Of a DNA stretch of 64,000 nucleotides, positions 1-64,000 are shown piece after piece. Made by a program: the position numbers and the translations under genes. Source of the DNA: Bacillota bacterium (GTDB lineage Bacteria; Bacillota; Sulfobacillia; Symbiobacteriales; ZC4RG38). The notes below the pieces were generated by a model, which was given only the letters and a program-made list of their open reading frames with translations, had not been told where the DNA came from and did not search any database. The stretch is from positions 62,001-126,000 of the forward strand of contig JAKKUO010000001.1 of NCBI GenBank assembly GCA_021890795.1. Direction: 5' to 3'. Position 1 is the first letter of the stretch. Each line of letters starts with the position of its first letter.

Positions 1-1
1 C

Positions 2-151
2 GGGCAACCCCAGGTGGCCAACGGCGCGTCCGAATTGCTCCAGCAGGTTTTCGGCGAGGCCGGGCGCCACGCCCGTTCTGCGGTCGGGGTAGCGGAACTG
101 CCCCTGGACGCACCGGTGGAGGTCGAGCTGGTGGTGGAGGTGGCCGGTTAG
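2..151 (+). CDS. ridA: RidA family protein, C-terminal fragment (partial)
   Basis: Only the last 49 codons are in the window, entering at the left edge and ending in TAG. The peptide carries the conserved RidA/YjgF/UK114 C-terminus with [18 protein letters not shown] followed by a beta strand ending VEVELVVEV. RidA proteins are trimeric enamine/imine deaminases that hydrolyse reactive 2-aminoacrylate in the cytosol. The substrate-binding Arg of the family lies in the GRHARSAVG stretch and is present. The gene converges on the unknown minus-strand gene that ends 51 bases downstream. Confidence 0.85.
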
Positions 152-201
152 CCCGGCCGCCTTTCCCTGTTGGGGACCTTCCGGCCTGTTTCGTTGCCTG
201 T

Positions 202-732
202 CTAGCCGGGGCTTCCCTCCACCGGCGGCCCTGGACCCGCCCCCGGAGCCGGCGAACCGTCCTCCGGGGGTGTGCAGCCGCCCTCCCCGGGCCAGGACCC
301 CAGGTCGATGAGGAACCGGCCCGGGAGCACCTGCTCCGCGAGGGTCGGGCTCAGGGGGATTTCCACCGGGCTCTGGTCTCCCCGGAGGAGCCGCAGCCGC
401 ACCCCGGCGACGAGGGATGGCAGGTCCAGGAAGACGTTGGTGCGCAGCCCGAGGAAGACCGGCAGGCAGGGGGTCAGGTCGGCGGGGGTGAGCACCGCTG
501 CCCGGGCCTGGTTGACCCCCAGGCCGGCTCCCTCGGCGTCGATCTGGCAAATATATGTCCGACCGGTGGCGGCAAGGCGCCGGCCCTGGCCGATGGTGAT
601 GGCCAGGTGGTATTCGTCCCGGCCCAGGGACCGCCGGAGCGCACCGGTGGGCAGGGCGAGCCAGCTCTCAAAGAAGCTGCCCAGACGCAGCCGCACCGGC
701 TCGTTGGCCAGCAGTTCGACGCCCATGCGCAC
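202..732 (-). CDS. hypothetical protein, divergent from rluB
   Basis: This 176-residue reading frame has the genome's typical codon choice and a strong ribosome site (AAAGGAGGT) seven bases before a GTG at 730-732; an ATG two codons later is the alternative start. I do not recognise the family. The sequence is a mix of predicted strands and loops without membrane segments or a signal peptide. Two cysteines lie in the first two-thirds (TYICQI, TPCLP) and the last 30 residues are a Gly/Pro-rich, probably disordered tail. It is transcribed divergently from rluB and converges with ridA, so it is probably a single-gene unit. Confidence 0.65.
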   Translation of the reverse strand: MRMGVELLANEPVRLRLGSFFESWLALPTGALRRSLGRDEYHLAITIGQGRRLAATGRTYICQIDAEGAGLGVNQARAAVLTPADLTPCLPVFLGLRTNVFLDLPSLVAGVRLRLLRGDQSPVEIPLSPTLAEQVLPGRFLIDLGSWPGEGGCTPPEDGSPAPGAGPGPPVEGSPG

Positions 733-803
733 GGGGCTTACCTCCTTTGCCGGGAGGCTGCCCCATCGTATTCCGGCGGCTGCAATCAGGTGAGGTGCAG
801 AGG

Positions 804-1769
804 ATGGCAGGACAAAAGGGACCGCTTTACGGCCCCCAGCGGCTGCAGAAGGTGCTCGCCCACGCCGGCGTGGCCTCCCGCCGGGCATCGGAGCAGCTGA
901 TCCTGGCCGGCCGGGTGAAGGTGAACGGCCAGGTGGTGACGACCCTGGGAACCAAGGTGATCCCCGGGGTCGACCAGATCGAGGTGGACGGCAAACCCAT
1001 CACCGCCCGGGAAAACCTGGCCTATTGCCTGCTCTACAAGCCCCGGAAGGTGGTGACCACCGTCTACGACCCCCAGGGGCGGACCACGGTCCTTGATCTG
1101 ATCGGCGACGCACCGGTCCGGCTCTTCCCCGTGGGCCGGCTGGACTACGACTCCGACGGGCTCTTGCTGCTGACCAACGACGGCGACCTCGCGTTTCGGC
1201 TGATGCACCCGTCCCAGAAGGTCTGGAAGACCTACGTGGTGCGGGTGCGGGGGGTGCCTTCTGAGGCCAAGCTCCGCCGGCTGCAGCAGGGGATCACCCT
1301 CGAGGACGGCCCCACCGCCCCCTGCAAGGTGCGGCTCCTCAAAGTGGTAACGGACCGCACCAACCCCCGGAACCAGGTGGCCTGGGTGGAGATCCGCATC
1401 TACGAAGGGCGCAACCGCCAGGTGCGCCGGATGTTCGCGGCCATTGGCCACGAGGTGATCGGCCTTACCCGCACCCGGCTCGGTCCCCTGCGGCTCGAGG
1501 GCCTCCAGCCCGGGCAGTACCGCTACCTCACCCCCGGGGAGATCCAGGCCCTCCGGCAGTACGTGGGGCTGCCGCCCCGGCCCCCGTACCCCCTGGCCCC
1601 GGTGCCCAAGGGGGTCCGGGGGGAGCCCTGGCAGCCGGCCCGGCCGGCGCAGCCAGCAGCCCAGCCGGCTCGGCCCGCGGCGGCGTCCGCCCGGTCCGCC
1701 ATCGCATCGGCCCCGCCGGCGGGCCGGCGGTTCCGGGCCTCCACCCGGCTGCGGGCGTCTGCAACCTGA
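804..1769 (+). CDS. rluB: 23S rRNA pseudouridine synthase, RluB type
   Basis: The 321-residue product has an N-terminal S4 RNA-binding domain (about residues 11-60, with the QLILAGRVKVNG core) and an RsuA/RluB/RluE-type catalytic domain. The catalytic motif GRLDYDSDG sits at 111-119 with D114 as the nucleophilic aspartate. Enzymes of this family isomerise a uridine in the peptidyl-transferase region of 23S rRNA (U2605 for RluB). The ATG at 804 is preferred because GGTGAGG lies 8 bases upstream; an upstream TTG at 747 lacks a ribosome site. The last 50 or so residues are an Ala/Pro/Arg-rich tail, a basic disordered extension seen in high-GC homologues. RluB is favoured over RsuA by overall motif spacing, but the exact target is inferred. 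Confidence 0.88.
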   Translation: MAGQKGPLYGPQRLQKVLAHAGVASRRASEQLILAGRVKVNGQVVTTLGTKVIPGVDQIEVDGKPITARENLAYCLLYKPRKVVTTVYDPQGRTTVLDLIGDAPVRLFPVGRLDYDSDGLLLLTNDGDLAFRLMHPSQKVWKTYVVRVRGVPSEAKLRRLQQGITLEDGPTAPCKVRLLKVVTDRTNPRNQVAWVEIRIYEGRNRQVRRMFAAIGHEVIGLTRTRLGPLRLEGLQPGQYRYLTPGEIQALRQYVGLPPRPPYPLAPVPKGVRGEPWQPARPAQPAAQPARPAAASARSAIASAPPAGRRFRASTRLRASAT

Positions 1770-1794
1770 GGCCCCGGGCAGGGAGGGTAGGGGG

Positions 1795-2679
1795 ATGGCG
1801 GCGTGGTTCTTCCCGGCCCCCGGGGCGGAGGCCGGACTCCTCCCGGAGGAGCAGCTCTGGGCCATGGAAGCCACCGCCCTGGAGGTCCGGCGGCTCTGGT
1901 TCGGCGGTCAGGTGCAGCCCTTTTACGGGGGTGTCCTCCTGCGGGAGCTGGGCACCGAGCTGGTCGCCCTGCTCCGGGCGAGGCCGGAGGAGGCCCCCCG
2001 GCTGGTGGAGGAGGTCCGGCAGCGCCGGGCCCAGGTGGTGGTGACCCCCTTCAGCCAGCCCCGGGACCTGGCTGTGCGCCTCCGCCGGGCCGGATTTTAC
2101 CCAGTGGCCCGGCAGGGGGCTTATGTCTACAGGCCCTCCCTGCCGGGGCCGCAGCCGGCGGAGGGCCGGCCCCCGGCGGTGGCGCCCCGGCGCCGGGGGC
2201 TTGTCCCCTGGCCGCCCGGGTGGCTCCGGAGGTGGCTCCGCCCCGCCGGACCCGCCGGTCCCCTTGCCATCGCCCCGATCAGCGCCGAAGGGCTGCCGGA
2301 GTGGAACCGGGTCTGCTGGGAGGCCTTTGGCCCGCCGGGACTGCGGGAGGAGGCTTCCCTCTTCGAGAAGGAGCGGGCCTTTGTCAACATGGGCAGCCGG
2401 GCCCTCTGGTACCTGGCCCGGTTGGGCCAGGAGCCGGTGGGCACCGCGATCCTCTACCTGGGCGACCAGGCGGCCCAGATTCTGGCCGTCGGCACCCGGC
2501 CGGGGTACCGACGGCGGGGGGTGGCCACCGCCCTGGTCTGCCGGGCCATCGCGGACTTCCGGGCCCGGAGCCGGGGGGTGCTCTTCCTGGACACCTGGCC
2601 CGGGAGCGGGGCGGAGCGGCTCTACCTCCGGCTGGGCTTTCGGCGGGCTTACATCCGCACAATGTACGCCCCGGGGTGA
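1795..2679 (+). CDS. GNAT family N-acetyltransferase
   Basis: The product has 294 residues. The C-terminal half, from about residue 160, is a GNAT fold: the acetyl-CoA pyrophosphate loop reads RPGYRRRGVATAL (motif A, R-x-x-G-x-A) and is preceded by the strand ILAVGT. The N-terminal 150 residues look like a second, degenerate acetyltransferase-like domain joined by a Pro/Arg-rich linker (about residues 118-158). GNAT enzymes transfer acetyl from acetyl-CoA to amines; the substrate cannot be read from sequence. It follows rluB by 25 bases and starts at an ATG behind a G-rich site (GGGAGGGTAGGGGG), so co-transcription with rluB is likely. Confidence 0.8.
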   Translation: MAAWFFPAPGAEAGLLPEEQLWAMEATALEVRRLWFGGQVQPFYGGVLLRELGTELVALLRARPEEAPRLVEEVRQRRAQVVVTPFSQPRDLAVRLRRAGFYPVARQGAYVYRPSLPGPQPAEGRPPAVAPRRRGLVPWPPGWLRRWLRPAGPAGPLAIAPISAEGLPEWNRVCWEAFGPPGLREEASLFEKERAFVNMGSRALWYLARLGQEPVGTAILYLGDQAAQILAVGTRPGYRRRGVATALVCRAIADFRARSRGVLFLDTWPGSGAERLYLRLGFRRAYIRTMYAPG

Positions 2680-2694
2680 GAAGGAGGGTTCTCG

Positions 2695-3060
2695 GTGTCC
2701 GGCACGACAGGAATGACGGTCCAGAGCTTATTGAAAATGAAGCGGTTCGGAGACTACCGCCAGGGCACCCGCCCCCTCCAGTACCGCCGGGCCGACTGGA
2801 TCCAGATGGCCCGGGGCAAGGAGCGGGCCCTGCGGCTCTTGGTCAAGTCCACCCTCGGCGTTCCCAGCGCCCACCACAGCGACCAGGATTATCCCATGTG
2901 GTGCTTTCAATTCCCCGACGGGGGTGAGCTCGTCGTGCTCATCGCCCGGGGAGGGGGCCAGGTGCAGCTGGTCGCCCGGAACGAGGAGCAGTCCCGGGAC
3001 CTCAAGCAGGCAGTGGACTTCTTGCTGGAAGAGCTGGGCAGCAAGCTCCGCCAGCTCTGA
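2695..3060 (+). CDS. hypothetical protein, 121 aa
   Basis: This small soluble protein starts at GTG, seven bases after AAGGAGG, and follows the acetyltransferase by 15 bases. It has a helical, basic N-terminal half and a central pair of strands (YPMWCFQFP, ELVVLIARGG), then a helix (SRDLKQAVDFLLEEL) near the C-terminus. I do not recognise the family. The tight spacing to its neighbours on both sides (15 and 32 bases) suggests it is a middle gene of the rluB operon. Confidence 0.65.
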   Translation: MSGTTGMTVQSLLKMKRFGDYRQGTRPLQYRRADWIQMARGKERALRLLVKSTLGVPSAHHSDQDYPMWCFQFPDGGELVVLIARGGGQVQLVARNEEQSRDLKQAVDFLLEELGSKLRQL

Positions 3061-3092
3061 AGGACGGCCCAGGAGACCGGGAGGCGGCGTGC

Positions 3093-3866
3093 GTGCACTG
3101 GTGGGAAGAGACCGAGCGCCGGGCCCTGGCCACCCGGGGCCAGGCGGCCCTGGCCCTCACCTTCTGGCAGCGGCTCCGGGAGGCCGGCTGTCCGGCGGAC
3201 CTGGCCTTGCTGCCCGCCCAGGGCCTTGCGGGGCTGTACAGTTCCGGGATCGACCTGGTCCACTGGGTCGACGGGCTGCTGACCGCGGACGCCCAGAGCC
3301 TGGAGAGCCACCTCCTCGCCCTCCGGGCCTGGGTCCGGGAGGCAGCCTTCCGCATCCGGGAGTCCCACCGGCCCTTTCTCCTCCTCCTGGACGGCCTGCG
3401 GGTGGACCCGGAAGAGTTCCCCCAGGAGCCGGAGGAGGACCTGCCCGCCGGGGTGCTCCCCCCGGAAGCGGCGCCCAAGTGGGAGGGGCGATACGAGCAG
3501 CGGCACCTCCTGTACGAGCGGCTGGACATCCGGCTTGAAGCCCTGGGGATGGCCGGGCCGGTCCGCCGCCCCTTTGCCCATTCCCTGGCCACGGTCTACG
3601 AGGAGTTCATGGTGCTGCTGCGGCGGCTCCAGCCCCTCACCGGGCCCCACGGCCGGCTCCGGCTGCGGGAGGCGGTGGCGCTCATCTCCGACGTGACCAC
3701 CACCTTTCACCTGGACCTGGGCCCCCGGCATCTGGAGTCCCTCAGGGCCGAGCCGGGCCGGCCAGCGATCCCGGGACTCGGCACCTGGCTGGATCTGGCC
3801 CTGGCCTCCCTCACGCCGGGTGGTCTGCCGCCGGAGTGGCTCGCGGAGGGAACCGGGGCCGGCTAG
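3093..3866 (+). CDS. hypothetical protein, 257 aa
   Basis: This is a soluble, largely helical 257-residue protein starting at GTG behind GGGAGG. It has no signal peptide, membrane segment or recognisable catalytic motif. Around residues 90-135 there is an acidic/proline-rich linker (EEFPQEPEEDLPAG) separating two helical halves. It is the last gene before the promoter and structured leader of rny, and it probably closes the rluB-acetyltransferase operon. No function is assigned. Confidence 0.65.
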   Translation: MHWWEETERRALATRGQAALALTFWQRLREAGCPADLALLPAQGLAGLYSSGIDLVHWVDGLLTADAQSLESHLLALRAWVREAAFRIRESHRPFLLLLDGLRVDPEEFPQEPEEDLPAGVLPPEAAPKWEGRYEQRHLLYERLDIRLEALGMAGPVRRPFAHSLATVYEEFMVLLRRLQPLTGPHGRLRLREAVALISDVTTTFHLDLGPRHLESLRAEPGRPAIPGLGTWLDLALASLTPGGLPPEWLAEGTGAG

Positions 3867-3872
3867 CAGTTC

Positions 3873-3901
3873 TTGACAGAGCGTTGCATTGGCGATATTA
3901 T
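3873..3901 (+). promoter_or_regulatory. sigma-A type promoter of the rny leader / ncRNA
   Basis: TTGACA (3873-3878) is followed after 17 bases by TATTAT (3896-3901), which continues as TATTATAAT. This is among the best sigma-A matches in the window and predicts a start near 3908, about 490 bases upstream of the rny start codon. Confidence 0.75.
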
Positions 3902-4240
3902 AATGGATAGATTCGTGTCCGCATGTCCGCCATCTGGCTGTTCGATAGATGGGCGGGGCCTTCCGAGGCCCTGCCGGACAGGCTGCTAGCCGCCCCCGGC
4001 CGGTTCGGGGACCGGGGAGTCAGAACCGACCGGAACGGGCCCGCCCCGGCCTGAGCCCGTTCGGACCGCTGACCGTCCCGGACCGGGACCGGTCACCCTG
4101 GCTGGCGCAAGGTGGCAGCGCCTGACCGCCTTCGCGGCAGTTCGACCGGCGCCACCGGGTTCAGGTGCCGCTGTGAGGCTTCGGGCGGCCGCCATGACCG
4201 GTGCGCCTTTTGTTTATGTCCAGGCGCCTCTGTGCGCCTG

Positions 4241-4269
4241 CCGTCTGGACTTGCCAGACGGTTTCTTCC
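4241..4269 (+). terminator. terminator-like hairpin inside the rny leader
   Basis: CCGTCTGG and CCAGACGG form an 8-bp stem around ACTTG, followed by TTTCTTCC. It is preceded directly by a second hairpin (CAGGCGC/GCGCCTG, 4221-4240). GTCCAG at 4218-4223 could instead pair with CTGGAC at 4245-4250 and disrupt both. Confidence 0.45.
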
Positions 4270-4315
4270 GCATAGGCAAAATCGAGCTGGTCGCGAACAG
4301 ATGGGTGGCATGGGG

Positions 4316-4348
4316 ACCGAGTCGACAAGCTCGGTTTTCTTTATTTTG
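4316..4348 (+). terminator. intrinsic terminator just before rny
   Basis: ACCGAG/CTCGGT (4316-4321 with 4330-4335) forms a 6-bp stem followed by TTTCTTTATTTTG. The T-rich run is conspicuous in this GC-rich DNA. It lies 56 bases before the rny start, so transcripts from 3873 must read through or be terminated here. Confidence 0.5.
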
Positions 4349-4404
4349 TCGGATGTGTCGGGGGTAACCCCGGGGCCCAACAAGCCCGAAGGGGGGTGAA
4401 GGCA

Positions 4405-5949
4405 GTGCTGGACTGGCTGATTCTGCCCGCGGTGGGAGCGCTGGGCCTGGCCCTGGGACTGCCCGCGGGCTACTGGTGGCGGCGCCGGCAGGAGGCCCGG
4501 CAGATCGGCGCGGCGGAGGCCCGGGCGGAGGAGATCCTCCGCAAGGCCATGCGGGACGCCGAGGCCCGGAAGAAGGAGGCCGTGCTGGAGGCCAAGGAAG
4601 AGGTGCACCGGCTCCGGACCGAGTTTGAGCGGGAGGTCCGGGAGCGGCGGAGCGAGATCCAGCGGCTGGAGCGCCGGCTGCTGCAGAAGGAAGAGCAGCT
4701 GGACCGGAAGGTGGAGGCCCTCGAGCGGAAGGAGGAAGCCTTCAACCGCCGGGAGCGGGAACTGGAGCGGCAGGCCCAGCAGCTCCAGGAGCTGGAGCGG
4801 CAGAAGCGCCAGGAGCTGGAACGGATCTCCGGCCTCAGCACCGAGGAGGCCCGGCGTCTGTTCCTGAGCCAGATCGAGCAGGAATCCCGGGTCGAAGCGG
4901 CCAAGCTTATCCGCGAGATCGAGGCCGAGGCCAAGGAGACCGCCGAGCGCAAGGCCCGGGAGATCATCGCGACCGCGATCCAGCGGGTGGCGGCGGACCA
5001 CGCCTCGGAGATCACCATCACCGTGGTGCCGCTGCCCAACGATGAGATGAAGGGCCGGATCATCGGCCGGGAGGGCCGGAACATCCGGACCCTGGAGACC
5101 CTCACCGGCATCGACCTCATCATCGACGATACGCCGGAAGCGGTGGTCATCTCCGGCTTTGACCCGATCCGGCGGGAGATCGCGAAGGTGGCGCTGCAGA
5201 AGCTGATCGCCGACGGCCGGATCCACCCGGCCCGGATTGAGGAGATGGTGGAGAAGGCCCAGCGGGAGATCGAGCAGCGCATCCGGGAGGAGGGCGAGGC
5301 CGCCTGCTTTGAGGTGGGGGTCCACGGCCTCCATCCCGAGCTGGTCAAGCTCCTGGGCCGGCTCCGATTCCGTTACTCCTATGGCCAGAACGTGCTGAAG
5401 CACTCCATCGAGGTGGCCCACCTGGCCGGGCTGATGGCCGCGGAGCTGGGGGTCAACGTCGAGGTAGCCAAGCGAGCGGGGCTTCTCCACGACATCGGCA
5501 AGGCGGTGGACCACGAGATGGAGGGCTCCCACGTGGCCATCGGCGTCCAGTTACTGCGGAAGTACAAGGAGAGCCCCGAGGTCATCCACGCGATGGAGAC
5601 CCACCACGGCGATGTCGAGCCCCGGAGCGTGGAATCGGTGCTGGTCACCGCCGCGGATGCCATCTCCGCCTCCCGGCCGGGAGCCCGGCGGGAGACCCTG
5701 GAGAGCTACATCAAGCGGCTGGAGAAGCTGGAGCAGATCTCCGAGTCCTTCGAAGGCGTGGAGAAAGCCTACGCGATTCAGGCGGGCCGGGAGGTCCGGG
5801 TCATGGTCAAGCCCGACCGGGTCGACGACTACGGCACCATCAAGCTCTCCCGGGAGATCGCCCGGCGGATCGAGAACGAACTGGAGTACCCCGGCCAGAT
5901 CAAGGTGACGGTCATCCGGGAGAGCCGGGCGGTGGAGTACGCCCGCTGA
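4405..5949 (+). CDS. rny: ribonuclease Y
   Basis: RNase Y is a membrane-anchored 5'-end-sensitive endoribonuclease that starts mRNA decay in Firmicutes. The 514-residue product has one N-terminal membrane helix (about residues 3-23), a long charged coiled coil to about residue 190, a KH domain with [12 protein letters not shown] at 217-228, and an HD domain with the metal-binding HDIGKA at 362-367. Length matches the family (about 520). GTG 4405 is preferred because AGGGGGGTG lies six bases upstream; an in-frame GTG at 4396 overlaps that ribosome site. It heads the conserved rny-(unknown)-ymdB-spoVS block and is preceded by a long leader. Confidence 0.95.
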
Positions 5950-5960
5950 TTTCCGGTGAC

Positions 5961-5996
5961 CGGCCCCGGGCAGCCCTGTGTGGCTGCCCGGGGCCG
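5961..5996 (+). other. perfect 15-bp hairpin after rny
   Basis: Beginning 12 bases after the rny stop codon, CGGCCCCGGGCAGCC pairs perfectly with GGCTGCCCGGGGCCG around a 6-base loop. There is no T-run, so it may stabilise or process the 3' end of the rny mRNA rather than terminate it. Confidence 0.5.
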
Positions 5997-6015
5997 CTCG
6001 AGCGAGGTGGCAGCG

Positions 6016-6543
6016 TTGGAGCACGACCGGTGGTGGGACGACCCCGAGTGGTCGGAGCGAGCGATCTCGACCCGCATCACCGGCCTTCTGCGCATCCCGG
6101 AGGTCTCCGCGGTCCGGTACGACCCCAGGGAGCAGGTGCTGCGGATCCGGTTCCTCGTGGCCGGCGAGGTGGAGGAGGCCCAGGTGAGCGCCGCCGCCCG
6201 GCGGCTCCAGGAATCCCTGGAGGTGCTGGCCCAGCTGGAGGGCCGGCAGCCCCTCTCTCTGGCGGTGACGGGTTGGGTGGAGGCGGGGGTCGGGACCATC
6301 GAGGTGGTCCGGGACCCGGCCACCCTCACCGTCGGCGAGGTTTACCTGACCACCGAACTTCTCCGGGAGCAATTCGGTGCCGGCCTGGTGGTAGACCCCT
6401 CCGACCCGTACCTGGTGGAGGAGCAGGCCCTGGCCCAGGAAGAGGTGATCCAGGCCCTCATCGCCGACCTCCGGGCCGGCAGGGCCCGGGGTCCGCTGGT
6501 GGCCATCCGGGACGAGGGCCGGCTCCTGGTCTACAGCCAGTAA
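6016..6543 (+). CDS. hypothetical protein between rny and ymdB
   Basis: The 175-residue product starts at TTG, five bases after GAGGTGG. It is acidic and soluble. The first half contains a strand-rich segment (EVSAVRYDPREQVLRIRFLV), the second half a helix-rich one with a conserved-looking EEQALAQEEVIQALIADL. I do not recognise the family. It lies in the intergenic slot between rny and ymdB, which are adjacent in Bacillus, and ends just before a terminator hairpin. Confidence 0.65.
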   Translation: MEHDRWWDDPEWSERAISTRITGLLRIPEVSAVRYDPREQVLRIRFLVAGEVEEAQVSAAARRLQESLEVLAQLEGRQPLSLAVTGWVEAGVGTIEVVRDPATLTVGEVYLTTELLREQFGAGLVVDPSDPYLVEEQALAQEEVIQALIADLRAGRARGPLVAIRDEGRLLVYSQ

Positions 6544-6559
6544 CCCGGACCGCTGGACG

Positions 6560-6598
6560 GGCAGGACTCCCTGGGCAAGGGAGCCTGCCTGTCTTTGT
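6560..6598 (+). terminator. terminator after the rny operon
   Basis: GGCAGG pairs with CCTGCC and, after one unpaired base, CTCCCT pairs with AGGGAG (6560-6589), followed by TGTCTTTGTG. Confidence 0.5.
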
Positions 6599-6665
6599 GC
6601 CGCCCCGGGGCCGGGCGGCGGCCGCGGGGAATCGTAACGGTGGGCAGAGGCAAGGAGGAAGGGCC

Positions 6666-7457
6666 GTGCGAATTCTGTTCTTCGGCGACGTGGTGGGCAA
6701 GGCGGGCCGGGAGATCCTGGCCCGCCGCCTCGGCCCCCTGAAGAAGGCCTACGGGGCGGAGGTGGTGGTGGTCAACGGGGAGAACGCCGCCGCGGGCCTG
6801 GGGATCACCCCTGCCATCTGCGAGGAACTCTTCGCCCTGGGGGCGGATGTGATCACCCTGGGCAACCACGCCTGGGACAAGCGGGAGATCATCCCCTACA
6901 TCGACGGCGAGCCCCGCCTCCTCCGTCCCCTGAACCTCCCCCCGGGCACCCCGGGGCTCGGCTCCGCGGTGGTGCGCCGGGGCAGCACGCCGGTGGCGGT
7001 CATCGCCCTCCACGGCCGGGTCTTCTTTCCCTTCATCCCCGACGACCCCTTCCGGGCGGTGGAGGAGGAGGTGGAGCGGCTCCGGCGCCAGACCCCGGTG
7101 ATCCTGGTGGACTTCCACGCGGAGGCCACCTCGGAGAAGGCGGCGATGGCCTGGTTCCTGGACGGCCGGGTCTCCGCGGTGGTGGGGACCCACACCCACG
7201 TGCAGACCGCGGACGCCCGGATCCTCCCCGGGGGGACGGCCTTCATCACCGACGTGGGGATGTGCGGGCCGTGGCAGTCGGTCATCGGCATGAACCCGGA
7301 ACTGGCGCTGCAGCGGCTCCGGACCCAGATGCCCGTCCGGCTGGAGGTCGCCCGGGGGCCGGCGGTGCTCTCCGCGGTCTGCATCGAGGTGGACCCGGCC
7401 ACGGGCCGGGCCCTGGCCATCACCCCGATCCAGGAGCGGGAGGAGGAGCCGGCATAG
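6666..7457 (+). CDS. ymdB: YmdB family metallophosphoesterase
   Basis: YmdB-type enzymes are dinuclear-metal phosphodiesterases acting on 2',3'- or 3',5'-cyclic nucleotides; in Bacillus ymdB affects biofilm and sporulation gene expression. The 263-residue protein shows the family metal ligands in order: GDVVGKAGR near the N-terminus, NGENAA around residue 37, GNHAWD around 66, DFHAEATSEK near 152 and GTHTHVQT near 178. GTG 6666 follows GGAGGAAGGGCC. Family length is about 264, so it is complete. Its place between rny and spoVS is the conserved one. Confidence 0.92.
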   Translation: MRILFFGDVVGKAGREILARRLGPLKKAYGAEVVVVNGENAAAGLGITPAICEELFALGADVITLGNHAWDKREIIPYIDGEPRLLRPLNLPPGTPGLGSAVVRRGSTPVAVIALHGRVFFPFIPDDPFRAVEEEVERLRRQTPVILVDFHAEATSEKAAMAWFLDGRVSAVVGTHTHVQTADARILPGGTAFITDVGMCGPWQSVIGMNPELALQRLRTQMPVRLEVARGPAVLSAVCIEVDPATGRALAITPIQEREEEPA

Positions 7458-7534
7458 CCCCTGGTGCCGCCCCGTTGGCGCCGGTTGCAGCTGCTGGGTT
7501 GTCAGGAAGAGATCTCCTTTCCTGCCAAAAAGAC

Positions 7535-7563
7535 TTGCAAATAGGGGCGGCTGCCGGTAACAT
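7535..7563 (+). promoter_or_regulatory. possible promoter of spoVS
   Basis: TTGCAA and TAACAT are separated by 17 bases in the 154-base gap before spoVS. The match is moderate. In Bacillus spoVS is read by sigma-H, for which I see no clear motif here. Confidence 0.3.
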
Positions 7564-7611
7564 ATGACTTAACAGCCAACACCGGAGAGCAGGACGAAGG
7601 AGGCGTCTTCC

Positions 7612-7872
7612 ATGGATGTGCTTAAGGTATCGGCCAAGTCCAGCCCCAACGCGGTGGCCGGAGCCCTCGCCGGTTGCATCCGGGAGAAGGGATGCGCGGA
7701 ACTGCAGGCCATCGGGGCGGGCGCCCTCAACCAGGCGGTCAAGGCGGTTGCCATCGCCCGGGGGTTTGTCGCACCCAGCGGCCTTGACCTGATCTGCATT
7801 CCGGCCTTCACAGACCTGACCATCGACGGCGAGGAGCGGACGGCGGTGAAGCTGATCGTCCAGCCTCGCTGA
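7612..7872 (+). CDS. spoVS: stage V sporulation protein S
   Basis: SpoVS is a small Alba-fold protein needed for efficient sporulation, affecting septation and coat assembly; nucleic-acid binding is assumed from the fold. The 86-residue product matches the usual length and the highly conserved sequence, with LKVSAKSSPNAVAGALAG at residues 4-21, GAGALNQAVKAVAIARG in the middle and DLICIPAFTDL near 60-70. The ATG lies nine bases after AAGGAGG. A good terminator follows at once, so it is probably expressed alone. Confidence 0.97.
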   Translation: MDVLKVSAKSSPNAVAGALAGCIREKGCAELQAIGAGALNQAVKAVAIARGFVAPSGLDLICIPAFTDLTIDGEERTAVKLIVQPR

Positions 7873-7887
7873 AGATGCCTCTCCGGC

Positions 7888-7922
7888 ACGCCGCCCAGCG
7901 GTCCGGGCGGCGTTCTTCTTTG
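7888..7922 (+). terminator. terminator after spoVS
   Basis: ACGCCGCCC (7888-7896) and GGGCGGCGT (7905-7913) form a perfect 9-bp stem around an 8-base loop, followed by TCTTCTTTGG. Confidence 0.75.
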
Positions 7923-8031
7923 GCAGGAAAGGGGAGCCGGGGGGGAGAAGTGGCAATGCACTGCCCACTCCCCGGCAGGTGGGCGGCCCCGGCCTGCCGG
8001 GGGTGGGCAACCTGGAGGGAGGAGGAGGCAG

Positions 8032-9024
8032 GTGCCGGAACTTCCAGACGCTCAGGCGGCGCTGGCCCTCCACCGCCGGGTCCTGGTGGTGGACGGCCAC
8101 TGCGACAGCGTCCTCGACCTCTGGGCGGGGAAGCGCCGGCTCGGGGAGGCCTCCGAGCACGGCCACCTCGACTTTCCCCGGGCCCGGGCCGGGGGGCTGG
8201 GCGCCCAGGTCTTCGCCCTCTGGCCGGCCCCGGAGACCTACGACAAGCCCTCCCGGCGGGTGCTGCAGCTCCTCGATGCCCTGCTGGGAGAGCTGGAGCG
8301 CTGCCCGGACCAGGCCCGGCTGGTCACCCGGGCGGAGGAGATCGAGGCCTGCCGCCGGGACGGGGTGCTGGCGGTGATCGTCGGCATCGAAGGCGGCGAG
8401 GCCCTGGAGGGCGACCTGGCCCTCCTCCGGACCTACTACCGCCTCGGGGTGCGGGTCCTGGGGCTCACCTGGAACCACCGGAACCTGCTCGCGGACGGCG
8501 CCCTGGAGTGGGAGACCGGCGGGGGGCTCACCCGGTTCGGCCGGGAGGTGGTCCGGGAGATGAACCGGCTCGGCATGGTGGTGGACGGGGCGCACCTCAG
8601 CCCCGCGGGCCTCCGGGACCTCCTGGAGGTCTCCGAGCACCCGGTGATTGTCAGCCACGGGAACTGCCGGGCCCTCTGGGACCATCCCCGGAACCTCACC
8701 GACGACCAGATCCGGGCCCTGGCGGAGCGGGGCGGGGTCTTCGGCATCTCCTTCGTCCGGGCTTTCATGGGGGAGCCGGGGAAGGTGACGGTGGAGACCG
8801 TCGCCGACCATATCGACCACGTCTGCCAGCTCCTGGGCACCAGCGCCCACGTGGGGCTCGGCTCGGACTTCGACGGCACCGGTGAGCTGCCCCTGGGGCT
8901 GGAGGGGGCCGAGGCCCTGCCCCGGCTGACCGCGGCGCTGATGGCCCGGGGCTACCGGGAGCCGGACCTCGCGGCCATCCTGGGGGGCAACTACCTCCGG
9001 GTCTTCCGGCAAGTACTGCGCTAG
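8032..9024 (+). CDS. membrane dipeptidase (M19 family)
   Basis: M19 dipeptidases are zinc enzymes of the amidohydrolase superfamily that cleave dipeptides, often with D-residues at the C-terminal position. The 330-residue protein carries DGHCD at 21-25 (first zinc ligands), VGIEGG near 121 with the bridging Glu, VSHGNCRA around 213 and GSDFDG around 282 (catalytic/metal Asp region). No signal peptide is present, so it is cytosolic like other bacterial members. GTG 8032 follows GGAGGAGG. It sits 47 bases before pepA, forming a peptide-degradation group with it. Confidence 0.92.
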   Translation: MPELPDAQAALALHRRVLVVDGHCDSVLDLWAGKRRLGEASEHGHLDFPRARAGGLGAQVFALWPAPETYDKPSRRVLQLLDALLGELERCPDQARLVTRAEEIEACRRDGVLAVIVGIEGGEALEGDLALLRTYYRLGVRVLGLTWNHRNLLADGALEWETGGGLTRFGREVVREMNRLGMVVDGAHLSPAGLRDLLEVSEHPVIVSHGNCRALWDHPRNLTDDQIRALAERGGVFGISFVRAFMGEPGKVTVETVADHIDHVCQLLGTSAHVGLGSDFDGTGELPLGLEGAEALPRLTAALMARGYREPDLAAILGGNYLRVFRQVLR

Positions 9025-9071
9025 AGTCGGGTACGACACAGGGTCCGACAACAGGGAGGGAGCGACGGCCG

Positions 9072-10577
9072 ATGCCCGAAGTGACCGTTCGCACCGCTTC
9101 GGTGACCGAGATCCAGGCGGATGTCCTGGTGGTCAACCTCTTCAAGGGGGTGCAGGTGCCCGGAGGCGCCACCGGCGCGGTGGACCGGGCCCTGGGCGGC
9201 CTCATCAGCCAGGCCATCGCCGCGGGGGACCTCAAGGGCGACCTCGGGGAGACCGCGATCTTCTACACCCAGGGCCGGCTGCCGGCCCGGAAGGTGCTGG
9301 TGGTCGGGCTGGGGAAGGCGGAGAAGTTCGGCCTGCCCGAAGTGCGCAAGGTCGCGGCCATCGCCGCCCGGGCGGCCTGGAAGTCCGGCGCCCGGTCCAT
9401 CGCCACCATCGCCCACGGGGCGGGGATCGGCGGCCTCGACCCGGTCCGGGCGGCGGAGGCGACGGTGGACGGGACCCTTCACGGCCTTTACCGGTTCGCC
9501 GGCTACAAGACCGGCGATCGGGAGGACCGGCCCCCGGTGGAGGAGGTCATCCTGGTGGAGCGGGACGAGGCCAAGGCCGGGGCCATGGTCGCGGGGGCGG
9601 AGGTGGGGCGGATCCTGGCCGAGTCCGTCAACTGGGCCCGGGACCTGGGGAACCGGCCGGCCAACCGGCTGACCGCGGCGGACCTGGCGGAGGAGGCCGT
9701 CCGGATGGCCCGGGAGGTGGGGCTGGAGGCTGAGGTCCTGGAGAGGGCGGACCTCGAGCGGCTGGGAGCGAACCTCCTGCTGGCGGTGAACCGGGGCTCC
9801 GCCGAGCCGCCGAAGATGATCGTCCTCCGGTACCGGGGCGCCGGGACCGGCAAGCCCATCGCCCTGGTGGGCAAGGGGCTCACCTTTGACACCGGCGGCA
9901 TCTCCCTCAAGCCCGCGGAGAACATGTGGGACATGAAGTTCGACATGTGCGGCGGCGCGGCGGTCCTGGGGGCGATGCGGGCCATTGCCCTCTTGCGCCC
10001 GGCGGCGGACGTGCTGGCGGTGGTGCCCGCCACGGACAACATGCCCGACGGGGCGAGCTACAAGCCCGGGGACGTGATCCAGGGGCTGTCGGGCAAGACC
10101 GTGGAGATCCGGTCCACCGACGCCGAGGGCCGGCTGATCCTGGCCGACGGCCTGGCCTACGCGGTTCGGGAGGGCGCGGCCCGGATCATCACCGTCTCCA
10201 CCCTGACCGGCGGGGCGCTCGTGGCCCTCGGCCGGGTGCGCTCCGCCCTCATCGCCAACGACGACCGGTGGGCGGAGGAGGTGCTGGCCGCGGCCGCCGA
10301 CGCCGGCGAGAAGGTCTGGCGGCTGCCCGCCGACGAGGAGTACCGGGAGCTCTTCAAGTCCGAGATCGCGGACATGACCAACGGCGGGAAGCGCGAAGCC
10401 TCCACCATCCAGGGCGGGCTGTTCCTCCTGCAGCACGTGGGGGACGTGCCCACCGCGCACCTGGACATCGCCGCCACCGCCTGGACCAGCGGCGACCGGA
10501 CCCAGGAGCCCGGGGCCACCGGAGTGGCCACCCGGACCCTGGTGGCCGCGGTGCGGCGGTACCGGCAGGAGGCTTGA
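9072..10577 (+). CDS. pepA: leucyl aminopeptidase (M17)
   Basis: M17 aminopeptidases are hexameric di-zinc or manganese enzymes releasing N-terminal residues in the cytosol. The 501-residue product has an N-terminal macro-like domain and the catalytic domain with K268, D273 (GKGLTFDTGG), D291, and the signature STDAEGRL at 348-355 supplying D350, E352 and the bicarbonate-binding R354. The first signature residue is Ser instead of the usual Asn; the ligands themselves are intact. ATG follows AGGGAGG about ten bases upstream. The PHP-domain gene starts three bases after its stop, implying translational coupling. Confidence 0.96.
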   Translation: MPEVTVRTASVTEIQADVLVVNLFKGVQVPGGATGAVDRALGGLISQAIAAGDLKGDLGETAIFYTQGRLPARKVLVVGLGKAEKFGLPEVRKVAAIAARAAWKSGARSIATIAHGAGIGGLDPVRAAEATVDGTLHGLYRFAGYKTGDREDRPPVEEVILVERDEAKAGAMVAGAEVGRILAESVNWARDLGNRPANRLTAADLAEEAVRMAREVGLEAEVLERADLERLGANLLLAVNRGSAEPPKMIVLRYRGAGTGKPIALVGKGLTFDTGGISLKPAENMWDMKFDMCGGAAVLGAMRAIALLRPAADVLAVVPATDNMPDGASYKPGDVIQGLSGKTVEIRSTDAEGRLILADGLAYAVREGAARIITVSTLTGGALVALGRVRSALIANDDRWAEEVLAAAADAGEKVWRLPADEEYRELFKSEIADMTNGGKREASTIQGGLFLLQHVGDVPTAHLDIAATAWTSGDRTQEPGATGVATRTLVAAVRRYRQEA

Positions 10578-10580
10578 GCC

Positions 10581-11414
10581 GTGGCCGGCGGGGCGGATCT
10601 CCACCTCCACACCACCGCCTCCGACGGCACCCTCTCCCCGGCGGAGATGGTGGCCCTCAGCCGGGAGCAGGGGCTGGTGGCCATCGCCATCACCGACCAC
10701 GACACCGCCGGCGGCCTCCGGGAAGCCGTGGCGGCGGGGGAGCGGCTGGGGATCCAGGTGATCCCCGGGGTGGAACTCTCCTGCCCGGTGGGCGACGGGC
10801 GGACCGAGGTGCACCTCCTCGGCTACCTCTGCCGGTTTGACGACGGCCCCCTGGCCGAACTCCTGGCCCGGCTGCGCCGGGGCCGGTTCGAGCGGGCCGC
10901 GGCGATCGTGGAGCGGCTCCGGGCCCGGGGCTACGCCATCGACCTGGACCGGGTGCTGGCCCTGGGGGGCGAGAGCGTCGGCCGGGCCCACATCGCCCAG
11001 GCCCTGGTGGAGGCCGGTTACGCCCAGACGGTGAAGGAAGCCTTCGACCGGTTCCTGGTCCCCGGCCGGCCGGGGTATGTCCCCCGGCCCCGGCTCACCC
11101 TCTCCGAGGCGATCCAGGCGGTCCGGGAGGCCGGGGGCGTGCCGGTCCTCGCCCATCCGGGGCTGATCCGGGACGACCACTGGGTGGCGGCAGCCATCGC
11201 GGCCGGGGTGATGGGGCTCGAGGCGTACCACACCGATCACTCCGCCGCCCAGGCGGAGAAGTACGCCCGCTGGGCCGAGGCCCGGGGCCTTCTGGTGACC
11301 GGGGGCTCCGACAGCCACGGCCCCCGGGGCAGCCGGCCGGTGCTCCCCGGCCACGTCCGGGTGGGGCTGGAGGTGGTGGAGCGGCTGCTGGCCGCCGCGG
11401 GCCGCGCCGGCTAA
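10581..11414 (+). CDS. PHP-domain phosphoesterase (RNase AM / TrpH-YciV family)
   Basis: The 277-residue protein is a PHP hydrolase. The first metal motif HLHTTASDG is at residues 8-16, followed by ITDHDT near 38-43, PGVELS near 61-66, AHPG near 192 and SDSHG near 236. Related E. coli YciV/RNase AM is a 5'-3' exoribonuclease that trims rRNA 5' ends and hydrolyses 3',5'-nucleotide bisphosphates; whether this one has the same substrate is inferred from family membership. It starts at GTG three bases after pepA with its ribosome site inside the pepA end. The gene's 3' end is duplicated in the DNA just downstream. Confidence 0.85.
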   Translation: MAGGADLHLHTTASDGTLSPAEMVALSREQGLVAIAITDHDTAGGLREAVAAGERLGIQVIPGVELSCPVGDGRTEVHLLGYLCRFDDGPLAELLARLRRGRFERAAAIVERLRARGYAIDLDRVLALGGESVGRAHIAQALVEAGYAQTVKEAFDRFLVPGRPGYVPRPRLTLSEAIQAVREAGGVPVLAHPGLIRDDHWVAAAIAAGVMGLEAYHTDHSAAQAEKYARWAEARGLLVTGGSDSHGPRGSRPVLPGHVRVGLEVVERLLAAAGRAG

Positions 11415-11461
11415 GGGCGCTGGAGCTGCCCCTGGCCGCCGCGGGCCGCCCTGGCTAGGGG
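11378..11461 (+). repeat. 44-bp-period direct repeat across the PHP gene stop
   Basis: About 40 bases beginning GGAGCGGCTGCTGGCCGCCG (11378) recur at 11422 as GGAGCTGCCCCTGGCCGCCG. Both copies end in GGCTAAGGG or GGCTAGGGG, so the stop codon itself is duplicated. It looks like a tandem duplication that left the gene intact. Confidence 0.7.
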
Positions 11462-11505
11462 TGCGTATGCTGGACCGGAACCTGTTAGGAGGGGGAGGTC
11501 CAGCG

Positions 11506-11997
11506 ATGACCATGACCTACGGCCTCGGCGGGCTGCCGGCCGCCTGGGCCCAGCCGGCGGCCTGGGTGTACCCTGCCGCCGGGGAGCGGCCCGCCGCCGG
11601 GGGATGGCAGACCGCCGGCACCGCCGCGTGGCCGGAGCCGGTTTCGGGGGCCTGGACGGCACCGCTGCCATCGCCCTGGCCGGTCTTACCCATGCCCATG
11701 GCCGCCCCCGGGCCCCGGGGCCCGGCCCCGGTCTGGAGCCCCATGGCCGGCGGGGAAGGGGACCCGTTCTCTTCTGCCCGGGCTCACGACCTGGCGATGC
11801 TCCGGGACCAGCTGGTGGGGGAACTGCAGGCGGTGAACGGCTATGTGCGGGATGCGGCCCGGGCGTCGGACCCCCGGGTCCGGGCCCGGCTCCTGGAGAT
11901 CGCAACGGACGAGCGGCACCACGTCGCGGAACTCACCCAGCTCATCCGGGAGCTGGATCCCCTGCAGGACCAAGCCTTCCGGCAGATCCAGGGCTGA
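11506..11997 (+). CDS. ferritin-like protein with a two-helix (half-ferritin) domain
   Basis: The ATG at 11506 follows AGGAGGGGGAGG. Residues 1-85 are Pro/Ala/Trp-rich and probably disordered. Residues about 93-160 form two long helices with metal-ligand spacing of half-ferritins: GELQAVNGY in the first helix and DERHHVAEL (E-x-x-H) in the second, separated by ASDPRVRARL. This resembles the two-helix core of encapsulated ferritins (E...Y / E-x-x-H), which dimerise to build a four-helix iron site. No encapsulin gene is in the window and no encapsulin-targeting tail is evident. An alternative is a rubrerythrin-like or spore-coat ferritin-fold protein. Iron binding is inferred, not shown. Confidence 0.6.
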   Translation: MTMTYGLGGLPAAWAQPAAWVYPAAGERPAAGGWQTAGTAAWPEPVSGAWTAPLPSPWPVLPMPMAAPGPRGPAPVWSPMAGGEGDPFSSARAHDLAMLRDQLVGELQAVNGYVRDAARASDPRVRARLLEIATDERHHVAELTQLIRELDPLQDQAFRQIQG

Positions 11998-12096
11998 GGG
12001 GGCCCGCTGGACAGCCCTCCCTCTGCTGCGGTATGGGAGCCAGCCCTGGCCGGTATACTAGGGAAGGAAACCCGCCGAGGGCAGGGGGGAGAGGCC

Positions 12097-12402
12097 TTGG
12101 ACCAGGAGGCTGAATTGGCCGGCCTGAAGGCCCGTATCCGCCTTCTGGAACAGCGGATCCAGGGACTGCGGGCCAGCCGGCGGATCCTGATGAACCTGCT
12201 GGCCGCCCAGGAGCGGGAAAAGCGCATCCGGATCCACCGGCTGGAGACGGAGAACCAGCGGCTGCAGCGCCGCTCGACCCGACTGGCCCGGCTCGCCCTG
12301 GAGAGCAACATCCGGCTGGTCCGCCTGGCCGAGGGCCAGGGCCTGGCCGGTAACGGCCATGGGGACCCGTACCCGGGGCCCCGGAACACCGGTACCGATT
12401 AA
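12097..12402 (+). CDS. small coiled-coil protein
   Basis: The 101-residue product starts at TTG behind GGGGGAGAGG. Residues 1-75 are heptad-rich and strongly charged (KARIRLLEQRIQGLRASRRI, then ETENQRLQRRSTRLARLAL), predicting one long coiled coil; the last 20 residues are Gly/Pro-rich. No family is recognised. A -10-like TATACT lies at 12054-12059 upstream without a clear -35. The gene converges on the small minus-strand gene, with a hairpin between them. Confidence 0.6.
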   Translation: MDQEAELAGLKARIRLLEQRIQGLRASRRILMNLLAAQEREKRIRIHRLETENQRLQRRSTRLARLALESNIRLVRLAEGQGLAGNGHGDPYPGPRNTGTD

Positions 12403-12414
12403 AAGAAACAGGAA

Positions 12415-12444
12415 CAGGGCCCGGACCGCCTGGTCCGGGCCCTG
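12415..12444 (-). terminator. terminator of the 12498-12725 gene
   Basis: CAGGGCCCGGACC and GGTCCGGGCCCTG form a perfect 13-bp stem around a 4-base loop. Read on the minus strand it is followed by TTCCTGTTTCTTTTAATC. On the plus strand no T-run follows, so it serves minus-strand transcription best. Confidence 0.7.
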
Positions 12445-12497
12445 TGCGCTCTGGCTCCACGCCTTCACGCCGTCTCTGTGGGGTTTCGGATCTGTGC

Positions 12498-12725
12498 TCA
12501 CCGCTTGGGCGGCCGCTCCTTCGGCGCCGCCGGCCGCCGCGGGGGCCAGGGGCTGCCTCCCACCCGCAGGTCAGCCGGTGGCTCCGGTGTGTGCCGCCAC
12601 CCCAGGATTGGATCGTCCCGGAAGGCCGGTTCGTCGTCCAGGGCAGCAGGCAGATGCCTAAGGGTCAGAATCGGCTGCGACCGCCGGGGGGTGTTCCCCC
12701 CGCGCCGGGGGACGGGGCCGGTCAT
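12498..12725 (-). CDS. hypothetical small basic protein, 75 aa
   Basis: This short reverse-strand gene has a full set of expression signals: an extended -10 (TGGTACAAT, 12786-12778), a strong ribosome site GGAGGAGGTGG, an ATG at 12725 and a T-rich terminator after the stop. The product is rich in Arg and Pro (MTGPVPRRGGNTPRRSQ at the start, APKERPPKR at the end) with a short acidic middle (LDDEPAFRDD). It has no predicted membrane segment. No family is recognised. A nucleic-acid-binding or spore-core role would be speculation from charge alone. Confidence 0.55.
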   Translation of the reverse strand: MTGPVPRRGGNTPRRSQPILTLRHLPAALDDEPAFRDDPILGWRHTPEPPADLRVGGSPWPPRRPAAPKERPPKR

Positions 12726-12777
12726 GGCGAGCCACCTCCTCCAGGGCCAGCGGATCGACAGACCTGGTGCTGCTCCT

Positions 12778-12786
12778 ATTGTACCA
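12778..12786 (-). promoter_or_regulatory. extended -10 promoter of the small minus-strand gene
   Basis: On the minus strand the sequence reads TGGTACAAT, an extended -10 with five of six hexamer bases. No clear -35 lies 17 bases upstream. Confidence 0.4.
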
Positions 12787-13014
12787 CGCTTTGCAGCCCG
12801 GGGCGACCGCCCGCCTTCCCCCGAGGGCCGGCCTCGGCGGGCCGGGGGCTGGCAGGCCCCAGCGGGCCTAGTGTGCCCGGGGGCGACCGGCACCACCCGA
12901 GCTGGGCCGGGGGCGGGAGGCCGGCTGCCGGAGCAGGGCCAGGGCCGCTTCCTGTCCAACCTTTTTGGCAAGCGCTGCGGTGAAACCCGACCCGAGGAGG
13001 GAGAGGGAGGACCC

Positions 13015-13926
13015 ATGCTCCTGCAGCACCTGATCACCTTCTGCAAGGTGGTGGAGACCGGGAACTTCACCCGGGCAGCAGAGGTACTGCACCTCAGCCA
13101 GCCCAGCGTCACCAAACACATCAGCAGCCTGGAGCATCACCTGGGGGTCGTCCTCCTGGACCGGGACGGCAAGCGGGTCCACCTCACCCCGGCCGGCGAA
13201 CTGGTATACGACTACGCCCGGCGGATCGCCCAGCAGGTGGCGGAGTGCCAGGCCGCGGTCCAGGCCCTCCGGGACCCCCGGGCGGGGATGGTCACCATCG
13301 GTTGCGTCCACACCATCGGCCTCTACGTGCTCCCCGACCTCCTGCTGGCCTTCGCCCGGGAGTATCCCCAGGTGCGGCTGATTGTCAAGACCAGCCGGAT
13401 GCAGGAGACCCTCCGGCTTCTCCTGCAGCACGAGATCGACCTGGGGCTGGTGACGGCTCCCGTCACCCACGAGCGGGTCGCCTGTACGCCCCTCTACGAG
13501 GATCCGGTGCTGGTGGTGGGGTCGCCCCGGCTCCGGTCGCAGCTCCCGCCGGAGATGACCGCCGCCGACCTGGCCCGGGTGCCGGTGATCGGCTTTCAGC
13601 GGGGCACCCGGTACCGGAGCTTTCTCGACTCAGAGCTGGAGAAGCGGGGGATCCACCTGACGGTGGTGATGGAGTTCGACAGCCACGAGGCGGTGCGGAC
13701 CATGGCTGCCCTCGGCCTGGGGCTTGCCCTGGCGCCCGCCTCCACCGTCCGGCGGGACCTCGCGGAGGGCACCCTGGTCGAGGTCCCGGTCCGGGACTTT
13801 CCCCGGATCTCCCGGACCACCTGCCTCATCCTCCGCCGGGACGGCCGTCTGCCCCCGGCCGCGGCCAACCTGGCCCGGTTCATCGCCCGGCACTTCGGGG
13901 TCCCGGCGCCGGAGCCTTTGGGCTGA
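13015..13926 (+). CDS. LysR family transcriptional regulator
   Basis: The 303-residue protein has the LysR winged HTH in residues 1-60 (GNFTRAAEVLHLSQPSVTKH) and a periplasmic-binding-like effector domain from about residue 90. LysR proteins usually act as effector-responsive tetrameric activators and often repress themselves. The ATG follows GGAGGGAGAGGGAGG. The usual divergent target gene is absent: the small minus-strand gene starts 290 bases upstream and is the only divergent neighbour. The gene ends four bases from the converging diacylglycerol-kinase-like gene. The effector is unknown. Confidence 0.92.
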   Translation: MLLQHLITFCKVVETGNFTRAAEVLHLSQPSVTKHISSLEHHLGVVLLDRDGKRVHLTPAGELVYDYARRIAQQVAECQAAVQALRDPRAGMVTIGCVHTIGLYVLPDLLLAFAREYPQVRLIVKTSRMQETLRLLLQHEIDLGLVTAPVTHERVACTPLYEDPVLVVGSPRLRSQLPPEMTAADLARVPVIGFQRGTRYRSFLDSELEKRGIHLTVVMEFDSHEAVRTMAALGLGLALAPASTVRRDLAEGTLVEVPVRDFPRISRTTCLILRRDGRLPPAAANLARFIARHFGVPAPEPLG

Positions 13927-13929
13927 ACA

Positions 13930-14841
13930 CTATCCGGCCCACACCCCCGGCGGCGCACCCTCCGGGGCCACCACCTCGAGGGCCCGGGGCAGCAACCGAA
14001 AGGTGGCCGGCAGGTGGCCCACCACGTCGCCGTCCAGATGCAGGGCTATCGGTTCGGCGGCGGCTACCTGGACCTCCCGGGCCAGGTGGAACTCGCCCTT
14101 GGGGTGGTCCACGTGCCGGCCGGTGTACAGCTTGGGCAGGACTTCGACGAGTTCGGCCTTGCCCACGTCGCCGGCGATGAGGACGCTGAAGTGGCCGTCG
14201 TCCAGGGTCGCGTGGGGGAGGATCTGCATCCCGCCGCCGTAGTACCGGCCAATCCCCACCGCCATCAGGAGGACCCGCCGGCGGACCTCCCGGCCGTCCA
14301 GGCGGATGGTCATCTCGGGGTTGCGATACCGGACCAGGGTGATCAGGGCTGCTACCAGCGACGGGAAGGTGCCGGGGATCGCCTTGAGAATCCGGCGGGT
14401 ATTGACCTCCTGGGCGACCTCCGCGTCGAAGCCGATGCCGGCGATGTTGATGAAGTGCCGGCCGCTTTCCAGGTGCAGCCCTACGTCCACCGGCCGCACC
14501 GGGGCGGTAAAGGCGATCCGGGCGGCGGCCAGAGGGTCCCGGGGAATGCCCAGGCTGCGGACAAAGTCGTTTCCCGTGCCGCTGGGGACGATCCCCAGGG
14601 CCGCCCCCGTGCCGATCAGGCCGTTGACCACTTCGTTCAGGGTGCCGTCGCCGCCCATGGCGATGATCCGATCAAATCCGGCTCGGGCGGCCTCCCGGGC
14701 CAGCGTTTCCCCGTGCCGGGGCGCGGTGGTGAAGCCCACGTCGTATTCGCCCCACTGGGCGAGGTGCGGTTCCAGCCGCCGCCAGACCTGAAAGGTCCGG
14801 CCGTGCCCCGCGGTGGGATTGACGACGAAGAAGAGACGCAC
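13930..14841 (-). CDS. diacylglycerol kinase family lipid kinase
   Basis: The 303-residue product belongs to the DagK/YegS/LCB5 lipid kinase family. It begins VRLFFVVNPTAGHGR and has the ATP-binding GGDGTLNEV at about 66-74 and PSGTGNDFVRSL near 89-100. These enzymes phosphorylate diacylglycerol or related lipids at the inner membrane face, recycling diacylglycerol from lipoteichoic acid synthesis. The GTG at 14841 is preferred because GAGAGGAG lies 11 bases upstream; a longer start at 14907 lies inside a tandem repeat. It may be the last gene of the AOR-moaD operon, though the 121-base gap allows its own promoter. Confidence 0.88.
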   Translation of the reverse strand: MRLFFVVNPTAGHGRTFQVWRRLEPHLAQWGEYDVGFTTAPRHGETLAREAARAGFDRIIAMGGDGTLNEVVNGLIGTGAALGIVPSGTGNDFVRSLGIPRDPLAAARIAFTAPVRPVDVGLHLESGRHFINIAGIGFDAEVAQEVNTRRILKAIPGTFPSLVAALITLVRYRNPEMTIRLDGREVRRRVLLMAVGIGRYYGGGMQILPHATLDDGHFSVLIAGDVGKAELVEVLPKLYTGRHVDHPKGEFHLAREVQVAAAEPIALHLDGDVVGHLPATFRLLPRALEVVAPEGAPPGVWAG

Positions 14842-14890
14842 AGGGGGTTCGCTCCTCTCCCGGCCAGATGGCTGCATCTGTACAACAGAG

Positions 14891-14923
14891 TACGGATACG
14901 TTCCCACTACGGATACGTTCCCA
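14891..14923. repeat. 17-bp tandem repeat upstream of the lipid kinase gene
   Basis: TACGGATACGTTCCCA occurs twice (14891-14906 and 14908-14923) with a 17-base period. It lies 50-80 bases upstream of the lipid kinase GTG, where an operator could be. Confidence 0.7.
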
Positions 14924-14962
14924 GTGGGGCGAATTCCTGTGCGCGGGAGGCGCAGCCTGGCC

Positions 14963-15238
14963 TTACCCTCCGCCCCGGAGGGCCATGAGCCGGAGCCGGT
15001 TGGCCAGGGCGGTCACCGTCTCCTGAGGGCCTGTCAGGGCGATCCGGACCCGGTCGACCCGCAGGCGGCTGCCCGGCACCGGGTAGCTCTCGCCGCTTAC
15101 CCGGGCGGTCCACCCGGGGCCACAGACCGTGCCGTCCGGCGCCACCTGCCCGCCCAGCAGCCGGAGGTACTCGACGGCCAGGGCCGGCTGCACCCCTCCG
15201 AGTTCCAGCACCATGTTCGCCGCGTTCACCGCATTCAT
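14963..15238 (-). CDS. hypothetical protein following the MoaD-like gene
   Basis: The 91-residue product overlaps the end of the MoaD-like gene by four bases (ATGA), so the two are translationally coupled. It begins MNAVNAANMVLELGG, has a helix, then a strand-rich middle with one cysteine (GTVCGPGWTARV), and ends with a basic helix and RGGG. I do not recognise the family. Position suggests a role with the aldehyde:ferredoxin oxidoreductase or its pterin cofactor. Confidence 0.65.
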   Translation of the reverse strand: MNAVNAANMVLELGGVQPALAVEYLRLLGGQVAPDGTVCGPGWTARVSGESYPVPGSRLRVDRVRIALTGPQETVTALANRLRLMALRGGG

Positions 15239-15525
15239 GCCCCAGACCCTCCGGCCACCGGGGGGAACAGGGCCACCTCCTCGGTGCCGTCGAGCGGGGT
15301 GGAGAGGCCCTGGAGGTGGACGATGTTCCGCCCGTCCACGTAGACGGCGACGTAGGGCTTGAGGGCGGTGCCCTCGGGGTCGTCGAAGATCTCATCCCGG
15401 AGCGCGGGGTACTGGGCCACCAGCCGGTTCAGCACCGTACCGACGGTCTCCCCCGGCGCAGCGGCCACTTCCGCCTCCCGGGTCCCGGCTGCCGCACGCA
15501 GGGTCGCGTAGAGGAGCACCCGCAC
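15235..15525 (-). CDS. MoaD/ThiS-like sulfur carrier protein
   Basis: The 96-residue product has a beta-grasp ubiquitin-like fold typical of MoaD: VRVLLYATLRAAAGTRE at the start and EEVALFPPVAGG near the end. MoaD carries a C-terminal thiocarboxylate that provides the dithiolene sulfurs of molybdopterin. The diglycine is followed by three extra residues (SGA), so the canonical terminal GG is not exposed unless trimmed. GTG 15525 follows GAGGGGTGAG. It lies downstream of the AOR gene on the same strand, consistent with supply of tungsto- or molybdopterin; such operon pairing is common for AOR enzymes. Confidence 0.82.
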   Translation of the reverse strand: MRVLLYATLRAAAGTREAEVAAAPGETVGTVLNRLVAQYPALRDEIFDDPEGTALKPYVAVYVDGRNIVHLQGLSTPLDGTEEVALFPPVAGGSGA

Positions 15526-15589
15526 GGCTATCTCACCCCTCTCTTTCGCCGGCGCGCCTCGGGCCCGACCGGGCCGGCACTGGTTAGCA

Positions 15590-15631
15590 AAGGCGAGGGC
15601 GGGAACCCGGTGCGGATCCCACCCTCGCCTT
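15590..15631 (-). terminator. hairpin after the AOR gene
   Basis: AAGGCGAGGG and CCCTCGCCTT pair over 10 bp around a 22-base loop. On the minus strand it is followed only by TGCTAACC, so termination would be weak and read-through into the MoaD-like gene is plausible. Confidence 0.35.
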
Positions 15632-15672
15632 CCGTGCCGCCGGTCGGACGCCCTGCCGGGCTGGACTGCCGC

Positions 15673-17481
15673 CTAGATGATCGCCAGCTCCTTCAGCTTG
15701 GCCTCGGGCACGACCCCGTTCTCCCAGCCGCGCTCGGCGTAGTACTCCTTGAGCATCTTCTCCAGCTCGCAGACCTTGTCGCTGGCCGGGCCGCTGCCAG
15801 GCTGGGTCAGGAGCCGCTCCGGCAGAGTGTCGTGCTCCCCGGTGAAACCGCAGAGGTTGTTGTAGTACCGCTCCAGGTTGTAGATCCGCTCGCCGACCCG
15901 GAGCAGGTCCTCCACGGTCCAGTTCAGACCCACCACCGCGTTGAACTGGTCGAGGTACTCCTGGATGCCCTCGGCGAAGGCCGAGAACTTGCAGAGGTCC
16001 AGGGAGTCGGAGACGGCGTGGAGGTCCTGGAAGAGCTTGGTCCACTTCGCCTTGCCCTCGGTGGCCAGCGGGTCGGCCTTCTCCGGGATGCCGAGGAGCT
16101 CCACGGAGGTGACATAACCCCGGAGATGGCAGCCGCCCCGGTTGGAGGTGGCGTAGCTGAGGCCCATGCCCTGCTGGCCCCGGGGATCGTAGGCCGGGAT
16201 GGCCTGGCCCTTGACGCACATGGCCATCTGCGGGTCGCCCAGCGCCGCCGCAGCCCGGGCCGGCCCTTCGGCCAGGAGATTGGCGATCTCATCCTTGCGG
16301 TAGGCGATCCGCTCCACCAGCTCGATCTGCTTGTCGGCGTCGCCCCACGCCACCTGCTCCTTCAGGAGGCCCCGCTCGGAGGCTTCCATCGCCATGGCGA
16401 GGAGCACACCGGTCTCGATGGTGTCCATGCCGTAGATGTTGCAGAGGTAGATGAGGTAGGCCACCGACTCCTTGTCGCTGTTCAGGCAGAGGGTCCCCAG
16501 CGCCCAGGCGGACTCGTACTCGAAGCTCTCCACCCGGACCTTGTACTTGCCCTCCTTGACCTCCACCTCTTTCTTGCAGTGGACCGGGCAGGCGTGGCAG
16601 GTGGGCTCGTGGACCAGGATGGTCTCCCGGATGGTCTCGCCGGCGAGCTTCTCCGCCTGGTCCCACTGGGTCATCTGGAAGTTCTTCGCGGGCAGGGAGC
16701 CGATGGTGTTGGTGGCGTTCATCAGGACGTTGGTGCCGTAGAGGGAGAGACCGCCCTTGTTGGGCGCGGTGACGGCGCTCTCCATGATGGCCTTGAGGCC
16801 CCGCTTCCGGGCGCTCTCGTACCGGTCATCGCCCCGGGGCACGAAGTCGTACATCCGCTTCTGTTCGCCCCGAATGACGATGGCCTTCACCCGCTTGTAG
16901 CCCATCACGGCGCCCACGCCGCCCCGGCCGGCCGCCCGGTCGTGCTCGTTCATGATGCTGGCAAACCGGACCAGGTTCTCCCCCGCAGGACCGATGCACA
17001 TCACCGAGACGTCCTGGCCGTACTTCTCCCGGTAATAGGCAACGGTCTCGTGGGTCGTCTTGCCCCAGGTGTCAGAGGCGTCGTGGATGGAGATCTGCCC
17101 GTTCTCCACGTAGAGGTAGACGGGCTTCTCCGCCCGGCCCCGGAGCACAATCCCATCAAAGCCGGCCCACTTCAGCCGGGCCGCGGTCCACCCGCCCATG
17201 TGGGAGTCGGTGATGGTACCGGTGAGGGGGCTCCGGGTGCAGACCGCCAGCCGGCCGCTCATGTTGATGGGAGTGCCGCTGAGGGGACCGTTCATGATGA
17301 CCAGGATGTTTTCAGGAGAGAGGGGTTCGACGTTGGGGCCGTTGTCGAAGACCAACTTCGCCCCGTAGCCTCGGCCACCGATATACTTCAGCGCGATCTC
17401 CTCGTCGATAGGCGTGTAGGTGACGGTGCCGGTGGTGAGGTCCACGTGGCCGATCCGATTGGCGTAACCGCCGAGCGGCAT
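15673..17481 (-). CDS. aor: aldehyde:ferredoxin oxidoreductase family protein
   Basis: AOR enzymes are tungsten- (sometimes molybdenum-) bis-pterin proteins that oxidise aldehydes to carboxylic acids and reduce ferredoxin. The 602-residue product matches the family length. It shows the N-terminal pterin-binding region (GGRGYGAKL at 35-43, PLSGT near 66-70, DSHMGG at 92-97) and the [4Fe-4S] ligands C295, C298, C302 (CHACPVHC) plus C497 (LDLCKF). The ATG at 17481 follows GGAGGGAGG. It is divergent from sleB and leads a minus-strand group with a MoaD-like gene. The physiological aldehyde is unknown; closely related subfamilies also act on benzoyl-CoA-type or other substrates. Confidence 0.93.
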   Translation of the reverse strand: MPLGGYANRIGHVDLTTGTVTYTPIDEEIALKYIGGRGYGAKLVFDNGPNVEPLSPENILVIMNGPLSGTPINMSGRLAVCTRSPLTGTITDSHMGGWTAARLKWAGFDGIVLRGRAEKPVYLYVENGQISIHDASDTWGKTTHETVAYYREKYGQDVSVMCIGPAGENLVRFASIMNEHDRAAGRGGVGAVMGYKRVKAIVIRGEQKRMYDFVPRGDDRYESARKRGLKAIMESAVTAPNKGGLSLYGTNVLMNATNTIGSLPAKNFQMTQWDQAEKLAGETIRETILVHEPTCHACPVHCKKEVEVKEGKYKVRVESFEYESAWALGTLCLNSDKESVAYLIYLCNIYGMDTIETGVLLAMAMEASERGLLKEQVAWGDADKQIELVERIAYRKDEIANLLAEGPARAAAALGDPQMAMCVKGQAIPAYDPRGQQGMGLSYATSNRGGCHLRGYVTSVELLGIPEKADPLATEGKAKWTKLFQDLHAVSDSLDLCKFSAFAEGIQEYLDQFNAVVGLNWTVEDLLRVGERIYNLERYYNNLCGFTGEHDTLPERLLTQPGSGPASDKVCELEKMLKEYYAERGWENGVVPEAKLKELAII

Positions 17482-17526
17482 GGGGAATCCTCCCTCCAGG
17501 CTCCTGAAGCCATTGTTCCTACCATT

Positions 17527-17557
17527 ATTATAGTGCGTCGACTGGCTGGTATGTCCA
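17527..17557 (-). promoter_or_regulatory. promoter of the AOR gene
   Basis: Read on the minus strand, TGGACA (17557-17552) and TATAAT (17532-17527) are separated by 19 bases, 46 bases upstream of the AOR ATG. The -10 is perfect but the spacing is long. Confidence 0.45.
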
Positions 17558-17688
17558 GACTTCTCGTGCACGGGATCGGTGCCGACATCCAGCAGTTCCA
17601 CAATCCTCCGGGCCCTAGCGGGTACATGGTCTGCCGCTGAAACTGCCACAGTAAAGACAGCAGGTCCGGGTGGAGGTGGAGGCTGTTG

Positions 17689-18387
17689 GTGACGCGCCGG
17701 CGGACCCGCACCGGGTTGGCCATCCTGGTCCTCTTGCTGGCCCTGCTCCCCCTGGTGCAGGGGCGGACGGAAGCCCAGACCCAGCGGGCCCTGCTGTACG
17801 AGGGGATGCGGGGCGAAGACGTCCGCTGGGTCCAGGAGCGGCTCCGCTGGTGGGGCTACTACAAGGGACCTGTCGACGGGATCTTCGGCCGCCGCACCAC
17901 CGCTGCGGTCCTGTACTTTCAGCGGAAGAACGGGCTCCGGGTCGACGGCGTCGTCGGCCCCGAGACCTGGGCCGCCCTGGGCCGGCCCCTCCCCCAGCGG
18001 GCTGCGGGGGCGGTGGCCTCCAGGCAGGGGGTCCGGGAGGCGGACCTCGACCTTCTCGCCCGGTTGGTGACCGCCGAAGCCCGGGGCGAGCCCTACGAGG
18101 GGCAGGTGGCGGTGGCGGCGGTGGCACTGAACCGGGTGCGGGATCCCCGGTTCCCCAACACCCTCCAGGAGGTCATCTACCAGCCCCTGGCCTTCGAGTC
18201 CGTCGCCAACGGGGAGGTCTACCGGCCCGCAACCGCGACGGCCCGGAAGGCGGCCCGGGATGCCCTCAACGGTTGGGATCCGACCCGGGGAGCCCTCTTT
18301 TTCTGGAATCCGGCCAAGGCAGTGAGCCAGTGGGTCTGGAGCCGGACCATCGTCAAACAGATCGGCAATCATGTGTTTGCCAAGTGA
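17689..18387 (+). CDS. sleB: spore cortex-lytic enzyme SleB
   Basis: SleB is a lytic transglycosylase that degrades muramic-delta-lactam cortex peptidoglycan during germination. The 232-residue product has an N-terminal signal peptide (basic RRRTRT, then a hydrophobic stretch to about residue 24), a peptidoglycan-binding domain with GMRGEDVRWVQERL and DGIFGRRTTAAV, and a Hydrolase_2 (SleB/CwlJ) domain from about residue 118 (ARLVTAEARGEPYEGQVAVA, residues 120-139, with the catalytic Glu). GTG 17689 has GGAGG six bases upstream; a TTG one codon earlier is possible. ypeB, its partner required for SleB stability, follows as in Bacillus. Confidence 0.93.
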   Translation: MTRRRTRTGLAILVLLLALLPLVQGRTEAQTQRALLYEGMRGEDVRWVQERLRWWGYYKGPVDGIFGRRTTAAVLYFQRKNGLRVDGVVGPETWAALGRPLPQRAAGAVASRQGVREADLDLLARLVTAEARGEPYEGQVAVAAVALNRVRDPRFPNTLQEVIYQPLAFESVANGEVYRPATATARKAARDALNGWDPTRGALFFWNPAKAVSQWVWSRTIVKQIGNHVFAK

Positions 18388-18474
18388 TGGGGCCCAGGGG
18401 ATGGGCCTGAGGAGTTGGCCCGGGCCGGGCCGCCCAGGTCAGGAGCCCCGGCCCGGGCAGCGGAGGTGCGCGGG

Positions 18475-19944
18475 GTGAAGGGGAGAGGGTGGCTGGCCGG
18501 GGCCGGAGTAGCCGCGGCGCTGGTGGTTGCGGGGGTCCTGGGGCTCTACATCCTGCGGCTGGGGGAGGCCAACCGGCAGCTCTCCTTGATGCTGGAAGCG
18601 GAACGGCAGCGGAACTTCAGCGCCCTGGTGAGCCATGTCCGGAGCCTGGAGATGCTTCTGGGCAAGGGACTCGTCACCGGTTCGCCCCGGCAGAACCTCC
18701 ATTACATGGGCGAGGTCCGCCGGCACGCGGAGCAGGCGGTGGCCCACTTCACCGGGCTGCCCCTGCCGACCCCGGTGAGCGCGGCGACGGGGAAGTTCCT
18801 GGCCCAGGTGGGGGACTTCGCCTACGCTCTGGGCCAGAAGGAAGCTGCGGGCCGGCCCATGTCCCGGGAGGAGCGGGAGCGGCTCACCCAGCTCCGGGCG
18901 CAGGCGGCGAAGGTGAGCGCCGCCCTCCAGGAGGCGGCGGCACAGATGGCCGCGGACGGCTTCCGGTGGCACCCTCCGGTGCGGATGGGGCTCGCGGGCC
19001 TCCTCCGGGGGGCCGGGTTCCGGAGCAAGGCCAGCGCCGACCCCCAGAGCCCCATGCACCAGGTTCCGGGCGGACTGGAGGCCATGGGCGGGACCATGGA
19101 GCAGCTGCCGGCCTTCGTCTACGACGGCCCCTTCTCCGATCACGTGGGGGCCCGGCAGCAGGTCTTCGGGGGGCCGGAGGTCGACCGGGCCGGAGCGGAG
19201 GCCCGGCTCGCCCGGTACCTACCGGATCCGGACCGGTGGCAGGTCACCGGGGTGAGCGAGTCCGGGGGGAGTATCCCCACCTGGGTCTTTACCCTGGCGC
19301 CGGCGACCGGAGCGCCGGCGGCGCCGGACCAGGCGGCCCCCGCCGGTGGACCCCGGGGGCCGGCGGGCCCCGGGGGGAGCGCCGGCGGCACCCTGACGGT
19401 GGAGGTGGCCAAGGCCGGCGGCCACCTGGTGCACCTGGTGCAGGATCGGGCCGCCGGGGAGCCGGTCCTCACCCTGGACCAGGCCCGACAGCAGGGGCAG
19501 GCCTACCTGGCGGTGGTGGGGTACCCGGGGATGGAGCCGGTCTACGCCGAGGTGGCGGACGGGGAGGCCACCATCCAGTACGTCCTCCGCCAGGGGGAGA
19601 TCCGGGTCTACCCGGACCAAATTCGGGTGAAGGTGGCCCTGGACACCGGCGAGGTGGTCGGGGTGGACGCCACCCCCTACCTCCTCAGCCACCGGCCCCG
19701 GCCCCCGGCGGCGCCGGCGGTGAGCGTGGAGGAGGCCGCCCTGGTCCTCAACCCCGCGGTGGAGGTGGAGGAGAGCCGGCTGGCCCTCATCCCCGACGCG
19801 CCGGGAACCGGGGAGATCCTGGCCTACGAGTTCCGGGTCCGGATGGGGGACGAGGCCTACCTGGTCTACGTGAACGCGATGACCGGGGAGGAGGAGCGGG
19901 TTCTGCAGATCATCCAGACCGAGACCGGGACCTTTGCCCTGTAA
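18475..19944 (+). CDS. ypeB: germination protein YpeB
   Basis: YpeB is a spore inner-membrane lipid-facing protein needed for assembly and stability of SleB in the dormant spore. The 489-residue product has one N-terminal membrane anchor (about residues 6-27), a helical domain with RQNFSALVSHVRSLE-like sequence near 45-60, and repeated PepSY-type domains in the C-terminal half (around 245-290, 325-405 and 420-480, e.g. ALDTGEVVGVDATPYLL). A Pro/Gly/Ala linker at about 280-310 is a high-GC feature. GTG 18475 follows GGAGG at eight bases. It is 87 bases downstream of sleB. Confidence 0.9.
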   Translation: MKGRGWLAGAGVAAALVVAGVLGLYILRLGEANRQLSLMLEAERQRNFSALVSHVRSLEMLLGKGLVTGSPRQNLHYMGEVRRHAEQAVAHFTGLPLPTPVSAATGKFLAQVGDFAYALGQKEAAGRPMSREERERLTQLRAQAAKVSAALQEAAAQMAADGFRWHPPVRMGLAGLLRGAGFRSKASADPQSPMHQVPGGLEAMGGTMEQLPAFVYDGPFSDHVGARQQVFGGPEVDRAGAEARLARYLPDPDRWQVTGVSESGGSIPTWVFTLAPATGAPAAPDQAAPAGGPRGPAGPGGSAGGTLTVEVAKAGGHLVHLVQDRAAGEPVLTLDQARQQGQAYLAVVGYPGMEPVYAEVADGEATIQYVLRQGEIRVYPDQIRVKVALDTGEVVGVDATPYLLSHRPRPPAAPAVSVEEAALVLNPAVEVEESRLALIPDAPGTGEILAYEFRVRMGDEAYLVYVNAMTGEEERVLQIIQTETGTFAL

Positions 19945-20025
19945 CCGGCTCGGCAGCCGGCGGGCCCGGCAACCGGGATCCAGGCCCGCCGGGACCGTCG
20001 GGATCTGCCTTCCCGGGATGCGGTC

Positions 20026-20062
20026 GGGCGCCCCCGCTGGGCGGCGCCCTCTTGCTGCTTTG
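20026..20062 (+). terminator. terminator after ypeB
   Basis: GGGCGCC (20026-20032) pairs with GGCGCCC (20043-20049) and is followed by TCTTGCTGCTTTG. Confidence 0.5.
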
Positions 20063-20122
20063 GGCGGTGCCGCTCTTCCTGCTTCCGGCGCAGCCCCCAC
20101 GGTTCCGCTCCTCCGGCGAAGA

Positions 20123-20131
20123 TGTTATAAT
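20123..20131 (+). promoter_or_regulatory. extended -10 promoter of miaB
   Basis: TGTTATAAT, a perfect extended -10, lies 44 bases before the miaB start. The -35 region (TTCCGC) is poor. Confidence 0.45.
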
Positions 20132-20174
20132 CACCGGTGATCCGCGGCAGTGGCTCCCGGAGAGGAGGGGGACC

Positions 20175-21767
20175 GTGAGCGACATCAAGAGGACGGGCAT
20201 CAGCGACGAAGAGGTCATCGCCTGGGTGAAGCGGGAACTGGGTGAGGAGATGGTTCTGCCCGTCGTCTCCCAGGAGACGGCGGCTTCCCATACAGGTCGA
20301 ATCGCGACGGAGCAGGACGCGGTGGGGGGCTTTACCCACCTGGACGCCCAGGAGGCCCAGGGCTGGCAGGTGGACCCCGAGGCGGCCTGGCGGATCCACG
20401 GCCGGCGGGTCGGCATCGACCCCCCGCCGAAGGTGCATATCGAAACCTATGGCTGCCAGATGAACGAGCATGACACCGAGATCATGTACGGGATCCTGCA
20501 GCGGATGGGCTACGTCCGGGCTGCGGGGCCCGAGGAGGCCGACGTGCTCCTTTTCAACACCTGCGCAGTCCGGGAGACCGCGGTGGAGCACGCCCTGGGC
20601 CGGATCGGCCAGCTCAAGCCCCTCAAGTACAGGAACCCGGACATGATCATCGGGGTCTGCGGCTGCGTTCCCCAGGTAGAGGGGCAGGTTGAGCGGCTGC
20701 TGCGGATGTTCCCCTACCTGGACCTGATTTTCGGCACCCACAACATCCATAAGCTGCCGGAGCTGGTGGAGCGGGCCCGGAACACCCGGGAGACGGTGGT
20801 GGACGTCTGGGACTCCATGGGCCCCGAGGGGATCCCTGAGGACCTGCCCGTCGCCCGGGAAGGGGACCTGAAGGCCTGGGTCACCATTATGTACGGCTGC
20901 GACAAGAAGTGCACCTTCTGCATCGTCCCCCGGACTCGGGGCCGGGAGCGGAGCCGGCTGCCGGAGCACATCCTCCGGGAGGTCCAGGAGCTCGGCCGGC
21001 TGGGCTACAAGGAGGTCACCCTCCTCGGGCAGAACGTCAACGCCTACGGCAAGGACCTGGGCTTTACGGACTTCGCCCAGCTCATCACCCTCCTGGACCA
21101 GAACAGCCCCGGCATCGAGCGGATCCGGTTCACCACCAACCATCCGAAGGACTTCAAGCCCCACATGATCGAGGCCATCGCCCAGGCCAAGAAGGTCTGC
21201 GAGTGGTTCCACCTGCCGGTCCAGTCCGGTTCCGACGCGGTGCTCCGGCGGATGCGCCGGAGCTACAACCGGCGGCAGTACCTGGACCTGGTCCGCCGGA
21301 TCCGGGAGCTGATTCCCCACGCGGTGATCACCACCGACATCATCGTCGGCTTCCCGGGGGAGACCGAGGAGGACTTCCGCCAGACCCTGGACCTGGTGGA
21401 AGAGGTCGGGTACGACGCGGCCTTCATGTTCATGTACTCGCCCCGGGCGGGCACTGAGGCCGCCCAGTACCCGGACCAGCTGCCCCAGGAAGTGAAGAAG
21501 GAGCGGCTCCACCGGCTGATGGAGGTCCAGAACCGGATCAGCCTGGAGAAGAACCGGGCGATGGTCGGCAAGGTGGAAGAGGTGCTGGTCGAGGGCTTTG
21601 ACAAGGGCAAGCCCGGCATCCTCTACGGCCGGACCCGGGGGAACAAGCTGGTCACCTTCCCCGGCGGCGCCGAGCTTATCCGGCAACTGGTCCCGGTCCG
21701 GATCGTCAAGGCCAACACCTGGACCCTGGAGGGCGAGGCGCTGGTGCCGCAGGTGGCCGGGGCCTAG
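20175..21767 (+). CDS. miaB: tRNA-2-methylthio-N6-dimethylallyladenosine synthase MiaB
   Basis: MiaB is a radical-SAM methylthiotransferase that converts i6A37 to ms2i6A37 in tRNAs reading UNN codons. The 530-residue protein has an 85-residue N-terminal extension, the UPF0004 domain with cluster ligands C94 (TYGCQMNEHD), C130 (NTCAVRE) and C164 (VCGC), the radical-SAM CDKKCTFC at 242-249, and a C-terminal TRAM domain. GTG 20175 follows AGAGGAGGGGG. The substrate-making enzyme miaA is encoded 8 kb downstream in the same orientation. ylbF follows, as the ymcA relative follows miaB in Bacillus. Confidence 0.96.
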   Translation: MSDIKRTGISDEEVIAWVKRELGEEMVLPVVSQETAASHTGRIATEQDAVGGFTHLDAQEAQGWQVDPEAAWRIHGRRVGIDPPPKVHIETYGCQMNEHDTEIMYGILQRMGYVRAAGPEEADVLLFNTCAVRETAVEHALGRIGQLKPLKYRNPDMIIGVCGCVPQVEGQVERLLRMFPYLDLIFGTHNIHKLPELVERARNTRETVVDVWDSMGPEGIPEDLPVAREGDLKAWVTIMYGCDKKCTFCIVPRTRGRERSRLPEHILREVQELGRLGYKEVTLLGQNVNAYGKDLGFTDFAQLITLLDQNSPGIERIRFTTNHPKDFKPHMIEAIAQAKKVCEWFHLPVQSGSDAVLRRMRRSYNRRQYLDLVRRIRELIPHAVITTDIIVGFPGETEEDFRQTLDLVEEVGYDAAFMFMYSPRAGTEAAQYPDQLPQEVKKERLHRLMEVQNRISLEKNRAMVGKVEEVLVEGFDKGKPGILYGRTRGNKLVTFPGGAELIRQLVPVRIVKANTWTLEGEALVPQVAGA

Positions 21768-21808
21768 GGCGTAAGGGATGCGGCCCCCAGCGGAAAGGAG
21801 GGCGCGGG

Positions 21809-22237
21809 GTGCCTACGTCCGTGAAGAATAAGACCGACATCTGGCTTCTGGCCCGCCAGTTGGCCGAGGCGCTGGAGGAGGCGGAGCCGATCCGCCGGTT
21901 CCGGGAAGCCGAGGACGCGGTGCTGGCGGACGACGAGGCCGTGGAGATCGTCCGGCTCTACGAGGCCCGGAAGCGGGCGGTGAAGTTCAGCCGCTACCTG
22001 CCCCGGGAGGAGCAGGAGCGCCGGATCCAGGCCTTCCTGGAGATCGAGGAGAAATTCAACTCCCATCCAAAGATCCAGGCCCTCTGGAAGGCCCGGGAGG
22101 AACTGGACCGGTTCATGGACGAACTGAACCGAGTGATCACCTACCCGATCACCGGGGAGGACGCCCCCAAGATCCGGGGCGGTTGCGGCTCCGGCGGCGG
22201 CTGTGGCTCCGGCGGGGGCTGCGGCTGCGGGGGGTAA
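21809..22237 (+). CDS. YlbF/YmcA family protein with a Cys/Gly-rich tail
   Basis: YmcA and YlbF are subunits of the Bacillus Y-complex (RicAFT), an iron-sulfur-binding complex that directs RNase Y cleavage and affects sporulation and biofilm. This 142-residue product has the helical YlbF domain from about residue 8 to 115 (EEAEPIRRFREAEDAVLAD). The end is unusual: a Gly/Ser-rich tail with four cysteines (GGCGSGGGCGSGGGCGCGG). GTG 21809 follows AAAGGAGG. Position after miaB corresponds to ymcA. A 12-bp-stem terminator follows. The Cys tail might carry the cluster; that is inference. Confidence 0.85.
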   Translation: MPTSVKNKTDIWLLARQLAEALEEAEPIRRFREAEDAVLADDEAVEIVRLYEARKRAVKFSRYLPREEQERRIQAFLEIEEKFNSHPKIQALWKAREELDRFMDELNRVITYPITGEDAPKIRGGCGSGGGCGSGGGCGCGG

Positions 22238-22242
22238 GCCCT

Positions 22243-22285
22243 GGGAGCGGCGGGGCCGGTAGCGGCCCGCCGCTCCCTTTTCGTG
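22243..22285 (+). terminator. terminator after ylbF
   Basis: GGGAGCGGCGGG and CCCGCCGCTCCC form a perfect 12-bp stem (22243-22254 with 22266-22277), followed by TTTTCGTG. Confidence 0.8.
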
Positions 22286-22332
22286 TGCCCGGAGGAATCC
22301 TTCAGGTGCCGTTTAGACCCTGACCTGAACCG

Positions 22333-22341
22333 TGCTATAAT
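22333..22341 (+). promoter_or_regulatory. extended -10 promoter of mutY
   Basis: TGCTATAAT at 22333-22341 is a perfect extended -10, 48 bases before the mutY TTG. A weak TTTAGA lies 18 bases upstream of the hexamer. Confidence 0.45.
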
Positions 22342-22388
22342 CGGAGAGAACGCGCCAGAACCCATCTCCACCGGAGGCTGACGGGCCC

Positions 22389-23462
22389 TTGTCTTCGGAC
22401 CTGACGGATGCCCTGCTCCAGTGGTACCGCCGCCACCGCCGGGACCTGCCCTGGCGCCGCACCCGGGACCCGTATCGGATCTGGGTCTCGGAGGTGATGC
22501 TCCAGCAGACCCGGGTGGAGACGGTGATCCCTTACTACCTCCGCTGGCTGGAGCGGTTTCCCACCGTGGCGGACCTGGCCGCCGCGCCGGAGGAGGAGGT
22601 ACTGAAGGCCTGGGAGGGACTGGGCTACTACTCCCGGGCCCGGAACCTGCACCGGGCGGCCCGGGAGGTGGTGGCCCGCTACGGTGGCGCCATCCCCGAC
22701 GACCCTGCGGCCTTCGCCCGGCTCCCCGGCGTGGGCGGGTACACCGCCGGCGCGGTGATGTCCATCGCCTTCGGGCGGCCCCTGCCCGCAGTGGACGGCA
22801 ACGTCCTGCGGGTGATGAGCCGCCTCTTTGCCGTCGATGAGCCCATCACCCGGCCCGGGACCCGGCGCCGGGTGGAGGCGCTGGTCGCGGAGCTGATTCC
22901 CGCCGATGCCGCCGGGGACTTCAACCAGGCCCTGATGGAACTCGGGGCCCTCGTCTGCCTGCCCGGGGCTCCCGACTGCCCCCGGTGCCCGGTGGCGGCC
23001 TGGTGCCGGGCCCGGGCCGAGGGGCGGGAGCGGGAACTCCCCCGCCGGGAGGCCAAGGCCCCGTCCCGACCAGAGACCATCCTGGTCGGGGTGATCGCGG
23101 ACGGGGGCCGGTACCTCCTGGCCCGGCGGCCCCGGCCCGGCCTCCTGGGGGGCCTCTGGGAGTTCCCGTCGGTGCCCTTCGCCGGCGGCGCCCGACCGGA
23201 GGAGGCCCTGGCCCAGGGCCTCCGGGAGCGGCTCGGGGTGGCGGTGGAGGTGGGGGGCCTTCTCACCCGGGTGGAGCACCTCTTCAGCCACCGGCGCTGG
23301 GACCTTCTGGCCTTTTGCTGCTCCCTGGCGCCAGGGAGCCCCCGGCCCGAGGACCGGGAGGACCTCCGGTGGCTCAGCCCCCGGGAACTCGGCGCGGTGC
23401 CGCTGCCCGCGGCCTTCCAGAAGGTAGCCGCGGCCCTGATCGAAAGGGGTGCAGCCCTGTGA
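22389..23462 (+). CDS. mutY: A/G-specific adenine DNA glycosylase
   Basis: MutY removes adenine mispaired with 8-oxoguanine. The 357-residue product has the helix-hairpin-helix LPGVGGYTAGAV with the catalytic Asp at 136 (AVDGN), E35 (SEVMLQQT), the [4Fe-4S] cysteines C190, C197, C200, C206 (C-x6-C-x2-C-x5-C), and a C-terminal NUDIX-like domain for 8-oxoG recognition (GLWEFP, then HLFSHRRWDL). The start is TTG 22389. The last codons overlap mutS (GTGA), coupling oxidative-damage repair to mismatch repair; in Bacillus mutY is elsewhere. Confidence 0.95.
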   Translation: MSSDLTDALLQWYRRHRRDLPWRRTRDPYRIWVSEVMLQQTRVETVIPYYLRWLERFPTVADLAAAPEEEVLKAWEGLGYYSRARNLHRAAREVVARYGGAIPDDPAAFARLPGVGGYTAGAVMSIAFGRPLPAVDGNVLRVMSRLFAVDEPITRPGTRRRVEALVAELIPADAAGDFNQALMELGALVCLPGAPDCPRCPVAAWCRARAEGRERELPRREAKAPSRPETILVGVIADGGRYLLARRPRPGLLGGLWEFPSVPFAGGARPEEALAQGLRERLGVAVEVGGLLTRVEHLFSHRRWDLLAFCCSLAPGSPRPEDREDLRWLSPRELGAVPLPAAFQKVAAALIERGAAL

Positions 23463-26089
23463 GTGGCCATACCGGCGGCATGACCCCCATGTTCAACCAG
23501 TACCGGCAGTTCAAGGCCCAGTACCCGGACTGCCTGCTCTTCTTCCGCCTGGGGGATTTCTACGAGCTGTTCATGGAGGACGCGGAGATTGCGGCCCGGG
23601 AGCTGGACCTGGTCCTCACCGGCCGGGACGCCGGCGCGGTGGGCCGGGTGCCCATGTGCGGCGTCCCGTACCACTCCGCGGAGAACTACATCGCCAAGCT
23701 GATCGAGAAAGGCTACAAGGTCGCCATCTGCGAGCAGGTGGAGGACCCCAAGCAGGCCAAGGGGCTCGTCCGCCGGGAAGTGGTGCGGGTGGTCACCCCC
23801 GGCACCCTGGTGGAGCCCCGGCTGTTGGAGGAGAAGCGGAACCACTACCTGGCCGCGGTCTGCCAGGGGAAGACCGGCTTTGGCCTCGCCTACGCCGACC
23901 TCTCCACCGGTGAATTCGCCGCCTGCGAGCTCCAGGGCGCATCGGGGCTACGCCAGCTCCTGGAAGAGCTCGGGCGCCTCGAGCCCCGGGAGGTGCTCCT
24001 GGAGCCCGGCCTCGAGACGGCCCCGGGGATCACCGAGCCCCTGAAGCTCCAGGGGGCGGCCTTCCAGGCTTACGATGCGAAGGCCTTCCGCCACCCGGAC
24101 GCCTACCGCCGCCTCTGCGAGCACTTCGGCACCCATTCCCTCCGGGGTTTCGGCCTGGAGGAGCTGGAGCTGGCCACCCGGGCTGCGGGGGCGGTCCTCC
24201 AGTACCTCGAGGAGACCCAGAAGACCAGCCTCGGCCATATCACCGGCATCCAGGTCTACTTCCCCGGGGAGTACATGACCCTGGACCCGGCCACCCGCCG
24301 GAACCTGGAGATCACCCGGTCGATCCGGGACGGCAGCCGCAAGGGCACCCTCCTCTCGGTCCTGGACCGGACCGTCACCTCTATGGGCGGCCGGATGCTC
24401 CGGAGCTGGCTGGAGCGGCCCCTCATCCGCCTGGCGGACATCCAGGCCCGGCACGAGGCGGTGGCGGAGCTGGTGGAGAACCCCCTGATGCGGGCCGAGC
24501 TCCGGTCGCTTTTGCAGGACGTCTACGACCTGGAACGGCTGGCAGGGCGGATCGCCTACGGCAACGCCAACGCCCGGGACCTGGTGGCCCTCAAGCACTC
24601 CCTGGTGGCGCTCCCCTCCCTGAAGATCCTCCTGGGCGATGCCCGCTCCCGGCGGCTCCAGGAGCTGCGGGACCAGCTGGACATGCTCGACGACGTCCGG
24701 GACCTCATCGAGCGGGCCATCGACGACGACCCGCCCTACAACCTGAACGAAGGGGGCCTCATCAAGTCCGGTTACAACGCCGAGGTGGACCGGCTTCGCA
24801 AGGCCGCCCGGGAGGGCAAGGGCTGGATCGCCGCCCTGGAGGTCCGGGAGCGGGAGAAGACCGGGATCAAGTCCCTCAAGATCGGTTACAACAAGGTCTT
24901 CGGCTACTACATTGAGGTGACCCGGCCCAATCTCCACCTGGTGCCGGACTACTACATCCGCAAGCAGACCCTGGCGGGGGCCGAGCGGTTCATCACCCCG
25001 GAACTGAAGGAGATCGAGGAACAGGTCCTGGGGGCCGAAGAGAAGGTTGTCGCCCTGGAGTACCAGCTCTTCACCGAGGTCCGGCAGCAGGTGGCCAAAG
25101 AGGTGGCCCGGATCCAGGCCTCGGCCCGGGCGGTGGCGGAGCTGGACGCCCTGGCGAGCTTCGCCGAGGTCGCGAGCGCTTACGGCTACGTCCGGCCCGA
25201 GATGAACGACGGGGACGAGATCTGGATCAAGGACGGCCGGCACCCGGTGCTGGAGCGGGTCCTCCCCGAGGGCAGCTTTGTTCCCAACGACTGCCTCCTC
25301 GATACCCGGGAGAACCGGCTCCTCCTCATCACCGGGCCGAACATGGGCGGCAAGTCCACCTACATGCGGCAGGTGGCCCTCATCTGCCTGATGGCCCAGG
25401 CCGGCTCCTTCGTTCCGGCCGCCGAGGCCCGGCTGGGGGTGGTGGACCGGATCTTCACCCGGGTCGGCGCCTCCGACGACCTGGCCACCGGCCAGTCCAC
25501 CTTCATGGTGGAGATGACCGAGGTGGCCGCCATCCTCCACGCGGCGACCCGGCGGTCCCTCATCGTCCTGGACGAGATCGGCCGGGGCACCGCGACCTTC
25601 GACGGCCTCTCCATCGCCTGGGCGGTGGCGGAGTACATCGCCGACCCGGAGCGGCTGGGGGCCAAGACCCTCTTCGCCACCCACTACCACGAGCTGTGCG
25701 AGCTCGAGGGGCTGATCCCCGGGGTCAAGAACTACTCCGTGGCGGTCCGGGAGCGGGGGGAGGAGGTGGCCTTCCTTTACAAAATCGTCCGGGGCGGCGC
25801 GGACCGGAGCTACGGCATCCAGGTGGCCCGGCTGGCCGGGCTCCCCCGGGCGGTGATCGAACGGGCCCAGGAGATCCTGGCCACCCTGGAGCAGCAGGAG
25901 GGCCAGCGGCGCTCCCGGCGGGAGGCGGCCATGGCCCGGGCCCGGCAGCCGGTCCAGCTCACCTTCTTCGAGGCCCGGCCCCATCCGGTGGTGGAGGAAC
26001 TCCTCAGCCTCAACGTCATGGCCCTCACGCCGCTGGAGGCCCTCAATCTCCTCTACCGGCTCCAGGAAAAGGCCCGGGAACAGCGGTAG
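23459..26089 (+). CDS. mutS: DNA mismatch repair protein MutS
   Basis: MutS recognises base mismatches and small loops and recruits MutL. The 876-residue product contains the mismatch-reading motif FFRLGDFYELF near residues 30-40 (F-x-E), the connector, core and clamp domains, the Walker A GPNMGGKST at 626-634, the Walker B SLIVLDEIGRGT near 700, and a C-terminal dimerisation tail. The GTG start overlaps the mutY stop by four bases, with AAAGGGGTG as ribosome site. mutL follows 1.45 kb downstream, separated by two small genes. Confidence 0.97.
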   Translation: MSGHTGGMTPMFNQYRQFKAQYPDCLLFFRLGDFYELFMEDAEIAARELDLVLTGRDAGAVGRVPMCGVPYHSAENYIAKLIEKGYKVAICEQVEDPKQAKGLVRREVVRVVTPGTLVEPRLLEEKRNHYLAAVCQGKTGFGLAYADLSTGEFAACELQGASGLRQLLEELGRLEPREVLLEPGLETAPGITEPLKLQGAAFQAYDAKAFRHPDAYRRLCEHFGTHSLRGFGLEELELATRAAGAVLQYLEETQKTSLGHITGIQVYFPGEYMTLDPATRRNLEITRSIRDGSRKGTLLSVLDRTVTSMGGRMLRSWLERPLIRLADIQARHEAVAELVENPLMRAELRSLLQDVYDLERLAGRIAYGNANARDLVALKHSLVALPSLKILLGDARSRRLQELRDQLDMLDDVRDLIERAIDDDPPYNLNEGGLIKSGYNAEVDRLRKAAREGKGWIAALEVREREKTGIKSLKIGYNKVFGYYIEVTRPNLHLVPDYYIRKQTLAGAERFITPELKEIEEQVLGAEEKVVALEYQLFTEVRQQVAKEVARIQASARAVAELDALASFAEVASAYGYVRPEMNDGDEIWIKDGRHPVLERVLPEGSFVPNDCLLDTRENRLLLITGPNMGGKSTYMRQVALICLMAQAGSFVPAAEARLGVVDRIFTRVGASDDLATGQSTFMVEMTEVAAILHAATRRSLIVLDEIGRGTATFDGLSIAWAVAEYIADPERLGAKTLFATHYHELCELEGLIPGVKNYSVAVRERGEEVAFLYKIVRGGADRSYGIQVARLAGLPRAVIERAQEILATLEQQEGQRRSRREAAMARARQPVQLTFFEARPHPVVEELLSLNVMALTPLEALNLLYRLQEKAREQR

Positions 26090-26167
26090 CCCGGGCGGCT
26101 GGCGGCGCCTGGGCCGGAGGAGGCCGGCGCCTGCAGTAGCCCGGACAGCGGACGGCGCCGGGGCCGG
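26086..26167 (+). repeat. imperfect direct repeat after mutS
   Basis: About 31 bases starting at the mutS stop (TAGCCCGGGCGGC...) recur with a 50-base period as TAGCCCGGACAGC... . Most of the later bases, including GGCGCC and GGGCCGG, match. Confidence 0.5.
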
Positions 26168-26197
26168 CCGATGGACCTGTCAGAGGAGGGGTGGCCT

Positions 26198-26776
26198 TTG
26201 GAGACGACCCTCTGCCTGATTCGCCACGGGGAGACGGATTGGAACCGGGAGGGCCGGGCCCAGGGGCTGGAGGACATCCCCCTGAACGAGACTGGCCGGG
26301 ACCAGGCCCGGCGGCTGGCGGCCCGGCTGGCCGGGGAGCCCTGGACAGCCCTCTACTCCAGTCCCCTTTCCCGGGCTCTGGAGACCGCCCGGATCGTCGG
26401 CGCCGCCACGGGCCTGGCTCCCCAGGTGGAGCCCCTCCTGGTGGAGCGAAACATGGGCGCGATCGCCGGCCTCACCTTTGCGGAGCGGGAGGCCCGGTTC
26501 CCGGGGCTGCCCCTGGACGCCATCCCGGGGGTGGAGCCCCTGGCGGACCTGACCCGCCGGGCGCTGGCGGCGGTCGACCGCATCGCCCGCCAGCACCCCG
26601 GTGGGCGGGTGCTGGTCGTGGGCCACGGGGGGCTCTTCGGCGCCCTCGTCCTGCACCTGAGCGGCGAGGCGGTGCGCCTTCCCAACACCTCCCTCACGTG
26701 GCTTGCCGGCGTCCCGGGCCGCTGGCGGCTGGGGACGGTGGGTGACGCCCGCCACCTGGAAGGCAACGAGGGGTAG
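26198..26776 (+). CDS. histidine phosphatase (phosphoglycerate mutase-like) family protein
   Basis: The 192-residue product begins METTLCLIRHGETDWNREGR: the RHGETxWN motif with the catalytic phospho-accepting His. The second catalytic His is in VVGHGG near residue 145. Family members include broad phosphatases, CobC and cofactor-dependent mutases; the length (about 190-200) fits the small phosphatases rather than true mutases (about 250). The substrate is not identifiable. TTG 26198 is chosen because GAGGAGGGG lies seven bases upstream. Confidence 0.85.
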   Translation: METTLCLIRHGETDWNREGRAQGLEDIPLNETGRDQARRLAARLAGEPWTALYSSPLSRALETARIVGAATGLAPQVEPLLVERNMGAIAGLTFAEREARFPGLPLDAIPGVEPLADLTRRALAAVDRIARQHPGGRVLVVGHGGLFGALVLHLSGEAVRLPNTSLTWLAGVPGRWRLGTVGDARHLEGNEG

Positions 26777-26849
26777 GCCGGCGGGCCGCCGCCGGGCTGC
26801 GCGGAGCCGCCGGGCTGCCGGCGGACCGCCGCCGGGCTGCCCCAAGCCG

Positions 26850-26878
26850 CCGCCGTGTCCCGGCGGGTTTTCTTCCCC
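26850..26878 (+). terminator. terminator after the histidine phosphatase gene
   Basis: CCGCCG/CGGCGG pair around a 5-base loop (26850-26866) and are followed by GTTTTCTTCCCC. Several CCGCCGGGCTGC units precede it in the same gap. Confidence 0.5.
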
Positions 26879-26944
26879 AGGTGGTTGTGCGACAATGAAA
26901 CGTTAGAAGCAGGCGGATTCTTGTGCAAGGAGTGAATCGTACCC

Positions 26945-27415
26945 GTGTCCACCACCTGGCTGGTCATCATCATCGTTTTCGGTACCCTACTCCTGGCGGG
27001 GGTGATCCTCTGGTTCACCCCCTGGTTCCAGGTGCGGCTCTACGGCGCCAGGGTCGGCCAGATCGTGAAGAAGTACGACCTCCAGAAAAAGGCCGAGGCC
27101 CTGCAGCGGGTGCCCGATCCCACCCGGGCGAAGAAGCAACTCCAGGAACTGGCCAAGGCCTACGAGAGCCTGAACGCCGAGCTGGCGAAGATCAAGAAGG
27201 TGCCGCCCCAGGCCCGGGAGATCCACGAGGAGACCCTGGCCCTCAACCGCAAGGCCGCGGAACTCTACCGGATGGTCGCCACGGGGGGTTTCCGGCAGAA
27301 GGAGATCCTGCGGCGGCAGCAGGAGCTGCAGAAGATGGACCGGGCGCTGCAGGAGAAGGTGCAGGCGCTCTTCGGCGGGAAGAAGGGCGGCCAGCAGGTC
27401 GCCAAGAAGGCCTGA
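26945..27415 (+). CDS. membrane-anchored coiled-coil protein
   Basis: The 156-residue product starts at GTG after AAGGAG. Residues 4-24 are one hydrophobic helix (TWLVIIIVFGTLLLAGVIL) and the remainder is a highly charged, mostly coiled-coil cytoplasmic region (e.g. ELQKMDRALQEKVQALF) ending in a Lys-rich tail. No family is recognised. The topology (short membrane anchor plus coil) resembles small scaffold or division-associated proteins, but nothing specific supports that. It lies alone between mutS/phosphatase and mutL, flanked by terminators. Confidence 0.65.
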   Translation: MSTTWLVIIIVFGTLLLAGVILWFTPWFQVRLYGARVGQIVKKYDLQKKAEALQRVPDPTRAKKQLQELAKAYESLNAELAKIKKVPPQAREIHEETLALNRKAAELYRMVATGGFRQKEILRRQQELQKMDRALQEKVQALFGGKKGGQQVAKKA

Positions 27416-27430
27416 GTCGCCACGGTGGGC

Positions 27431-27468
27431 AGCCGGCCCGGAAAGGGCCGGCTCTCGGCGTCTCTTTG
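27431..27468 (+). terminator. terminator before mutL
   Basis: AGCCGGCCC and GGGCCGGCT pair perfectly around 5 bases (27431-27453), followed by CTCGGCGTCTCTTTGG, a modest T-rich run. Confidence 0.45.
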
Positions 27469-27495
27469 GACACCCTACCGGGGCTCTGGTAGAAT
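27466..27495 (+). promoter_or_regulatory. promoter of the mutL-miaA-hfq-tatA operon
   Basis: TTGGAC and TAGAAT are spaced by 18 bases, with TG one base before the -10 (TGGTAGAAT). It lies 47 bases before the mutL GTG. Confidence 0.45.
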
Positions 27496-27541
27496 CGAAG
27501 GCAGGTAGAACCAAGCAGGCTGCGAAGTTGGGGGAGTCAGG

Positions 27542-29548
27542 GTGCCCCGGATTCACGTCCTGGACGAGCGCACCGCCAACCAGATCGCCGCCGGCGAGGT
27601 GGTGGAGCGCCCGGCCTCGGTGGTCAAGGAACTGGTGGAGAACAGCCTGGACGCCGGCAGCCGCCGGATCGTCGTGGAAGTCGAAGGCGGCGGCCGGAGC
27701 CTGATCCGGGTGACCGATGACGGGTGCGGCATGGACCCCACCGATGCCCGCCTCGCCCTGGAGCGGCACGCGACCTCGAAGATTCGGACCAGCCAGGACC
27801 TCCTGCGGGTGACCACCCTGGGCTTCCGGGGGGAGGCGCTGCCCTCCATCGCCTCGGTCTCCCGGCTGGAGCTCCGGACCCGGGAGCACGGCGCCCTGAG
27901 CGGCACCCGGATCTACGTCGAAGGCGGCCGGATCGCCGCGGTGGAGGAGGTGGGCTGCGCCCCCGGCACCCGGGTGGAGGTCCGGGACCTCTTCTTCAAT
28001 ACCCCCGCCCGGCTGAAGTACCTCAAGAGCAACGCCACCGAACTCAGCCGGATCGGCGAGGTGCTGGCCCGTCTCGCCCTGGCCAGACCCGACGTCAGCA
28101 TCCGGTTCCGGTCCGGGCCCGCGGAGGTCTTTGTCACCCCCGGCAGCGGCGACCTCCTGGCCACCGCAGCCGCGGTGCTGAGCCGGGACCTGGTCCGGGC
28201 CCTGGTGCCGGTGGACTACCCCATCCCCGGCGGCCGGATCTGGGGCTATGTGGGGCTGCCCGCGGCGGCCCGGGCGAGCCGGAGCCTGCAGCACTTCTTC
28301 GTCAACCGCCGGCCGGTCCAGGCCCTGGCGGTCCGGTACGCCCTGGAGGAGGCCTACACCAACCTGATCCCCCAGGGGCGGTACCCGGTGGCGCTGATCT
28401 TTATTGACCTGGATCCGGCGGAGGTGGATGTGAACGTCCACCCCGCCAAGCTGGAGGTCCGGTTCCAGCGGGAGCGGGAGGTGCGGGGAGCCGTCTACCA
28501 CGCGGTCCGGTCCGCCCTGGGTGCGGCAACGGTGGTCCCGGTGGCCGGGGAGCCGGCAGCGCCTGGGGGCTCGGCCGCGGACGGGCCCGCCCCGGCCGGC
28601 CCAGGGCCGGCGGAAGGTCGGGAACCCCTCCGGCCCGGAGGCTCCGGAGCCAGCCCCGGGACCCCGCCGCCCCAGCCCGGCCGGGACTGGGTCCGGGCGG
28701 GGACCGGCATGCCTCCCTGGGCCCGGCCGGCCCAGGCCCGGGGCCAGACGGCCCTCTCCCTGGGCGGCGCCTACATCTCCCGGGACCGGGGGGAGGAAGA
28801 CCCGGCGGTGGCCTTCCTGGCCCGGGAGGCCGCCGCGGCCCTCTCGCCGGAGGCCGCCCCGGAAGCGGCCGTGGAGGCGGGCCCCGGTGCCCCGGGATTG
28901 CCGGAGGGGGCGGCTCCCCTCCTGCCCGGGGGAGCGCCGGCGGCGGACCTCCGGGAGCGGATCCGCAACCTCCGGCCCCTGGGGCAGGTGCACCAGACCT
29001 ACATCGTCTGCGATGGACCCGAGGGGCTTTACGTCATCGACCAGCACGCCGCCCACGAGCGCATCTATTTTGAGCGGAACCTCCGGGCGATGGCCGGCGC
29101 CGAGACTCCGGCCCAGCCCCTGCTCTTCCCCGTCACCCTGGAGCTTTCCCCGGCACAGTACGCCCTGCTGGAGGAGGTGGGGGAGGAACTCCGGCGGGCA
29201 GGCCTGGACGTCCGGCCCTTCGGCGGCCGGACGGTGGTGGTCCGCTCCGTCCCCATGGGGGTGGCCGAAGCCCACGCCGCCCGGTTGGTCCTTGACACCC
29301 TGGACCGGCTGGCGGAGGCGGGGTCCGGAACCCAGGTGACCCCCCTCGAACTCCGGCGGCGGGCGGCGGCAGCCCTGGCGGCCTGTAAGGCGGCGATCAA
29401 GGCCAGGGATCCCCTGCAGCCCGAGGCCATCCGGCACCTCCTGGCGGAACTGGCGGAGTGCGAACACCCCGGCCAGTGCCCCCACGGCCGCCCCACCATC
29501 CTGCTCTTCAGCATCCCGGAACTGGAGAAGAGGTTTGGCCGGACATGA
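27542..29548 (+). CDS. mutL: DNA mismatch repair protein MutL
   Basis: MutL couples mismatch recognition to strand incision. The 668-residue product has the GHKL ATPase domain (ANQIAAGEVVERPASVVKEL near residue 14, DDGCGM near 60, FRGEALPSI near 96) and a C-terminal endonuclease domain. The metal motif DQHAAHERIYFE around residue 500 and CPHGRP near 649 show that it is an endonuclease-type MutL, as expected where MutH is absent. The linker between the domains (about 330-470) is Pro/Gly/Ala-rich and long. The stop overlaps the miaA start (ATGA). Confidence 0.97.
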   Translation: MPRIHVLDERTANQIAAGEVVERPASVVKELVENSLDAGSRRIVVEVEGGGRSLIRVTDDGCGMDPTDARLALERHATSKIRTSQDLLRVTTLGFRGEALPSIASVSRLELRTREHGALSGTRIYVEGGRIAAVEEVGCAPGTRVEVRDLFFNTPARLKYLKSNATELSRIGEVLARLALARPDVSIRFRSGPAEVFVTPGSGDLLATAAAVLSRDLVRALVPVDYPIPGGRIWGYVGLPAAARASRSLQHFFVNRRPVQALAVRYALEEAYTNLIPQGRYPVALIFIDLDPAEVDVNVHPAKLEVRFQREREVRGAVYHAVRSALGAATVVPVAGEPAAPGGSAADGPAPAGPGPAEGREPLRPGGSGASPGTPPPQPGRDWVRAGTGMPPWARPAQARGQTALSLGGAYISRDRGEEDPAVAFLAREAAAALSPEAAPEAAVEAGPGAPGLPEGAAPLLPGGAPAADLRERIRNLRPLGQVHQTYIVCDGPEGLYVIDQHAAHERIYFERNLRAMAGAETPAQPLLFPVTLELSPAQYALLEEVGEELRRAGLDVRPFGGRTVVVRSVPMGVAEAHAARLVLDTLDRLAEAGSGTQVTPLELRRRAAAALAACKAAIKARDPLQPEAIRHLLAELAECEHPGQCPHGRPTILLFSIPELEKRFGRT

Positions 29549-30495
29549 GACCCCGGGTACTGGTGATCGCCGGCCCCACCGCGGTGGGCAAGACGGAGAC
29601 CGCTATCCTCGTGGCCCGGCGGCTGGGCGGGGAGATCATCAGCGCGGATTCCATGCAGGTCTACCGGGGCTTCGACATCGGCACCGCCAAGCCGACGCCG
29701 GCGGAGCAGCAGGGGATTCCCCACCACCTCATCGACATCCGGGACCCCCGGGAAGAGTTCAGCGTGGTGGAGTTCCAGACCCTGGCGGACCGGCTGATCC
29801 GGGAGATCAACGCCCGGGGGAAGCTCCCCATTGTGGTGGGGGGCACGGGGTTTTACATCCGGGCGACCCTCCGGAGCTACACCTTCGCCGAACTGCAGAC
29901 CGACGGCTCGGTCCGGGCGGCCCTGTATGCGGAGGCCGACCGGATCGGGGCGCCGGCCCTCCACCGGCGGCTGGCGGAGGTGGATCCCGAGGCCGCGGCC
30001 CGGATCCACCCCAACGACAAGCTCCGGATCGTCCGGGCCCTGGAGGTCTACACCCTGACGGGCCAGCCCATCTCCCGGCTGCAGCAGCAGGCGGGCGACC
30101 GGTACGACCACCTGCTGGTGGGGCTGCAGATGGATCGGGAGCAGCTGTACGAGCGGATCAACCAGCGCGTCGACCGCATGCTGGCCGCCGGCTGGTTGGA
30201 GGAGGTCCGGCGGCTCCTCGCGGCGGGGGTGCCGCCCCGCCGGGGACCGATGGCCAACCTCGGGTACCGGGAGCTGGTCGCCTACCTCCGGGGGCTGGCC
30301 ACCTGGGAGGAGACGGTGGACTGGATCAAACGGAACACCCGGCGTTACGCCAAGCGGCAGCTGACCTGGTTCCGCCGGGAGCCCGACATCCAATGGGTCG
30401 ACGCCGGCGCCGGCCCCGAGGCGGCCGCCGAGGCGGTCTGCCGGTTGGCAGCAGGGAAGTGGCCGGACCTCGTGGAAAAGAGCGGTAACGCCTGA
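29545..30495 (+). CDS. miaA: tRNA dimethylallyltransferase
   Basis: MiaA transfers the dimethylallyl group of DMAPP to A37 of tRNAs, the substrate later methylthiolated by MiaB. The 316-residue product starts VLVIAGPTAVGKT with the P-loop at about 10-17, followed by SADSMQVYRG near 36-45 and the DMAPP-binding PHHLID near 62-67. ATG 29545 overlaps the mutL stop; alternative starts inside mutL lack ribosome sites. It is followed by hfq, the same order as in many bacteria. Confidence 0.96.
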   Translation: MRPRVLVIAGPTAVGKTETAILVARRLGGEIISADSMQVYRGFDIGTAKPTPAEQQGIPHHLIDIRDPREEFSVVEFQTLADRLIREINARGKLPIVVGGTGFYIRATLRSYTFAELQTDGSVRAALYAEADRIGAPALHRRLAEVDPEAAARIHPNDKLRIVRALEVYTLTGQPISRLQQQAGDRYDHLLVGLQMDREQLYERINQRVDRMLAAGWLEEVRRLLAAGVPPRRGPMANLGYRELVAYLRGLATWEETVDWIKRNTRRYAKRQLTWFRREPDIQWVDAGAGPEAAAEAVCRLAAGKWPDLVEKSGNA

Positions 30496-30561
30496 TCGCG
30501 CCGGTGGACGGCGTTGGCGCCTGGGCCGCAGACGGGGAGAGGGACGGGGGAGGAAGAAGCC

Positions 30562-30816
30562 GTGACCAGGGGCGGTTCCACGCAACAAGATGCCTTCTTG
30601 AACTATGTGCGCCGGGAGGCGATCCCGGTCACCATCTACCTGGTGAACGGGTTCCAGCTCAAGGGCGTCGTCCGGGGCTTTGACCAGTTCACGGTGATCC
30701 TGGAGCACGAGGGCCGGCAGATGCTGGTCTACAAGCACGCGCTCTCCACCATCAGCCCCGCGCGGCCCTTGAGTCTGAGCAACATCCTGCAGCAGGAGCG
30801 GAACCGGGAGGAGTGA
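30562..30816 (+). CDS. hfq: RNA chaperone Hfq
   Basis: Hfq is a hexameric Sm-like RNA-binding protein. The 84-residue product has the Sm1 motif [20 protein letters not shown] and the Sm2 motif [11 protein letters not shown] with the YKHA signature (residues 57-60). The Gln of the proximal U-binding site is present near the start ([13 protein letters not shown]). GTG 30562 follows GGGGGAGGAAG. The short C-terminal tail is typical of Firmicutes. It is preceded by miaA and followed by tatA. Confidence 0.96.
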
Positions 30817-30857
30817 CCCCGTCCGCCCCGTGCGTTGCAGCGAAGGGAGTGGCCTGG

Positions 30858-31256
30858 TTGTTTGGAGACCTGGGCTTTGGGGAGCTGCTGGTCATCCTGG
30901 TGGCCGGGCTGGTCATCTTCGGTCCCCAGCGGCTGCCGGAGGTGGGCAGGGCCCTTGGCACCGCCCTTCGGGAACTCCGCCGGGCGTCCCAGGAGTTGAT
31001 GACCGAAGTGGCGGAGGCGGCCCGGGACCTGGACGACCCGGGGCCCCGCCCGTCACACCGGCCGCCCGCCGGTCCCGCCCCGGACCCCGGGGCGCCGCCC
31101 CGGTCCCCGGAGGCCGACGCCGGGACCGCCTCCCGGCCCGATGGGCCGAGCGCCGGAGCGCCAACCCAACCGCCGGGAGCCAACCCCGGAGCGCCACCGC
31201 AACCGCCGGGAGCCGTTCCCGGAGCGCCACCCCAGCCGGAAAGCGACGGGCAATAG
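30858..31256 (+). CDS. tatA: twin-arginine translocase subunit TatA/TatB-like, Pro-rich tail
   Basis: The 132-residue product has the TatA architecture: a short N-terminal membrane helix (FGELLVILVAGLVIFG), the FGPQRLPEVGRALG hinge, and an amphipathic helix to about residue 60. The remaining half is a disordered Pro/Ala/Gly tail with a repeated PPGANPGAPPQ / PPGAVPGAPPQ unit. TatA forms the pore for folded proteins with RR-signal peptides. No tatC is in the window. TTG 30858 has GGGAG nine bases upstream; the GTG three codons before is too close to it. TatB is an alternative name, but Firmicutes usually use a bifunctional TatA. Confidence 0.85.
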   Translation: MFGDLGFGELLVILVAGLVIFGPQRLPEVGRALGTALRELRRASQELMTEVAEAARDLDDPGPRPSHRPPAGPAPDPGAPPRSPEADAGTASRPDGPSAGAPTQPPGANPGAPPQPPGAVPGAPPQPESDGQ

Positions 31257-31259
31257 GCC

Positions 31260-31300
31260 AGCGGCCCCCGTCCTCCCCGGTGGGGAGGACGGGGGCCGCT
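31260..31300. terminator. 19-bp perfect hairpin between converging tatA and AKR genes
   Basis: Nineteen bases starting AGCGGCCCCCG (31260-31278) pair perfectly with 31282-31300 around GGT. There is no T-run on either side. It is probably a bidirectional structure closing both converging units. Confidence 0.6.
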
Positions 31301-31327
31301 CGCGCGCCGGCGCCGGAGCCGGGCGGG

Positions 31328-32302
31328 TCAGGCCTCGGCGGGCTGGGCCATCCCCAGGGCCTCGTCGATGGCCTTCAGCTCCGCCTCGCCCAGCTTGACC
31401 TCCAGGGCCTTCACGTTCTCGTCGAGCTGCTCCGGCCGGCTGGCGCCGATGAGGGCGGCGGAGACCTCCGGACGGCGCAGGACCCAGGCCAGAGCCAGCT
31501 GGGCCAGGGTGATCCCCAGGTCCGCCGCGATGGGCCGGAGCTTCTCCACCCGCTCAGGCCAGCCCTTCTCGATCATGGACTGCACCCAACGGTTCACCTT
31601 CGGGTCTGCACCCCGGGAGCCAGGAGGCGGAGCCTGGCCGGGGCGGTACTTGCCCGTCAGCACCCCCTGGGCCAGGGGGCTGAAGACCACCAGGCCGATC
31701 CCCTCCCGGGCGCAGAGGGGAAGGATCTCCGGCTCGATCTTCCGCTCCAGCATGTTGTAGACCGGCTGGTTGACGGTGATGGGGTGCAGGCCGTACCGGT
31801 CCACCACCCGCAGCCCCTCCGCGATCTGGGCCGCGGTCCACTCGCTGATGCCGATGTAGAGGACCTTGCCCTGCCGGACCAGGTCGTCCAGAGCCCGGAG
31901 GGTCTCGTCCACCGGCGTCTCCGGGTCAAACCGGTGGCAGTACATGATGTCGATGTAGTCGGTGCCCAGGCGCCGGAGGCTCCGGTGGACGCTCTCGAAG
32001 ATGTGCTTCCGGGAAAGCCCCCGGTCGTTGGGCCCGTCCCCCACGGGCCAGAAGCACTTGGTGGTCAGAATGTAGGAGTGCCGGGGCACGTCCTTGAGGG
32101 CCTCACCAAGGAACTCCTCCGCGGCCCCGGGCCGCTCGCCGTAGACGTCGGCACAGTCGAAGTGGTTGATGCCCAGCTCCAGCGCCCGGCGGATGCAGGC
32201 CCGGGCTGCCTCCCGCTCGGTGGCGGTGCCGTAAGTGAGCCAGCTTCCCAGGGCGATGGCACTGGTCTTCAGGCCGCTGCGCCCGACCCGACGGTACTCC
32301 AT
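31328..32302 (-). CDS. aldo/keto reductase
   Basis: The 324-residue (alpha/beta)8 NADPH-dependent oxidoreductase carries the AKR tetrad: D and Y in CADVYGE, K in LTTKCFW and H in YCHRFDP. The cofactor region at the C-terminus reads ALIGASRPEQLDENV. Sequence features (long first helices, PLAQGVLTGKYRPG) place it near the AKR6/7-like and potassium-channel-beta-like group. Substrate unknown. The ATG at 32302 follows GAGAGGAG. A weak promoter (TTGCCA-18-TACCCT) lies at 32374-32345 on the minus strand. Confidence 0.9.
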   Translation of the reverse strand: MEYRRVGRSGLKTSAIALGSWLTYGTATEREAARACIRRALELGINHFDCADVYGERPGAAEEFLGEALKDVPRHSYILTTKCFWPVGDGPNDRGLSRKHIFESVHRSLRRLGTDYIDIMYCHRFDPETPVDETLRALDDLVRQGKVLYIGISEWTAAQIAEGLRVVDRYGLHPITVNQPVYNMLERKIEPEILPLCAREGIGLVVFSPLAQGVLTGKYRPGQAPPPGSRGADPKVNRWVQSMIEKGWPERVEKLRPIAADLGITLAQLALAWVLRRPEVSAALIGASRPEQLDENVKALEVKLGEAELKAIDEALGMAQPAEA

Positions 32303-32564
32303 CCTCCTGACTCCTCTCCCTGGCAAGATCTTCAGTCCACCCCCAGGGTACGGCATTCCCGGCCAGGTTGGCAAGGTCCCTCACCGGCCGCCGGGTTCAG
32401 CACCGGCTCCGGTCTGCCGGAAAGGCCCGGGGCAGCCGGCGCCGTGGACCGAGGGGGCGGCCCGCATCCGCCGGAGTCCCGGATAGGCCAGGGTTTTGTT
32501 CCGATGTATACTATTTTCGAACGACCGGCCCACAGGGGCGGCGACCCAGTCAGGAGGGATGCCC

Positions 32565-33188
32565 ATGCAGGTGAAGGCCCGGCGGAGACCGGCCCTGGCG
32601 CGGGCCCTGGCCCTCTCTCTGGCTGTAGCCGTGGCTGCGGTGGCGGTTCTCCTGGGCCCCACCCCGGCCCGGGCTCACCACGGCGAGGTAGCGGTCTTCC
32701 TCACCATGGACCCGGCCCGTCCGGAACCAGGCCGGCCGGTCCTTCTCACCGTGGAAGCCCTGGATCCCTACAACAACCCGATTCCCGGCCTCCAGGTCCA
32801 GGCCGGGGTGGCGCCGGCGGGGCAGAGGCCCGGGACCCTTACCCCCTTCCGGGAGGTGACCCCCGGCCGGTACCAGGGCGAAGTGACCTTCCCGGCGGAG
32901 GGAAGCTGGTGGCTCGCCCTGGCGGCCGCGGCCCCGGTGGGCCGCTTCCTGGGCGGGGTGCTCGTGACCGTCGGGCCCGGGGGCGACACCATCGCCGGCC
33001 TGGGAGTGAGCCTCCACGCCGAGGAAGAGGGCGGCCGGGGTCCCGCCTGGCTTCCCATCGCCGCGGTCGCGGCGGTCTGGGTCATCGGCGCCGGCCTGGG
33101 GTACTGGTGGATCCGGCGCTCCGCCGGGCCGGCGGGAAACCCCGGCCACCCTGGTCCCCACAGGGCCGGGGCGGAGCACGGCGGGTAA
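32565..33188 (+). CDS. exported protein with a YtkA/FixH-like domain
   Basis: The 207-residue product has a long signal peptide (RR near residue 6, hydrophobic segment about 13-32, cleavage after ARA), mature start HHGEVAVFLTMDP, and an immunoglobulin-like YtkA/FixH-type domain (RPVLLTVEALDPYNNPIPG to about residue 125). A C-terminal membrane helix (about 160-180) anchors it facing outside. Such domains occur in copper-handling and oxidase-assembly proteins; the His pair at the mature N-terminus would suit metal binding. ATG 32565 has AGGAGGG seven bases upstream. A -10 TATACT is at 32507. The lipoprotein gene follows. Confidence 0.7.
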   Translation: MQVKARRRPALARALALSLAVAVAAVAVLLGPTPARAHHGEVAVFLTMDPARPEPGRPVLLTVEALDPYNNPIPGLQVQAGVAPAGQRPGTLTPFREVTPGRYQGEVTFPAEGSWWLALAAAAPVGRFLGGVLVTVGPGGDTIAGLGVSLHAEEEGGRGPAWLPIAAVAAVWVIGAGLGYWWIRRSAGPAGNPGHPGPHRAGAEHGG

Positions 33189-33240
33189 GGGCTAAAGGCT
33201 TTGCGGTGTGAGAGACCCACAGCGGAAGGAGTCGGCGGGG

Positions 33241-33591
33241 ATGCAGCAGTGGCGGTGGGCAGCAGCCGTTCTGACCCTGTTGGCGCTAGCGCTGGCCGGG
33301 TGCGGCTCCGGATCCCGGGTTCCGACCCGGAGCCTGGAGGTGACGGTCACGGTGCACCCGGATCGGAGCGCGGAGGTGGTGGCGACGGTCACCGGCCTTT
33401 CCCTGGGCCAGGACAGCCACCTGCACCTGAGCTTGAACGGGGGGCCCGAGGTCATGCTCATGACCGAGCCCCTGGACCGCTACCGGTTCCAGAACCTGCC
33501 GCCGGGGGAGCATGAGATCCGGGTGTGGGTGACGGACCAGACCCACCGGCCCCTGAACCTGGAGAAGACCGTGCGGTTCACGGTGCCGTGA
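33241..33591 (+). CDS. lipoprotein, unknown function
   Basis: The 116-residue product has a lipoprotein signal peptide with the lipobox LALAGC (cysteine near residue 21). The mature part is a small all-beta domain with repeated strands (SLEVTVTVHPDRSAEVVATV ... HEIRVWVTDQ), similar in style to the YtkA/Ig-like domain of its upstream neighbour. The ATG follows GGAAGGAG. It lies 53 bases after the exported YtkA-like gene, so the two likely act together at the cell surface. No specific family is assigned. Confidence 0.7.
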   Translation: MQQWRWAAAVLTLLALALAGCGSGSRVPTRSLEVTVTVHPDRSAEVVATVTGLSLGQDSHLHLSLNGGPEVMLMTEPLDRYRFQNLPPGEHEIRVWVTDQTHRPLNLEKTVRFTVP

Positions 33592-33669
33592 GTCCGCTCC
33601 GCCCCCGGGTCCCTGGCCCGGAAGGGCGCGTGGGACGGCCCCGGGCTGCGTATGCATGGGGAGGCAGGG

Positions 33670-34707
33670 GTGGTGGCGGTGTCCTTTCCGGCGGAACTGT
33701 GGCGGCGGGTGGAGGCCGGCACCCTCTCCCCCGGCGAGGCGCTCCGGCTCTTCCGCACCGGCAGCGCCCCCACCGCCGGGACCCCTGGGGATCTTTCCGG
33801 CAGCCCCAGCCCCTCCCGGAAGTCCAGAGTTCCGGCCCGAACCGGCCCGGAGGCCGGCGGGGAAGCGGCGGAGGCGGAGCGGCTCCGGCAGTCCCTGGCG
33901 GTGCTCGCGGAACTGGACGCCCTGGTGGGCCTCGAGGGGGTGAAGCGGAGCGTCCGGGAGATCGGCGCCATGGCCCGGGTTCAGGAGCTGAGGCGCCGGG
34001 CCGGCCTCGCCACCGGGGCGATGACCCTCCACATGGTCTTCACCGGCCACCCCGGCACCGGCAAGACCACCGTGGCCCGGATCCTGGGACGGTTCTTCCA
34101 GGCCCTGGGGATCCTGCCCCGGGGGCATCTGGTGGAGGTGGAGCGGGCCGACCTGGTGGGAGAGTACATCGGCCACACCGCGGTAAAGACCCGGGAGACC
34201 ATCCGCCGGGCCCTCGGCGGCGTCCTTTTCATCGACGAGGCCTACTCCTTGGCCCGGGGTGGCGAGAAGGACTTCGGCAAGGAGGCCATCGACTGCCTGG
34301 TCAAGGCCGCCGAAGACCACCGGCAGGAGTTGCTGGTCATCCTCGCCGGCTACCCCGCGGAGATGGAGTGGTTCCTGGTGCAGAACCCCGGGCTCCAGTC
34401 CCGGTTCCCCATCCGGATCCACTTTCCGGACTACTCCCCGGCGGAGCTCTACCAGATTGCCGAGCAGATGCTCGCCGAGCAGCAGTACCGGCTCACCGCC
34501 GACGCCCGGGCGTACCTCCGGGGAAAACTCCAGGGAGCCGGCTGGAGCTTCGCCGGCGAGGCCGGCAACGCCAGGGCGGTGCGGAACCTCTTGGAGCGGG
34601 CCCTCCGCTGCCAGGCGCTCAGGCTCCTGGACCGGGCCCACCTGGGGCGGGAGGATCTGATGACCATCACCCGAAGGGACCTGGAAGAGGCTTGCCGGTC
34701 CTGGTGA
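33670..34707 (+). CDS. spoVK: stage V sporulation protein K (AAA ATPase)
   Basis: SpoVK is a CbxX/CfxQ-type AAA ATPase needed late in sporulation. The 345-residue product has a variable N-terminal 75 residues, then LVGLEGVKRSVREI, the Walker A GHPGTGKTT, Walker B VLFIDEAYSL, and an arginine-finger region near NPGLQSRFP. GTG 33670 is preferred because GGGGAGG lies five bases upstream; an ATG at 33652 lacks a site. hflX and ynbB lie downstream as in Bacillus, although a small GTPase-like gene is inserted. Confidence 0.88.
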   Translation: MVAVSFPAELWRRVEAGTLSPGEALRLFRTGSAPTAGTPGDLSGSPSPSRKSRVPARTGPEAGGEAAEAERLRQSLAVLAELDALVGLEGVKRSVREIGAMARVQELRRRAGLATGAMTLHMVFTGHPGTGKTTVARILGRFFQALGILPRGHLVEVERADLVGEYIGHTAVKTRETIRRALGGVLFIDEAYSLARGGEKDFGKEAIDCLVKAAEDHRQELLVILAGYPAEMEWFLVQNPGLQSRFPIRIHFPDYSPAELYQIAEQMLAEQQYRLTADARAYLRGKLQGAGWSFAGEAGNARAVRNLLERALRCQALRLLDRAHLGREDLMTITRRDLEEACRSW

Positions 34708-34723
34708 GCGGGGGCGAGGGCGG

Positions 34724-35302
34724 ATGCGGGAGGCGCTCCTGATGGGGCAGCCGGGGGCCGGCAAGAGCGAGATCCTCCGGGCGTTGGCCCGGACGGCCCG
34801 GAGGAGGATGGAGCGGGGGCGGGCCGCGGGCTTCCCGGCTGCCGGCCGGCCCCCCGGCGCCCCGGGCCTCCCCGGGGAGGCCCTCGTCCTATCCCTTGGC
34901 CGGTGGGGGCGGCTCCGGGTCTGGGAGGTGCCCGGGCTCGGCAGCAGGCCCCTGCCCGACCCGGGCCTGCGCTGGCTGCAAAGCCGGGCCCTGGCTCTGG
35001 CGGTGACCAGCGGGCTGGTGCTCCACGTGGTGGACGCGGCCGCGGTGGGGGCTCGGGGGAAGGAGGCCCTGGAGGAGGCCGACTGGGAACTGGCGGCGGT
35101 GGGCCTCCGCCGGGGCGACGGTTACCTGCTCCTCGCAGCCCAAATGGACCGGCCCTGGGCGGCGACGGGCCTGGAGCGGCTCCGGCGGTGGCTGGAGCCG
35201 CCGGCGGTCCTGCCGGTCTCCGCCCGAACCGGGGAGGGGATCGCCGGCCTGCTCCGGTACCTGCGCCGGGTCCGGCCCCTCCGGCCCCTGGGATCCCGTT
35301 GA
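34724..35302 (+). CDS. small GTPase-like P-loop protein, degenerate motifs
   Basis: The 192-residue product has a Walker A GQPGAGKSE at 8-16, a G3-like VWEVPGLG (normally DTPG), a G4-like LAAQMDR (normally NKxD) and a G5-like SARTGEG. It resembles the G domains of HflX, FeoB or Era-type TRAFAC GTPases, but the G3 and G4 motifs are altered, so nucleotide specificity may be lost or changed. The ATG follows GGGGGCGAGGG. It lies between spoVK and hflX, and the hflX promoter overlaps its stop codon. Confidence 0.7.
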   Translation: MREALLMGQPGAGKSEILRALARTARRRMERGRAAGFPAAGRPPGAPGLPGEALVLSLGRWGRLRVWEVPGLGSRPLPDPGLRWLQSRALALAVTSGLVLHVVDAAAVGARGKEALEEADWELAAVGLRRGDGYLLLAAQMDRPWAATGLERLRRWLEPPAVLPVSARTGEGIAGLLRYLRRVRPLRPLGSR

Positions 35303-35328
35303 CGGCATCCATACGGCTCTGGTATATA
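35299..35328 (+). promoter_or_regulatory. promoter of hflX
   Basis: TTGACG (35299-35304) and TATATA (35323-35328, continuing as TATATAAT) are 18 bases apart. The -35 overlaps the stop codon of the upstream GTPase-like gene. Confidence 0.6.
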
Positions 35329-35413
35329 ATCGGTCCCGGCGCAACCCATGGATTGGCGTTTCCGGCCCAAGATGCATGCCGTCTCCAACCCAGGCGGCAG
35401 GAGGTGAAGCGGG

Positions 35414-36730
35414 ATGGAGCGGACACCGACCCCGACCGGGCCCGAGGGGCCGCAGCGGGCTCTCCTGGTGGGACTGGAACGGAGCGGCGGCCCCACAGGG
35501 GGATGGACAGCGGAGGAATCTCTGGCGGAACTGGCGCTGCTCGCCGAAACCGCCGGGGCGGAGGTCGTGGGCACCGTGATCCAGCGCCGCCCCCGGCCGG
35601 ACCCCGCGACCTTCATCGGAGAGGGGAAGGCCCGGGAGATCGAGGCCCGGCGCCAGGTCGAGGGCTTTGACCTGGTGATCTTCGACGACGAACTCACCCC
35701 GACCCAGCAGCGAAATCTCGAGTCCATCATCGGCTGTGCCATCATCGACCGGCCGACCCTGATCCTGGACATCTTCGCCACCCGGGCCAGGACCCGGGAG
35801 GCCCAACTCCAGGTGGAACTGGCCCAGCTCCAGTACCGGCTGCCCCGGCTGGCCGGCCAGGGCGTCGACCTCTCCCGGCTCGGCGGCGGGATCGGCACCC
35901 GGGGGCCGGGCGAGACCAAGCTGGAAGTGGACCGGCGGCGGATTCGGGAGCGGATCGCCAAGCTTCAGGAGGAGTTGGAAGCGATCCGGGAGCACCGGCA
36001 GCGGCTGCGCCGGGAACGGGAGCGGACCCTCACCCCCGTGGTGGCCCTGACCGGTTACACAAACGCGGGCAAGAGCACCTTGCACCGGGTCCTGGCCGGC
36101 TCGGACGTCCTGGCGGAGGACAAGCTCTTCGCCACCCTGGACGCCACCGCCCGGCGGGTCGAACCCCCGGCAGGTGGGACCCCGTACCTCCTGGTGGACA
36201 CCGTCGGGTTCATCCACAAACTGCCCCATCAGCTGGTGGCCGCCTTCCGGTCCACCCTGGAAGAGGTGGTGGCTGCGGATCTCATCCTCCACGTGGTGGA
36301 CCTCAGCCACCGGAAGTGGCCGGAGCAGATGGCGACCGTCACCCGGGTCCTCCGGGAACTGGGGGCCCAGGACCACCCCCAGATCGTGGTGTTCAACAAG
36401 ATCGACCGGCCGGAGGTGAGCCCGGCGGAGGTGGCCCGGGTGCTCCGGCAGTACCCGGGCTCGGTGGCGATCTCCGCCCGCACCGGCGCCGGCCTCGAGG
36501 ACCTTGCCGCCGCGATCCAGGAGCGCCTCGCCTCCCGGTACCGGGTGGTGGAGGTGGTGGTGCCCTATGACCGCAGCCAGTGGGTCGCCTACATCCACCA
36601 CCACGGCAGGGTCTTGGCCGAGGAGCACCGGCCCGAGGGGACCTTCCTCCGGGCGGAGCTGCCCGGCGACCACGCCGGCCGGGTGCTCGCGGCCCTGGGC
36701 GGCCCGGCGGCGGAGTCCAGGACCCGGTGA
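35414..36730 (+). CDS. hflX: GTPase HflX
   Basis: HflX is a ribosome-associated GTPase that splits stalled 70S ribosomes under stress. The 438-residue product has the N-terminal HflX domain (GTVIQRRPRPDPATFIGEGK around residues 55-74), the Gly-rich loop RLGGGIGTRGPGETKLE near 155-171, and the G domain with Walker A GYTNAGKST at 214-222, DTVGFI near 262 and NKID near 330. ATG 35414 follows AGGAGGTGAAGCGGG. Its neighbours spoVK and ynbB match the Bacillus order. Confidence 0.95.
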   Translation: MERTPTPTGPEGPQRALLVGLERSGGPTGGWTAEESLAELALLAETAGAEVVGTVIQRRPRPDPATFIGEGKAREIEARRQVEGFDLVIFDDELTPTQQRNLESIIGCAIIDRPTLILDIFATRARTREAQLQVELAQLQYRLPRLAGQGVDLSRLGGGIGTRGPGETKLEVDRRRIRERIAKLQEELEAIREHRQRLRRERERTLTPVVALTGYTNAGKSTLHRVLAGSDVLAEDKLFATLDATARRVEPPAGGTPYLLVDTVGFIHKLPHQLVAAFRSTLEEVVAADLILHVVDLSHRKWPEQMATVTRVLRELGAQDHPQIVVFNKIDRPEVSPAEVARVLRQYPGSVAISARTGAGLEDLAAAIQERLASRYRVVEVVVPYDRSQWVAYIHHHGRVLAEEHRPEGTFLRAELPGDHAGRVLAALGGPAAESRTR

Positions 36731-36764
36731 GCCGGGGCGCTCCGGGGTGGGGGCGCCAGGGGAC

Positions 36765-36773
36765 TGTTATAAT
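36765..36773 (+). promoter_or_regulatory. extended -10 promoter of ynbB
   Basis: TGTTATAAT, a perfect extended -10, lies 40 bases upstream of the ynbB TTG. No -35 is visible in the GC-rich DNA before it. Confidence 0.45.
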
Positions 36774-36812
36774 AGGTTTCGATACGAAATCCCGCGGTAA
36801 GGAGTACAGGAC

Positions 36813-38087
36813 TTGGCTCTGGACTTCGCACAGCTCTTTCCGGACCTGCCGGAGCGGCTTCGCACGGCCGCAGCCGCGGCCCTGGCAGACGTCGCACCCC
36901 ACTGGGAGCGGGTCGAAGCCATCGCCCTTCGCAACCAGGCCAAGGTGCTCCGGGCCTTCCAGGAGGCGGGGGTAGCGGAGCACCACTTCGCCCCCTCCAG
37001 CGGCTACGGCCTGGACGACCCCGGCCGGGAGAAGCTGGAGGAGGTCTACGCCCGGGTCTTCCGGGCCGAGGCGGCCCTGGTCCGGTGGCAGATCGCCTCC
37101 GGCACCCACGCCATCGCCCTCGGCCTCTTTGCCGCCCTCCGGCCCGGCGACGAGCTGGTCGCAGCGGTGGGCACGCCCTACGACAGCCTGCACCCGGTCC
37201 TCCGGGGCGCCCCCGGTTCTCTGGCGGAGTGGGGGGTGGCGTACCGGGAGGTCCCCCTCCGACCCGACGGCCGTCCGGACCTGGAGGCCCTCCGGGCTGC
37301 CCTCTCCCCCCGGACCCGGGCGGTGCTGATCCAGCGCTCCCGGGGCTACTCCCTGCGGCCCTCCCTGACCGTCGCGGAGGTGGGGGAGGTGGTGGCGGCG
37401 GTCAAGTCCGTCCGCCCCGACGTCCTCTGCCTGGTGGACAACTGCTACGGGGAGTTTGCCGAGGAGCAGGAGCCCACCGAGGTGGGGGCGGACCTCTGCA
37501 TGGGCTCCCTGATCAAGAATCCCGGCGGGGGGCTTGCCCCCACCGGCGGGTACGTGGTGGGCCGCCGGGAGCTGGTGGAGCGGGCCGCCGCCCGGCTCAC
37601 CGCCCCGGGGATCGCCGGGGAGGTGGGGGCCGCCCCCTGGGGGCACCGGCTCCTCTTCCAGGGCCTCTTCCTCGCCCCCCATGTGGTCGCGGAGGCCATC
37701 TGCGGTGCCCATTTCACCGCGGCCTTCTTCGAGCGCCTGGGGCTCCGTGTCCGGCCCCGGTACGACGAGCCCCGGACGGACCTGATCCAGGCGGTGGAAC
37801 TGGGATCGGAGGAGGCGATGCTCGCCTTCTGCCGTGCGGTGCAGCGGGCCTCACCGGTAGGCGCCCACCTGACCCCCGTCCCCGAGCAGATGGCGGGTTA
37901 CGCGGACCCGGTCATCATGGCCGCGGGGACCTTCGTCCAGGGAAGCTCTATCGAGCTCTCCGCGGACGGGCCGGTCCGACCCCCGTACGCAGTCTACTTC
38001 CAGGGGGGCCTCACCCGGCAGCACGTGATCCTCGCGGCCCTGCAGGCGGCGGCGGAACTCCACGCCCAGGGGATGCTGCCCGGATGA
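36813..38087 (+). CDS. ynbB: PLP-dependent methionine gamma-lyase-like protein YnbB
   Basis: The 424-residue product belongs to the Met_gamma_lyas (aluminium-resistance-annotated) PLP family. It has the phosphate-binding SGTHAIALGL near 92-101, the Asp of VDNCYGEF near 209-216 and the PLP lysine in SLIKNPGGGLAPTGGYVVG near 233-240. The family is adjacent to hflX and glnA across Firmicutes, but its reaction is not firmly established; cystathionine beta-lyase or methionine gamma-lyase activity is assumed by homology. TTG 36813 follows GGTAAGGAG. Confidence 0.9.
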   Translation: MALDFAQLFPDLPERLRTAAAAALADVAPHWERVEAIALRNQAKVLRAFQEAGVAEHHFAPSSGYGLDDPGREKLEEVYARVFRAEAALVRWQIASGTHAIALGLFAALRPGDELVAAVGTPYDSLHPVLRGAPGSLAEWGVAYREVPLRPDGRPDLEALRAALSPRTRAVLIQRSRGYSLRPSLTVAEVGEVVAAVKSVRPDVLCLVDNCYGEFAEEQEPTEVGADLCMGSLIKNPGGGLAPTGGYVVGRRELVERAAARLTAPGIAGEVGAAPWGHRLLFQGLFLAPHVVAEAICGAHFTAAFFERLGLRVRPRYDEPRTDLIQAVELGSEEAMLAFCRAVQRASPVGAHLTPVPEQMAGYADPVIMAAGTFVQGSSIELSADGPVRPPYAVYFQGGLTRQHVILAALQAAAELHAQGMLPG

Positions 38088-38169
38088 GGCGGGCTGGCCC
38101 GGGGCGGCGGGCCGCGGCGGGAGCCGCGGCCGGACCCGGTGGGCGAACCCGCGGGGAGGGGCCTGCGTC

Positions 38170-38209
38170 TTCCAGGGGAGGATTTCCAGGGGAGGGCTTC
38201 CTGGGGAGG
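38170..38209 (+). repeat. three 14-bp tandem repeats before glnA
   Basis: TTCCAGGGGAGG occurs at 38170 and 38184, and as TTCCTGGGGAGG at 38198, with an exact 14-base period. Each copy contains a Shine-Dalgarno-like GGGGAGG. Confidence 0.75.
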
Positions 38210-38223
38210 GGGAGCTTCCGGCC

Positions 38224-38259
38224 ATGGCGAAGATGATCCGTGCCCTGGGGGGTGGGTAG
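38224..38259 (+). CDS. putative upstream peptide of glnA (11 aa)
   Basis: ATG 38224 is preceded at nine bases by GGGGAGGGGGAG and encodes MAKMIRALGGG before TAG. It is in the same frame as glnA, whose GTG follows three bases after the TAG. It could be a real leader peptide coupled to glnA translation, or an accidental open frame. Confidence 0.35.
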   Translation: MAKMIRALGGG

Positions 38260-38262
38260 GCC

Positions 38263-39603
38263 GTGTCCAGGCGGCCCGAAACGAAGGAAGAGGTGCTGGA
38301 CCTGGCCCGGGAGCTGGGGGTCCACTTCGTCCGGCTGCAGTTCGTGGACATCCTGGGCTTGCCGAAGAACGTCGACATCCCTGTGGAACAGCTGCCCAAG
38401 GCCCTGGACGGCCAGATCCTCTTTGACGGCTCCGCCCTCCACGGCTTCGTCCGGGTCGAGGAGGCGGACATGCTGTTGAGGCCCGACCCCCGCACCTTCG
38501 CCGTCTTTCCCTGGCAGGACCGGGGGGACGGCGCGACCGCCCGGCTGATCTGCGACGTCCACAACGCCGACGGGACCCCCTTCATGGGGGATCCCCGGCA
38601 GGTGCTGAAGCGGGTCTGCGCCGAGGCGGCGAAGATGGGCTTCACCATGATGGTGGGCTCTGAGCCGGAGTTCTACCTCTTCGAGCGGGGGCCGGACGGC
38701 AAGCCCACCACCAACCGGACGGACACCGCCGGCTACTTTGACCTCGTGCCCCTGGACCGGGGCGAGGCCTGCCGGCAGGACATCGTTCTGGCCCTGCAGC
38801 GAATGGGCTTCGAGATCGAGGGCTCCCACCACGAGGTCGGTCCCGGCCAGCACGAGATCGATTTCAAGTACGCCGACGCGGTCACCACCGCGGACGCGAT
38901 CAGCACCTTCCGGTTCGTGGTGCGGACCATCGCCCTCCAGCACGGGCTGCACGCCACCTTCATGCCCAAACCCCTCTTTGACATGCCGGGCAACGGGATG
39001 CACCTGCACCAGTCCCTCTTCCGGGACGGGCAGAACGCCTTCTACGATCCCGATTCCCCCAACGGGCTGAGCAAGGTGGCGATGCACTACATCGCCGGCC
39101 TCATCGAGCACACCCCGGCCATCACCGCGATCTGCAACCCCCTGGTCAACTCCTACAAGCGGCTGGTCCCGGGGTACGAGGCGCCGGTCTACATCGCCTG
39201 GTCGGAGCGGAACCGGAGCCCCCTCATCCGGATCCCGGCCCGGCGGGGGCCCTCCACCCGGATCGAGTTCCGCAGCCCCGACCCGTCCTGCAACCCCTAC
39301 CTGGCCCTGGCGGTCTGCCTGGCCGCGGGCCTGGACGGGATCCGGCGGAAGCTCGAGCCGCCGCCGCCGGTCAACCGGAACATCTTCCGGATGACCGAAG
39401 CGGAGCGGGCGGCCCTCGGGATCCGCCCCCTGCCCAGAGACCTCAAGGAGGCCCTGGAGGCGCTGAAGGCCGACGAGGTGATCCAGGAAGCCCTCGGCCC
39501 CCACGTCTTCCGCCACTTCGTCGAGGCCAAGGAGGTCGAGTGGGAGATCTATCGGTCCCAGGTCCACCAGTGGGAGATCGACCAGTACCTGGCGATCTTC
39601 TGA
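38263..39603 (+). CDS. glnA: glutamine synthetase type I
   Basis: Glutamine synthetase condenses ammonia and glutamate with ATP. The 446-residue product is the short GSI-alpha type without the adenylylation loop. Motifs include the latch region FDGSALHGF near 54-62, EPEFYLF near 133, the ATP/glutamate site PGQHEIDFKYADA near 201-213, KPLFDMPGNGMHLHQSL near 236-252 and NRSPLIRIP near 317-325. GTG 38263 follows a G-rich site. Unlike Bacillus, no glnR gene precedes it; instead there are tandem repeats and an upstream peptide. Confidence 0.96.
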   Translation: MSRRPETKEEVLDLARELGVHFVRLQFVDILGLPKNVDIPVEQLPKALDGQILFDGSALHGFVRVEEADMLLRPDPRTFAVFPWQDRGDGATARLICDVHNADGTPFMGDPRQVLKRVCAEAAKMGFTMMVGSEPEFYLFERGPDGKPTTNRTDTAGYFDLVPLDRGEACRQDIVLALQRMGFEIEGSHHEVGPGQHEIDFKYADAVTTADAISTFRFVVRTIALQHGLHATFMPKPLFDMPGNGMHLHQSLFRDGQNAFYDPDSPNGLSKVAMHYIAGLIEHTPAITAICNPLVNSYKRLVPGYEAPVYIAWSERNRSPLIRIPARRGPSTRIEFRSPDPSCNPYLALAVCLAAGLDGIRRKLEPPPPVNRNIFRMTEAERAALGIRPLPRDLKEALEALKADEVIQEALGPHVFRHFVEAKEVEWEIYRSQVHQWEIDQYLAIF

Positions 39604-39614
39604 TGAGCCGGGGG

Positions 39615-39644
39615 AGCGCTGCCCGGGCGACGGGGTGCAGCGCT
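39615..39644 (+). terminator. weak hairpin after glnA
   Basis: AGCGCTGC and GCAGCGCT pair over 8 bp around a 14-base loop; only two T bases follow, so termination is uncertain. Confidence 0.3.
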
Positions 39645-39774
39645 TGGCCGGCGGAGCGGGTAGGGCCATAGGGGCACCTCCCGGGACGGTGTTCCCTCTT
39701 CGCCCCGTCCTTCTTACAATAGGAGATAATCCGCCAATCGGGGTGGGCGGCGGCATCGGGAGGAGGTGAGGCCC

Positions 39775-40149
39775 ATGCCCGATATCGACATTTTCGATCC
39801 CCTGTCGTATTTCGAGCAGCGGATCAAGGAGTTGGAGCAGGAGGTCATCGCCAAGAAGGCCCGGGCAGCGATCCTGCAGGCAAACCAGACCAATCTGGAA
39901 GAGACCCTGGCAGCACTGAGCCAGCTCCCCCCGGAGCAGCAGCGGGCCCTGCAGGTGGAAGTGGCCTCGCTCACCGAAGCCCGCAACAGTGCCCAGCGCG
40001 CCATCGACGCCCTCAACGGCGAGATTGAGGCCCTGACGGCGAAACTTAGCGCCCTGCGGGCTGCACTCTCCCTGTTGCGCCAAAACCATGTGGCCTGCGC
40101 CCAGTCGCCGCCGAAGGGCAGTGGCGACGATCGGTCGGGGGAAGAGTGA
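39775..40149 (+). CDS. coiled-coil protein, 124 aa
   Basis: The ATG follows a strong GGGAGGAGGTGAGG. Residues about 13-105 are predicted coiled coil (EQRIKELEQEVIAKKARAAI, then SLTEARNSAQRAIDALNGEI); the first 12 residues are MPDIDIFDPLSY and the tail is charged and disordered. No family is recognised. A -10-like TACAAT lies at 39715. A bidirectional terminator separates it from the converging lexA. Confidence 0.65.
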   Translation: MPDIDIFDPLSYFEQRIKELEQEVIAKKARAAILQANQTNLEETLAALSQLPPEQQRALQVEVASLTEARNSAQRAIDALNGEIEALTAKLSALRAALSLLRQNHVACAQSPPKGSGDDRSGEE

Positions 40150-40167
40150 GTCAGGGGAAACAAAAAC

Positions 40168-40204
40168 ACCGGGAGCAGCACCGCTGCTCCCGGTATTCGT
40201 TTTC
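40168..40204. terminator. bidirectional terminator between the coiled-coil gene and lexA
   Basis: ACCGGGAGCAG and CTGCTCCCGGT form an 11-bp stem around CACCG, with ATTCGTTTTCC on the right and AAACAAAAAC on the left, so it can terminate transcription from both sides. Confidence 0.8.
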
Positions 40205-40215
40205 CTACCCGATTC

Positions 40216-40854
40216 TCAGCCCATCCGCCGAACCAGCCCGATGACGCGGCCCAGGATGGTGCACTCCTTCACCCGTATCGGCTCCATGTTGCGGTTCTCG
40301 GGCTGCAGCCGGATGTGGTCCGCCTCCTTGTAAAACCGCTTGACCGTGGCCTCCACGTCCTCCGGACCCGGAATCAGGGCTACGACGATGTCCCCATTCC
40401 GGGCGGTGGACTGGCGGCGGACCAGGACATAATCGCCGTCCAGGATCCCAGCCTCGATCATCGAGTCGCCCTGGACCGTCAGGAAGAAGACCTCGCCCTC
40501 TTCGTCGGGCCGCAGGAAGTCCGCGGGGAGGGTGAAGTAGTCCTCGATGTTTTCCACCGCGAGGATCGGCGTGCCCGCGGTCACCCGGCCAACGATGGGG
40601 ACATTCACCACCCGCTTGCGGGCCGGCTCGGGCTCGTCATGGTCCAGCACCTCGATGGCCCGGGGCTTGGTGGGATCCCGGCGGATGTAGCCCTTCTCCT
40701 CCAGCCGGGCCAGATGGCCGTGCACCGTGGAACTGGAACTGAGGCCGATGGCTTCGCCGATCTCCCGCACCGAAGGGGGGTATCCCCGTTTGCGGATCTC
40801 ATCCTTGATGAACTGGAGGACCTGGCGCTGACGTTCGGTCAGCCCGTCCCGCAT
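40216..40854 (-). CDS. lexA: LexA repressor
   Basis: LexA represses SOS genes and is inactivated by RecA-stimulated self-cleavage. The 212-residue product has an N-terminal winged HTH ([20 protein letters not shown], residues 28-47), the cleavage site A93-G94 (VTAGTP), the nucleophile S131 (GDSM) and the general base K172 (EATVKRF). ATG 40854 follows CAGGAGG; upstream in-frame codons pass through the promoter and lack a ribosome site. A LexA box overlaps its own -35 region, so it is autoregulated. Confidence 0.96.
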
Positions 40855-40894
40855 TCCCGGCACCTCCTGGGCACACCCGTCGGCATCTAGCCTG

Positions 40895-40923
40895 ATTATA
40901 CCATAGCGGTCTCCCGCTGCAAA
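40895..40923 (-). promoter_or_regulatory. promoter of lexA
   Basis: On the minus strand, TGGTATAAT (hexamer 40900-40895) is an extended -10; the -35 region reads TTTGCA (40923-40918) at 17-base spacing. The LexA box at 40920-40933 overlaps the -35. Confidence 0.55.
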
Positions 40924-40933
40924 CACGTGTTCG
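40920..40933. promoter_or_regulatory. LexA (SOS) box 1, lexA side
   Basis: CAAACACGTGTTCG matches the Gram-positive consensus CGAACRNRYGTTYG at 13 of 14 positions and sits on the lexA -35. Confidence 0.7.
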
Positions 40934-40953
40934 CAGAATTTCGCCTTCCCCCC

Positions 40954-40982
40954 TTGACACGAACACAAGTTCGGAGTACAGT
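40954..40982 (+). promoter_or_regulatory. promoter of the yneA-like gene
   Basis: TTGACA (40954-40959) and TACAGT (40977-40982) are exactly 17 bases apart. The spacer is almost filled by LexA box 2. Confidence 0.65.
40960..40973. promoter_or_regulatory. LexA (SOS) box 2, in the yneA-like promoter spacer
   Basis: CGAACACAAGTTCG has the full CGAAC-N4-GTTCG palindrome and lies between the -35 and -10 of the rightward promoter. Confidence 0.8.
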
Positions 40983-40987
40983 GGTAC

Positions 40988-41001
40988 CGAACAGGAGTTC
41001 C
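40988..41001. promoter_or_regulatory. LexA (SOS) box 3, degenerate
   Basis: CGAACAGGAGTTCC keeps CGAAC and GTTC with the correct spacing and lies near the expected transcription start of the yneA-like gene. Confidence 0.45.
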
Positions 41002-41029
41002 CGGGAACAGATGTTTGCTCGGGGGTGGC

Positions 41030-41377
41030 ATGAGGGTGTTGCGGGCGGCAAAGGTCCCAGGGCGGCGCCGGGCCCGGCCCCGTGGTGCGGGCCGGTGGCT
41101 GGTCCTGCCGTTGCTGGTGCCCCTCCTGGCCGTGGCCCTGTCCTGGCTTTACCGGGTGGCCGCGACAACCGAGCCGGCCGCCGCGGTGGAATGGGTGGTA
41201 CAGCCGGGAGATACCCTGTGGAGCATCGCCGAGGCTCACGCCCTGCCCGGCGAGGATATCCGGGCTGCCCTTTGGGAGATCCGGCAGTTGAACGGCCTGG
41301 AGAGCAGCCACATCGTCCCCGGCCAGGTCATCCGGATCCCGGCTCACCGGGCCCAAGCCCACCGGGCCCAGCGCTGA
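41030..41377 (+). CDS. LysM-domain membrane protein, YneA-like SOS cell-division inhibitor
   Basis: The 115-residue product has a basic N-terminus, one membrane helix (about 24-41) and a C-terminal LysM peptidoglycan-binding domain ([16 protein letters not shown] ... GQVIRIP). Bacillus YneA has the same layout, is encoded divergently from lexA and blocks septation during the SOS response. Position, topology and three LexA boxes support the same role. ATG 41030 is given; a GTG two codons later has better spacing to GGGGGTGG. Confidence 0.8.
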
Positions 41378-41420
41378 GAACCGTCCGAGACGCTCCGGAC
41401 CGTAAGGAGGGGGAAAGGCC

Positions 41421-41900
41421 ATGGCCGGTGCGATCCCAGGGAACCCTGCGCCCGTCCCGAACGGAGGTCTGCCCACGCCCCCCGAAGGCCCGTCCCCTAC
41501 CGCTGGGGAGCAGCCCATCGCCCCCGATGGCCCGTCCCCTGATGCTGGGGAGCCGTGCACGCCTCCCGGGGGCCCGTCCCCTTCTGCGGAGGTGCAGCCC
41601 GCCACCCCCGAGGGCCTGCCGGCAGCCATCGCGATGGAACTGCGGCTGCTGCGGCAGCAGTACGCGGCGGCCCTCCAGGAGGCCGGGCGGGGCTGGTACC
41701 GGCGGGACCGGGAACTGGCGGCCCTGAGCCGCCGGCTGGGGCAGCTCCTTTCCCGGGAGGCCAGGCGCTCCCGGGTCGAGCGGGGGCTTTCGATGCGGGA
41801 ACTGGCCCTGGCTGTGGACCGGTACTTCCCCGAGCTGCGGGAATGGAGTCTGAGCCGCGCCCTGGCGGAACGCCTCCGGCAAAAGGGGCTGTCCGCCTGA
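41421..41900 (+). CDS. hypothetical protein with three 14-residue Pro-rich repeats
   Basis: The 159-residue product starts at ATG after GGAGGGGGAAAGG. Residues 22-63 are three tandem 14-residue repeats (EGPSPTAGEQPIAP, DGPSPDAGEPCTPP, GGPSPSAEVQPATP), a disordered region. From about residue 70 it is a basic helical domain (LRLLRQQYAAALQEAGRGWY, RRLGQLLSREARRSRVERGL). It follows the yneA-like gene by 43 bases and may be a second SOS-regulated gene. Family unknown. Confidence 0.6.
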   Translation: MAGAIPGNPAPVPNGGLPTPPEGPSPTAGEQPIAPDGPSPDAGEPCTPPGGPSPSAEVQPATPEGLPAAIAMELRLLRQQYAAALQEAGRGWYRRDRELAALSRRLGQLLSREARRSRVERGLSMRELALAVDRYFPELREWSLSRALAERLRQKGLSA

Positions 41901-41960
41901 ACGGGCCCGGCGCGGCCCGCCACCGGCCTCAGCATGGACATCGCGCATTGACCTCGCCGC

Positions 41961-42000
41961 TCCCAGGGCACTGCGTTTTCCCGTGCCCTGGGATTTTTGT
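41961..42000 (+). terminator. terminator of the yneA-like unit
   Basis: TCCCAGGGCAC and GTGCCCTGGGA form a perfect 11-bp stem around 11 bases, followed by TTTTTGTG. Confidence 0.85.
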
Positions 42001-42138
42001 GCCTTGTGACGATCCCGGCGCCCCCGGCGGGGTGGGACCACCTGGGCGGGCTGCGGAGCGCCAGGGCCTGTTGGCAGCGGGACCGGTCCCCAGGGGACCG
42101 GCGCCGGGGCGCATGGCGTCATTTGTTCCATTCATCTG

Positions 42139-42147
42139 TGCTATAAT
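42139..42147 (+). promoter_or_regulatory. extended -10 promoter of resA
   Basis: TGCTATAAT lies 36 bases before the resA ATG; no convincing -35 is present at 17 bases. Confidence 0.45.
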
Positions 42148-42182
42148 GGGGGACGGACTTGCCGAAACGACGGAGGGATTCC

Positions 42183-42851
42183 ATGGTCGGGCCGACCACC
42201 TCCGGGTGCCCGGAGTGCGGTACCCCGCTCCTGCGCAACGCACGCTTCTGCCACCGCTGCGGTTGGGACAGCCGGAACCCCGGCGCCGGCCAGGCGCCCG
42301 CAGCCCGGGGAACGGCTTACGGGCGTCCGGCGTGGAAACGGCGAACCATGGCCTGGATTACCGCGGTGACCGCCGTCCTGATGCTGGCGCTGCTGCTCCG
42401 GCCGGCCGACGCGAAGGACCGGCAGCCCCAGCCCGGCGAGCCGGCGCCGGATTTCGCCCTCGAGACTTTGGACGGCCAGGTGGTCCGCCTCTCGGACCTG
42501 AGAGGACAGGTGGTCCTCCTGAACTTCTGGGCCACCTGGTGCCCGCCCTGCCGGGAGGAGATGCCGGCCCTTCAGGCGGTGGAGCGGCTCTACCGGGACA
42601 AGGGGTTCCGGGTCCTGGCCATCAATCTTGACGAAAGCCCGGCGACCATCCGCTCCTTCCTGGAACAGAACGGCCTGGAGCTCACCGTCCTCCTGGACAA
42701 GGACATGAAAGTGACCAGCCGCTACGGCATCCTGCCTCTGCCCACCAGTTTCTTCATCGATCGGGAAGGCAGGGTGGCGTACGTCCACGAGCGCTATATG
42801 GACCTGGCCTTTGTCAAGGGCCAGGTGGAGCAGCTCCTCGGCATCCGGTGA
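42183..42851 (+). CDS. resA: thiol-disulfide oxidoreductase ResA-like with N-terminal zinc ribbon
   Basis: ResA is a membrane-anchored thioredoxin-like protein that reduces the apocytochrome c CxxCH thiols outside the membrane. The 222-residue product has a cytosolic double-CxxC zinc ribbon at residues 9-26 (CPECG ... CHRCG), a membrane helix (about 55-72) and a TlpA/ResA domain with the active site WCPPC near 111-115. The zinc ribbon is not part of the usual ResA. ATG follows GGAGGG. It begins the cytochrome c maturation (System II) operon; ccdA follows 31 bases later. Confidence 0.9.
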   Translation: MVGPTTSGCPECGTPLLRNARFCHRCGWDSRNPGAGQAPAARGTAYGRPAWKRRTMAWITAVTAVLMLALLLRPADAKDRQPQPGEPAPDFALETLDGQVVRLSDLRGQVVLLNFWATWCPPCREEMPALQAVERLYRDKGFRVLAINLDESPATIRSFLEQNGLELTVLLDKDMKVTSRYGILPLPTSFFIDREGRVAYVHERYMDLAFVKGQVEQLLGIR

Positions 42852-42882
42852 CCCTACCCGGTGATCATAGGAGTGTTGCCCG

Positions 42883-43605
42883 TTGGAGATCCCTGTAAAG
42901 ACCCCGAACCTGCTGGTGGCCCTCGCCGCGGGGGTGCTCTCCTTCCTTTCCCCCTGCGTCCTGCCCGTCTACCCCTCGTACCTCTCGTACCTGACCGGGC
43001 TCTCCGCCGCGGAATTGGCGGCCGGCGGGCCGGAAGCCAGGCGGCAGGTGCTCCGGCACGGGGCGATGTTCGTCCTCGGCTTCTCGGTGATCTGGGTCGC
43101 CCTCGGCCTGGGCACCACGGTGCTGGCGTATCTGTTCCGGGCCTACCAGGAGACCCTCCGGTGGATGGGCGGGCTGCTGGTGATGGCCATGGGCCTCACC
43201 CTCCTGGGGGTCCTGCGGATTCCCTTCTTCATGCGGGAACGGCGGCTGCAGCTTGCACGCAGGCCCAGCGGTTATCTCGGGAGTTTCGTCGTAGGGATCG
43301 CCTTTGCCGCCGGGTGGACCCCCTGCATCGGCCCGATCCTGACCGCGGTGCTGGTGCTGGCGGAGCAGAACCCGGGGCAGGGAGTGCCGCTCCTGGCTGC
43401 CTACTCCCTGGGGTTTGCGGTGCCGTTCCTGCTCCTGGCCTACGGCCTGGGCTCGGCCCGGTGGTTGGCCCGGTACTCCGGGATGGTGGAGCGGGTGGGC
43501 GGCGCCCTGATGGTGGTCATGGGCTTCCTCCTGGTCACCGGCCAGCTTCAGCGGCTGATCAGCTGGCTGATTGCCCTCACCCCCGGAGGCTTTACCGGGT
43601 TCTGA
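42883..43605 (+). CDS. ccdA: cytochrome c biogenesis protein CcdA
   Basis: CcdA passes electrons from cytosolic thioredoxin across the membrane to ResA. The 240-residue product has six predicted membrane helices and the two transmembrane cysteines in SPCVLP (near residue 24) and TPCIGP (near 149). TTG 42883 follows AGGAGTG. Length is typical. It lies between resA and resB. Confidence 0.93.
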   Translation: MEIPVKTPNLLVALAAGVLSFLSPCVLPVYPSYLSYLTGLSAAELAAGGPEARRQVLRHGAMFVLGFSVIWVALGLGTTVLAYLFRAYQETLRWMGGLLVMAMGLTLLGVLRIPFFMRERRLQLARRPSGYLGSFVVGIAFAAGWTPCIGPILTAVLVLAEQNPGQGVPLLAAYSLGFAVPFLLLAYGLGSARWLARYSGMVERVGGALMVVMGFLLVTGQLQRLISWLIALTPGGFTGF

Positions 43606-43652
43606 GGATCCAACCGATCGCTCCCTGAGGACAGCCTGAGGAGAAGGTGAAC

Positions 43653-45200
43653 GTGGCACTGGACCGCTGCCCCGACTGCAGTGCGACCCTGCCGGAAGAC
43701 GCCCGGTACTGCCCGGCCTGCGGCGTCCCCGTCGCCCCGGATGCGCCGATCCGGCTCCGGCGGGAGGAGCCGTCGCCCTGGGCCCAGTTTCTGGACGCCG
43801 CCTGGGACTTCTTCGCGTCGGTCCGCGTCGCTGTCGTCCTGATCGTCCTCATCGCCCTGGCGGCCATCGGCGGCACCCTGGTGGAGCAGGAAGGGCTGTA
43901 TCAGGACTGGCGGCCGCCGGAGCTGTACTACCCGGCCCGGTACGGGCCGCTTCTGGGGCGGCTGCTGATGGCCACGGGGCTGACCCACACCTACACCTCC
44001 TGGTGGTTTCTTACTCTGGTCTACCTTCTCGTGATCAGTCTCATCGTCTGCAGCCTCCAGCGGCTGGTGCCCCTGCACCGGGCCCTGCAGAAGCCCACGG
44101 TGGAAAAGCACCTGGGGTTCCTCCTCCGCCAGCCGGTCCAGGCCCGGCTGCCCGCGCAGGGCGCGGATCCCCTTGCCCCCCTGGCCGAGACCCTCCGCCG
44201 CCGGGGGTATCGGGTCTGGCGGGAGGGCAAGGGGCTTCACGCGGACCGGGGCCGGCTGGGGCGCTACGGCCCCTACATCATCCACATCGGCCTGATTATC
44301 TGCGCCCTGGCCGCGGGGGCCAAGGCCCTGCCCGGCGTGGACGTCACCCACGACCTCTGGGTCGAGAACGGGCAGACGGTGGCCCTGCCCGGCACCCGGC
44401 TGGCCATCCGGAACAACCGGTTTATCATGGAAACGTACCCGAACGGCATGCCCAAGCTCTTCCAGACCCAGGCCACCCTCCTGGAGGACGGCCGGGAGGT
44501 GCTCCACCACAACATCGAGGTCAACAAGCCCCTGGTCTACGGGCCCTGGTGGGGCCCCTGGGAGATCTACCAGGCGTCATGGCGGGAGGAGCCGGGCATC
44601 GCCCACCTGGAACTGGTGGCCGGGGACCGGGTGCTGGGAAAGGTGGACCTGGACCTGAAATCGCCTGCACGGGAGTACCAGGTCACCCCAGAGGTGCGGG
44701 TGGTGGTGGAGCGCTACTTCCACGACTTTGACCTGGATCCGGCCACCGGCCAGCCCGTCAACCGGTCCCGGGAGATCGCCAACCCGGTCTTCCTGCTGCG
44801 GTTTGTCGGCCCCGACGGGCAGGAAGTGGGCCGCCAGGCCCTGAATGTAGCCATTCAACCGGGGGTGGAAGCCCGGTCTGTGGCGGAGGGGCCCTACGCC
44901 CTGCGCCAGATTGGCATCTCCAGCCGGTGGTACACCGGCCTCCGGGCCCGCCGGGACCTGACGGTGCCCTACATGTATGGCGGGCTCGGGGTGGTCATGG
45001 TGGGGATGTACATCACCTTTTTCGTCTTCCACCGGCAGATCTGGGCCCTGGACCTGGGGACCGAAGTGGTCCTGGGGGCCCGGACCAACAAGGACCGGTG
45101 GGGGCTCCAGCAGGAGGTCCGGCGCATCGCCCGGGCGCTGGGCGGAGAACTGACCGTCGGGAACGGGGTGGAGAGGAGCCCTGGGTCTACGGGGGCTTAG
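43653..45200 (+). CDS. resB: cytochrome c biogenesis protein ResB with N-terminal zinc ribbon
   Basis: ResB (Ccs1) with CcsA forms the System II heme-delivery/cytochrome c synthetase. The 515-residue product has a double-CxxC zinc ribbon at residues 6-24 (CPDCS ... CPACG), then three membrane helices in the first third (about 60-80, 120-145, 205-225), a large extracytoplasmic domain and a C-terminal helix (about 435-455) followed by a cytosolic tail. GTG 43653 is preferred over 43647 because GAGGAG lies nine bases upstream. The zinc ribbon is an addition shared with resA next door. Confidence 0.92.
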   Translation: MALDRCPDCSATLPEDARYCPACGVPVAPDAPIRLRREEPSPWAQFLDAAWDFFASVRVAVVLIVLIALAAIGGTLVEQEGLYQDWRPPELYYPARYGPLLGRLLMATGLTHTYTSWWFLTLVYLLVISLIVCSLQRLVPLHRALQKPTVEKHLGFLLRQPVQARLPAQGADPLAPLAETLRRRGYRVWREGKGLHADRGRLGRYGPYIIHIGLIICALAAGAKALPGVDVTHDLWVENGQTVALPGTRLAIRNNRFIMETYPNGMPKLFQTQATLLEDGREVLHHNIEVNKPLVYGPWWGPWEIYQASWREEPGIAHLELVAGDRVLGKVDLDLKSPAREYQVTPEVRVVVERYFHDFDLDPATGQPVNRSREIANPVFLLRFVGPDGQEVGRQALNVAIQPGVEARSVAEGPYALRQIGISSRWYTGLRARRDLTVPYMYGGLGVVMVGMYITFFVFHRQIWALDLGTEVVLGARTNKDRWGLQQEVRRIARALGGELTVGNGVERSPGSTGA

Positions 45201-45277
45201 GGCCCTGGGTCCGCCGGGGCAGCAGGTCCCCGGTAGCCCCGCCGCCCCTGGCGGTCGCCGAAGAGGAGGGAGCGACC

Positions 45278-46555
45278 ATTTCGAACGCACTGGTGATGGC
45301 AAGCCACTGGCTGCTGGCGGTCGCCTTCTTCAGCTACCTGGCGGCCAGCATCCTCTACGTCGCGGGCTTTATCGGCCAGCGCCGGCTTGCCCTGGCTGCA
45401 GCCGGCGCCGCCGGCGGACAGGCAACCGGCGTTGGGCCGGGCGGCACCCCGGCAGCCGGGGAGTTCTACTGGAAAGCACCGGGGTGGGCCTTTGCCCTGG
45501 CCACCCTCGGCACCCTGGCCCACGCCGGGGGCATTCTGGCCCGGTGGCAGGGGGCGGGCCACTGGCCCACCGCCAACCTGTACGAGTTCGTCGGGTTCAT
45601 GAGTTTCTGCAGCATGGTGGCCTTCCAGGTGCTTTATCGCCTGTACCGGTTTCCGGTCCTGGGGGCCCTGGCGACACCGGTGACCGTCGCCCTCCTGGCC
45701 TACTCCTACGTCTTCCCCCGGGAGGTCGAGCCCCTCATCCCCCAGCTCCGGAGCCACTGGCTCACCCTCCACGTCAGCTTTGCCGCCCTGGGGGAGGGGT
45801 TCTTCGCGGTGGCCTTTGCCGCCGCGCTCCTCTACCTCCTGCGCACCCGGGAAGCCGAGAAGGAGAGCCGGCTGGCGGGGCTGGCCCTGGAGAGCATCTT
45901 CTGGTTTGCAAGCACTGTGCTGACCTTCGTGGTGCTGGCCTACCTCCTGCGCTATGTCCTGGGGCAAGAGTGGGCGATCGTGCTCGACAGGGGTGTCGCC
46001 CGGTACCACCTGCCGCCGATCATCGGCCCGGAGGGGTCTACACCGGGCCAGGCCGGCAGCCTCTTCGGCCTGCCGCTGCCCCTGGTGGCGGTCCCCGGGT
46101 GGATCAAGGGCAAGAACGCCAATACCTTCCTCTTCGCGGTGGCCCTCGGCACCCCGGTCTACTACCTGCTCCGGAGGCTCCTCTGCCGGGGCCTGCCCTT
46201 CCGGGAGGCCCTGGCCCGGCTCGCCCAGGGGCTGGACGCTGACCTCCTGGACGAGATCAGCTACCGCGCAGTGGCCATCGGCTATCCCGTCTTCACCCTG
46301 GGTGCCCTGGTCTTTGCCATGTTCTGGGCCAAGGTGGCCTGGGGCCGGTACTGGTTCTGGGACCCGAAGGAGACCTGGGCCTTCATCTCGTGGCTCATCT
46401 ACTCGGCCTACCTGCACCTGCGGCTCACCCGGGGCTGGGAAGGGCGGGTCTCCGCCTGGATGGCCGTCATCGGCTTCGGCGCGATCCTCTTCACCCTGGT
46501 GGGGGTCAACCTTCTGATCGTGGGACTGCACAGCTACGCCGGCGGCGACCTGTGA
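45278..46555 (+). CDS. ccsA: cytochrome c biogenesis protein CcsA/ResC, possible ATT start
   Basis: CcsA/ResC is the heme-handling subunit of System II. The 425-residue product has about eight membrane helices and the WWD-type heme signature WGRYWFWDPKETWAF near the C-terminal third, with conserved histidines (LRSHWLTLHVSF and GLHSYAGGD). The only well-placed ribosome site (GAGGAGGGAG) lies six bases before ATT at 45278; GTG 45293 and ATG 45296 are 20 or more bases away. Start is therefore uncertain. It ends just before a terminator. Confidence 0.88.
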   Translation: MSNALVMASHWLLAVAFFSYLAASILYVAGFIGQRRLALAAAGAAGGQATGVGPGGTPAAGEFYWKAPGWAFALATLGTLAHAGGILARWQGAGHWPTANLYEFVGFMSFCSMVAFQVLYRLYRFPVLGALATPVTVALLAYSYVFPREVEPLIPQLRSHWLTLHVSFAALGEGFFAVAFAAALLYLLRTREAEKESRLAGLALESIFWFASTVLTFVVLAYLLRYVLGQEWAIVLDRGVARYHLPPIIGPEGSTPGQAGSLFGLPLPLVAVPGWIKGKNANTFLFAVALGTPVYYLLRRLLCRGLPFREALARLAQGLDADLLDEISYRAVAIGYPVFTLGALVFAMFWAKVAWGRYWFWDPKETWAFISWLIYSAYLHLRLTRGWEGRVSAWMAVIGFGAILFTLVGVNLLIVGLHSYAGGDL

Positions 46556-46583
46556 CCGCCACCGAACGCCACCGGCGGCCCCA

Positions 46584-46620
46584 CGGCCCGGCCGGACTGT
46601 GGCCGGGCCGGTCCTTTTAT
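46584..46620 (+). terminator. terminator after ccsA
   Basis: CGGCCCGGCC and GGCCGGGCCG form a 10-bp stem around GGACTGT, followed by GTCCTTTTAT. Confidence 0.75.
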
Positions 46621-46721
46621 GGCCGGGCCCCGCGCCCCGGCCAGGGCCATTCACCCGGTGCAGGCCGGCCGGTATAAGCCGCCGGGGGGCGACGGAGACT
46701 ACCGGAGCGGGGGTGAGACCG

Positions 46722-47180
46722 GTGGCGAAAAAGCCGGTGAAGGCGGACCAGCGCCGGTACCAGCGGCTGGTCCAGGAGCGGGAGCCCCGGCCGCCGCGGC
46801 TCCGGAACGCCTGCGCGGCGTTTCTCTCCGGAGGAGCGGTCTGCGTCCTGGGCCAGGCCCTGACGGACTTCTACCAGGCCGTCCTGGGGCTGGACCGGCA
46901 GGCCGCGGGCAACCCGGCCATCGCGACCCTGATCTTCCTCGGCGCCCTCCTCACCGGCCTCGGGTACTTCGACAAGCTCGCCCGGTTCGCCGGCGCGGGG
47001 CTGGCAGTGCCGGTCACCGGCTTTGCCAACGCCGTCACCAGTTCCGCCCTGGAGTTCAAACGGGAGGGGCTGGTCTTCGGCATCGGCAGCAAGATGTTCA
47101 TGCTGGCCGGGTCGGTGATCACCTTCGGCGTGGTGACCGCCTTTTTCGTCGGGCTGGTGGCGGCGGTGATCCACCGATGA
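46722..47180 (+). CDS. spoVAC: stage V sporulation protein AC
   Basis: SpoVAC is an inner spore-membrane protein forming a mechanosensitive-like channel for dipicolinic acid uptake and release. The 152-residue product has a charged N-terminus (residues 1-25, with QRRYQRLVQE) and about four membrane helices, including SGGAVCVLGQALTDFYQ. GTG 46722 follows GGGGGTGAG. The stop overlaps spoVAD by four bases. In sporulating relatives the operon is sigma-G dependent; a clear sigma-G promoter was not identified. Confidence 0.93.
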   Translation: MAKKPVKADQRRYQRLVQEREPRPPRLRNACAAFLSGGAVCVLGQALTDFYQAVLGLDRQAAGNPAIATLIFLGALLTGLGYFDKLARFAGAGLAVPVTGFANAVTSSALEFKREGLVFGIGSKMFMLAGSVITFGVVTAFFVGLVAAVIHR

Positions 47181-48217
47181 GCCAGGCGGTAGCCGCCCCC
47201 GGGACCCGGCGGCTCGGCCGGCAGTCCGTGGCCTTTGCCCGGCCGCCGGTGATCCTGGGCACCGGCGCGGTGGTCGGCCCCATGGAGAACCAGGGCCCCC
47301 TGGCCGGGAGCTTTGACCACGCCTACCCGGACCTTCTGGCCGGGCAGGAGAGCTTTGAGCAGGCCGAGCGGGAGATGATGCTCAACGCCTGCCGAACCGC
47401 CCTGCAGAAGGCGGGGGTGACCCCGGACCAGGTGGACTTCTTTCTGGCCGGGGACCTGCTCAACCAGCTGATCACCTCCAGCTTCACCGCGGCGGAACTG
47501 GGCATCCCGTACCTGGGCATCTACGGGGCCTGCGCCACCTCGGCCCAGGGCCTCGCCCTGGCCGCCATGCTGATCGACGGCGGCTATGCCCGCCGGGTCC
47601 TGGTGGCCTGTTCCTCTCACAACGGCACCGCCGAGCGGCAGTACCGGTACCCGGTGGAGTACGGCAGCCAGCGCAAACCCTACGCCCAGTGGACCGTCAC
47701 CGGCGCCGGCGCCGCGGTAGTGGCGAGTCCCGACCTGGGGAGCGGCCCCCGGATTACCCATGCCACCCTGGGCAAGGTGATGGACCTCGGGATCAAGGAC
47801 CCGTACAACCAGGGCGCGGCCATGGCCCCCGCCGCGGCGGACACCATCCGGCAGCACCTCCTGGACCTCGGCTGCCGGCCGGAGGACTACGACCTGATCG
47901 CCACCGGGGATCTGGCCCGGTTCGGGAAGGAGATGGCCGCCGAACTCCTGGCCCGGGACGGGGGGCTGGACCTGGGAGACCGGCACGTGGACTGCGGCAT
48001 GCTCATCTACGACCTGGACCGGCAGAAGGTGCACGCCGGGGGCAGCGGCTGTGCCTGCTCGGCGGTGGTGACCTACGGCCACCTGCTCCGGCGGATGGCT
48101 GCCGGGGAGCTGCGCCGGCTCCTGCTGGTGGCCACCGGTGCCCTGCTGAGCCCCACCAGTTGCCAGCAGGGGGACAGCATCCCGGCGGTGGCCCACGGGG
48201 TCGTCATCGAAAGGTGA
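47177..48217 (+). CDS. spoVAD: stage V sporulation protein AD
   Basis: SpoVAD is a thiolase-fold protein that binds dipicolinic acid on the spore inner membrane. The 346-residue product shows the family sequence GRQSVAFARPPVILGTGAVV near residue 15, GIYGACATSAQGLALA near 115-130 and GSGCACSAVVTYGHLL near 291-306. The ATG overlaps spoVAC. It lies 13 bases before spoVAE. Length fits the family (about 340). Confidence 0.95.
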   Translation: MSQAVAAPGTRRLGRQSVAFARPPVILGTGAVVGPMENQGPLAGSFDHAYPDLLAGQESFEQAEREMMLNACRTALQKAGVTPDQVDFFLAGDLLNQLITSSFTAAELGIPYLGIYGACATSAQGLALAAMLIDGGYARRVLVACSSHNGTAERQYRYPVEYGSQRKPYAQWTVTGAGAAVVASPDLGSGPRITHATLGKVMDLGIKDPYNQGAAMAPAAADTIRQHLLDLGCRPEDYDLIATGDLARFGKEMAAELLARDGGLDLGDRHVDCGMLIYDLDRQKVHAGGSGCACSAVVTYGHLLRRMAAGELRRLLLVATGALLSPTSCQQGDSIPAVAHGVVIER

Positions 48218-48230
48218 GGGTGGTCGGCCG

Positions 48231-48581
48231 ATGATCTACCTGAAGGCCTTCCTCCTGGGTGGGCTTATCTGCCTGGTGGCCCAGGTGATCCTGGACAACA
48301 CCAAGTACTCCCCCGGCCACGTCCTCAGCGGGCTGACGGTGGCCGGGGGAGTGCTGGGGGGCTTTGGCCTCTACGACCGGCTGGTGGAGTTTGCCGGCGG
48401 CGGCGCCACCGTCCCCATCAGCAGCTTCGGCAACGCCCTGGTGAAGGGGGCGCTGATGGAGGCCCGGACCCATGGGGTCCTGGGGGTGCTGACGGGGATG
48501 TTCGAACTCACCTCCACCGGCATTACCGCCGCCATCGTCTTTGGCTTCCTGGCGGCCCTCGCCTTCAACCCCAAGAGTTAG
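48231..48581 (+). CDS. spoVAE: stage V sporulation protein AE
   Basis: The 116-residue product is a SpoVAE(b)-type membrane protein with three to four helices (KAFLLGGLICLVAQVI at the start; SFGNALVKGALMEA in the middle). It completes the minimal SpoVAC-D-E set needed for dipicolinic acid movement. The ATG follows AAGGTGAGGGTGG. The DUF1657 gene next door is a common companion of spoVA operons. Confidence 0.93.
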   Translation: MIYLKAFLLGGLICLVAQVILDNTKYSPGHVLSGLTVAGGVLGGFGLYDRLVEFAGGGATVPISSFGNALVKGALMEARTHGVLGVLTGMFELTSTGITAAIVFGFLAALAFNPKS

Positions 48582-48684
48582 CCCGCCCCAGCCAGGTGCC
48601 TGGCACGGCGGCCGGCACGCCGGAAACCAGGGCGGAAGGCTGGCACCCGAGAGCGGATGAACAGGACAGGAGAGGATGAAAAGG

Positions 48685-48948
48685 ATGACGGTGCAACAGG
48701 ACCTTCAGAAGGCCATCGCGACGGCCAAGGCCCAGATGGGGACCTACGCGGTCTTTGCCGCCTCCACCCAGGACCCGGCGGCCCGGGCGATGTTCGACGG
48801 CATGGCCCAGGACATGGACCGGCACGTGAAGGTGCTCGAGTCCCGGCTCCAGTACCTGAACCAGAACAACCAGCTCAACCAGCAGCAACAACAGCAGCAA
48901 CAGCGACAGGAGGCCCAGGCCCAGAAGCAGATGGAGCCGCCGCAGTAG
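48685..48948 (+). CDS. DUF1657 family protein with poly-Gln tail
   Basis: The 87-residue product has the DUF1657 helix pair (MTVQQDLQKAIATAKAQMG ... RAMFDGMAQDMDRHVKVL). Such proteins accompany spoVA and mobile spoVA operons in spore formers, with no known biochemical role. The tail is unusual, with eight consecutive Gln encoded by mixed CAG/CAA codons. ATG 48685 is preferred over 48676 because GGAGAGG lies nine bases upstream and family members begin MTV. It follows spoVAE by 103 bases. Confidence 0.8.
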   Translation: MTVQQDLQKAIATAKAQMGTYAVFAASTQDPAARAMFDGMAQDMDRHVKVLESRLQYLNQNNQLNQQQQQQQQRQEAQAQKQMEPPQ

Positions 48949-49069
48949 CCGGCGGCTCGGCGCGCCCGACTGGGTGCAGGCGCCCAGGTCGCGCCAGGGC
49001 ACAGTTGCCTCTGCAGGCGCCCCGAGCGACGGTTCTGCCCGCCGGAGGCGCCTTCCGCCACAGGCGCCT

Positions 49070-49426
49070 CTAGTGCACGGCCCCGGACGGGTCTTGCCGC
49101 CCCAGGCGGCGGACCTGCCGGAGCCGCTCCTGCACCTGAAGGAGGCCCGCCCGCTGGCATGCCGTACCGTAGGCGGCCGCAGCCCGCTGGAAGGCCCGTT
49201 CCACCGCGGCAAAGGCCGCCGCGGTCCGCCCGGACCCCGGGCGGGCATCGGAGACCTGGCCGAAGAGCCCGACCACCCGCTCGGCGACCCGAGCCTGGAC
49301 GGCCGCGACCTTTGCGGCCTCCTGCTCCAGGAGCCGCCGGCGCTCCCGGGCGGACTGCCGGAGGGCCGGGAGAAACCCGGCAGCCAGTACGGACAGCATG
49401 GCAAGGAGGAGACGTCCAGCCTCCAC
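49070..49426 (-). CDS. hypothetical protein, LemA-like layout
   Basis: This 118-residue minus-strand frame has the genome's normal codon choice. GTG 49426 has GTGGGGTG five bases upstream. The N-terminus is hydrophobic (RLLLAMLSVLAAGFLPAL) and the rest is helical and charged (SARERRRLLEQEAAKVAAVQ), a membrane-anchored coil similar in layout to LemA proteins but without a firm match. It lies between DUF1657 and yitT on the opposite strand. A longer GTG start at 49483 has no ribosome site. Confidence 0.5.
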   Translation of the reverse strand: MEAGRLLLAMLSVLAAGFLPALRQSARERRRLLEQEAAKVAAVQARVAERVVGLFGQVSDARPGSGRTAAAFAAVERAFQRAAAAYGTACQRAGLLQVQERLRQVRRLGRQDPSGAVH

Positions 49427-49596
49427 TGCCGCACCCCACTCTGCGCCAGGCGCGCAGGAGCATCCCCGGGGGTTCGCGTCCACCGGGCCCCCGCAGCAGG
49501 GGCCGGGGCACCGGATCCCGAAAAGCCTCTTGTACCGCCCAGTTCCTGCGAACGCCCTCCGATCCCTGACGCTCTGAATCCGGAGGTTGGCTCTCT

Positions 49597-50478
49597 GTGC
49601 AGCAACTGCTCGGTTACGCCCAGATCGCTGTGGGCGCCCTGATCACGGCCCTCGGCCTCAACCTCTTCTACATCCCCTCCAACCTGATGGAAGGCGGCCT
49701 CACCGGTATTGCCCTGCTCTCCCACTACCTGTGGGGTCTCCCCGTCGGCGGGGTCTACGCCGCCCTCAACCTGCCCCTGCTGGTGGCCACCTGGCGGGTC
49801 TGGGGCCGGGAGGGGCTGATGAAGACCATCTGGGGCACCTTCGCCCTCTCTGCAGCTATCGAGGCCACCGCGGGCCTCCGGATCCCGACTCCGGACATCT
49901 GGCTCGCCACTCTTTACGGGGCGGTGCTGGCGGGCCTCGGCCTGGGGATCATCTTCCGGGCCGGCGGCACCACCGGCGGCACGGACATCGTCGCCCGGCT
50001 GGTCTGGCGGTACTTCGGCATCGAGATGGGTCGGACCCTCTTCGCCATCGACCTGGTGGTCATGGGCCTCTCGGGGTACTTCTTCGGCCATGTGGTGATG
50101 CTCTACTCCCTGGTCGCGACCTTTGTGGCCACCCGGGTGATCGACGTGGTGCAAGAGGGGCTGTACGCGGCCAAGGCCCTCACCATCTTCTCCGACCGCC
50201 CTCGGGAGATCGCGGCGGCCCTCATGCAGCACCTGGAGCGGGGGGTGACCCTCTACCCCGCGGTGGGGGCTTACACCGGCCAGACCCGGGAGGTGGTCTA
50301 CTGCGTCGTGGGCCGGGCGGAGGTCTCCCGGGCCAAGGCCCTGGTCTACGCGCTGGACCCCCGGGCCTTTGTGGTGGTCACCGACGTCCACGAGGTGATG
50401 GGGGAGGGGTTCCAGCCGCCTCCCGCCGGGGCCCTGCGCCGGTCCGGCGCCGGCGCGGAAGCCAAGGGCCCCAGGTGA
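49597..50478 (+). CDS. yitT: YitT family membrane protein
   Basis: The 293-residue product has five predicted membrane helices in the first 200 residues (DUF161 region, LNLFYIPSNLMEGGLTGIAL and AGGTTGGTDIVARL) and a cytosolic DUF2179 domain from about residue 205 (ERGVTLYPAVGAYTGQTREV). YitT-type proteins are widespread in Firmicutes and of uncertain transport function. GTG 49597 follows CGGAGG by about ten bases. The last 20 residues are a high-GC extension. Confidence 0.88.
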   Translation: MQQLLGYAQIAVGALITALGLNLFYIPSNLMEGGLTGIALLSHYLWGLPVGGVYAALNLPLLVATWRVWGREGLMKTIWGTFALSAAIEATAGLRIPTPDIWLATLYGAVLAGLGLGIIFRAGGTTGGTDIVARLVWRYFGIEMGRTLFAIDLVVMGLSGYFFGHVVMLYSLVATFVATRVIDVVQEGLYAAKALTIFSDRPREIAAALMQHLERGVTLYPAVGAYTGQTREVVYCVVGRAEVSRAKALVYALDPRAFVVVTDVHEVMGEGFQPPPAGALRRSGAGAEAKGPR

Positions 50479-50511
50479 CCGGCAGGCCGGAGCCGCATTT
50501 CATCGACCATA

Positions 50512-50541
50512 TTGACAACATGGGGGCCACCGGGGTATCAT
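50512..50541 (+). promoter_or_regulatory. promoter of the tRNA gene
   Basis: TTGACA and TATCAT are 18 bases apart, giving a start near 50548, 50 bases before the tRNA. An 11-bp inverted repeat (GGGCCACCGGG / CCCGGTGGCCC, 50524-50562) overlaps the -10. Confidence 0.6.
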
Positions 50542-50598
50542 GAAGGTGTTTCCCGGTGGCCCTGCCGGGCAGAGCCGCCACGCCAAAGCCGTCCACGC

Positions 50599-50675
50599 CG
50601 CGGGGTGGAGCAGCCAGGTAGCTCGTCGGGCTCATGACCCGAAGGTCGAGGGTTCAAATCCCTCCCCCGCAACCA
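50599..50675 (+). tRNA. initiator tRNA-fMet (CAT)
   Basis: The 77-nt gene folds as a full cloverleaf and ends with an encoded CCA. It starts with C and has A opposite it, so the 1-72 pair is the C:A mismatch diagnostic of initiators. The anticodon arm TCGGGCTCATGACCCGA has the three consecutive G:C pairs and the CAT anticodon. The T arm carries GGTTCAAATC. It is a single gene with its own promoter and terminator. Confidence 0.97.
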
Positions 50676-50683
50676 AGGCGGCG

Positions 50684-50718
50684 GAAGGTCCCTCCTGCGA
50701 GGGGCCTTCTGCTTTTTC
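50684..50718 (+). terminator. terminator after tRNA-fMet
   Basis: GAAGG-CCCTC pairs with GAGGG-CCTTC around CTGC with one unpaired base on each side, followed by TGCTTTTTC. Confidence 0.75.
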
Positions 50719-50785
50719 TACAGCCTTCTGTGGCTCGCCTCGCCCTCCGGCGGCGCACCGGGCCGGCGATCCGGCCCGAATCCGG

Positions 50786-51958
50786 TCAGCCCCGGATCCG
50801 GATCAGCCAGAACCGGGTCTTCTTCCCCCAGCCCAGGTCCCAGGGTACCCGATACCGGTCGGCGGTGTGGCTGCTGACCACCGCGTACCCGTCGGCCCCC
50901 TGGCCGACCACCACCGAGACGTGGACCACATCGCCGCCCTGTTCGTACGCGATGATGTCCCCCGGGGCCAGGACCGGCAGTCCGGGTCCGCCGGCCGCCT
51001 CCGCCACCCGGGCGAAGCTCCCCCGGGCCACCAGCTGCCCCCGGCCGCTCTGGAGGAGGTACCGGGCCAGGCTGCCGGCGTTGATCCAGGTTGCAGTAGC
51101 CTCCCGGCGCCGGGGGTCGTGGCGCCAGGCCCCGGTGGGCCGGAGGCCGCCGGCGGCCAGGACCTGGGAGGCGAAGTTGGCGCAGTCGCCGCCCATGCCG
51201 GTGTAGTCCCGGTACTGCCGGTTGTACCGGTGGCTGTTGCCACAGCCCCAGGCGACGCCACAGTAGGTATCCGCGTACCGGGCCGCTGCCTCCCGGTCGA
51301 AGCCCCCCGCCCCGGGCCGGCCGGCCCCGGCGGGGACGGGTGGGTCTGCGGCTGCCGGCGCCTCCCCCGGGGGCTCCACCGCCGGCGACCGGGTGAGGGG
51401 CGGAAGCCCGGCCTCCGGCGGCGGACCATCCTCGTACAGAGGGTCCAGGCCGTGGTCCGAACGGACCCGCCAGCCGCCGTCCCCCCGGACGAGTTCCACC
51501 GCGTGGCTCGTCCCCACCCCCATCCAGGCCACCGGAGCGGCCGGGGCGCCGGCCTGCCGGTACCCGAGGCCCAGGCGGAGGACTACCGCGACCCGGGCGG
51601 TGTCGCCCTGGACCCGGACCCGCAGGATCCGGACCTCCGCCTGGTGGTCCACAAGCTCAAACCCCCGGGCCCGGAGCCAATCCCGGAGGTGGAGGATCTT
51701 CTGTCGCTCCCGCTCCGCGAGCCACCGGCCCGCCGGGGTGGAGGTGTCGATCTCCGCCACCGGCAGCCGGTCCGGCGCGAGGCTCACCAGAGCCGCCACC
51801 CGGCTCCGAAAGTGCTCCTCGACAAAGGCCCTGGGGTCCTCCCCGGGGGCTGCGCCCGCGGCCAGGGTCCACCGGAGGAGGAGGGCCAGTCCCACCGCCG
51901 CCAGGGCCGCCAGGCCGGCCCGGCCCCTCCGGCCCCGGACCCACCGCCTCCCGGTCAT
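50786..51958 (-). CDS. exported protein with C-terminal amidase domain (Amidase_6)
   Basis: The 390-residue product has an N-terminal hydrophobic segment (about 14-32) after RRWVRGRRGR, acting as signal anchor. A central region of unknown fold is followed by a Pro/Gly linker (about 195-240), then an NlpC/P60-like Amidase_6 domain from residue 240 (YNRQYRDYTGMGGDCANFAS with the probable nucleophile Cys, and GGDVVHVSVVVG with the probable His). Such proteins act on peptidoglycan peptides or glutamine-like amides outside the cell. ATG 51958 is used; GTG 52024 upstream has no ribosome site. Confidence 0.8.
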   Translation of the reverse strand: MTGRRWVRGRRGRAGLAALAAVGLALLLRWTLAAGAAPGEDPRAFVEEHFRSRVAALVSLAPDRLPVAEIDTSTPAGRWLAERERQKILHLRDWLRARGFELVDHQAEVRILRVRVQGDTARVAVVLRLGLGYRQAGAPAAPVAWMGVGTSHAVELVRGDGGWRVRSDHGLDPLYEDGPPPEAGLPPLTRSPAVEPPGEAPAAADPPVPAGAGRPGAGGFDREAAARYADTYCGVAWGCGNSHRYNRQYRDYTGMGGDCANFASQVLAAGGLRPTGAWRHDPRRREATATWINAGSLARYLLQSGRGQLVARGSFARVAEAAGGPGLPVLAPGDIIAYEQGGDVVHVSVVVGQGADGYAVVSSHTADRYRVPWDLGWGKKTRFWLIRIRG

Positions 51959-52095
51959 GCCGCCACCGCCCGGTGCACCCCGGGGCCTGCCAGGCCGTCT
52001 TTCACAGCAAGACTCCCCCTTCACCCTGCCGAAGCCAGTATGCCCCGGCAGGGGAGAGGGGGAGGTGGGGCGGAACCGATGTAGATTCTGGGAGC

Positions 52096-52491
52096 TCAGG
52101 CGATGGTCCGGACCAGGTCGGCCACCGGCGGGCTCTCCTGAACCGAGAGAATCCGGTTCCGGCTGTCCACCAGCACCACCCGGGGGCGGAAGCCGGGGAT
52201 CTCTTCCGGGGTCAGGTGGGCCCAGGTGATCAGGATGACCAGGTCCCCGGGCTGGGCCAGGCGGGCCGCGCCGCCGTTCATGCAGATGGTGCCGCTGCCG
52301 GCGGGACCGGGGAGGACATAGGTCTCAAACCGGGCCCCGGTGGTGACGTTGACCACGGCGATCCACTCGTAGGGAAGGATCCCCGCGGCCGCCAGAAGGT
52401 CGGTGTCAATAGTGCAGGAGCCCTCGTAGTTCAGGTTGGCCTCGGTCACCGTGGCCCGGTGAATCTTGGCCTTGAAGAAGGTGCGGAGCAT
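52096..52491 (-). CDS. panD: aspartate 1-decarboxylase
   Basis: PanD makes beta-alanine for pantothenate. The 131-residue proenzyme contains the self-cleavage site G24-S25 (NYEGSC), which generates the pyruvoyl group, along with MNGGAARL near 75 and the conserved strand VILITWAHL. The ATG at 52491 directly abuts the panC stop, with GGAGGGAG inside the panC end as ribosome site. It is the last gene of panB-panC-panD. Confidence 0.96.
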
Positions 52492-53364
52492 CTAGCCGGC
52501 TCCCTCCAGTTCCGGGTTGTCGACCGCCAGTTCCGCGTTGTCGATGAGCCGGGTGCTGCCGATGTAGACCGCCAGGGCCAGGCGCACCCGGCCCTCGATC
52601 CGCTCCACCGGCGCCAGGGTCTCGGGGTCGACCACCGCCACGTAGTCGACCCGGGCCAAAGGCTCCCGGGCGATGAAGGCGGTCAGGTCCTCCACCAGGG
52701 CCCGGGCGTCCCGCTGCCCCTGGGCCACCAGCTCCTGGGCCCGCTGAATCGCCCGGTAGAGGATCCGGGCGGCCTCCCGCTCCCGCCCCCGGAGGTAGAC
52801 GTTCCGGCTGGAGAGGGCGAGGCCATCGGGCTCCCGGACTGTGGGGACCCCCACGACCTCCACGTTCATGTTCAGGTCCCGAACCATCCGCCGGACCACC
52901 TGAAGCTGCTGGAAGTCCTTCTCGCCGAAGTAGGCCACGTCCGGCTCGACGATGTTGAAGAGCTTGGTCACCACCGTGGTGACCCCCCGGAAGTGGCCGG
53001 GGCGGCTGGCGCCGCAGAGCCCCTCGGTCAGCCCCGTCACCTCGACGAAGGTGCGGATGGGCTCAGGGTACATCTCCTCCACCGAGGGGGCGAAGACGAT
53101 GTCCACCCCCTCCGGGGCGAGGAGAGCCGCATCCCGGTCCAGGTCCCGGGGATAGCGGTCGTAGTCCTCCCGGGGGCCGAACTGGAGGGGGTTGACGAAG
53201 ATGCTCACCACCACCAGGTCGGTCTCCTGCCGGGCCCGGCGGACCAGGCTCAGGTGGCCCTCGTGGAGGTACCCCATGGTGGGAACAAGCCCCACCCGGG
53301 CCCCGGCCCGCTTCCGGGGCCGCACCGCCGCTTTCACCTCAGAGATGGTCCGGAGGATCTCCAT
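52492..53364 (-). CDS. panC: pantoate--beta-alanine ligase
   Basis: PanC condenses pantoate and beta-alanine with ATP. The 290-residue product has the HIGH-like motif MGYLHEGHLSL at 30-40, FVNPLQFGPREDYDRYPR near 62-79, and the KMSKS-like LSSRNVYL near 182-189. ATG 53364 follows GGGGAGGAG. It lies 30 bases after panB and touches panD. Confidence 0.96.
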   Translation of the reverse strand: MEILRTISEVKAAVRPRKRAGARVGLVPTMGYLHEGHLSLVRRARQETDLVVVSIFVNPLQFGPREDYDRYPRDLDRDAALLAPEGVDIVFAPSVEEMYPEPIRTFVEVTGLTEGLCGASRPGHFRGVTTVVTKLFNIVEPDVAYFGEKDFQQLQVVRRMVRDLNMNVEVVGVPTVREPDGLALSSRNVYLRGREREAARILYRAIQRAQELVAQGQRDARALVEDLTAFIAREPLARVDYVAVVDPETLAPVERIEGRVRLALAVYIGSTRLIDNAELAVDNPELEGAG

Positions 53365-53394
53365 CGTACTCCTCCCCTGCTGCACGAGGTGGTT

Positions 53395-54228
53395 TCAGTA
53401 GAGCCGCTCCAGGACCTCGGCCGGCATCTCCACGCTGTGCTCCGGCCCGGGGAACCGCCCCTCCCGGACCTCGGCCACGTATTCGCTCACCGCCCGGGTG
53501 ACCGCTGTGGCCAGGTCGGCGTAGCGCTTTACAAACCGGGGCGGCTTTCCGAGGTAGAGGCCGAGCATGTCGTGGACCACCAGCACCTGGCCGTCGCAGT
53601 CCGGGCCGGCGCCGATGCCGATGGTGGGGATCGGCAGCCGCTCAGTCACGAGCCGGGCCAGCTCCCGGGGGATGAGCTCCAGGACGATGGCAAAGGCCCC
53701 CGCCGCGGCCAGGGCTTCCGCGTCCCGGAGGAGCTGCCGGGCCGCGGCCTCGGTCTTCCCCTGGACCCGGTATCCCCCCAGGGCGTGGACCGACTGGGGC
53801 AGAAGCCCCACGTGGCCCATCACCGGGATCCCCGCCGCCACCAGCCGGCGCACCGTCGGGGCTATCGCCTCGCCCCCCTCGAGCTTCACCGCCTGGGCGC
53901 CCCCCTCCTGGAGCAGCCGGGCGGCGTTGCGCAGGGCCTCCTCCTCGGAGACCTGGTAGGTCATGAAGGGCATGTCCGCCACCACCAGCGCCCGCCGGGC
54001 CCCCCGGCTGACCGCCCGGGTGTGGTGGAGGATATCCGCCAGGGTGACGGGGACCGTCGAGTCGTACCCCAGTACCGCCATACCGACGGAATCCCCCACC
54101 AGCAGGATGTCCACCCCCGCCTCGTCCAGCAGCCGGGCCGTGGGGTAGTCGTAGGCCGTGAGCATGGCGATGCGCCGGCCTTCCCGCTTCATCCGCTGCA
54201 CCGTGGCCACGGTGACCCGCTCGCCCAT
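53395..54228 (-). CDS. panB: 3-methyl-2-oxobutanoate hydroxymethyltransferase
   Basis: PanB makes ketopantoate from 2-oxoisovalerate and methylene-THF. The 277-residue product has [18 protein letters not shown] near 24-41, the metal-binding GDSVGM near 45-50, VKLEGG with the catalytic region near 115-120, [10 protein letters not shown] near 134-143 and [15 protein letters not shown] near 199-213. ATG 54228 follows AAGGGAGG. It leads the pan operon, preceded by a long leader with an attenuator-like hairpin. Confidence 0.96.
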
Positions 54229-54613
54229 CGCCTGTGCCTCCCTTTCGGTCGCAAAGACTCGGTCGGCAAGACTCCTGCGGTGGAAAAGACTCGCCGGTCC
54301 GGCCCCCCCCCAAGCCCGGAGACACAACAAGCCCTCCGCCCCGACGGGGTGGGCGGAGGGCACACGCCCGGCCATGTGCCGTGAGCCCCTTCCGTCTCGG
54401 CCCCGGTGGGGTCCAAGCTTGAGGGTCCGGTTCCCTTTTTCCCTGTGCACCTTTTTCCCTGGGTACCCGCAGGTCTTGCACCCGCAGGTGTGGCGAGCCG
54501 CCTGTTGGGGCGAAATCGCCCGTCGCACCTTCTGTCCAACGGGGGCTGGGGCCAACCGGTCCCCAACCCGGTCCGGTGTGGCTCCCCCGGGGGATGCCAC
54601 CCGGTTCCCTTCC
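54229..54613 (-). other. ~380-nt leader of the panBCD operon
   Basis: Transcription from the promoter at 54642-54614 would give a leader of about 378 nt without a plausible gene. It holds several hairpins (for example GGGCG/CGCCC around 54513-54527), two direct-repeat pairs (ACCCGCAGGT at 54465 and 54480; CCTTTTTCCCTG at 54434 and 54450, plus-strand sequence), an attenuator-like hairpin at 54360-54330 and three GAGTCTT repeats (minus strand) just before the ribosome site. The Rfam pan motif is the obvious comparison, but I could not confirm it. Confidence 0.45.
54330..54360 (-). terminator. attenuator-like hairpin in the panB leader
   Basis: Read on the minus strand, GCCCTCCGCCC and GGGCGGAGGGC form an 11-bp stem around 9 bases, followed by TTGTTGTGTC. 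It lies about 100 bases upstream of the panB start and so inside the transcribed leader. Confidence 0.55.
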
Positions 54614-54642
54614 ACTCTACCATGTGGTCGGTTGGCTGACAA
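54614..54642 (-). promoter_or_regulatory. promoter of the panBCD operon
   Basis: On the minus strand TTGTCA (54642-54637) and TAGAGT (54619-54614) are 17 bases apart, with TG one base before the -10 (TGGTAGAGT). Confidence 0.55.
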
Positions 54643-54724
54643 GGTCGGGCCCGGCACCCCGGCGCAGGGCGCCGGCGCTTTCCGTCCCCTTGCCGGCGGC
54701 TGGCAACCCTTGGCCGGCGGTCGG

Positions 54725-54753
54725 TTGATCCGCCGGGCCCCGTGGCGTACCAT
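54725..54753 (+). promoter_or_regulatory. possible promoter of the DEAD-box helicase gene
   Basis: TTGATC and TACCAT are 17 bases apart (or CATAAT at 20 bases), 38 bases before the ATG. The match is moderate. Confidence 0.35.
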
Positions 54754-54790
54754 AATGGATATGGCTCAGCGAGGGAGAGGTTCAGGTTTC

Positions 54791-56386
54791 ATGGCAGAGA
54801 CTGAGGCTGCGAAGGTTACGTTCAAGGACCTGGGACTTTCGGACCGGGTACTCCGGGCCCTGGAGGACATGGGGTTTGAGGAGCCATCGCCCATCCAGGC
54901 CCGGGCGATCCCGCTGCTCCTGGCCGGCCACGACGTGATCGGCCAGGCCCAGACCGGTACCGGTAAGACCGCCGCCTTCGGCGTTCCCATCGTCGAGCGC
55001 CTCGACCCCAAGGTGCGGGGGGTGCAGGCCCTGGTCCTGACCCCGACCCGGGAGCTGGCGATCCAGGTGGCCGAGGAGATCGGCCGGATCGGCAAGTACA
55101 GCCGGATCCGGGTGGTGCCCATCTACGGCGGCCAGAACATCGAGCGGCAGATCCGGCTCCTGCGGATGGGGACCGAGGTGGTGGTGGGCACCCCGGGCCG
55201 GATCATGGACCACATCCGCCGGGGGACCCTCAAGCTGGACAAGGTCCGCATGCTGGTCCTCGATGAGGCCGACGAGATGCTGGACATGGGCTTCATCGAC
55301 GACATCGAGTGGATCATCCAGAACCTCCCCACCGAGCGACAGACGGCCCTCTTCTCCGCCACGATGCCCGATGAGATCAAGGGGCTGGCAACCCGGTACA
55401 TGCGGTCCCCCCAGCACGTGGCGGTCAACCCCGCTCAACTGACGGTGCCCCAGATCGAGCAGTACTTCTACGAGGTCCGGCCGACCCTGAAGGTCGAGGC
55501 CCTCTGCCGGATCCTGGACACCGAGAACGTGGAGCGGGGGATCATCTTCTGCCGCACCAAGAAGGGGGTCGACGAGCTGGCCGAGGCCCTCCAGCGCCGG
55601 GGGTACCTGGCCGAGGGGATCCACGGGGACATGAACCAGGCCCAGCGGAACCGGGTGATGGCCCGGTTCAAGGAGGGGCAGATCGAACTTTTGGTGGCCA
55701 CCGACGTGGCCGCCCGGGGCCTGGACATCGAAGGGGTCACCCACGTGATCAACTTCGATATCCCCCAGGACGCGGAGTCCTACGTCCACCGCATCGGCCG
55801 TACCGGCCGGGCGGGGCGGTCGGGCACCGCCCTCACCCTGATCACCTCCCGGGAGTTCCCCCAGTTGCGGCTCATCGAGCGGACCATCCGGCAGCGGATC
55901 CAGCGCCGGCCCCTGCCCTCCCTGGCGGACGTGGCCGAGCGGCAGCGGGAGGTGCTCAAGGAGCGGCTCCTGCGGGTCCTCTCCCGGGGCAAGCTCGGCT
56001 TCTACCAGGACCTGGCCCGGGAGCTCCTGGACAGCGAGGACTTCGCCGCGGAGGAGCTCTTGGCCGCAGCCCTGAAGCTGGCCATGGGCGAGGCCGAGCC
56101 GGTGCCCGAGGTGCCCACCCGCTTCGGGGAGACCGGGGCGGAGCCCGGGTTTGTCCGGTTCTTCTTGAACATCGGCCGGGCCCAGGGGGTCCAGCCCGCG
56201 GATATCGTCCGGAGCATCGCCACCCAGGCCGGGGTGCCCGGGAGCATCGTCGGCAAGATCGACATCTACGACCGGTTCACCTTCGTAGAGGTGCCTGAGG
56301 ACGTCGCTGCCCAGGTGCTGACCGCGATGCAGGAGTCGACCATCAAGGGCCGGACCGTCAATATCGAACCGGCCCGGAAGCGCTGA
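54791..56386 (+). CDS. DEAD-box ATP-dependent RNA helicase, CshA/DeaD type
   Basis: The 531-residue protein unwinds RNA duplexes in ribosome assembly or mRNA decay. It shows the Q motif (FKDLGLSDRVLRALEDMGF, EEPSPIQ), motif I AQTGTGKT, Ia PTRELAIQ, Ib TPGRIMD, motif II DEAD, III SAT, V ATDVAARGLD and VI HRIGRTGRAGR. The C-terminus (about 445-531) is a DbpA/CsdA-like RNA-binding domain (RFFLNIGRAQGVQPADIV ... IKGRTVNIEPARKR). ATG 54791 follows GGGAGAGG. In Firmicutes the RNase Y degradosome helicase is CshA, a possible but unproven partner of the rny product here. Confidence 0.94.
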   Translation: MAETEAAKVTFKDLGLSDRVLRALEDMGFEEPSPIQARAIPLLLAGHDVIGQAQTGTGKTAAFGVPIVERLDPKVRGVQALVLTPTRELAIQVAEEIGRIGKYSRIRVVPIYGGQNIERQIRLLRMGTEVVVGTPGRIMDHIRRGTLKLDKVRMLVLDEADEMLDMGFIDDIEWIIQNLPTERQTALFSATMPDEIKGLATRYMRSPQHVAVNPAQLTVPQIEQYFYEVRPTLKVEALCRILDTENVERGIIFCRTKKGVDELAEALQRRGYLAEGIHGDMNQAQRNRVMARFKEGQIELLVATDVAARGLDIEGVTHVINFDIPQDAESYVHRIGRTGRAGRSGTALTLITSREFPQLRLIERTIRQRIQRRPLPSLADVAERQREVLKERLLRVLSRGKLGFYQDLARELLDSEDFAAEELLAAALKLAMGEAEPVPEVPTRFGETGAEPGFVRFFLNIGRAQGVQPADIVRSIATQAGVPGSIVGKIDIYDRFTFVEVPEDVAAQVLTAMQESTIKGRTVNIEPARKR

Positions 56387-56395
56387 GGATGCCAG

Positions 56396-56429
56396 GGGGC
56401 CGCCTCCGGAGGGCGGCCCCGTCGGTTTT
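56396..56429 (+). terminator. terminator after the helicase gene
   Basis: GGGGCCGCC and GGCGGCCCC (56396-56404 with 56412-56420) form a 9-bp stem followed by GTCGGTTTTCC. Confidence 0.65.
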
Positions 56430-56578
56430 CCGGTCCCCGCCGGCGGGGGGCGGTCCCTGGGCGACGGGAAGCGGCGCCGTAGCGGGAGGCAGCCCCGGAA
56501 CGCCCCGCAGGACTCCTCTGCCGGGGCGTGGAATCATCCATTGGTCGTGGGCTTGGCCCTGCCCCGGCCGGCGGCAGG

Positions 56579-56592
56579 AGAACGTGCGTTCG
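56579..56592. promoter_or_regulatory. LexA (SOS) box candidate upstream of thpR-recA
   Basis: AGAACGTGCGTTCG matches CGAACRNRYGTTYG at 13 of 14 positions. It lies 26 bases before the thpR start codon, placing thpR and possibly recA-recX under LexA. Confidence 0.55.
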
Positions 56593-56618
56593 TAGCGAAT
56601 GCATGAGAGGGATGAGCG

Positions 56619-57221
56619 GTGCGGGAGACAGGGCCTGTGGTGCGGACGTTTGTCGCGGTGCCGGTGGACGGGCCCATGCTCTGCCGGTCCTTGGCCGCGG
56701 CCCAGGCGGAACTGGGCCGGGCCGGTGGCCGGGTGCGGTGGGTCCCGCCGCACCAGTTTCACTACACCCTGAAGTTCCTCGGAGAGATCCCCGCCTCCCG
56801 GGTGGAGGCCGCCCGGGCCGCGGTGGCGGAGGCGGTGGTGGGGGTCGCGCCCTTCTCCCTGGCGGTGGCCGGGGTGGGCGCCTTTCCCCGGCCCGACGCC
56901 GCCCGGGTGATCTGGGCCGGGTGCGGCGCCGGCCGGGAGGCCCTGGTCGCCCTGGCGGAGCGGGTGGAGCGGGCCCTGGTGGCCGCGGGGTTTCCCCCGG
57001 AGCCCCGGCCCTTCTCGCCCCACCTCACCCTGGGCCGGGTGGCCCAGGGGGGCCTCACGGCGGGCCTGGCGGCCGCGGTGGAGGCGGCCCGGGACCGGGC
57101 CTTCGGCACCCTGCCGGTGCGGGCGGTGGTGCTCTACCGGAGTGACCTCCGGCCCTACGGGCCGATCTACACCCCCCTGGCGACCTTTCCCCTGGCGGGC
57201 GAGCCGCCCCGGGACCGGTGA
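56619..57221 (+). CDS. thpR: RNA 2',3'-cyclic phosphodiesterase (2H family)
   Basis: ThpR (formerly LigT) hydrolyses 2',3'-cyclic phosphates on RNA ends. The 200-residue product has both 2H motifs, HYTL (residues 48-51) and HLTL (135-138). GTG 56619 follows GAGAGGGATGAG; GTGs at 56637/56640 are alternatives. In many Firmicutes a cinA-(thpR)-recA order occurs, which fits its place just before recA. A LexA-box candidate precedes it. Confidence 0.92.
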   Translation: MRETGPVVRTFVAVPVDGPMLCRSLAAAQAELGRAGGRVRWVPPHQFHYTLKFLGEIPASRVEAARAAVAEAVVGVAPFSLAVAGVGAFPRPDAARVIWAGCGAGREALVALAERVERALVAAGFPPEPRPFSPHLTLGRVAQGGLTAGLAAAVEAARDRAFGTLPVRAVVLYRSDLRPYGPIYTPLATFPLAGEPPRDR

Positions 57222-57287
57222 CCCCCGGCTGGGGGTGAGGGCCTGCGCCTCCCCGTTCCCGGCAGCGGGCGACGCCGGCCGCCGCCC

Positions 57288-57317
57288 TTGCCCTGTGGAC
57301 AGGCATCCGCGTATACT
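57288..57317 (+). promoter_or_regulatory. possible recA promoter
   Basis: TTGCCC and TATACT are 18 bases apart, 37 bases before the recA ATG. No LexA box is visible in this gap. Confidence 0.4.
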
Positions 57318-57353
57318 CGTGGTTAGGAAGAAACTGGAAATAGGAGGATGACC

Positions 57354-58391
57354 ATGGCCCTGGACCGGCAAAAGGCTCTCGAGATGGCGATCGCCCAGAT
57401 CGAGAAGCAATTCGGCAAGGGGAGCATCATGCGGCTGGGCCAGTCCCAGGCGGTCAACCTGGAGGTGATCCCCACCGGGGCGCTGGCCCTGGACCTCGCC
57501 CTGGGGGTGGGCGGCTTCCCTCGGGGCCGGGTGGTGGAGATCTACGGGCCGGAGTCCTCGGGTAAGACCACCGTGGCCCTCCACGCGATCGCCGAGGCCC
57601 AGAAGATGGGCGGGGTGGCGGCCTTTATCGACGCCGAGCACGCCCTCGACCCGGTCTACGCCCGGAACCTCGGGGTCGACATCGACAACCTGCTGGTCTC
57701 CCAGCCGGACACCGGCGAGCAGGCGCTGGAGATCTGTGAGACCCTGGTCCGGTCCGGCGCGGTGGACATCGTGGTGGTGGACTCGGTGGCGGCCCTGGTG
57801 CCCCGGGCGGAGATCGAGGGGGAGATGGGGGAGGCCCAGGTCGGCCTGCAGGCCCGGCTGATGTCCCAGGCCCTCCGGAAGCTGACCGGCGCCATCTCCA
57901 AGTCCCGGGCCGTGGTCATCTTCATCAACCAGCTCCGGGAGAAGGTCGGGGTGATGTTCGGCAACCCCGAGACCACCCCCGGCGGCCGGGCGCTGAAGTT
58001 CTACGCCTCCATCCGGCTCGACGTCCGGAAGATCGAGACCATCAAGTCCGGCCAGGAGGTCATCGGCTCCCGGGTCCGGGTGAAGGTGGTCAAGAACAAG
58101 GTGGCGCCGCCCTTCCGGCAGGCCGACTTCGACATCATCTACGGCGAAGGCATCTCCCGGGAGGGGTGCCTCCTGGACATCGCCACCGAACTGCAGCCGC
58201 CGGTGGTCGTCAAGAGCGGCGCCTGGTACTCCTACGGGGACCTCCGCATCGGCCAGGGCAAGGAAGCGGCCCGGCTCTACCTCAAGGAGCACCCGGAGCT
58301 GTACGCCGAGATCGAGAAGAAGGTCCGGGAGCGGCTCCTGGGCGCGCCGCTGAAGAGCCTGGCCAGCGGAGACGACACCGTTGCGGAGTAG
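57354..58391 (+). CDS. recA: recombinase RecA
   Basis: RecA forms the filament for strand exchange and LexA cleavage. The 345-residue product has the Walker [10 protein letters not shown] at 65-73, VDSVAALVP near 143-151, the DNA loop-2 region with [22 protein letters not shown] near 193-214 (signature [11 protein letters not shown]), and an acidic-free short C-terminus. ATG 57354 is preferred because AGGAGG lies six bases upstream; the ATG at 57348 abuts that site. recX overlaps the 3' end. In Bacillus recA is next to rny; here rny lies 53 kb upstream in the same orientation. Confidence 0.98.
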
Positions 58392-59076
58392 CCGGCAGAG
58401 ACCCCCTGCGGCGGCTGCAGAGGCTCTTCCCGACCGGGGCCGGGTCACCGCCCTCACCCCCCAGCGGGACCCGGGGCGTGTGAACCTGTTCGTGGACGAC
58501 ACCTTCCTCTTCGGCCTGGACGCCGAGGTGGCTGCCGAACTTGGCCTCACCGTGGGCGCCGAGGTGGACCGGGCGCTTCTCGAGCGGGCCCGGGCCCTGG
58601 ACGTGGAGAAGCAGGTCCGGGACCGGGCTCTCCGGTACTTGGCCGCCCGGCCCCACGCCCGGGCGGAACTCCGGCGAAAACTGGCCCGGGGCAACTTCCC
58701 CCCGGAAGCCATCGAGCGGGCCCTGGCCTGGCTGGAGGAGCGGGGCTGGGTCGACGACGCCGCCTTTGCCCGGCAGTACATCCAGGCCCACCGGACCGGC
58801 CGGGGGGCCCGGGGCCAGCGGCGCCTCGCCCGGGAGCTGCGGCAGAAAGGGGTGGACCCGGCGGTGGTGGCGGCGGCCCTGGCCGAGGCCTTCGCCGGGG
58901 ACGACGGGTTTGAGGAGGCCCTGGCCCTTGCCCGCTCCCGGCTGCAGCGCCTCGCCGGCGTCGATCGCCGGACGGCCTGGCGCCGGCTGGCGGGGTTCCT
59001 CGGCCGCCGGGGCTTCGAACCGGAGGTGATTGCGGCGGCCCTCCGGCAGCTCCTCGGAGACTGGGATGCGGAGTGA
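58381..59076 (+). CDS. recX: regulatory protein RecX
   Basis: RecX modulates RecA filament assembly. The 231-residue product contains three to four RecX tandem helical repeats ([20 protein letters not shown] at 66-85, [17 protein letters not shown] near 110-126, RRLAREL near 138-144, and a C-terminal repeat with [12 protein letters not shown]). TTG 58381 overlaps the recA stop by 11 bases, so translation is coupled. The first 20 residues are an Arg/Pro/Ala-rich extension. Confidence 0.92.
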
Positions 59077-59089
59077 GACCCGCCGCCGA

Positions 59090-59119
59090 GACGCCTGCCC
59101 GCGGGCCCGGGCAGGCGTC
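59090..59119 (+). other. 12-bp hairpin between recX and the nuclease genes
   Basis: GACGCCTGCCCG and CGGGCAGGCGTC form a perfect 12-bp stem around 6 bases, extended by CCGCCG/CGGCGG outside. No T-run follows, so read-through into the next gene is likely. Confidence 0.55.
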
Positions 59120-59136
59120 GGCGGTTCGAAGTGGGG

Positions 59137-60288
59137 ATGGGAAAAGTGGTGCGGATCCTGCATCTGGCCGACCTGCACCTGGGCTACGAGCCCCGGTTCC
59201 TGGGCCCCCGGGCCCAGGCTTTTCAGGCGGAGCGGGACCGGGTGCTGGAGCGGGCGGTGGACTTTGCCCTCCAGCCCGAGAGCGGCGTCCAGCTGGTGGT
59301 GATCGCCGGGGACCTCTTTGAGACCCACCGGCCGCCAGCCCGGCTGGTGGAGCACGTCCTGGCCCAGCTCCGGCGGCTGGTCGCCGCGGGGATCCCGGTG
59401 GTGACGGTGCCGGGCAACCACGACGAGATCACCTACCACGACTCGGTCTACCTGGAGCGGCGGCAGGAGTGGCCCGGGGTGCTGGTCACCAACCCCTTGC
59501 CGGAGCACGTCGCCACCCTGGAGGTCGCGGGGGTGCCGGTCCACCTCTACAGCCTCGCTTACCGGGGCGGGGTCACCCCCACCCGTCCGCCCCTGGACCG
59601 GTTCCCCCGGGTGGAGGGGCAAGGGGTGCACCTGGCGGTCTTCCACGGCACCCTGGACAGCCTGGGGCTGCCGCCGGACGAGACCGGCCGGAGCCTCCCC
59701 CTTCGGGCCGACGCCCTGGCCCGGGCGGAGTACGACTACATCGCCCTCGGGCACATCCACGCCCGGCACGAGATCCGGGTCGGCCGGTCCCTGGCGGTCT
59801 ACCCGGGGCCGGTGGAGGGGAAGGGCTTTGACGACCCGGGAGCCGGGGTCTGGCAGCTGGTGGACCTCACCCCCGGGGGGCAGGTCCGGCTCGAGACCGT
59901 GCCCGCGGGGCAGCGGCCCATCGAGACCCTGGCCCTCGATGTGACCGGGCTCGAGGGACCCGAAAACCTGGAAGCGGTGCTCCGGGCCCGGGCCAATCCC
60001 GAGGCGATCCTGCGGGTCCGCCTCACCGGCGCCCTGGGCTTCCCGGTGGACCCGGAGGCGTTGGTCGAGCGGCTCCGGGACCGGTTTTACCACCTGGAGA
60101 TCGTGGACGAGACCATGAGCCTCTCCCCGGCCCTCCTGGCCGCCTGGGCCCAGGAGCCGACGGTGCGGGGGGAGCTGGTCCGCCGGCTCCAGGCCCGGTG
60201 GGAGGCCGCAGATGAGGCGGAACGGCCGGTCATCGCCCTGGCCCTCCGCTACGGGCTGGCGGCCCTGAAGGGAGGGGCGGGCCGGTGA
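59137..60288 (+). CDS. metallophosphoesterase, SbcD/YhaO-type DNA repair exonuclease
   Basis: The Mre11-like nuclease subunit of 383 residues shows the phosphodiesterase ligands in order: HLADLHLG near residue 9, VIAGDLFE near 54, PGNHDEI near 94, FHGTLD near 170 and GHIHARHE near 205. Together with a Rad50-like ATPase it processes double-strand ends or hairpins. Start is uncertain: ATG 59137 is used, but GTGs at 59146/59149 are possible. Its stop overlaps the next gene (GTGA). The pair resembles Bacillus YhaO-YhaN rather than SbcD-SbcC. Confidence 0.88.
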   Translation: MGKVVRILHLADLHLGYEPRFLGPRAQAFQAERDRVLERAVDFALQPESGVQLVVIAGDLFETHRPPARLVEHVLAQLRRLVAAGIPVVTVPGNHDEITYHDSVYLERRQEWPGVLVTNPLPEHVATLEVAGVPVHLYSLAYRGGVTPTRPPLDRFPRVEGQGVHLAVFHGTLDSLGLPPDETGRSLPLRADALARAEYDYIALGHIHARHEIRVGRSLAVYPGPVEGKGFDDPGAGVWQLVDLTPGGQVRLETVPAGQRPIETLALDVTGLEGPENLEAVLRARANPEAILRVRLTGALGFPVDPEALVERLRDRFYHLEIVDETMSLSPALLAAWAQEPTVRGELVRRLQARWEAADEAERPVIALALRYGLAALKGGAGR

Positions 60289-63200
60289 GGCAGGTCGTCG
60301 TGGAAGAGCTGGCCCTCGCGGGGTTCGGCCGCTTCGCCGGGGAGGTGCGGCTCAGCCTGGGACCGGGGCTCTGGAACCTGGTGGCGGAGAACGAGCAGGG
60401 GAAGTCCACCCTGGTGGCCGGGCTGATGGCGGTGCTCTTCGGCCTCCCCAAGAGCGGCGGCCACTTCTCCCAGGAGCGGCTGCGCAACTGGTCCGGCCCG
60501 CCCCGGTTCTGGGGGGCGGTCACCCTCCGGGTGGACGGGGTCCGGTACCGGGTGGAGCGCAACTTTGACCGGAACGAGGTCGCGGTCCTGGAGGGGGAGC
60601 CCGGCCGGATGCGGCAGCTCTTCCGGACGGTGCACAACCCCGGGGCCCGGCGCTCCGACGAGCGGTACGAGACCTGGCTCCGGGAGCACCTGGGGATTGG
60701 CAGCCGGGACCTCTTCGCCGCGACCTTCTGCCTCACCCAGCCCCTGCCCGAAGCCGACCAGTTGAGCGCCCAGGTTCAGGAGCTCCTGGCCGGCGCCGGG
60801 GCGGGCTCCTTCGACGCTGCCCTCCGGCTCCTGGCGGAGTGGGGCAAGGCAGTGACCCGGTACACCGGTGACCTGGGGCTCACCCCGGGTAACGGCCGGA
60901 AAGACCAGGAGCTGGAGCAGGTGGAGGCGGAGATCGCCCGGCTGGAGGCGGAGATCCAGCGGAGCGCCGCGGCCCTGGACGGCCTGGAGGCCGTAAGCCA
61001 GGAACTGGAGGCAGCCCGCCGGCGGGTCGAGGAGTTGCAGCGGCAGCGGCAGGAACAGGCGGCCCTCCTGGAGGCCTGGCGGGAGTGGCTGGACCTCCAG
61101 GACGACCGGCGGCGGGCTCTGCGCCGGGCTGCCGAACTCCAGGAGGCGCTCCGGGCAGCCGAGCGGCTCCAGGCCCGGCAGGCCGAGGTTCGGGCCGAGA
61201 TGGCCGCCCGTTACCCGGAGTGGCTCCAGGCCGACCCGGCCCTGGCGGATAAGCTGGCGGAGCTCACCCGGCTCCGGGAGGAGGCCGACCGGACCGGCCG
61301 GGAGATGGCCCGGCTGGAGGCCGGGGTGCAGGAGGCGGAGCGGCGGCTCCGGGAACTCCGGCGGCGGCTCCAGGAAGAGTACGGCGATGTGGCCGGCCGG
61401 CCGGACCTGCCGGCCTTGCACCGGGAGCTCCGGCGCCTGCGGGCAGAGCTCACCCGCCTCGACGGAAGGCTCAGGGCCCTTACCCAGGAAGAGGAGGAAC
61501 TCCGGCGGCGCCTGGAGGCCCTTCGCCCCTGGGATCGGCTGGGACAGGCCCCCGCCACGGCCCTCGCCCAGCTCCGGCCCCTGGCCCGGGAGGGCTACCG
61601 GGTCCGGGAGCAGCTGGCGCGGTCCCGGGCCGCGGCCCGGGCGGCCCGGGAGGAACTGGACCGCCACTTTGCGTGGTTTGAGGCCGCCTCCCCGGAGCAG
61701 CGGGAGGTCCTGGCCAACTACCCCGCCCTCCGGGCCCGGCTGGAGGCGGAGGTCCAGGCCCGGGAGGCGGAACTGAAGGCCGCAGAGGAGCGGTACCGGG
61801 CCTGGGAGGCCGAGGCTGCGGCCTTCCGGGCGGCCTACGGGGACCTGGAATGCCTGGACGACCAGGCCCCGGAGGTGGTGAGTCAGAAGATCGCCCTCCT
61901 GGCGGAGGAGCGACGCCTCAAGGAAGAACTGAGCCAGGCCGAGGCCGCGGTCCAGGCGGCCCGGGAGCGGCTGGGGCGCATCCAGTCCCTGGCCGCGGCC
62001 TCCGCAGGGCTGGCCGCGGCCGCCACGGTCACCTGGTTCCTCGCCGACGTGCTGGGCCTGGAGGCGGAGGCCGCCGCGGCCTTCGGCCTCTTCGCCGGGG
62101 GCCTGGCGGGGACCGCAGCCTGGAACCTCAGCGGCCGGTACGGCCGGGATGAGGAGGCCGAGGCCCGGGCGGAAGCCGCCCGCCAGGCCCTGGCCGAATT
62201 GGACGCCCGGATCCGGGACCTGGACCCCCGGCTCGGCCCCTTCGCGGGGGCCGACGCGGTGGCACTGGGGGAACTCCGCCGCCGGCTCCAGGACCGGCAG
62301 CAGGCCCGGGAACGGCTGGCCCGGTTGGAAGCCGAGGTCCCGGCCCCGGCAGCGCTGGCGGACCTCCGGGAGCGGCTCGCCGCGGCCCGGGCGGGGCTGG
62401 CCCACCTGGAGCGGGAGGTGGCGGCCGCCGGCGAGGGCGGCGTCCCCGGCGAGACGGCACCCGCCGGGCCGGCGGAGCGGTACGCCCGGTGGCGGGAGTG
62501 CCGCCGCCGGCTGGAGGAGGCCGAAGCCCGGCTCCGGGAGGTGGCGGCGGCGGAGTTCGGCGTGGGGCCGGAGGAAGTGGCCGGGCTGCCGGTGACCGCC
62601 CTGGAGGGGAAGTGGCGGGCCCTCGCTACCCTGGCGGAGGTGACCGGCACCCCCTGCTCCACCGCGGGGGACCTGCTGAACTGGATCGGCGAACTGGGCC
62701 CCGGCCACTGGCAGGAATGGGAGCAGGAGGCCAGGACCTGGGAGTGGGCAGCCCGGCGGCTGCGGGAGATTGAGGTGGAGCGCCGGCAACTGGAGGCCCC
62801 CGGCCCGGACGGCCGCACACTCCGGGAGCGGCTGGAGGCGGAGAGCGCGGCCCTGGCGGAGGCCGTCCGACCCTTTACCGCCGATACCGACCCCGAGGAA
62901 CTGGCCCGGCGGGTCCAGGCGGCCGGGGCCCTGGAGCAGGCGGCTCAGGAGGCGGCCGCATCCCTGGCCACCCTCCAGCGGGAGCTGGCCACCCTGGCGG
63001 AGCGGCGGGCGGAACTGAACCGGGCCGCCGGCGCGCTGGCGGAGAGTCTGGCGCCGGTCCTGGGCCCGGCAGGGGGCGATGTGGCCGCAGCCCGGGAGCG
63101 GCAGGCAGCCTTCGCGGCCCTGCAGGAGGAGCTGGCCCGGGCGGAACGGGATCTGGCGCTGCTCCTGGAAGCCCGGGGTGTCCGGTCCCCGGCGGAACTG

Positions 63201-64000
63201 GCGGATCGGCTGGAAGAGGCCCGGGCCGACGCCTTCGGCGCCCGGCGCCGGCAGCAGGAGCTTCACCGGCGGTTCCCGGCCCTGCCGGACCCCGATGAGG
63301 AGCACGACCCCGCCGGGCTCCAGGCGGCTTATGCGGAGCTGCAGGCCCAGGCGGAGACGACGGAGCGGGAACTGCGGGCTGCGGAGGCGGCGGAACTCGA
63401 CCTGCGCCGGCGGCAGGCCGAACTCCAGGGCCGGGAGGTGATCAACGTCGCCGCCGCGGAGCTGGAACTCCGGCAGCTCCGGGCCCGGCGGGAGGAGCTG
63501 ATCCGGAAGCGGGACGCCCTGGCCCTGGCCTACCGGGAGCTGAAGGCTGCGGTGGAGTCCTACCAGGCCAGCCACCGGGAGCGGCTCTCCCAGGCGGCCA
63601 CCGCCCACTTCGCCGCGATCACCGGCCGGCCGGGGCGGCAGGTGGTCCTGGACCCCGGCTTCCGGGTGACGGTCTACGAGCCCGACGGCCGGCAGGTCAG
63701 CCCGGATCAGCTCAGCCAGGGGGCCCGGGACCAGCTCTACTTCGCCCTCCGGCTGGCCATCGCCGACCTGCTGGCCGCCGCAGTCCGGCTGCCCCTCATC
63801 CTGGACGACCCCTTCGTCAACTCCGACGGCACGCGCCTTGGCCGGATCCGGGAGGCCCTCCGGCGGATGAGCGGCGACCGGCAGATCCTGCTCCTGGCCC
63901 ACAACCCCGAGTACCGCACCTGGGGACAGCCCGCCGCCCTGGCCCACGGCGATGACCCTGCCCGAGCCCTGGGCGCGGACGGAAACCCGTCCCCTGGTAC
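60285..64000 (+). CDS. Rad50/SbcC-like ATPase, YhaN type (partial, runs off the window)
   Basis: At least 1238 codons are open to the window edge. It starts at GTG overlapping the preceding nuclease gene. The N-terminal ABC half has Walker A AENEQGKST at 34-42. Long coiled-coil arms follow, interrupted near residues 567-612 by a hydrophobic hairpin (AAASAGLAAAATVTW ... AAAFGLFAGGLAGTAAW). No CxxC zinc hook is seen there. The C-terminal ABC half has the signature LSQGARDQLYFALRL (1143-1157) and Walker B LILDDPF (1171-1177). The hydrophobic hinge is characteristic of AAA_27/YhaN proteins, which may be membrane-associated. Function with the Mre11-like partner is inferred. Confidence 0.88.
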   Translation, partial: MRQVVVEELALAGFGRFAGEVRLSLGPGLWNLVAENEQGKSTLVAGLMAVLFGLPKSGGHFSQERLRNWSGPPRFWGAVTLRVDGVRYRVERNFDRNEVAVLEGEPGRMRQLFRTVHNPGARRSDERYETWLREHLGIGSRDLFAATFCLTQPLPEADQLSAQVQELLAGAGAGSFDAALRLLAEWGKAVTRYTGDLGLTPGNGRKDQELEQVEAEIARLEAEIQRSAAALDGLEAVSQELEAARRRVEELQRQRQEQAALLEAWREWLDLQDDRRRALRRAAELQEALRAAERLQARQAEVRAEMAARYPEWLQADPALADKLAELTRLREEADRTGREMARLEAGVQEAERRLRELRRRLQEEYGDVAGRPDLPALHRELRRLRAELTRLDGRLRALTQEEEELRRRLEALRPWDRLGQAPATALAQLRPLAREGYRVREQLARSRAAARAAREELDRHFAWFEAASPEQREVLANYPALRARLEAEVQAREAELKAAEERYRAWEAEAAAFRAAYGDLECLDDQAPEVVSQKIALLAEERRLKEELSQAEAAVQAARERLGRIQSLAAASAGLAAAATVTWFLADVLGLEAEAAAAFGLFAGGLAGTAAWNLSGRYGRDEEAEARAEAARQALAELDARIRDLDPRLGPFAGADAVALGELRRRLQDRQQARERLARLEAEVPAPAALADLRERLAAARAGLAHLEREVAAAGEGGVPGETAPAGPAERYARWRECRRRLEEAEARLREVAAAEFGVGPEEVAGLPVTALEGKWRALATLAEVTGTPCSTAGDLLNWIGELGPGHWQEWEQEARTWEWAARRLREIEVERRQLEAPGPDGRTLRERLEAESAALAEAVRPFTADTDPEELARRVQAAGALEQAAQEAAASLATLQRELATLAERRAELNRAAGALAESLAPVLGPAGGDVAAARERQAAFAALQEELARAERDLALLLEARGVRSPAELADRLEEARADAFGARRRQQELHRRFPALPDPDEEHDPAGLQAAYAELQAQAETTERELRAAEAAELDLRRRQAELQGREVINVAAAELELRQLRARREELIRKRDALALAYRELKAAVESYQASHRERLSQAATAHFAAITGRPGRQVVLDPGFRVTVYEPDGRQVSPDQLSQGARDQLYFALRLAIADLLAAAVRLPLILDDPFVNSDGTRLGRIREALRRMSGDRQILLLAHNPEYRTWGQPAALAHGDDPARALGADGNPSPG

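Follow-up and report, generated by a model that had tools for sequence, protein, structure and literature searches.

A leader RNA preceding rny in Bacillota whose 5' end can pair with an intrinsic terminator: a candidate transcription attenuator of RNase Y expression

In the window, the whole 64,000-nucleotide stretch of DNA analysed, the RNase Y gene rny is preceded by a promoter-driven leader that ends in an intrinsic terminator, and the first nucleotides of the leader can pair with the arm of the terminator that is transcribed first. The pairing and the terminator are mutually exclusive, and the parts involved are conserved. We consider it fairly probable that the leader is a cis-acting transcription attenuator of rny; judged from sequence, it probably controls the amount of RNase Y made. 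The arrangement occurs in 64 of the 101 families sampled, and is absent both from Rfam 15 and from the main text of the structured-RNA surveys consulted.

Organization of the rny locus and its leader

The rny gene (4396..5949, + strand) starts with GTG and encodes a protein with RNase_Y_N, KH and HD domains (Pfam). It is followed by an ORF with no Pfam match (5956-6543), a YmdB-like gene (6672-7457) and spoVS (7612-7872). A coding sequence that looks similar to the 5956-6543 ORF is found 3' of rny in several relatives. Upstream of the leader lie a GNAT acetyltransferase gene and two ORFs (2695-3060 and 3093-3866) without Pfam matches. In G003 and G007 (loci L034 and L037), too, a protein resembling the product of the second ORF ends immediately 5' of the leader, in a position that is occupied by a recX-like gene in several other families.

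The features of the leader are listed in Table 1. The near-consensus promoter that a first-pass annotation of this DNA had placed upstream of rny was confirmed. Transcription is predicted to start at ~3908, a site deduced from the position of the promoter. In the sister species the -10 box carries a T>A change at 3898 and the spacer is 18 bp long, and the promoter is retained. The leader RNA extends for ~440 nt, from 3908 to the terminator, which is located 47 nt 5' of rny. The RNA spanning 3908-4350 folds with an energy of -245.5 kcal/mol, compared to -203.5 kcal/mol (sd 5.4) for shuffled sequences (z -7.8), and its two ends are joined in one long helix. No start codon in the 3867-4395 interval is preceded by a Shine-Dalgarno-like sequence, in agreement with the annotation, which had seen no credible gene there.

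Two terminator-like hairpins had been described in the leader. The second, formed by the ACCGAG/CUCGGU stem and the tract TTTTCTTTATTTTGT, is called by the terminator scan and kept in relatives; the first is present as a hairpin, and as a terminator it did not hold up.

Table 1. Features of the rny leader and of its promoter in the window.
Feature	Position	Strand	Evidence
Sigma-A type promoter, TTGACA-17-TATTAT	3873..3901	+	11/12 consensus; 1 found, mean of 0.0 in shuffles
5' antiterminator strand, GAUUCG.GUCC	3910..3920	+	Pairs with 4314-4323 (fold); 64-family test; conserved in sister species
5' strands of closing helices P1 (3922-3936) and P2 (3938-3944, CUGUUCG)	3922..3944	+	Fold; family complementarity; compensatory changes in order f2
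AUAGAU motif, at +38, just inside P1/P2	3945..3950	+	Positional enrichment in held-out phylum set
GC-rich distal domain, variable	3956..4207	+	6.7% sister-species divergence over 3956-4270; length varies among relatives
5' strand of P3, UUUUGUUUAUG	4208..4218	+	Pairs with CAUAGGCAAAA (4271-4281); same pairing in G002 and order f2
First hairpin, weak U-tract, peripheral, probably no terminator	4241..4269	+	Not called by scan; U-tract lost in sister species
3' junction core, CAAAAUCGAGCUGGUCG, opposite the AUAGAU motif	4277..4293	+	Counterpart in order-mates; identity in sister species; one copy in genome
3' strands of P2 (4294-4300) and P1 (4298-4312)	4294..4312	+	Fold; family complementarity test; compensatory changes in order f2
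Partner of 5' antiterminator, GGACCGAGUC, overlapping the ascending arm of the terminator	4314..4323	+	Fold; 64-family test; comparison of the two folds
Intrinsic terminator, ACCGAG/CUCGGU, loop UCGACAAG, then UUUUCUUUAUUUU	4316..4349	+	Scan; conserved before rny in relatives

Conservation of the leader

BLASTN searches with the leader returned matches in the same genus only (94% identity over 558 bases) and nothing convincing beyond it; the case for deeper homology is therefore built on tests of position, motif and pairing. Between the window genome and the sister species, none of the 48 positions of the 3908-3955 interval is changed, and no change is found at 4271-4323. The 4271-4340 interval features three changes, all in the terminator loop. 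In contrast, divergence reaches 17% after the terminator, and 58 of 501 third codon positions of rny are changed. The constrained parts of the leader are therefore its two ends, not the GC-rich middle. Among relatives, too, the ends can be aligned and the 100-300 nt in the middle cannot; the distal domain ranges from absent to about 300 nt. A detailed fold of this domain was discarded, as changes in the sister species affect 12 of the predicted pairs and break 8 of them.

In four order-mates, a 56-pair structure that includes the helix between the 5' end and the terminator has 94.6% of its cells paired. Seven pairs are changed on both sides, and none of 500 shuffles scored as high. Pairing falls to 34-41% when the partners are slid, a control that is generous to the structure because the latter was drawn from those same sequences. 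In the same four order-mates the counterpart of the core CAAAAUCGAGCUGGUCG reads AAAACCGAYCUGGUCGACAACC and is identical save for the one Y position; the core itself occurs as one exact copy in the genome of the window. Among the findings that would speak against it, the annotation had named leaders that do not covary or lack conservation; the leaders proved to be conserved and to covary.

The 5' end of the leader can pair with the terminator arm

In the predicted fold, residues 3910-3915 pair with 4318-4323, and residues 3917-3920 pair with 4314-4317. The terminator needs 4316-4321. The two mutually exclusive folds of the window leader have energies of -243.0 and -239.7 kcal/mol, 3.3 kcal/mol apart.

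Complementarity between 22-nt segments of the RNA and the ascending arm plus loop of the terminator was assessed in 64 families, relative to shuffles of each segment. A large excess was detected at offset 0 (KS p 2.0e-11, close relatives being averaged by family and deeper kinship between families remaining in the tests). The excess was strong for segments starting within 4 nt of the predicted transcription start and was absent from offset 10 onward (p > 0.08 at every offset in the 64 families). About a third of the families (31%) are individually below 0.05. When the 40 nt preceding the terminator were used as the target, complementarity mapped mainly to +12..+50 (p 1.4e-11 and 7.6e-9), which corresponds to helix P1, and a weak residue was left at offset 0 (p 0.005).

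A previous comparison of 29 families had shown that 5' ends fit the terminator of their own family better than terminators taken from the other families (p 7e-4). For instance, the duplex between the 5' strand of the window leader and its own terminator region has an energy of -26.2 kcal/mol, compared to a mean of -11.9 kcal/mol with the terminators of other families. Because the terminator varies in sequence from family to family, this match amounts to covariation of the first RNA bases with the stop signal. The strongest signal of the analysis, the pairing between the initial ~12 nt of the leader and the second terminator, lies partly outside the focus of the first-pass annotation.

The locus has two features of an attenuator: its own promoter is followed by an intrinsic terminator before the ORF, and a conserved pairing is exclusive with that terminator. 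Those of T-box and leader-peptide attenuators are lacking, as neither a T-box match nor a start codon with a Shine-Dalgarno-like sequence is present in the leader. Promoter signals were not detected between the terminator and rny, where the best scores average 6.15, compared to 6.38 in shuffled sequences and 10.8 for the leader promoters. Transcripts of rny that start at the leader promoter must therefore pass the terminator. An anti-antiterminator hairpin, formed by the 5' strand and a GUUUCU sequence found before AUAUAGAU, had been suggested by eye in AT-rich relatives, and was rejected because the test over families was null.

Distribution of the leader and relation to known RNAs

DNA upstream of rny was taken from 153 genomes, drawn from the class to which the window belongs and from 60 families sampled across the phylum. 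Promoters were counted when they matched TTGAC(N)-16/18-TANNNT, and a strong terminator had to end at least 90 nt further on. A promoter is present upstream of rny in 121 of the 153 genomes, and 94 genomes, from the 64 families mentioned above, feature both promoter and terminator. Promoters or terminators are expected to be misassigned at some loci, which should weaken the signals and not create them. Carriers include Desulforamulus, Desulfoscipio, Lucifera, Tepidanaerobacter, Dethiobacter and Acidaminococcus. The terminator is usually located 50-150 nt before rny. In AT-rich members of the phylum it is nearly fixed in sequence, (A/G)CCGAGUUUCUnACUCGG(U/C)UUUUU, and the RNA often starts with GGGAGAAA(A/C)UAG.

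The leader varies in size, and very short versions of 45-100 nt are found at the same place before rny. In the sampled loci of Clostridium, Lachnospiraceae, Caldanaerobacter and Bacilli (Sutcliffiella, Terrilactibacillus and two Alicyclobacillus), the leader is short and no terminator was detected between the promoter and rny. In part of the class, such as families f7 and f40 (L071, L072, L074-L077, L079-L083, L085 and L086), a terminator is located 40-85 nt before rny and no leader promoter was found, so that rny would depend on read-through from upstream. Both situations indicate that regulation at the terminator step is not universal.

Additional observations concern single families or loci. 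In the listed genomes of families f8 and f46 of the class, no full-length rny match was found, and some f8 genomes gave weak partial matches. A recurrent (C)CTTGACA... sequence directly precedes the GGGGGTG ribosome-binding site of rny in L139, L144, L166, L168 and L180. A palindromic, repeat-like element at L037:9-139, which gives a sub-threshold MIR9481 match on both strands, is probably a bacterial inverted repeat.

The leader could not be assigned to a known RNA family. The covariance-model search proposed in the annotation, carried out with the 4227 families of Rfam 15, yielded no match at the gathering score in the window leader or in the loci of 39 relatives. Relaxed thresholds revealed chance matches alone. 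In the part of the structured-RNA surveys covered, rny and RNase Y are absent from the main text. The leader resembles 6S RNA in having a closed 5'-3' helix and a housekeeping-type promoter. Unlike 6S RNA, it has no RF00013 match (positions 3840-4450), and the canonical 6S RNA of this genome maps to another contig (G000:C31:15962-16155, 75 bits); a search of 61 genomes located canonical 6S RNA in 57.

BLASTN and exact-copy searches of the genome found no second copy of the leader, and a plasmid search was equally negative. The 5' word of the phylum, GGGAGAAAMTAGRATT, occurs once each in 11 of 299 genomes, compared to 3 for a reversed-pattern control; at least 6 of the 11 matches lie upstream of the known position of rny, and three others are on a contig different from that of rny. 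Taken together, these counts give no evidence of a regulon.

These data bear on the possibility that the leader is a stand-alone RNA of ~440 nt, acting in trans or binding a protein, the ends of which are paired for stability, and that rny is transcribed by leaky read-through. We regard this as unlikely. The strong promoter and terminator and the extensive structure would suit such an RNA, as would the single locus L045, in which the terminator is ~200 nt away from rny. However, the RNA is always found beside rny, while the upstream neighbour changes and may be a recX-like, unnamed, membrane or ATPase-like protein (named from translations). A stand-alone RNA, moreover, needs no pairing between its 5' end and a terminator arm, and the 45-100 nt leaders, the poor conservation of the distal domain, the single copy and the distinctness from canonical 6S RNA all argue against it. 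Since termination must yield some ~440-nt RNA, an independent non-coding RNA of 350-440 nt, the other option considered in the annotation, may coexist with attenuation as a product of the same promoter-terminator unit.

The AUAGAU motif and comparison with known leaders

The AUAGAU motif was sought in the phylum set, which had not been used for its discovery: 13 of the 35 families carry it at +28..+54, compared to 0.8 expected. In the same families it is absent from the adjacent windows (0-27 and 55-81) and near background further along. The relaxed form AUA(G/U)A is found at +28..+54 in 27 of the 35 families (5.0 expected).

RNase Y is the major decay-initiating endoribonuclease of B. subtilis, where it regulates its own mRNA via decay and cuts its own 5' UTR mainly in the first 50 nt (PMC10303841). 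Its sites weakly favour G/A in AU-rich single strands (PMC11780869). The Staphylococcus aureus enzyme cuts preferentially behind a guanosine, and its own transcript contains a putative site (PMC4608709); the rny transcript of C. difficile contains several potential cleavage sites (PMC7438776). The G/A step in AUAGAU (+38..+43), a candidate cleavage site, fits the weak preference reported in PMC11780869. As a candidate riboswitch core, the motif is class- or phylum-wide and short, the 3' core is conserved only within the order, and no known aptamer was matched.

In pbuE-type riboswitches, the P1 helix of the aptamer shares a strand with the terminator, and the gene is on when P1 is formed. The rny leader has a comparable design: one P1 strand also belongs to the terminator, the two folds exclude each other, and the gene is predicted to be on when P1 is formed. 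It differs in having no known ligand or pocket, in using the very 5' end as antiterminator and in preceding a ribonuclease gene.

A second parallel is provided by the Escherichia coli rne leader, which has an Rfam family of its own and is not known to carry a terminator switch. RNase E exerts feedback through the rne 5' UTR (PMC10989929). Both are long structured leaders of the main decay endonuclease, and feedback acts in cis on rne, as it would on rny, but the two enzymes belong to different families and no rne-leader match to Rfam was obtained here. The B. subtilis rny gene has a sigma-A promoter and a 164-nt 5' UTR, and is controlled via the 5' UTR and the early ORF (PMC10303841). Promoter type and a long 5' UTR are points of similarity, and the main UTR cuts of B. 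subtilis fall within the first 50 nt, where AUAGAU lies in the leader described here. In contrast, control in B. subtilis is by mRNA decay, and PMC10303841 mentions no terminator.

Proposed mechanism

We infer a co-transcriptional order of events, a direction of control and a regulated choice. RNA polymerase would start at ~3908 and make the structured leader, and P1 and P2 would zip with the 5' strand as the 3' part emerges. If the closing helix then extended, 3910-3920 would capture the ascending arm (4314-4323) before the other arm is made, allowing read-through into rny. Since the 3' strand of P1 is made just before the terminator, P1 could lengthen into the antiterminator pairing while the descending arm is still to be transcribed. 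If the 5' strand were occupied, cut off or late, the terminator would form and the ~440-nt RNA would be released. Such a kinetic mechanism predicts read-through when the 5' end is intact and free, and termination when it is blocked or cut.

The trigger that we favour is RNase Y itself, acting at or near AUAG/AU (3945-3950) within P1/P2. By analogy with B. subtilis (PMC10303841), RNase Y could plausibly regulate its own expression through this leader. Cleavage at AUAG/AU would free the 5' antiterminator strand from the rest of the RNA, favour termination and reduce rny expression (negative feedback), and it would need to fall within seconds of leader synthesis. The notion that RNase Y activity is the input of the switch, which turns rny off through the terminator, is put forward tentatively, and we hold it to be doubtful.

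The leader might instead be unregulated. The closing helix would mainly shield the rny mRNA against attack by a 5' exonuclease, or maintain it as an RNase Y substrate, and the terminator would set a fixed low level of rny with no switching. Pairing of the 5' end generally protects RNAs. That RNase Y of B. subtilis controls its own mRNA by stability, with no terminator described (PMC10303841), is also in line with this possibility. However, the outer helix overlaps the terminator arm specifically and follows the changes of the terminator between families, and protection alone needs neither. We therefore consider an unregulated leader quite improbable.

The first-pass annotation had proposed attenuation by the first hairpin under the control of a GTCCAG (4218)/CTGGAC (4245) switch, a version that we think can almost certainly be set aside: both sequences are present and pairable on paper (4218-4223/4245-4250), but the switch has no counterpart in G002 or in the order. 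The terminator scan did not call the hairpin, the poor U-tract of which changes from TTTCTTCC to TTCCTTCC in the sister species (4264 T>C), and no T-run is found at its position in G002. In the sister species, A4222>G is accompanied by a compensatory T>C change at 4239, evidence for a local hairpin at 4221-4240 and not for the switch. The comparative evidence supports the general idea of the annotation, namely that rny is controlled by attenuation in a promoter-driven leader; it does not support the switch elements named there.

Significance

If attenuation at the second terminator is correct, the leader parallels that of E. coli rne but appears to act by transcription termination. A conserved element before rny would give a direct handle on how the global rate of mRNA decay is set. 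An RNase-sensing leader, if true, would represent a new class of regulatory RNA, widespread in the terminator-bearing lineages of Bacillota.
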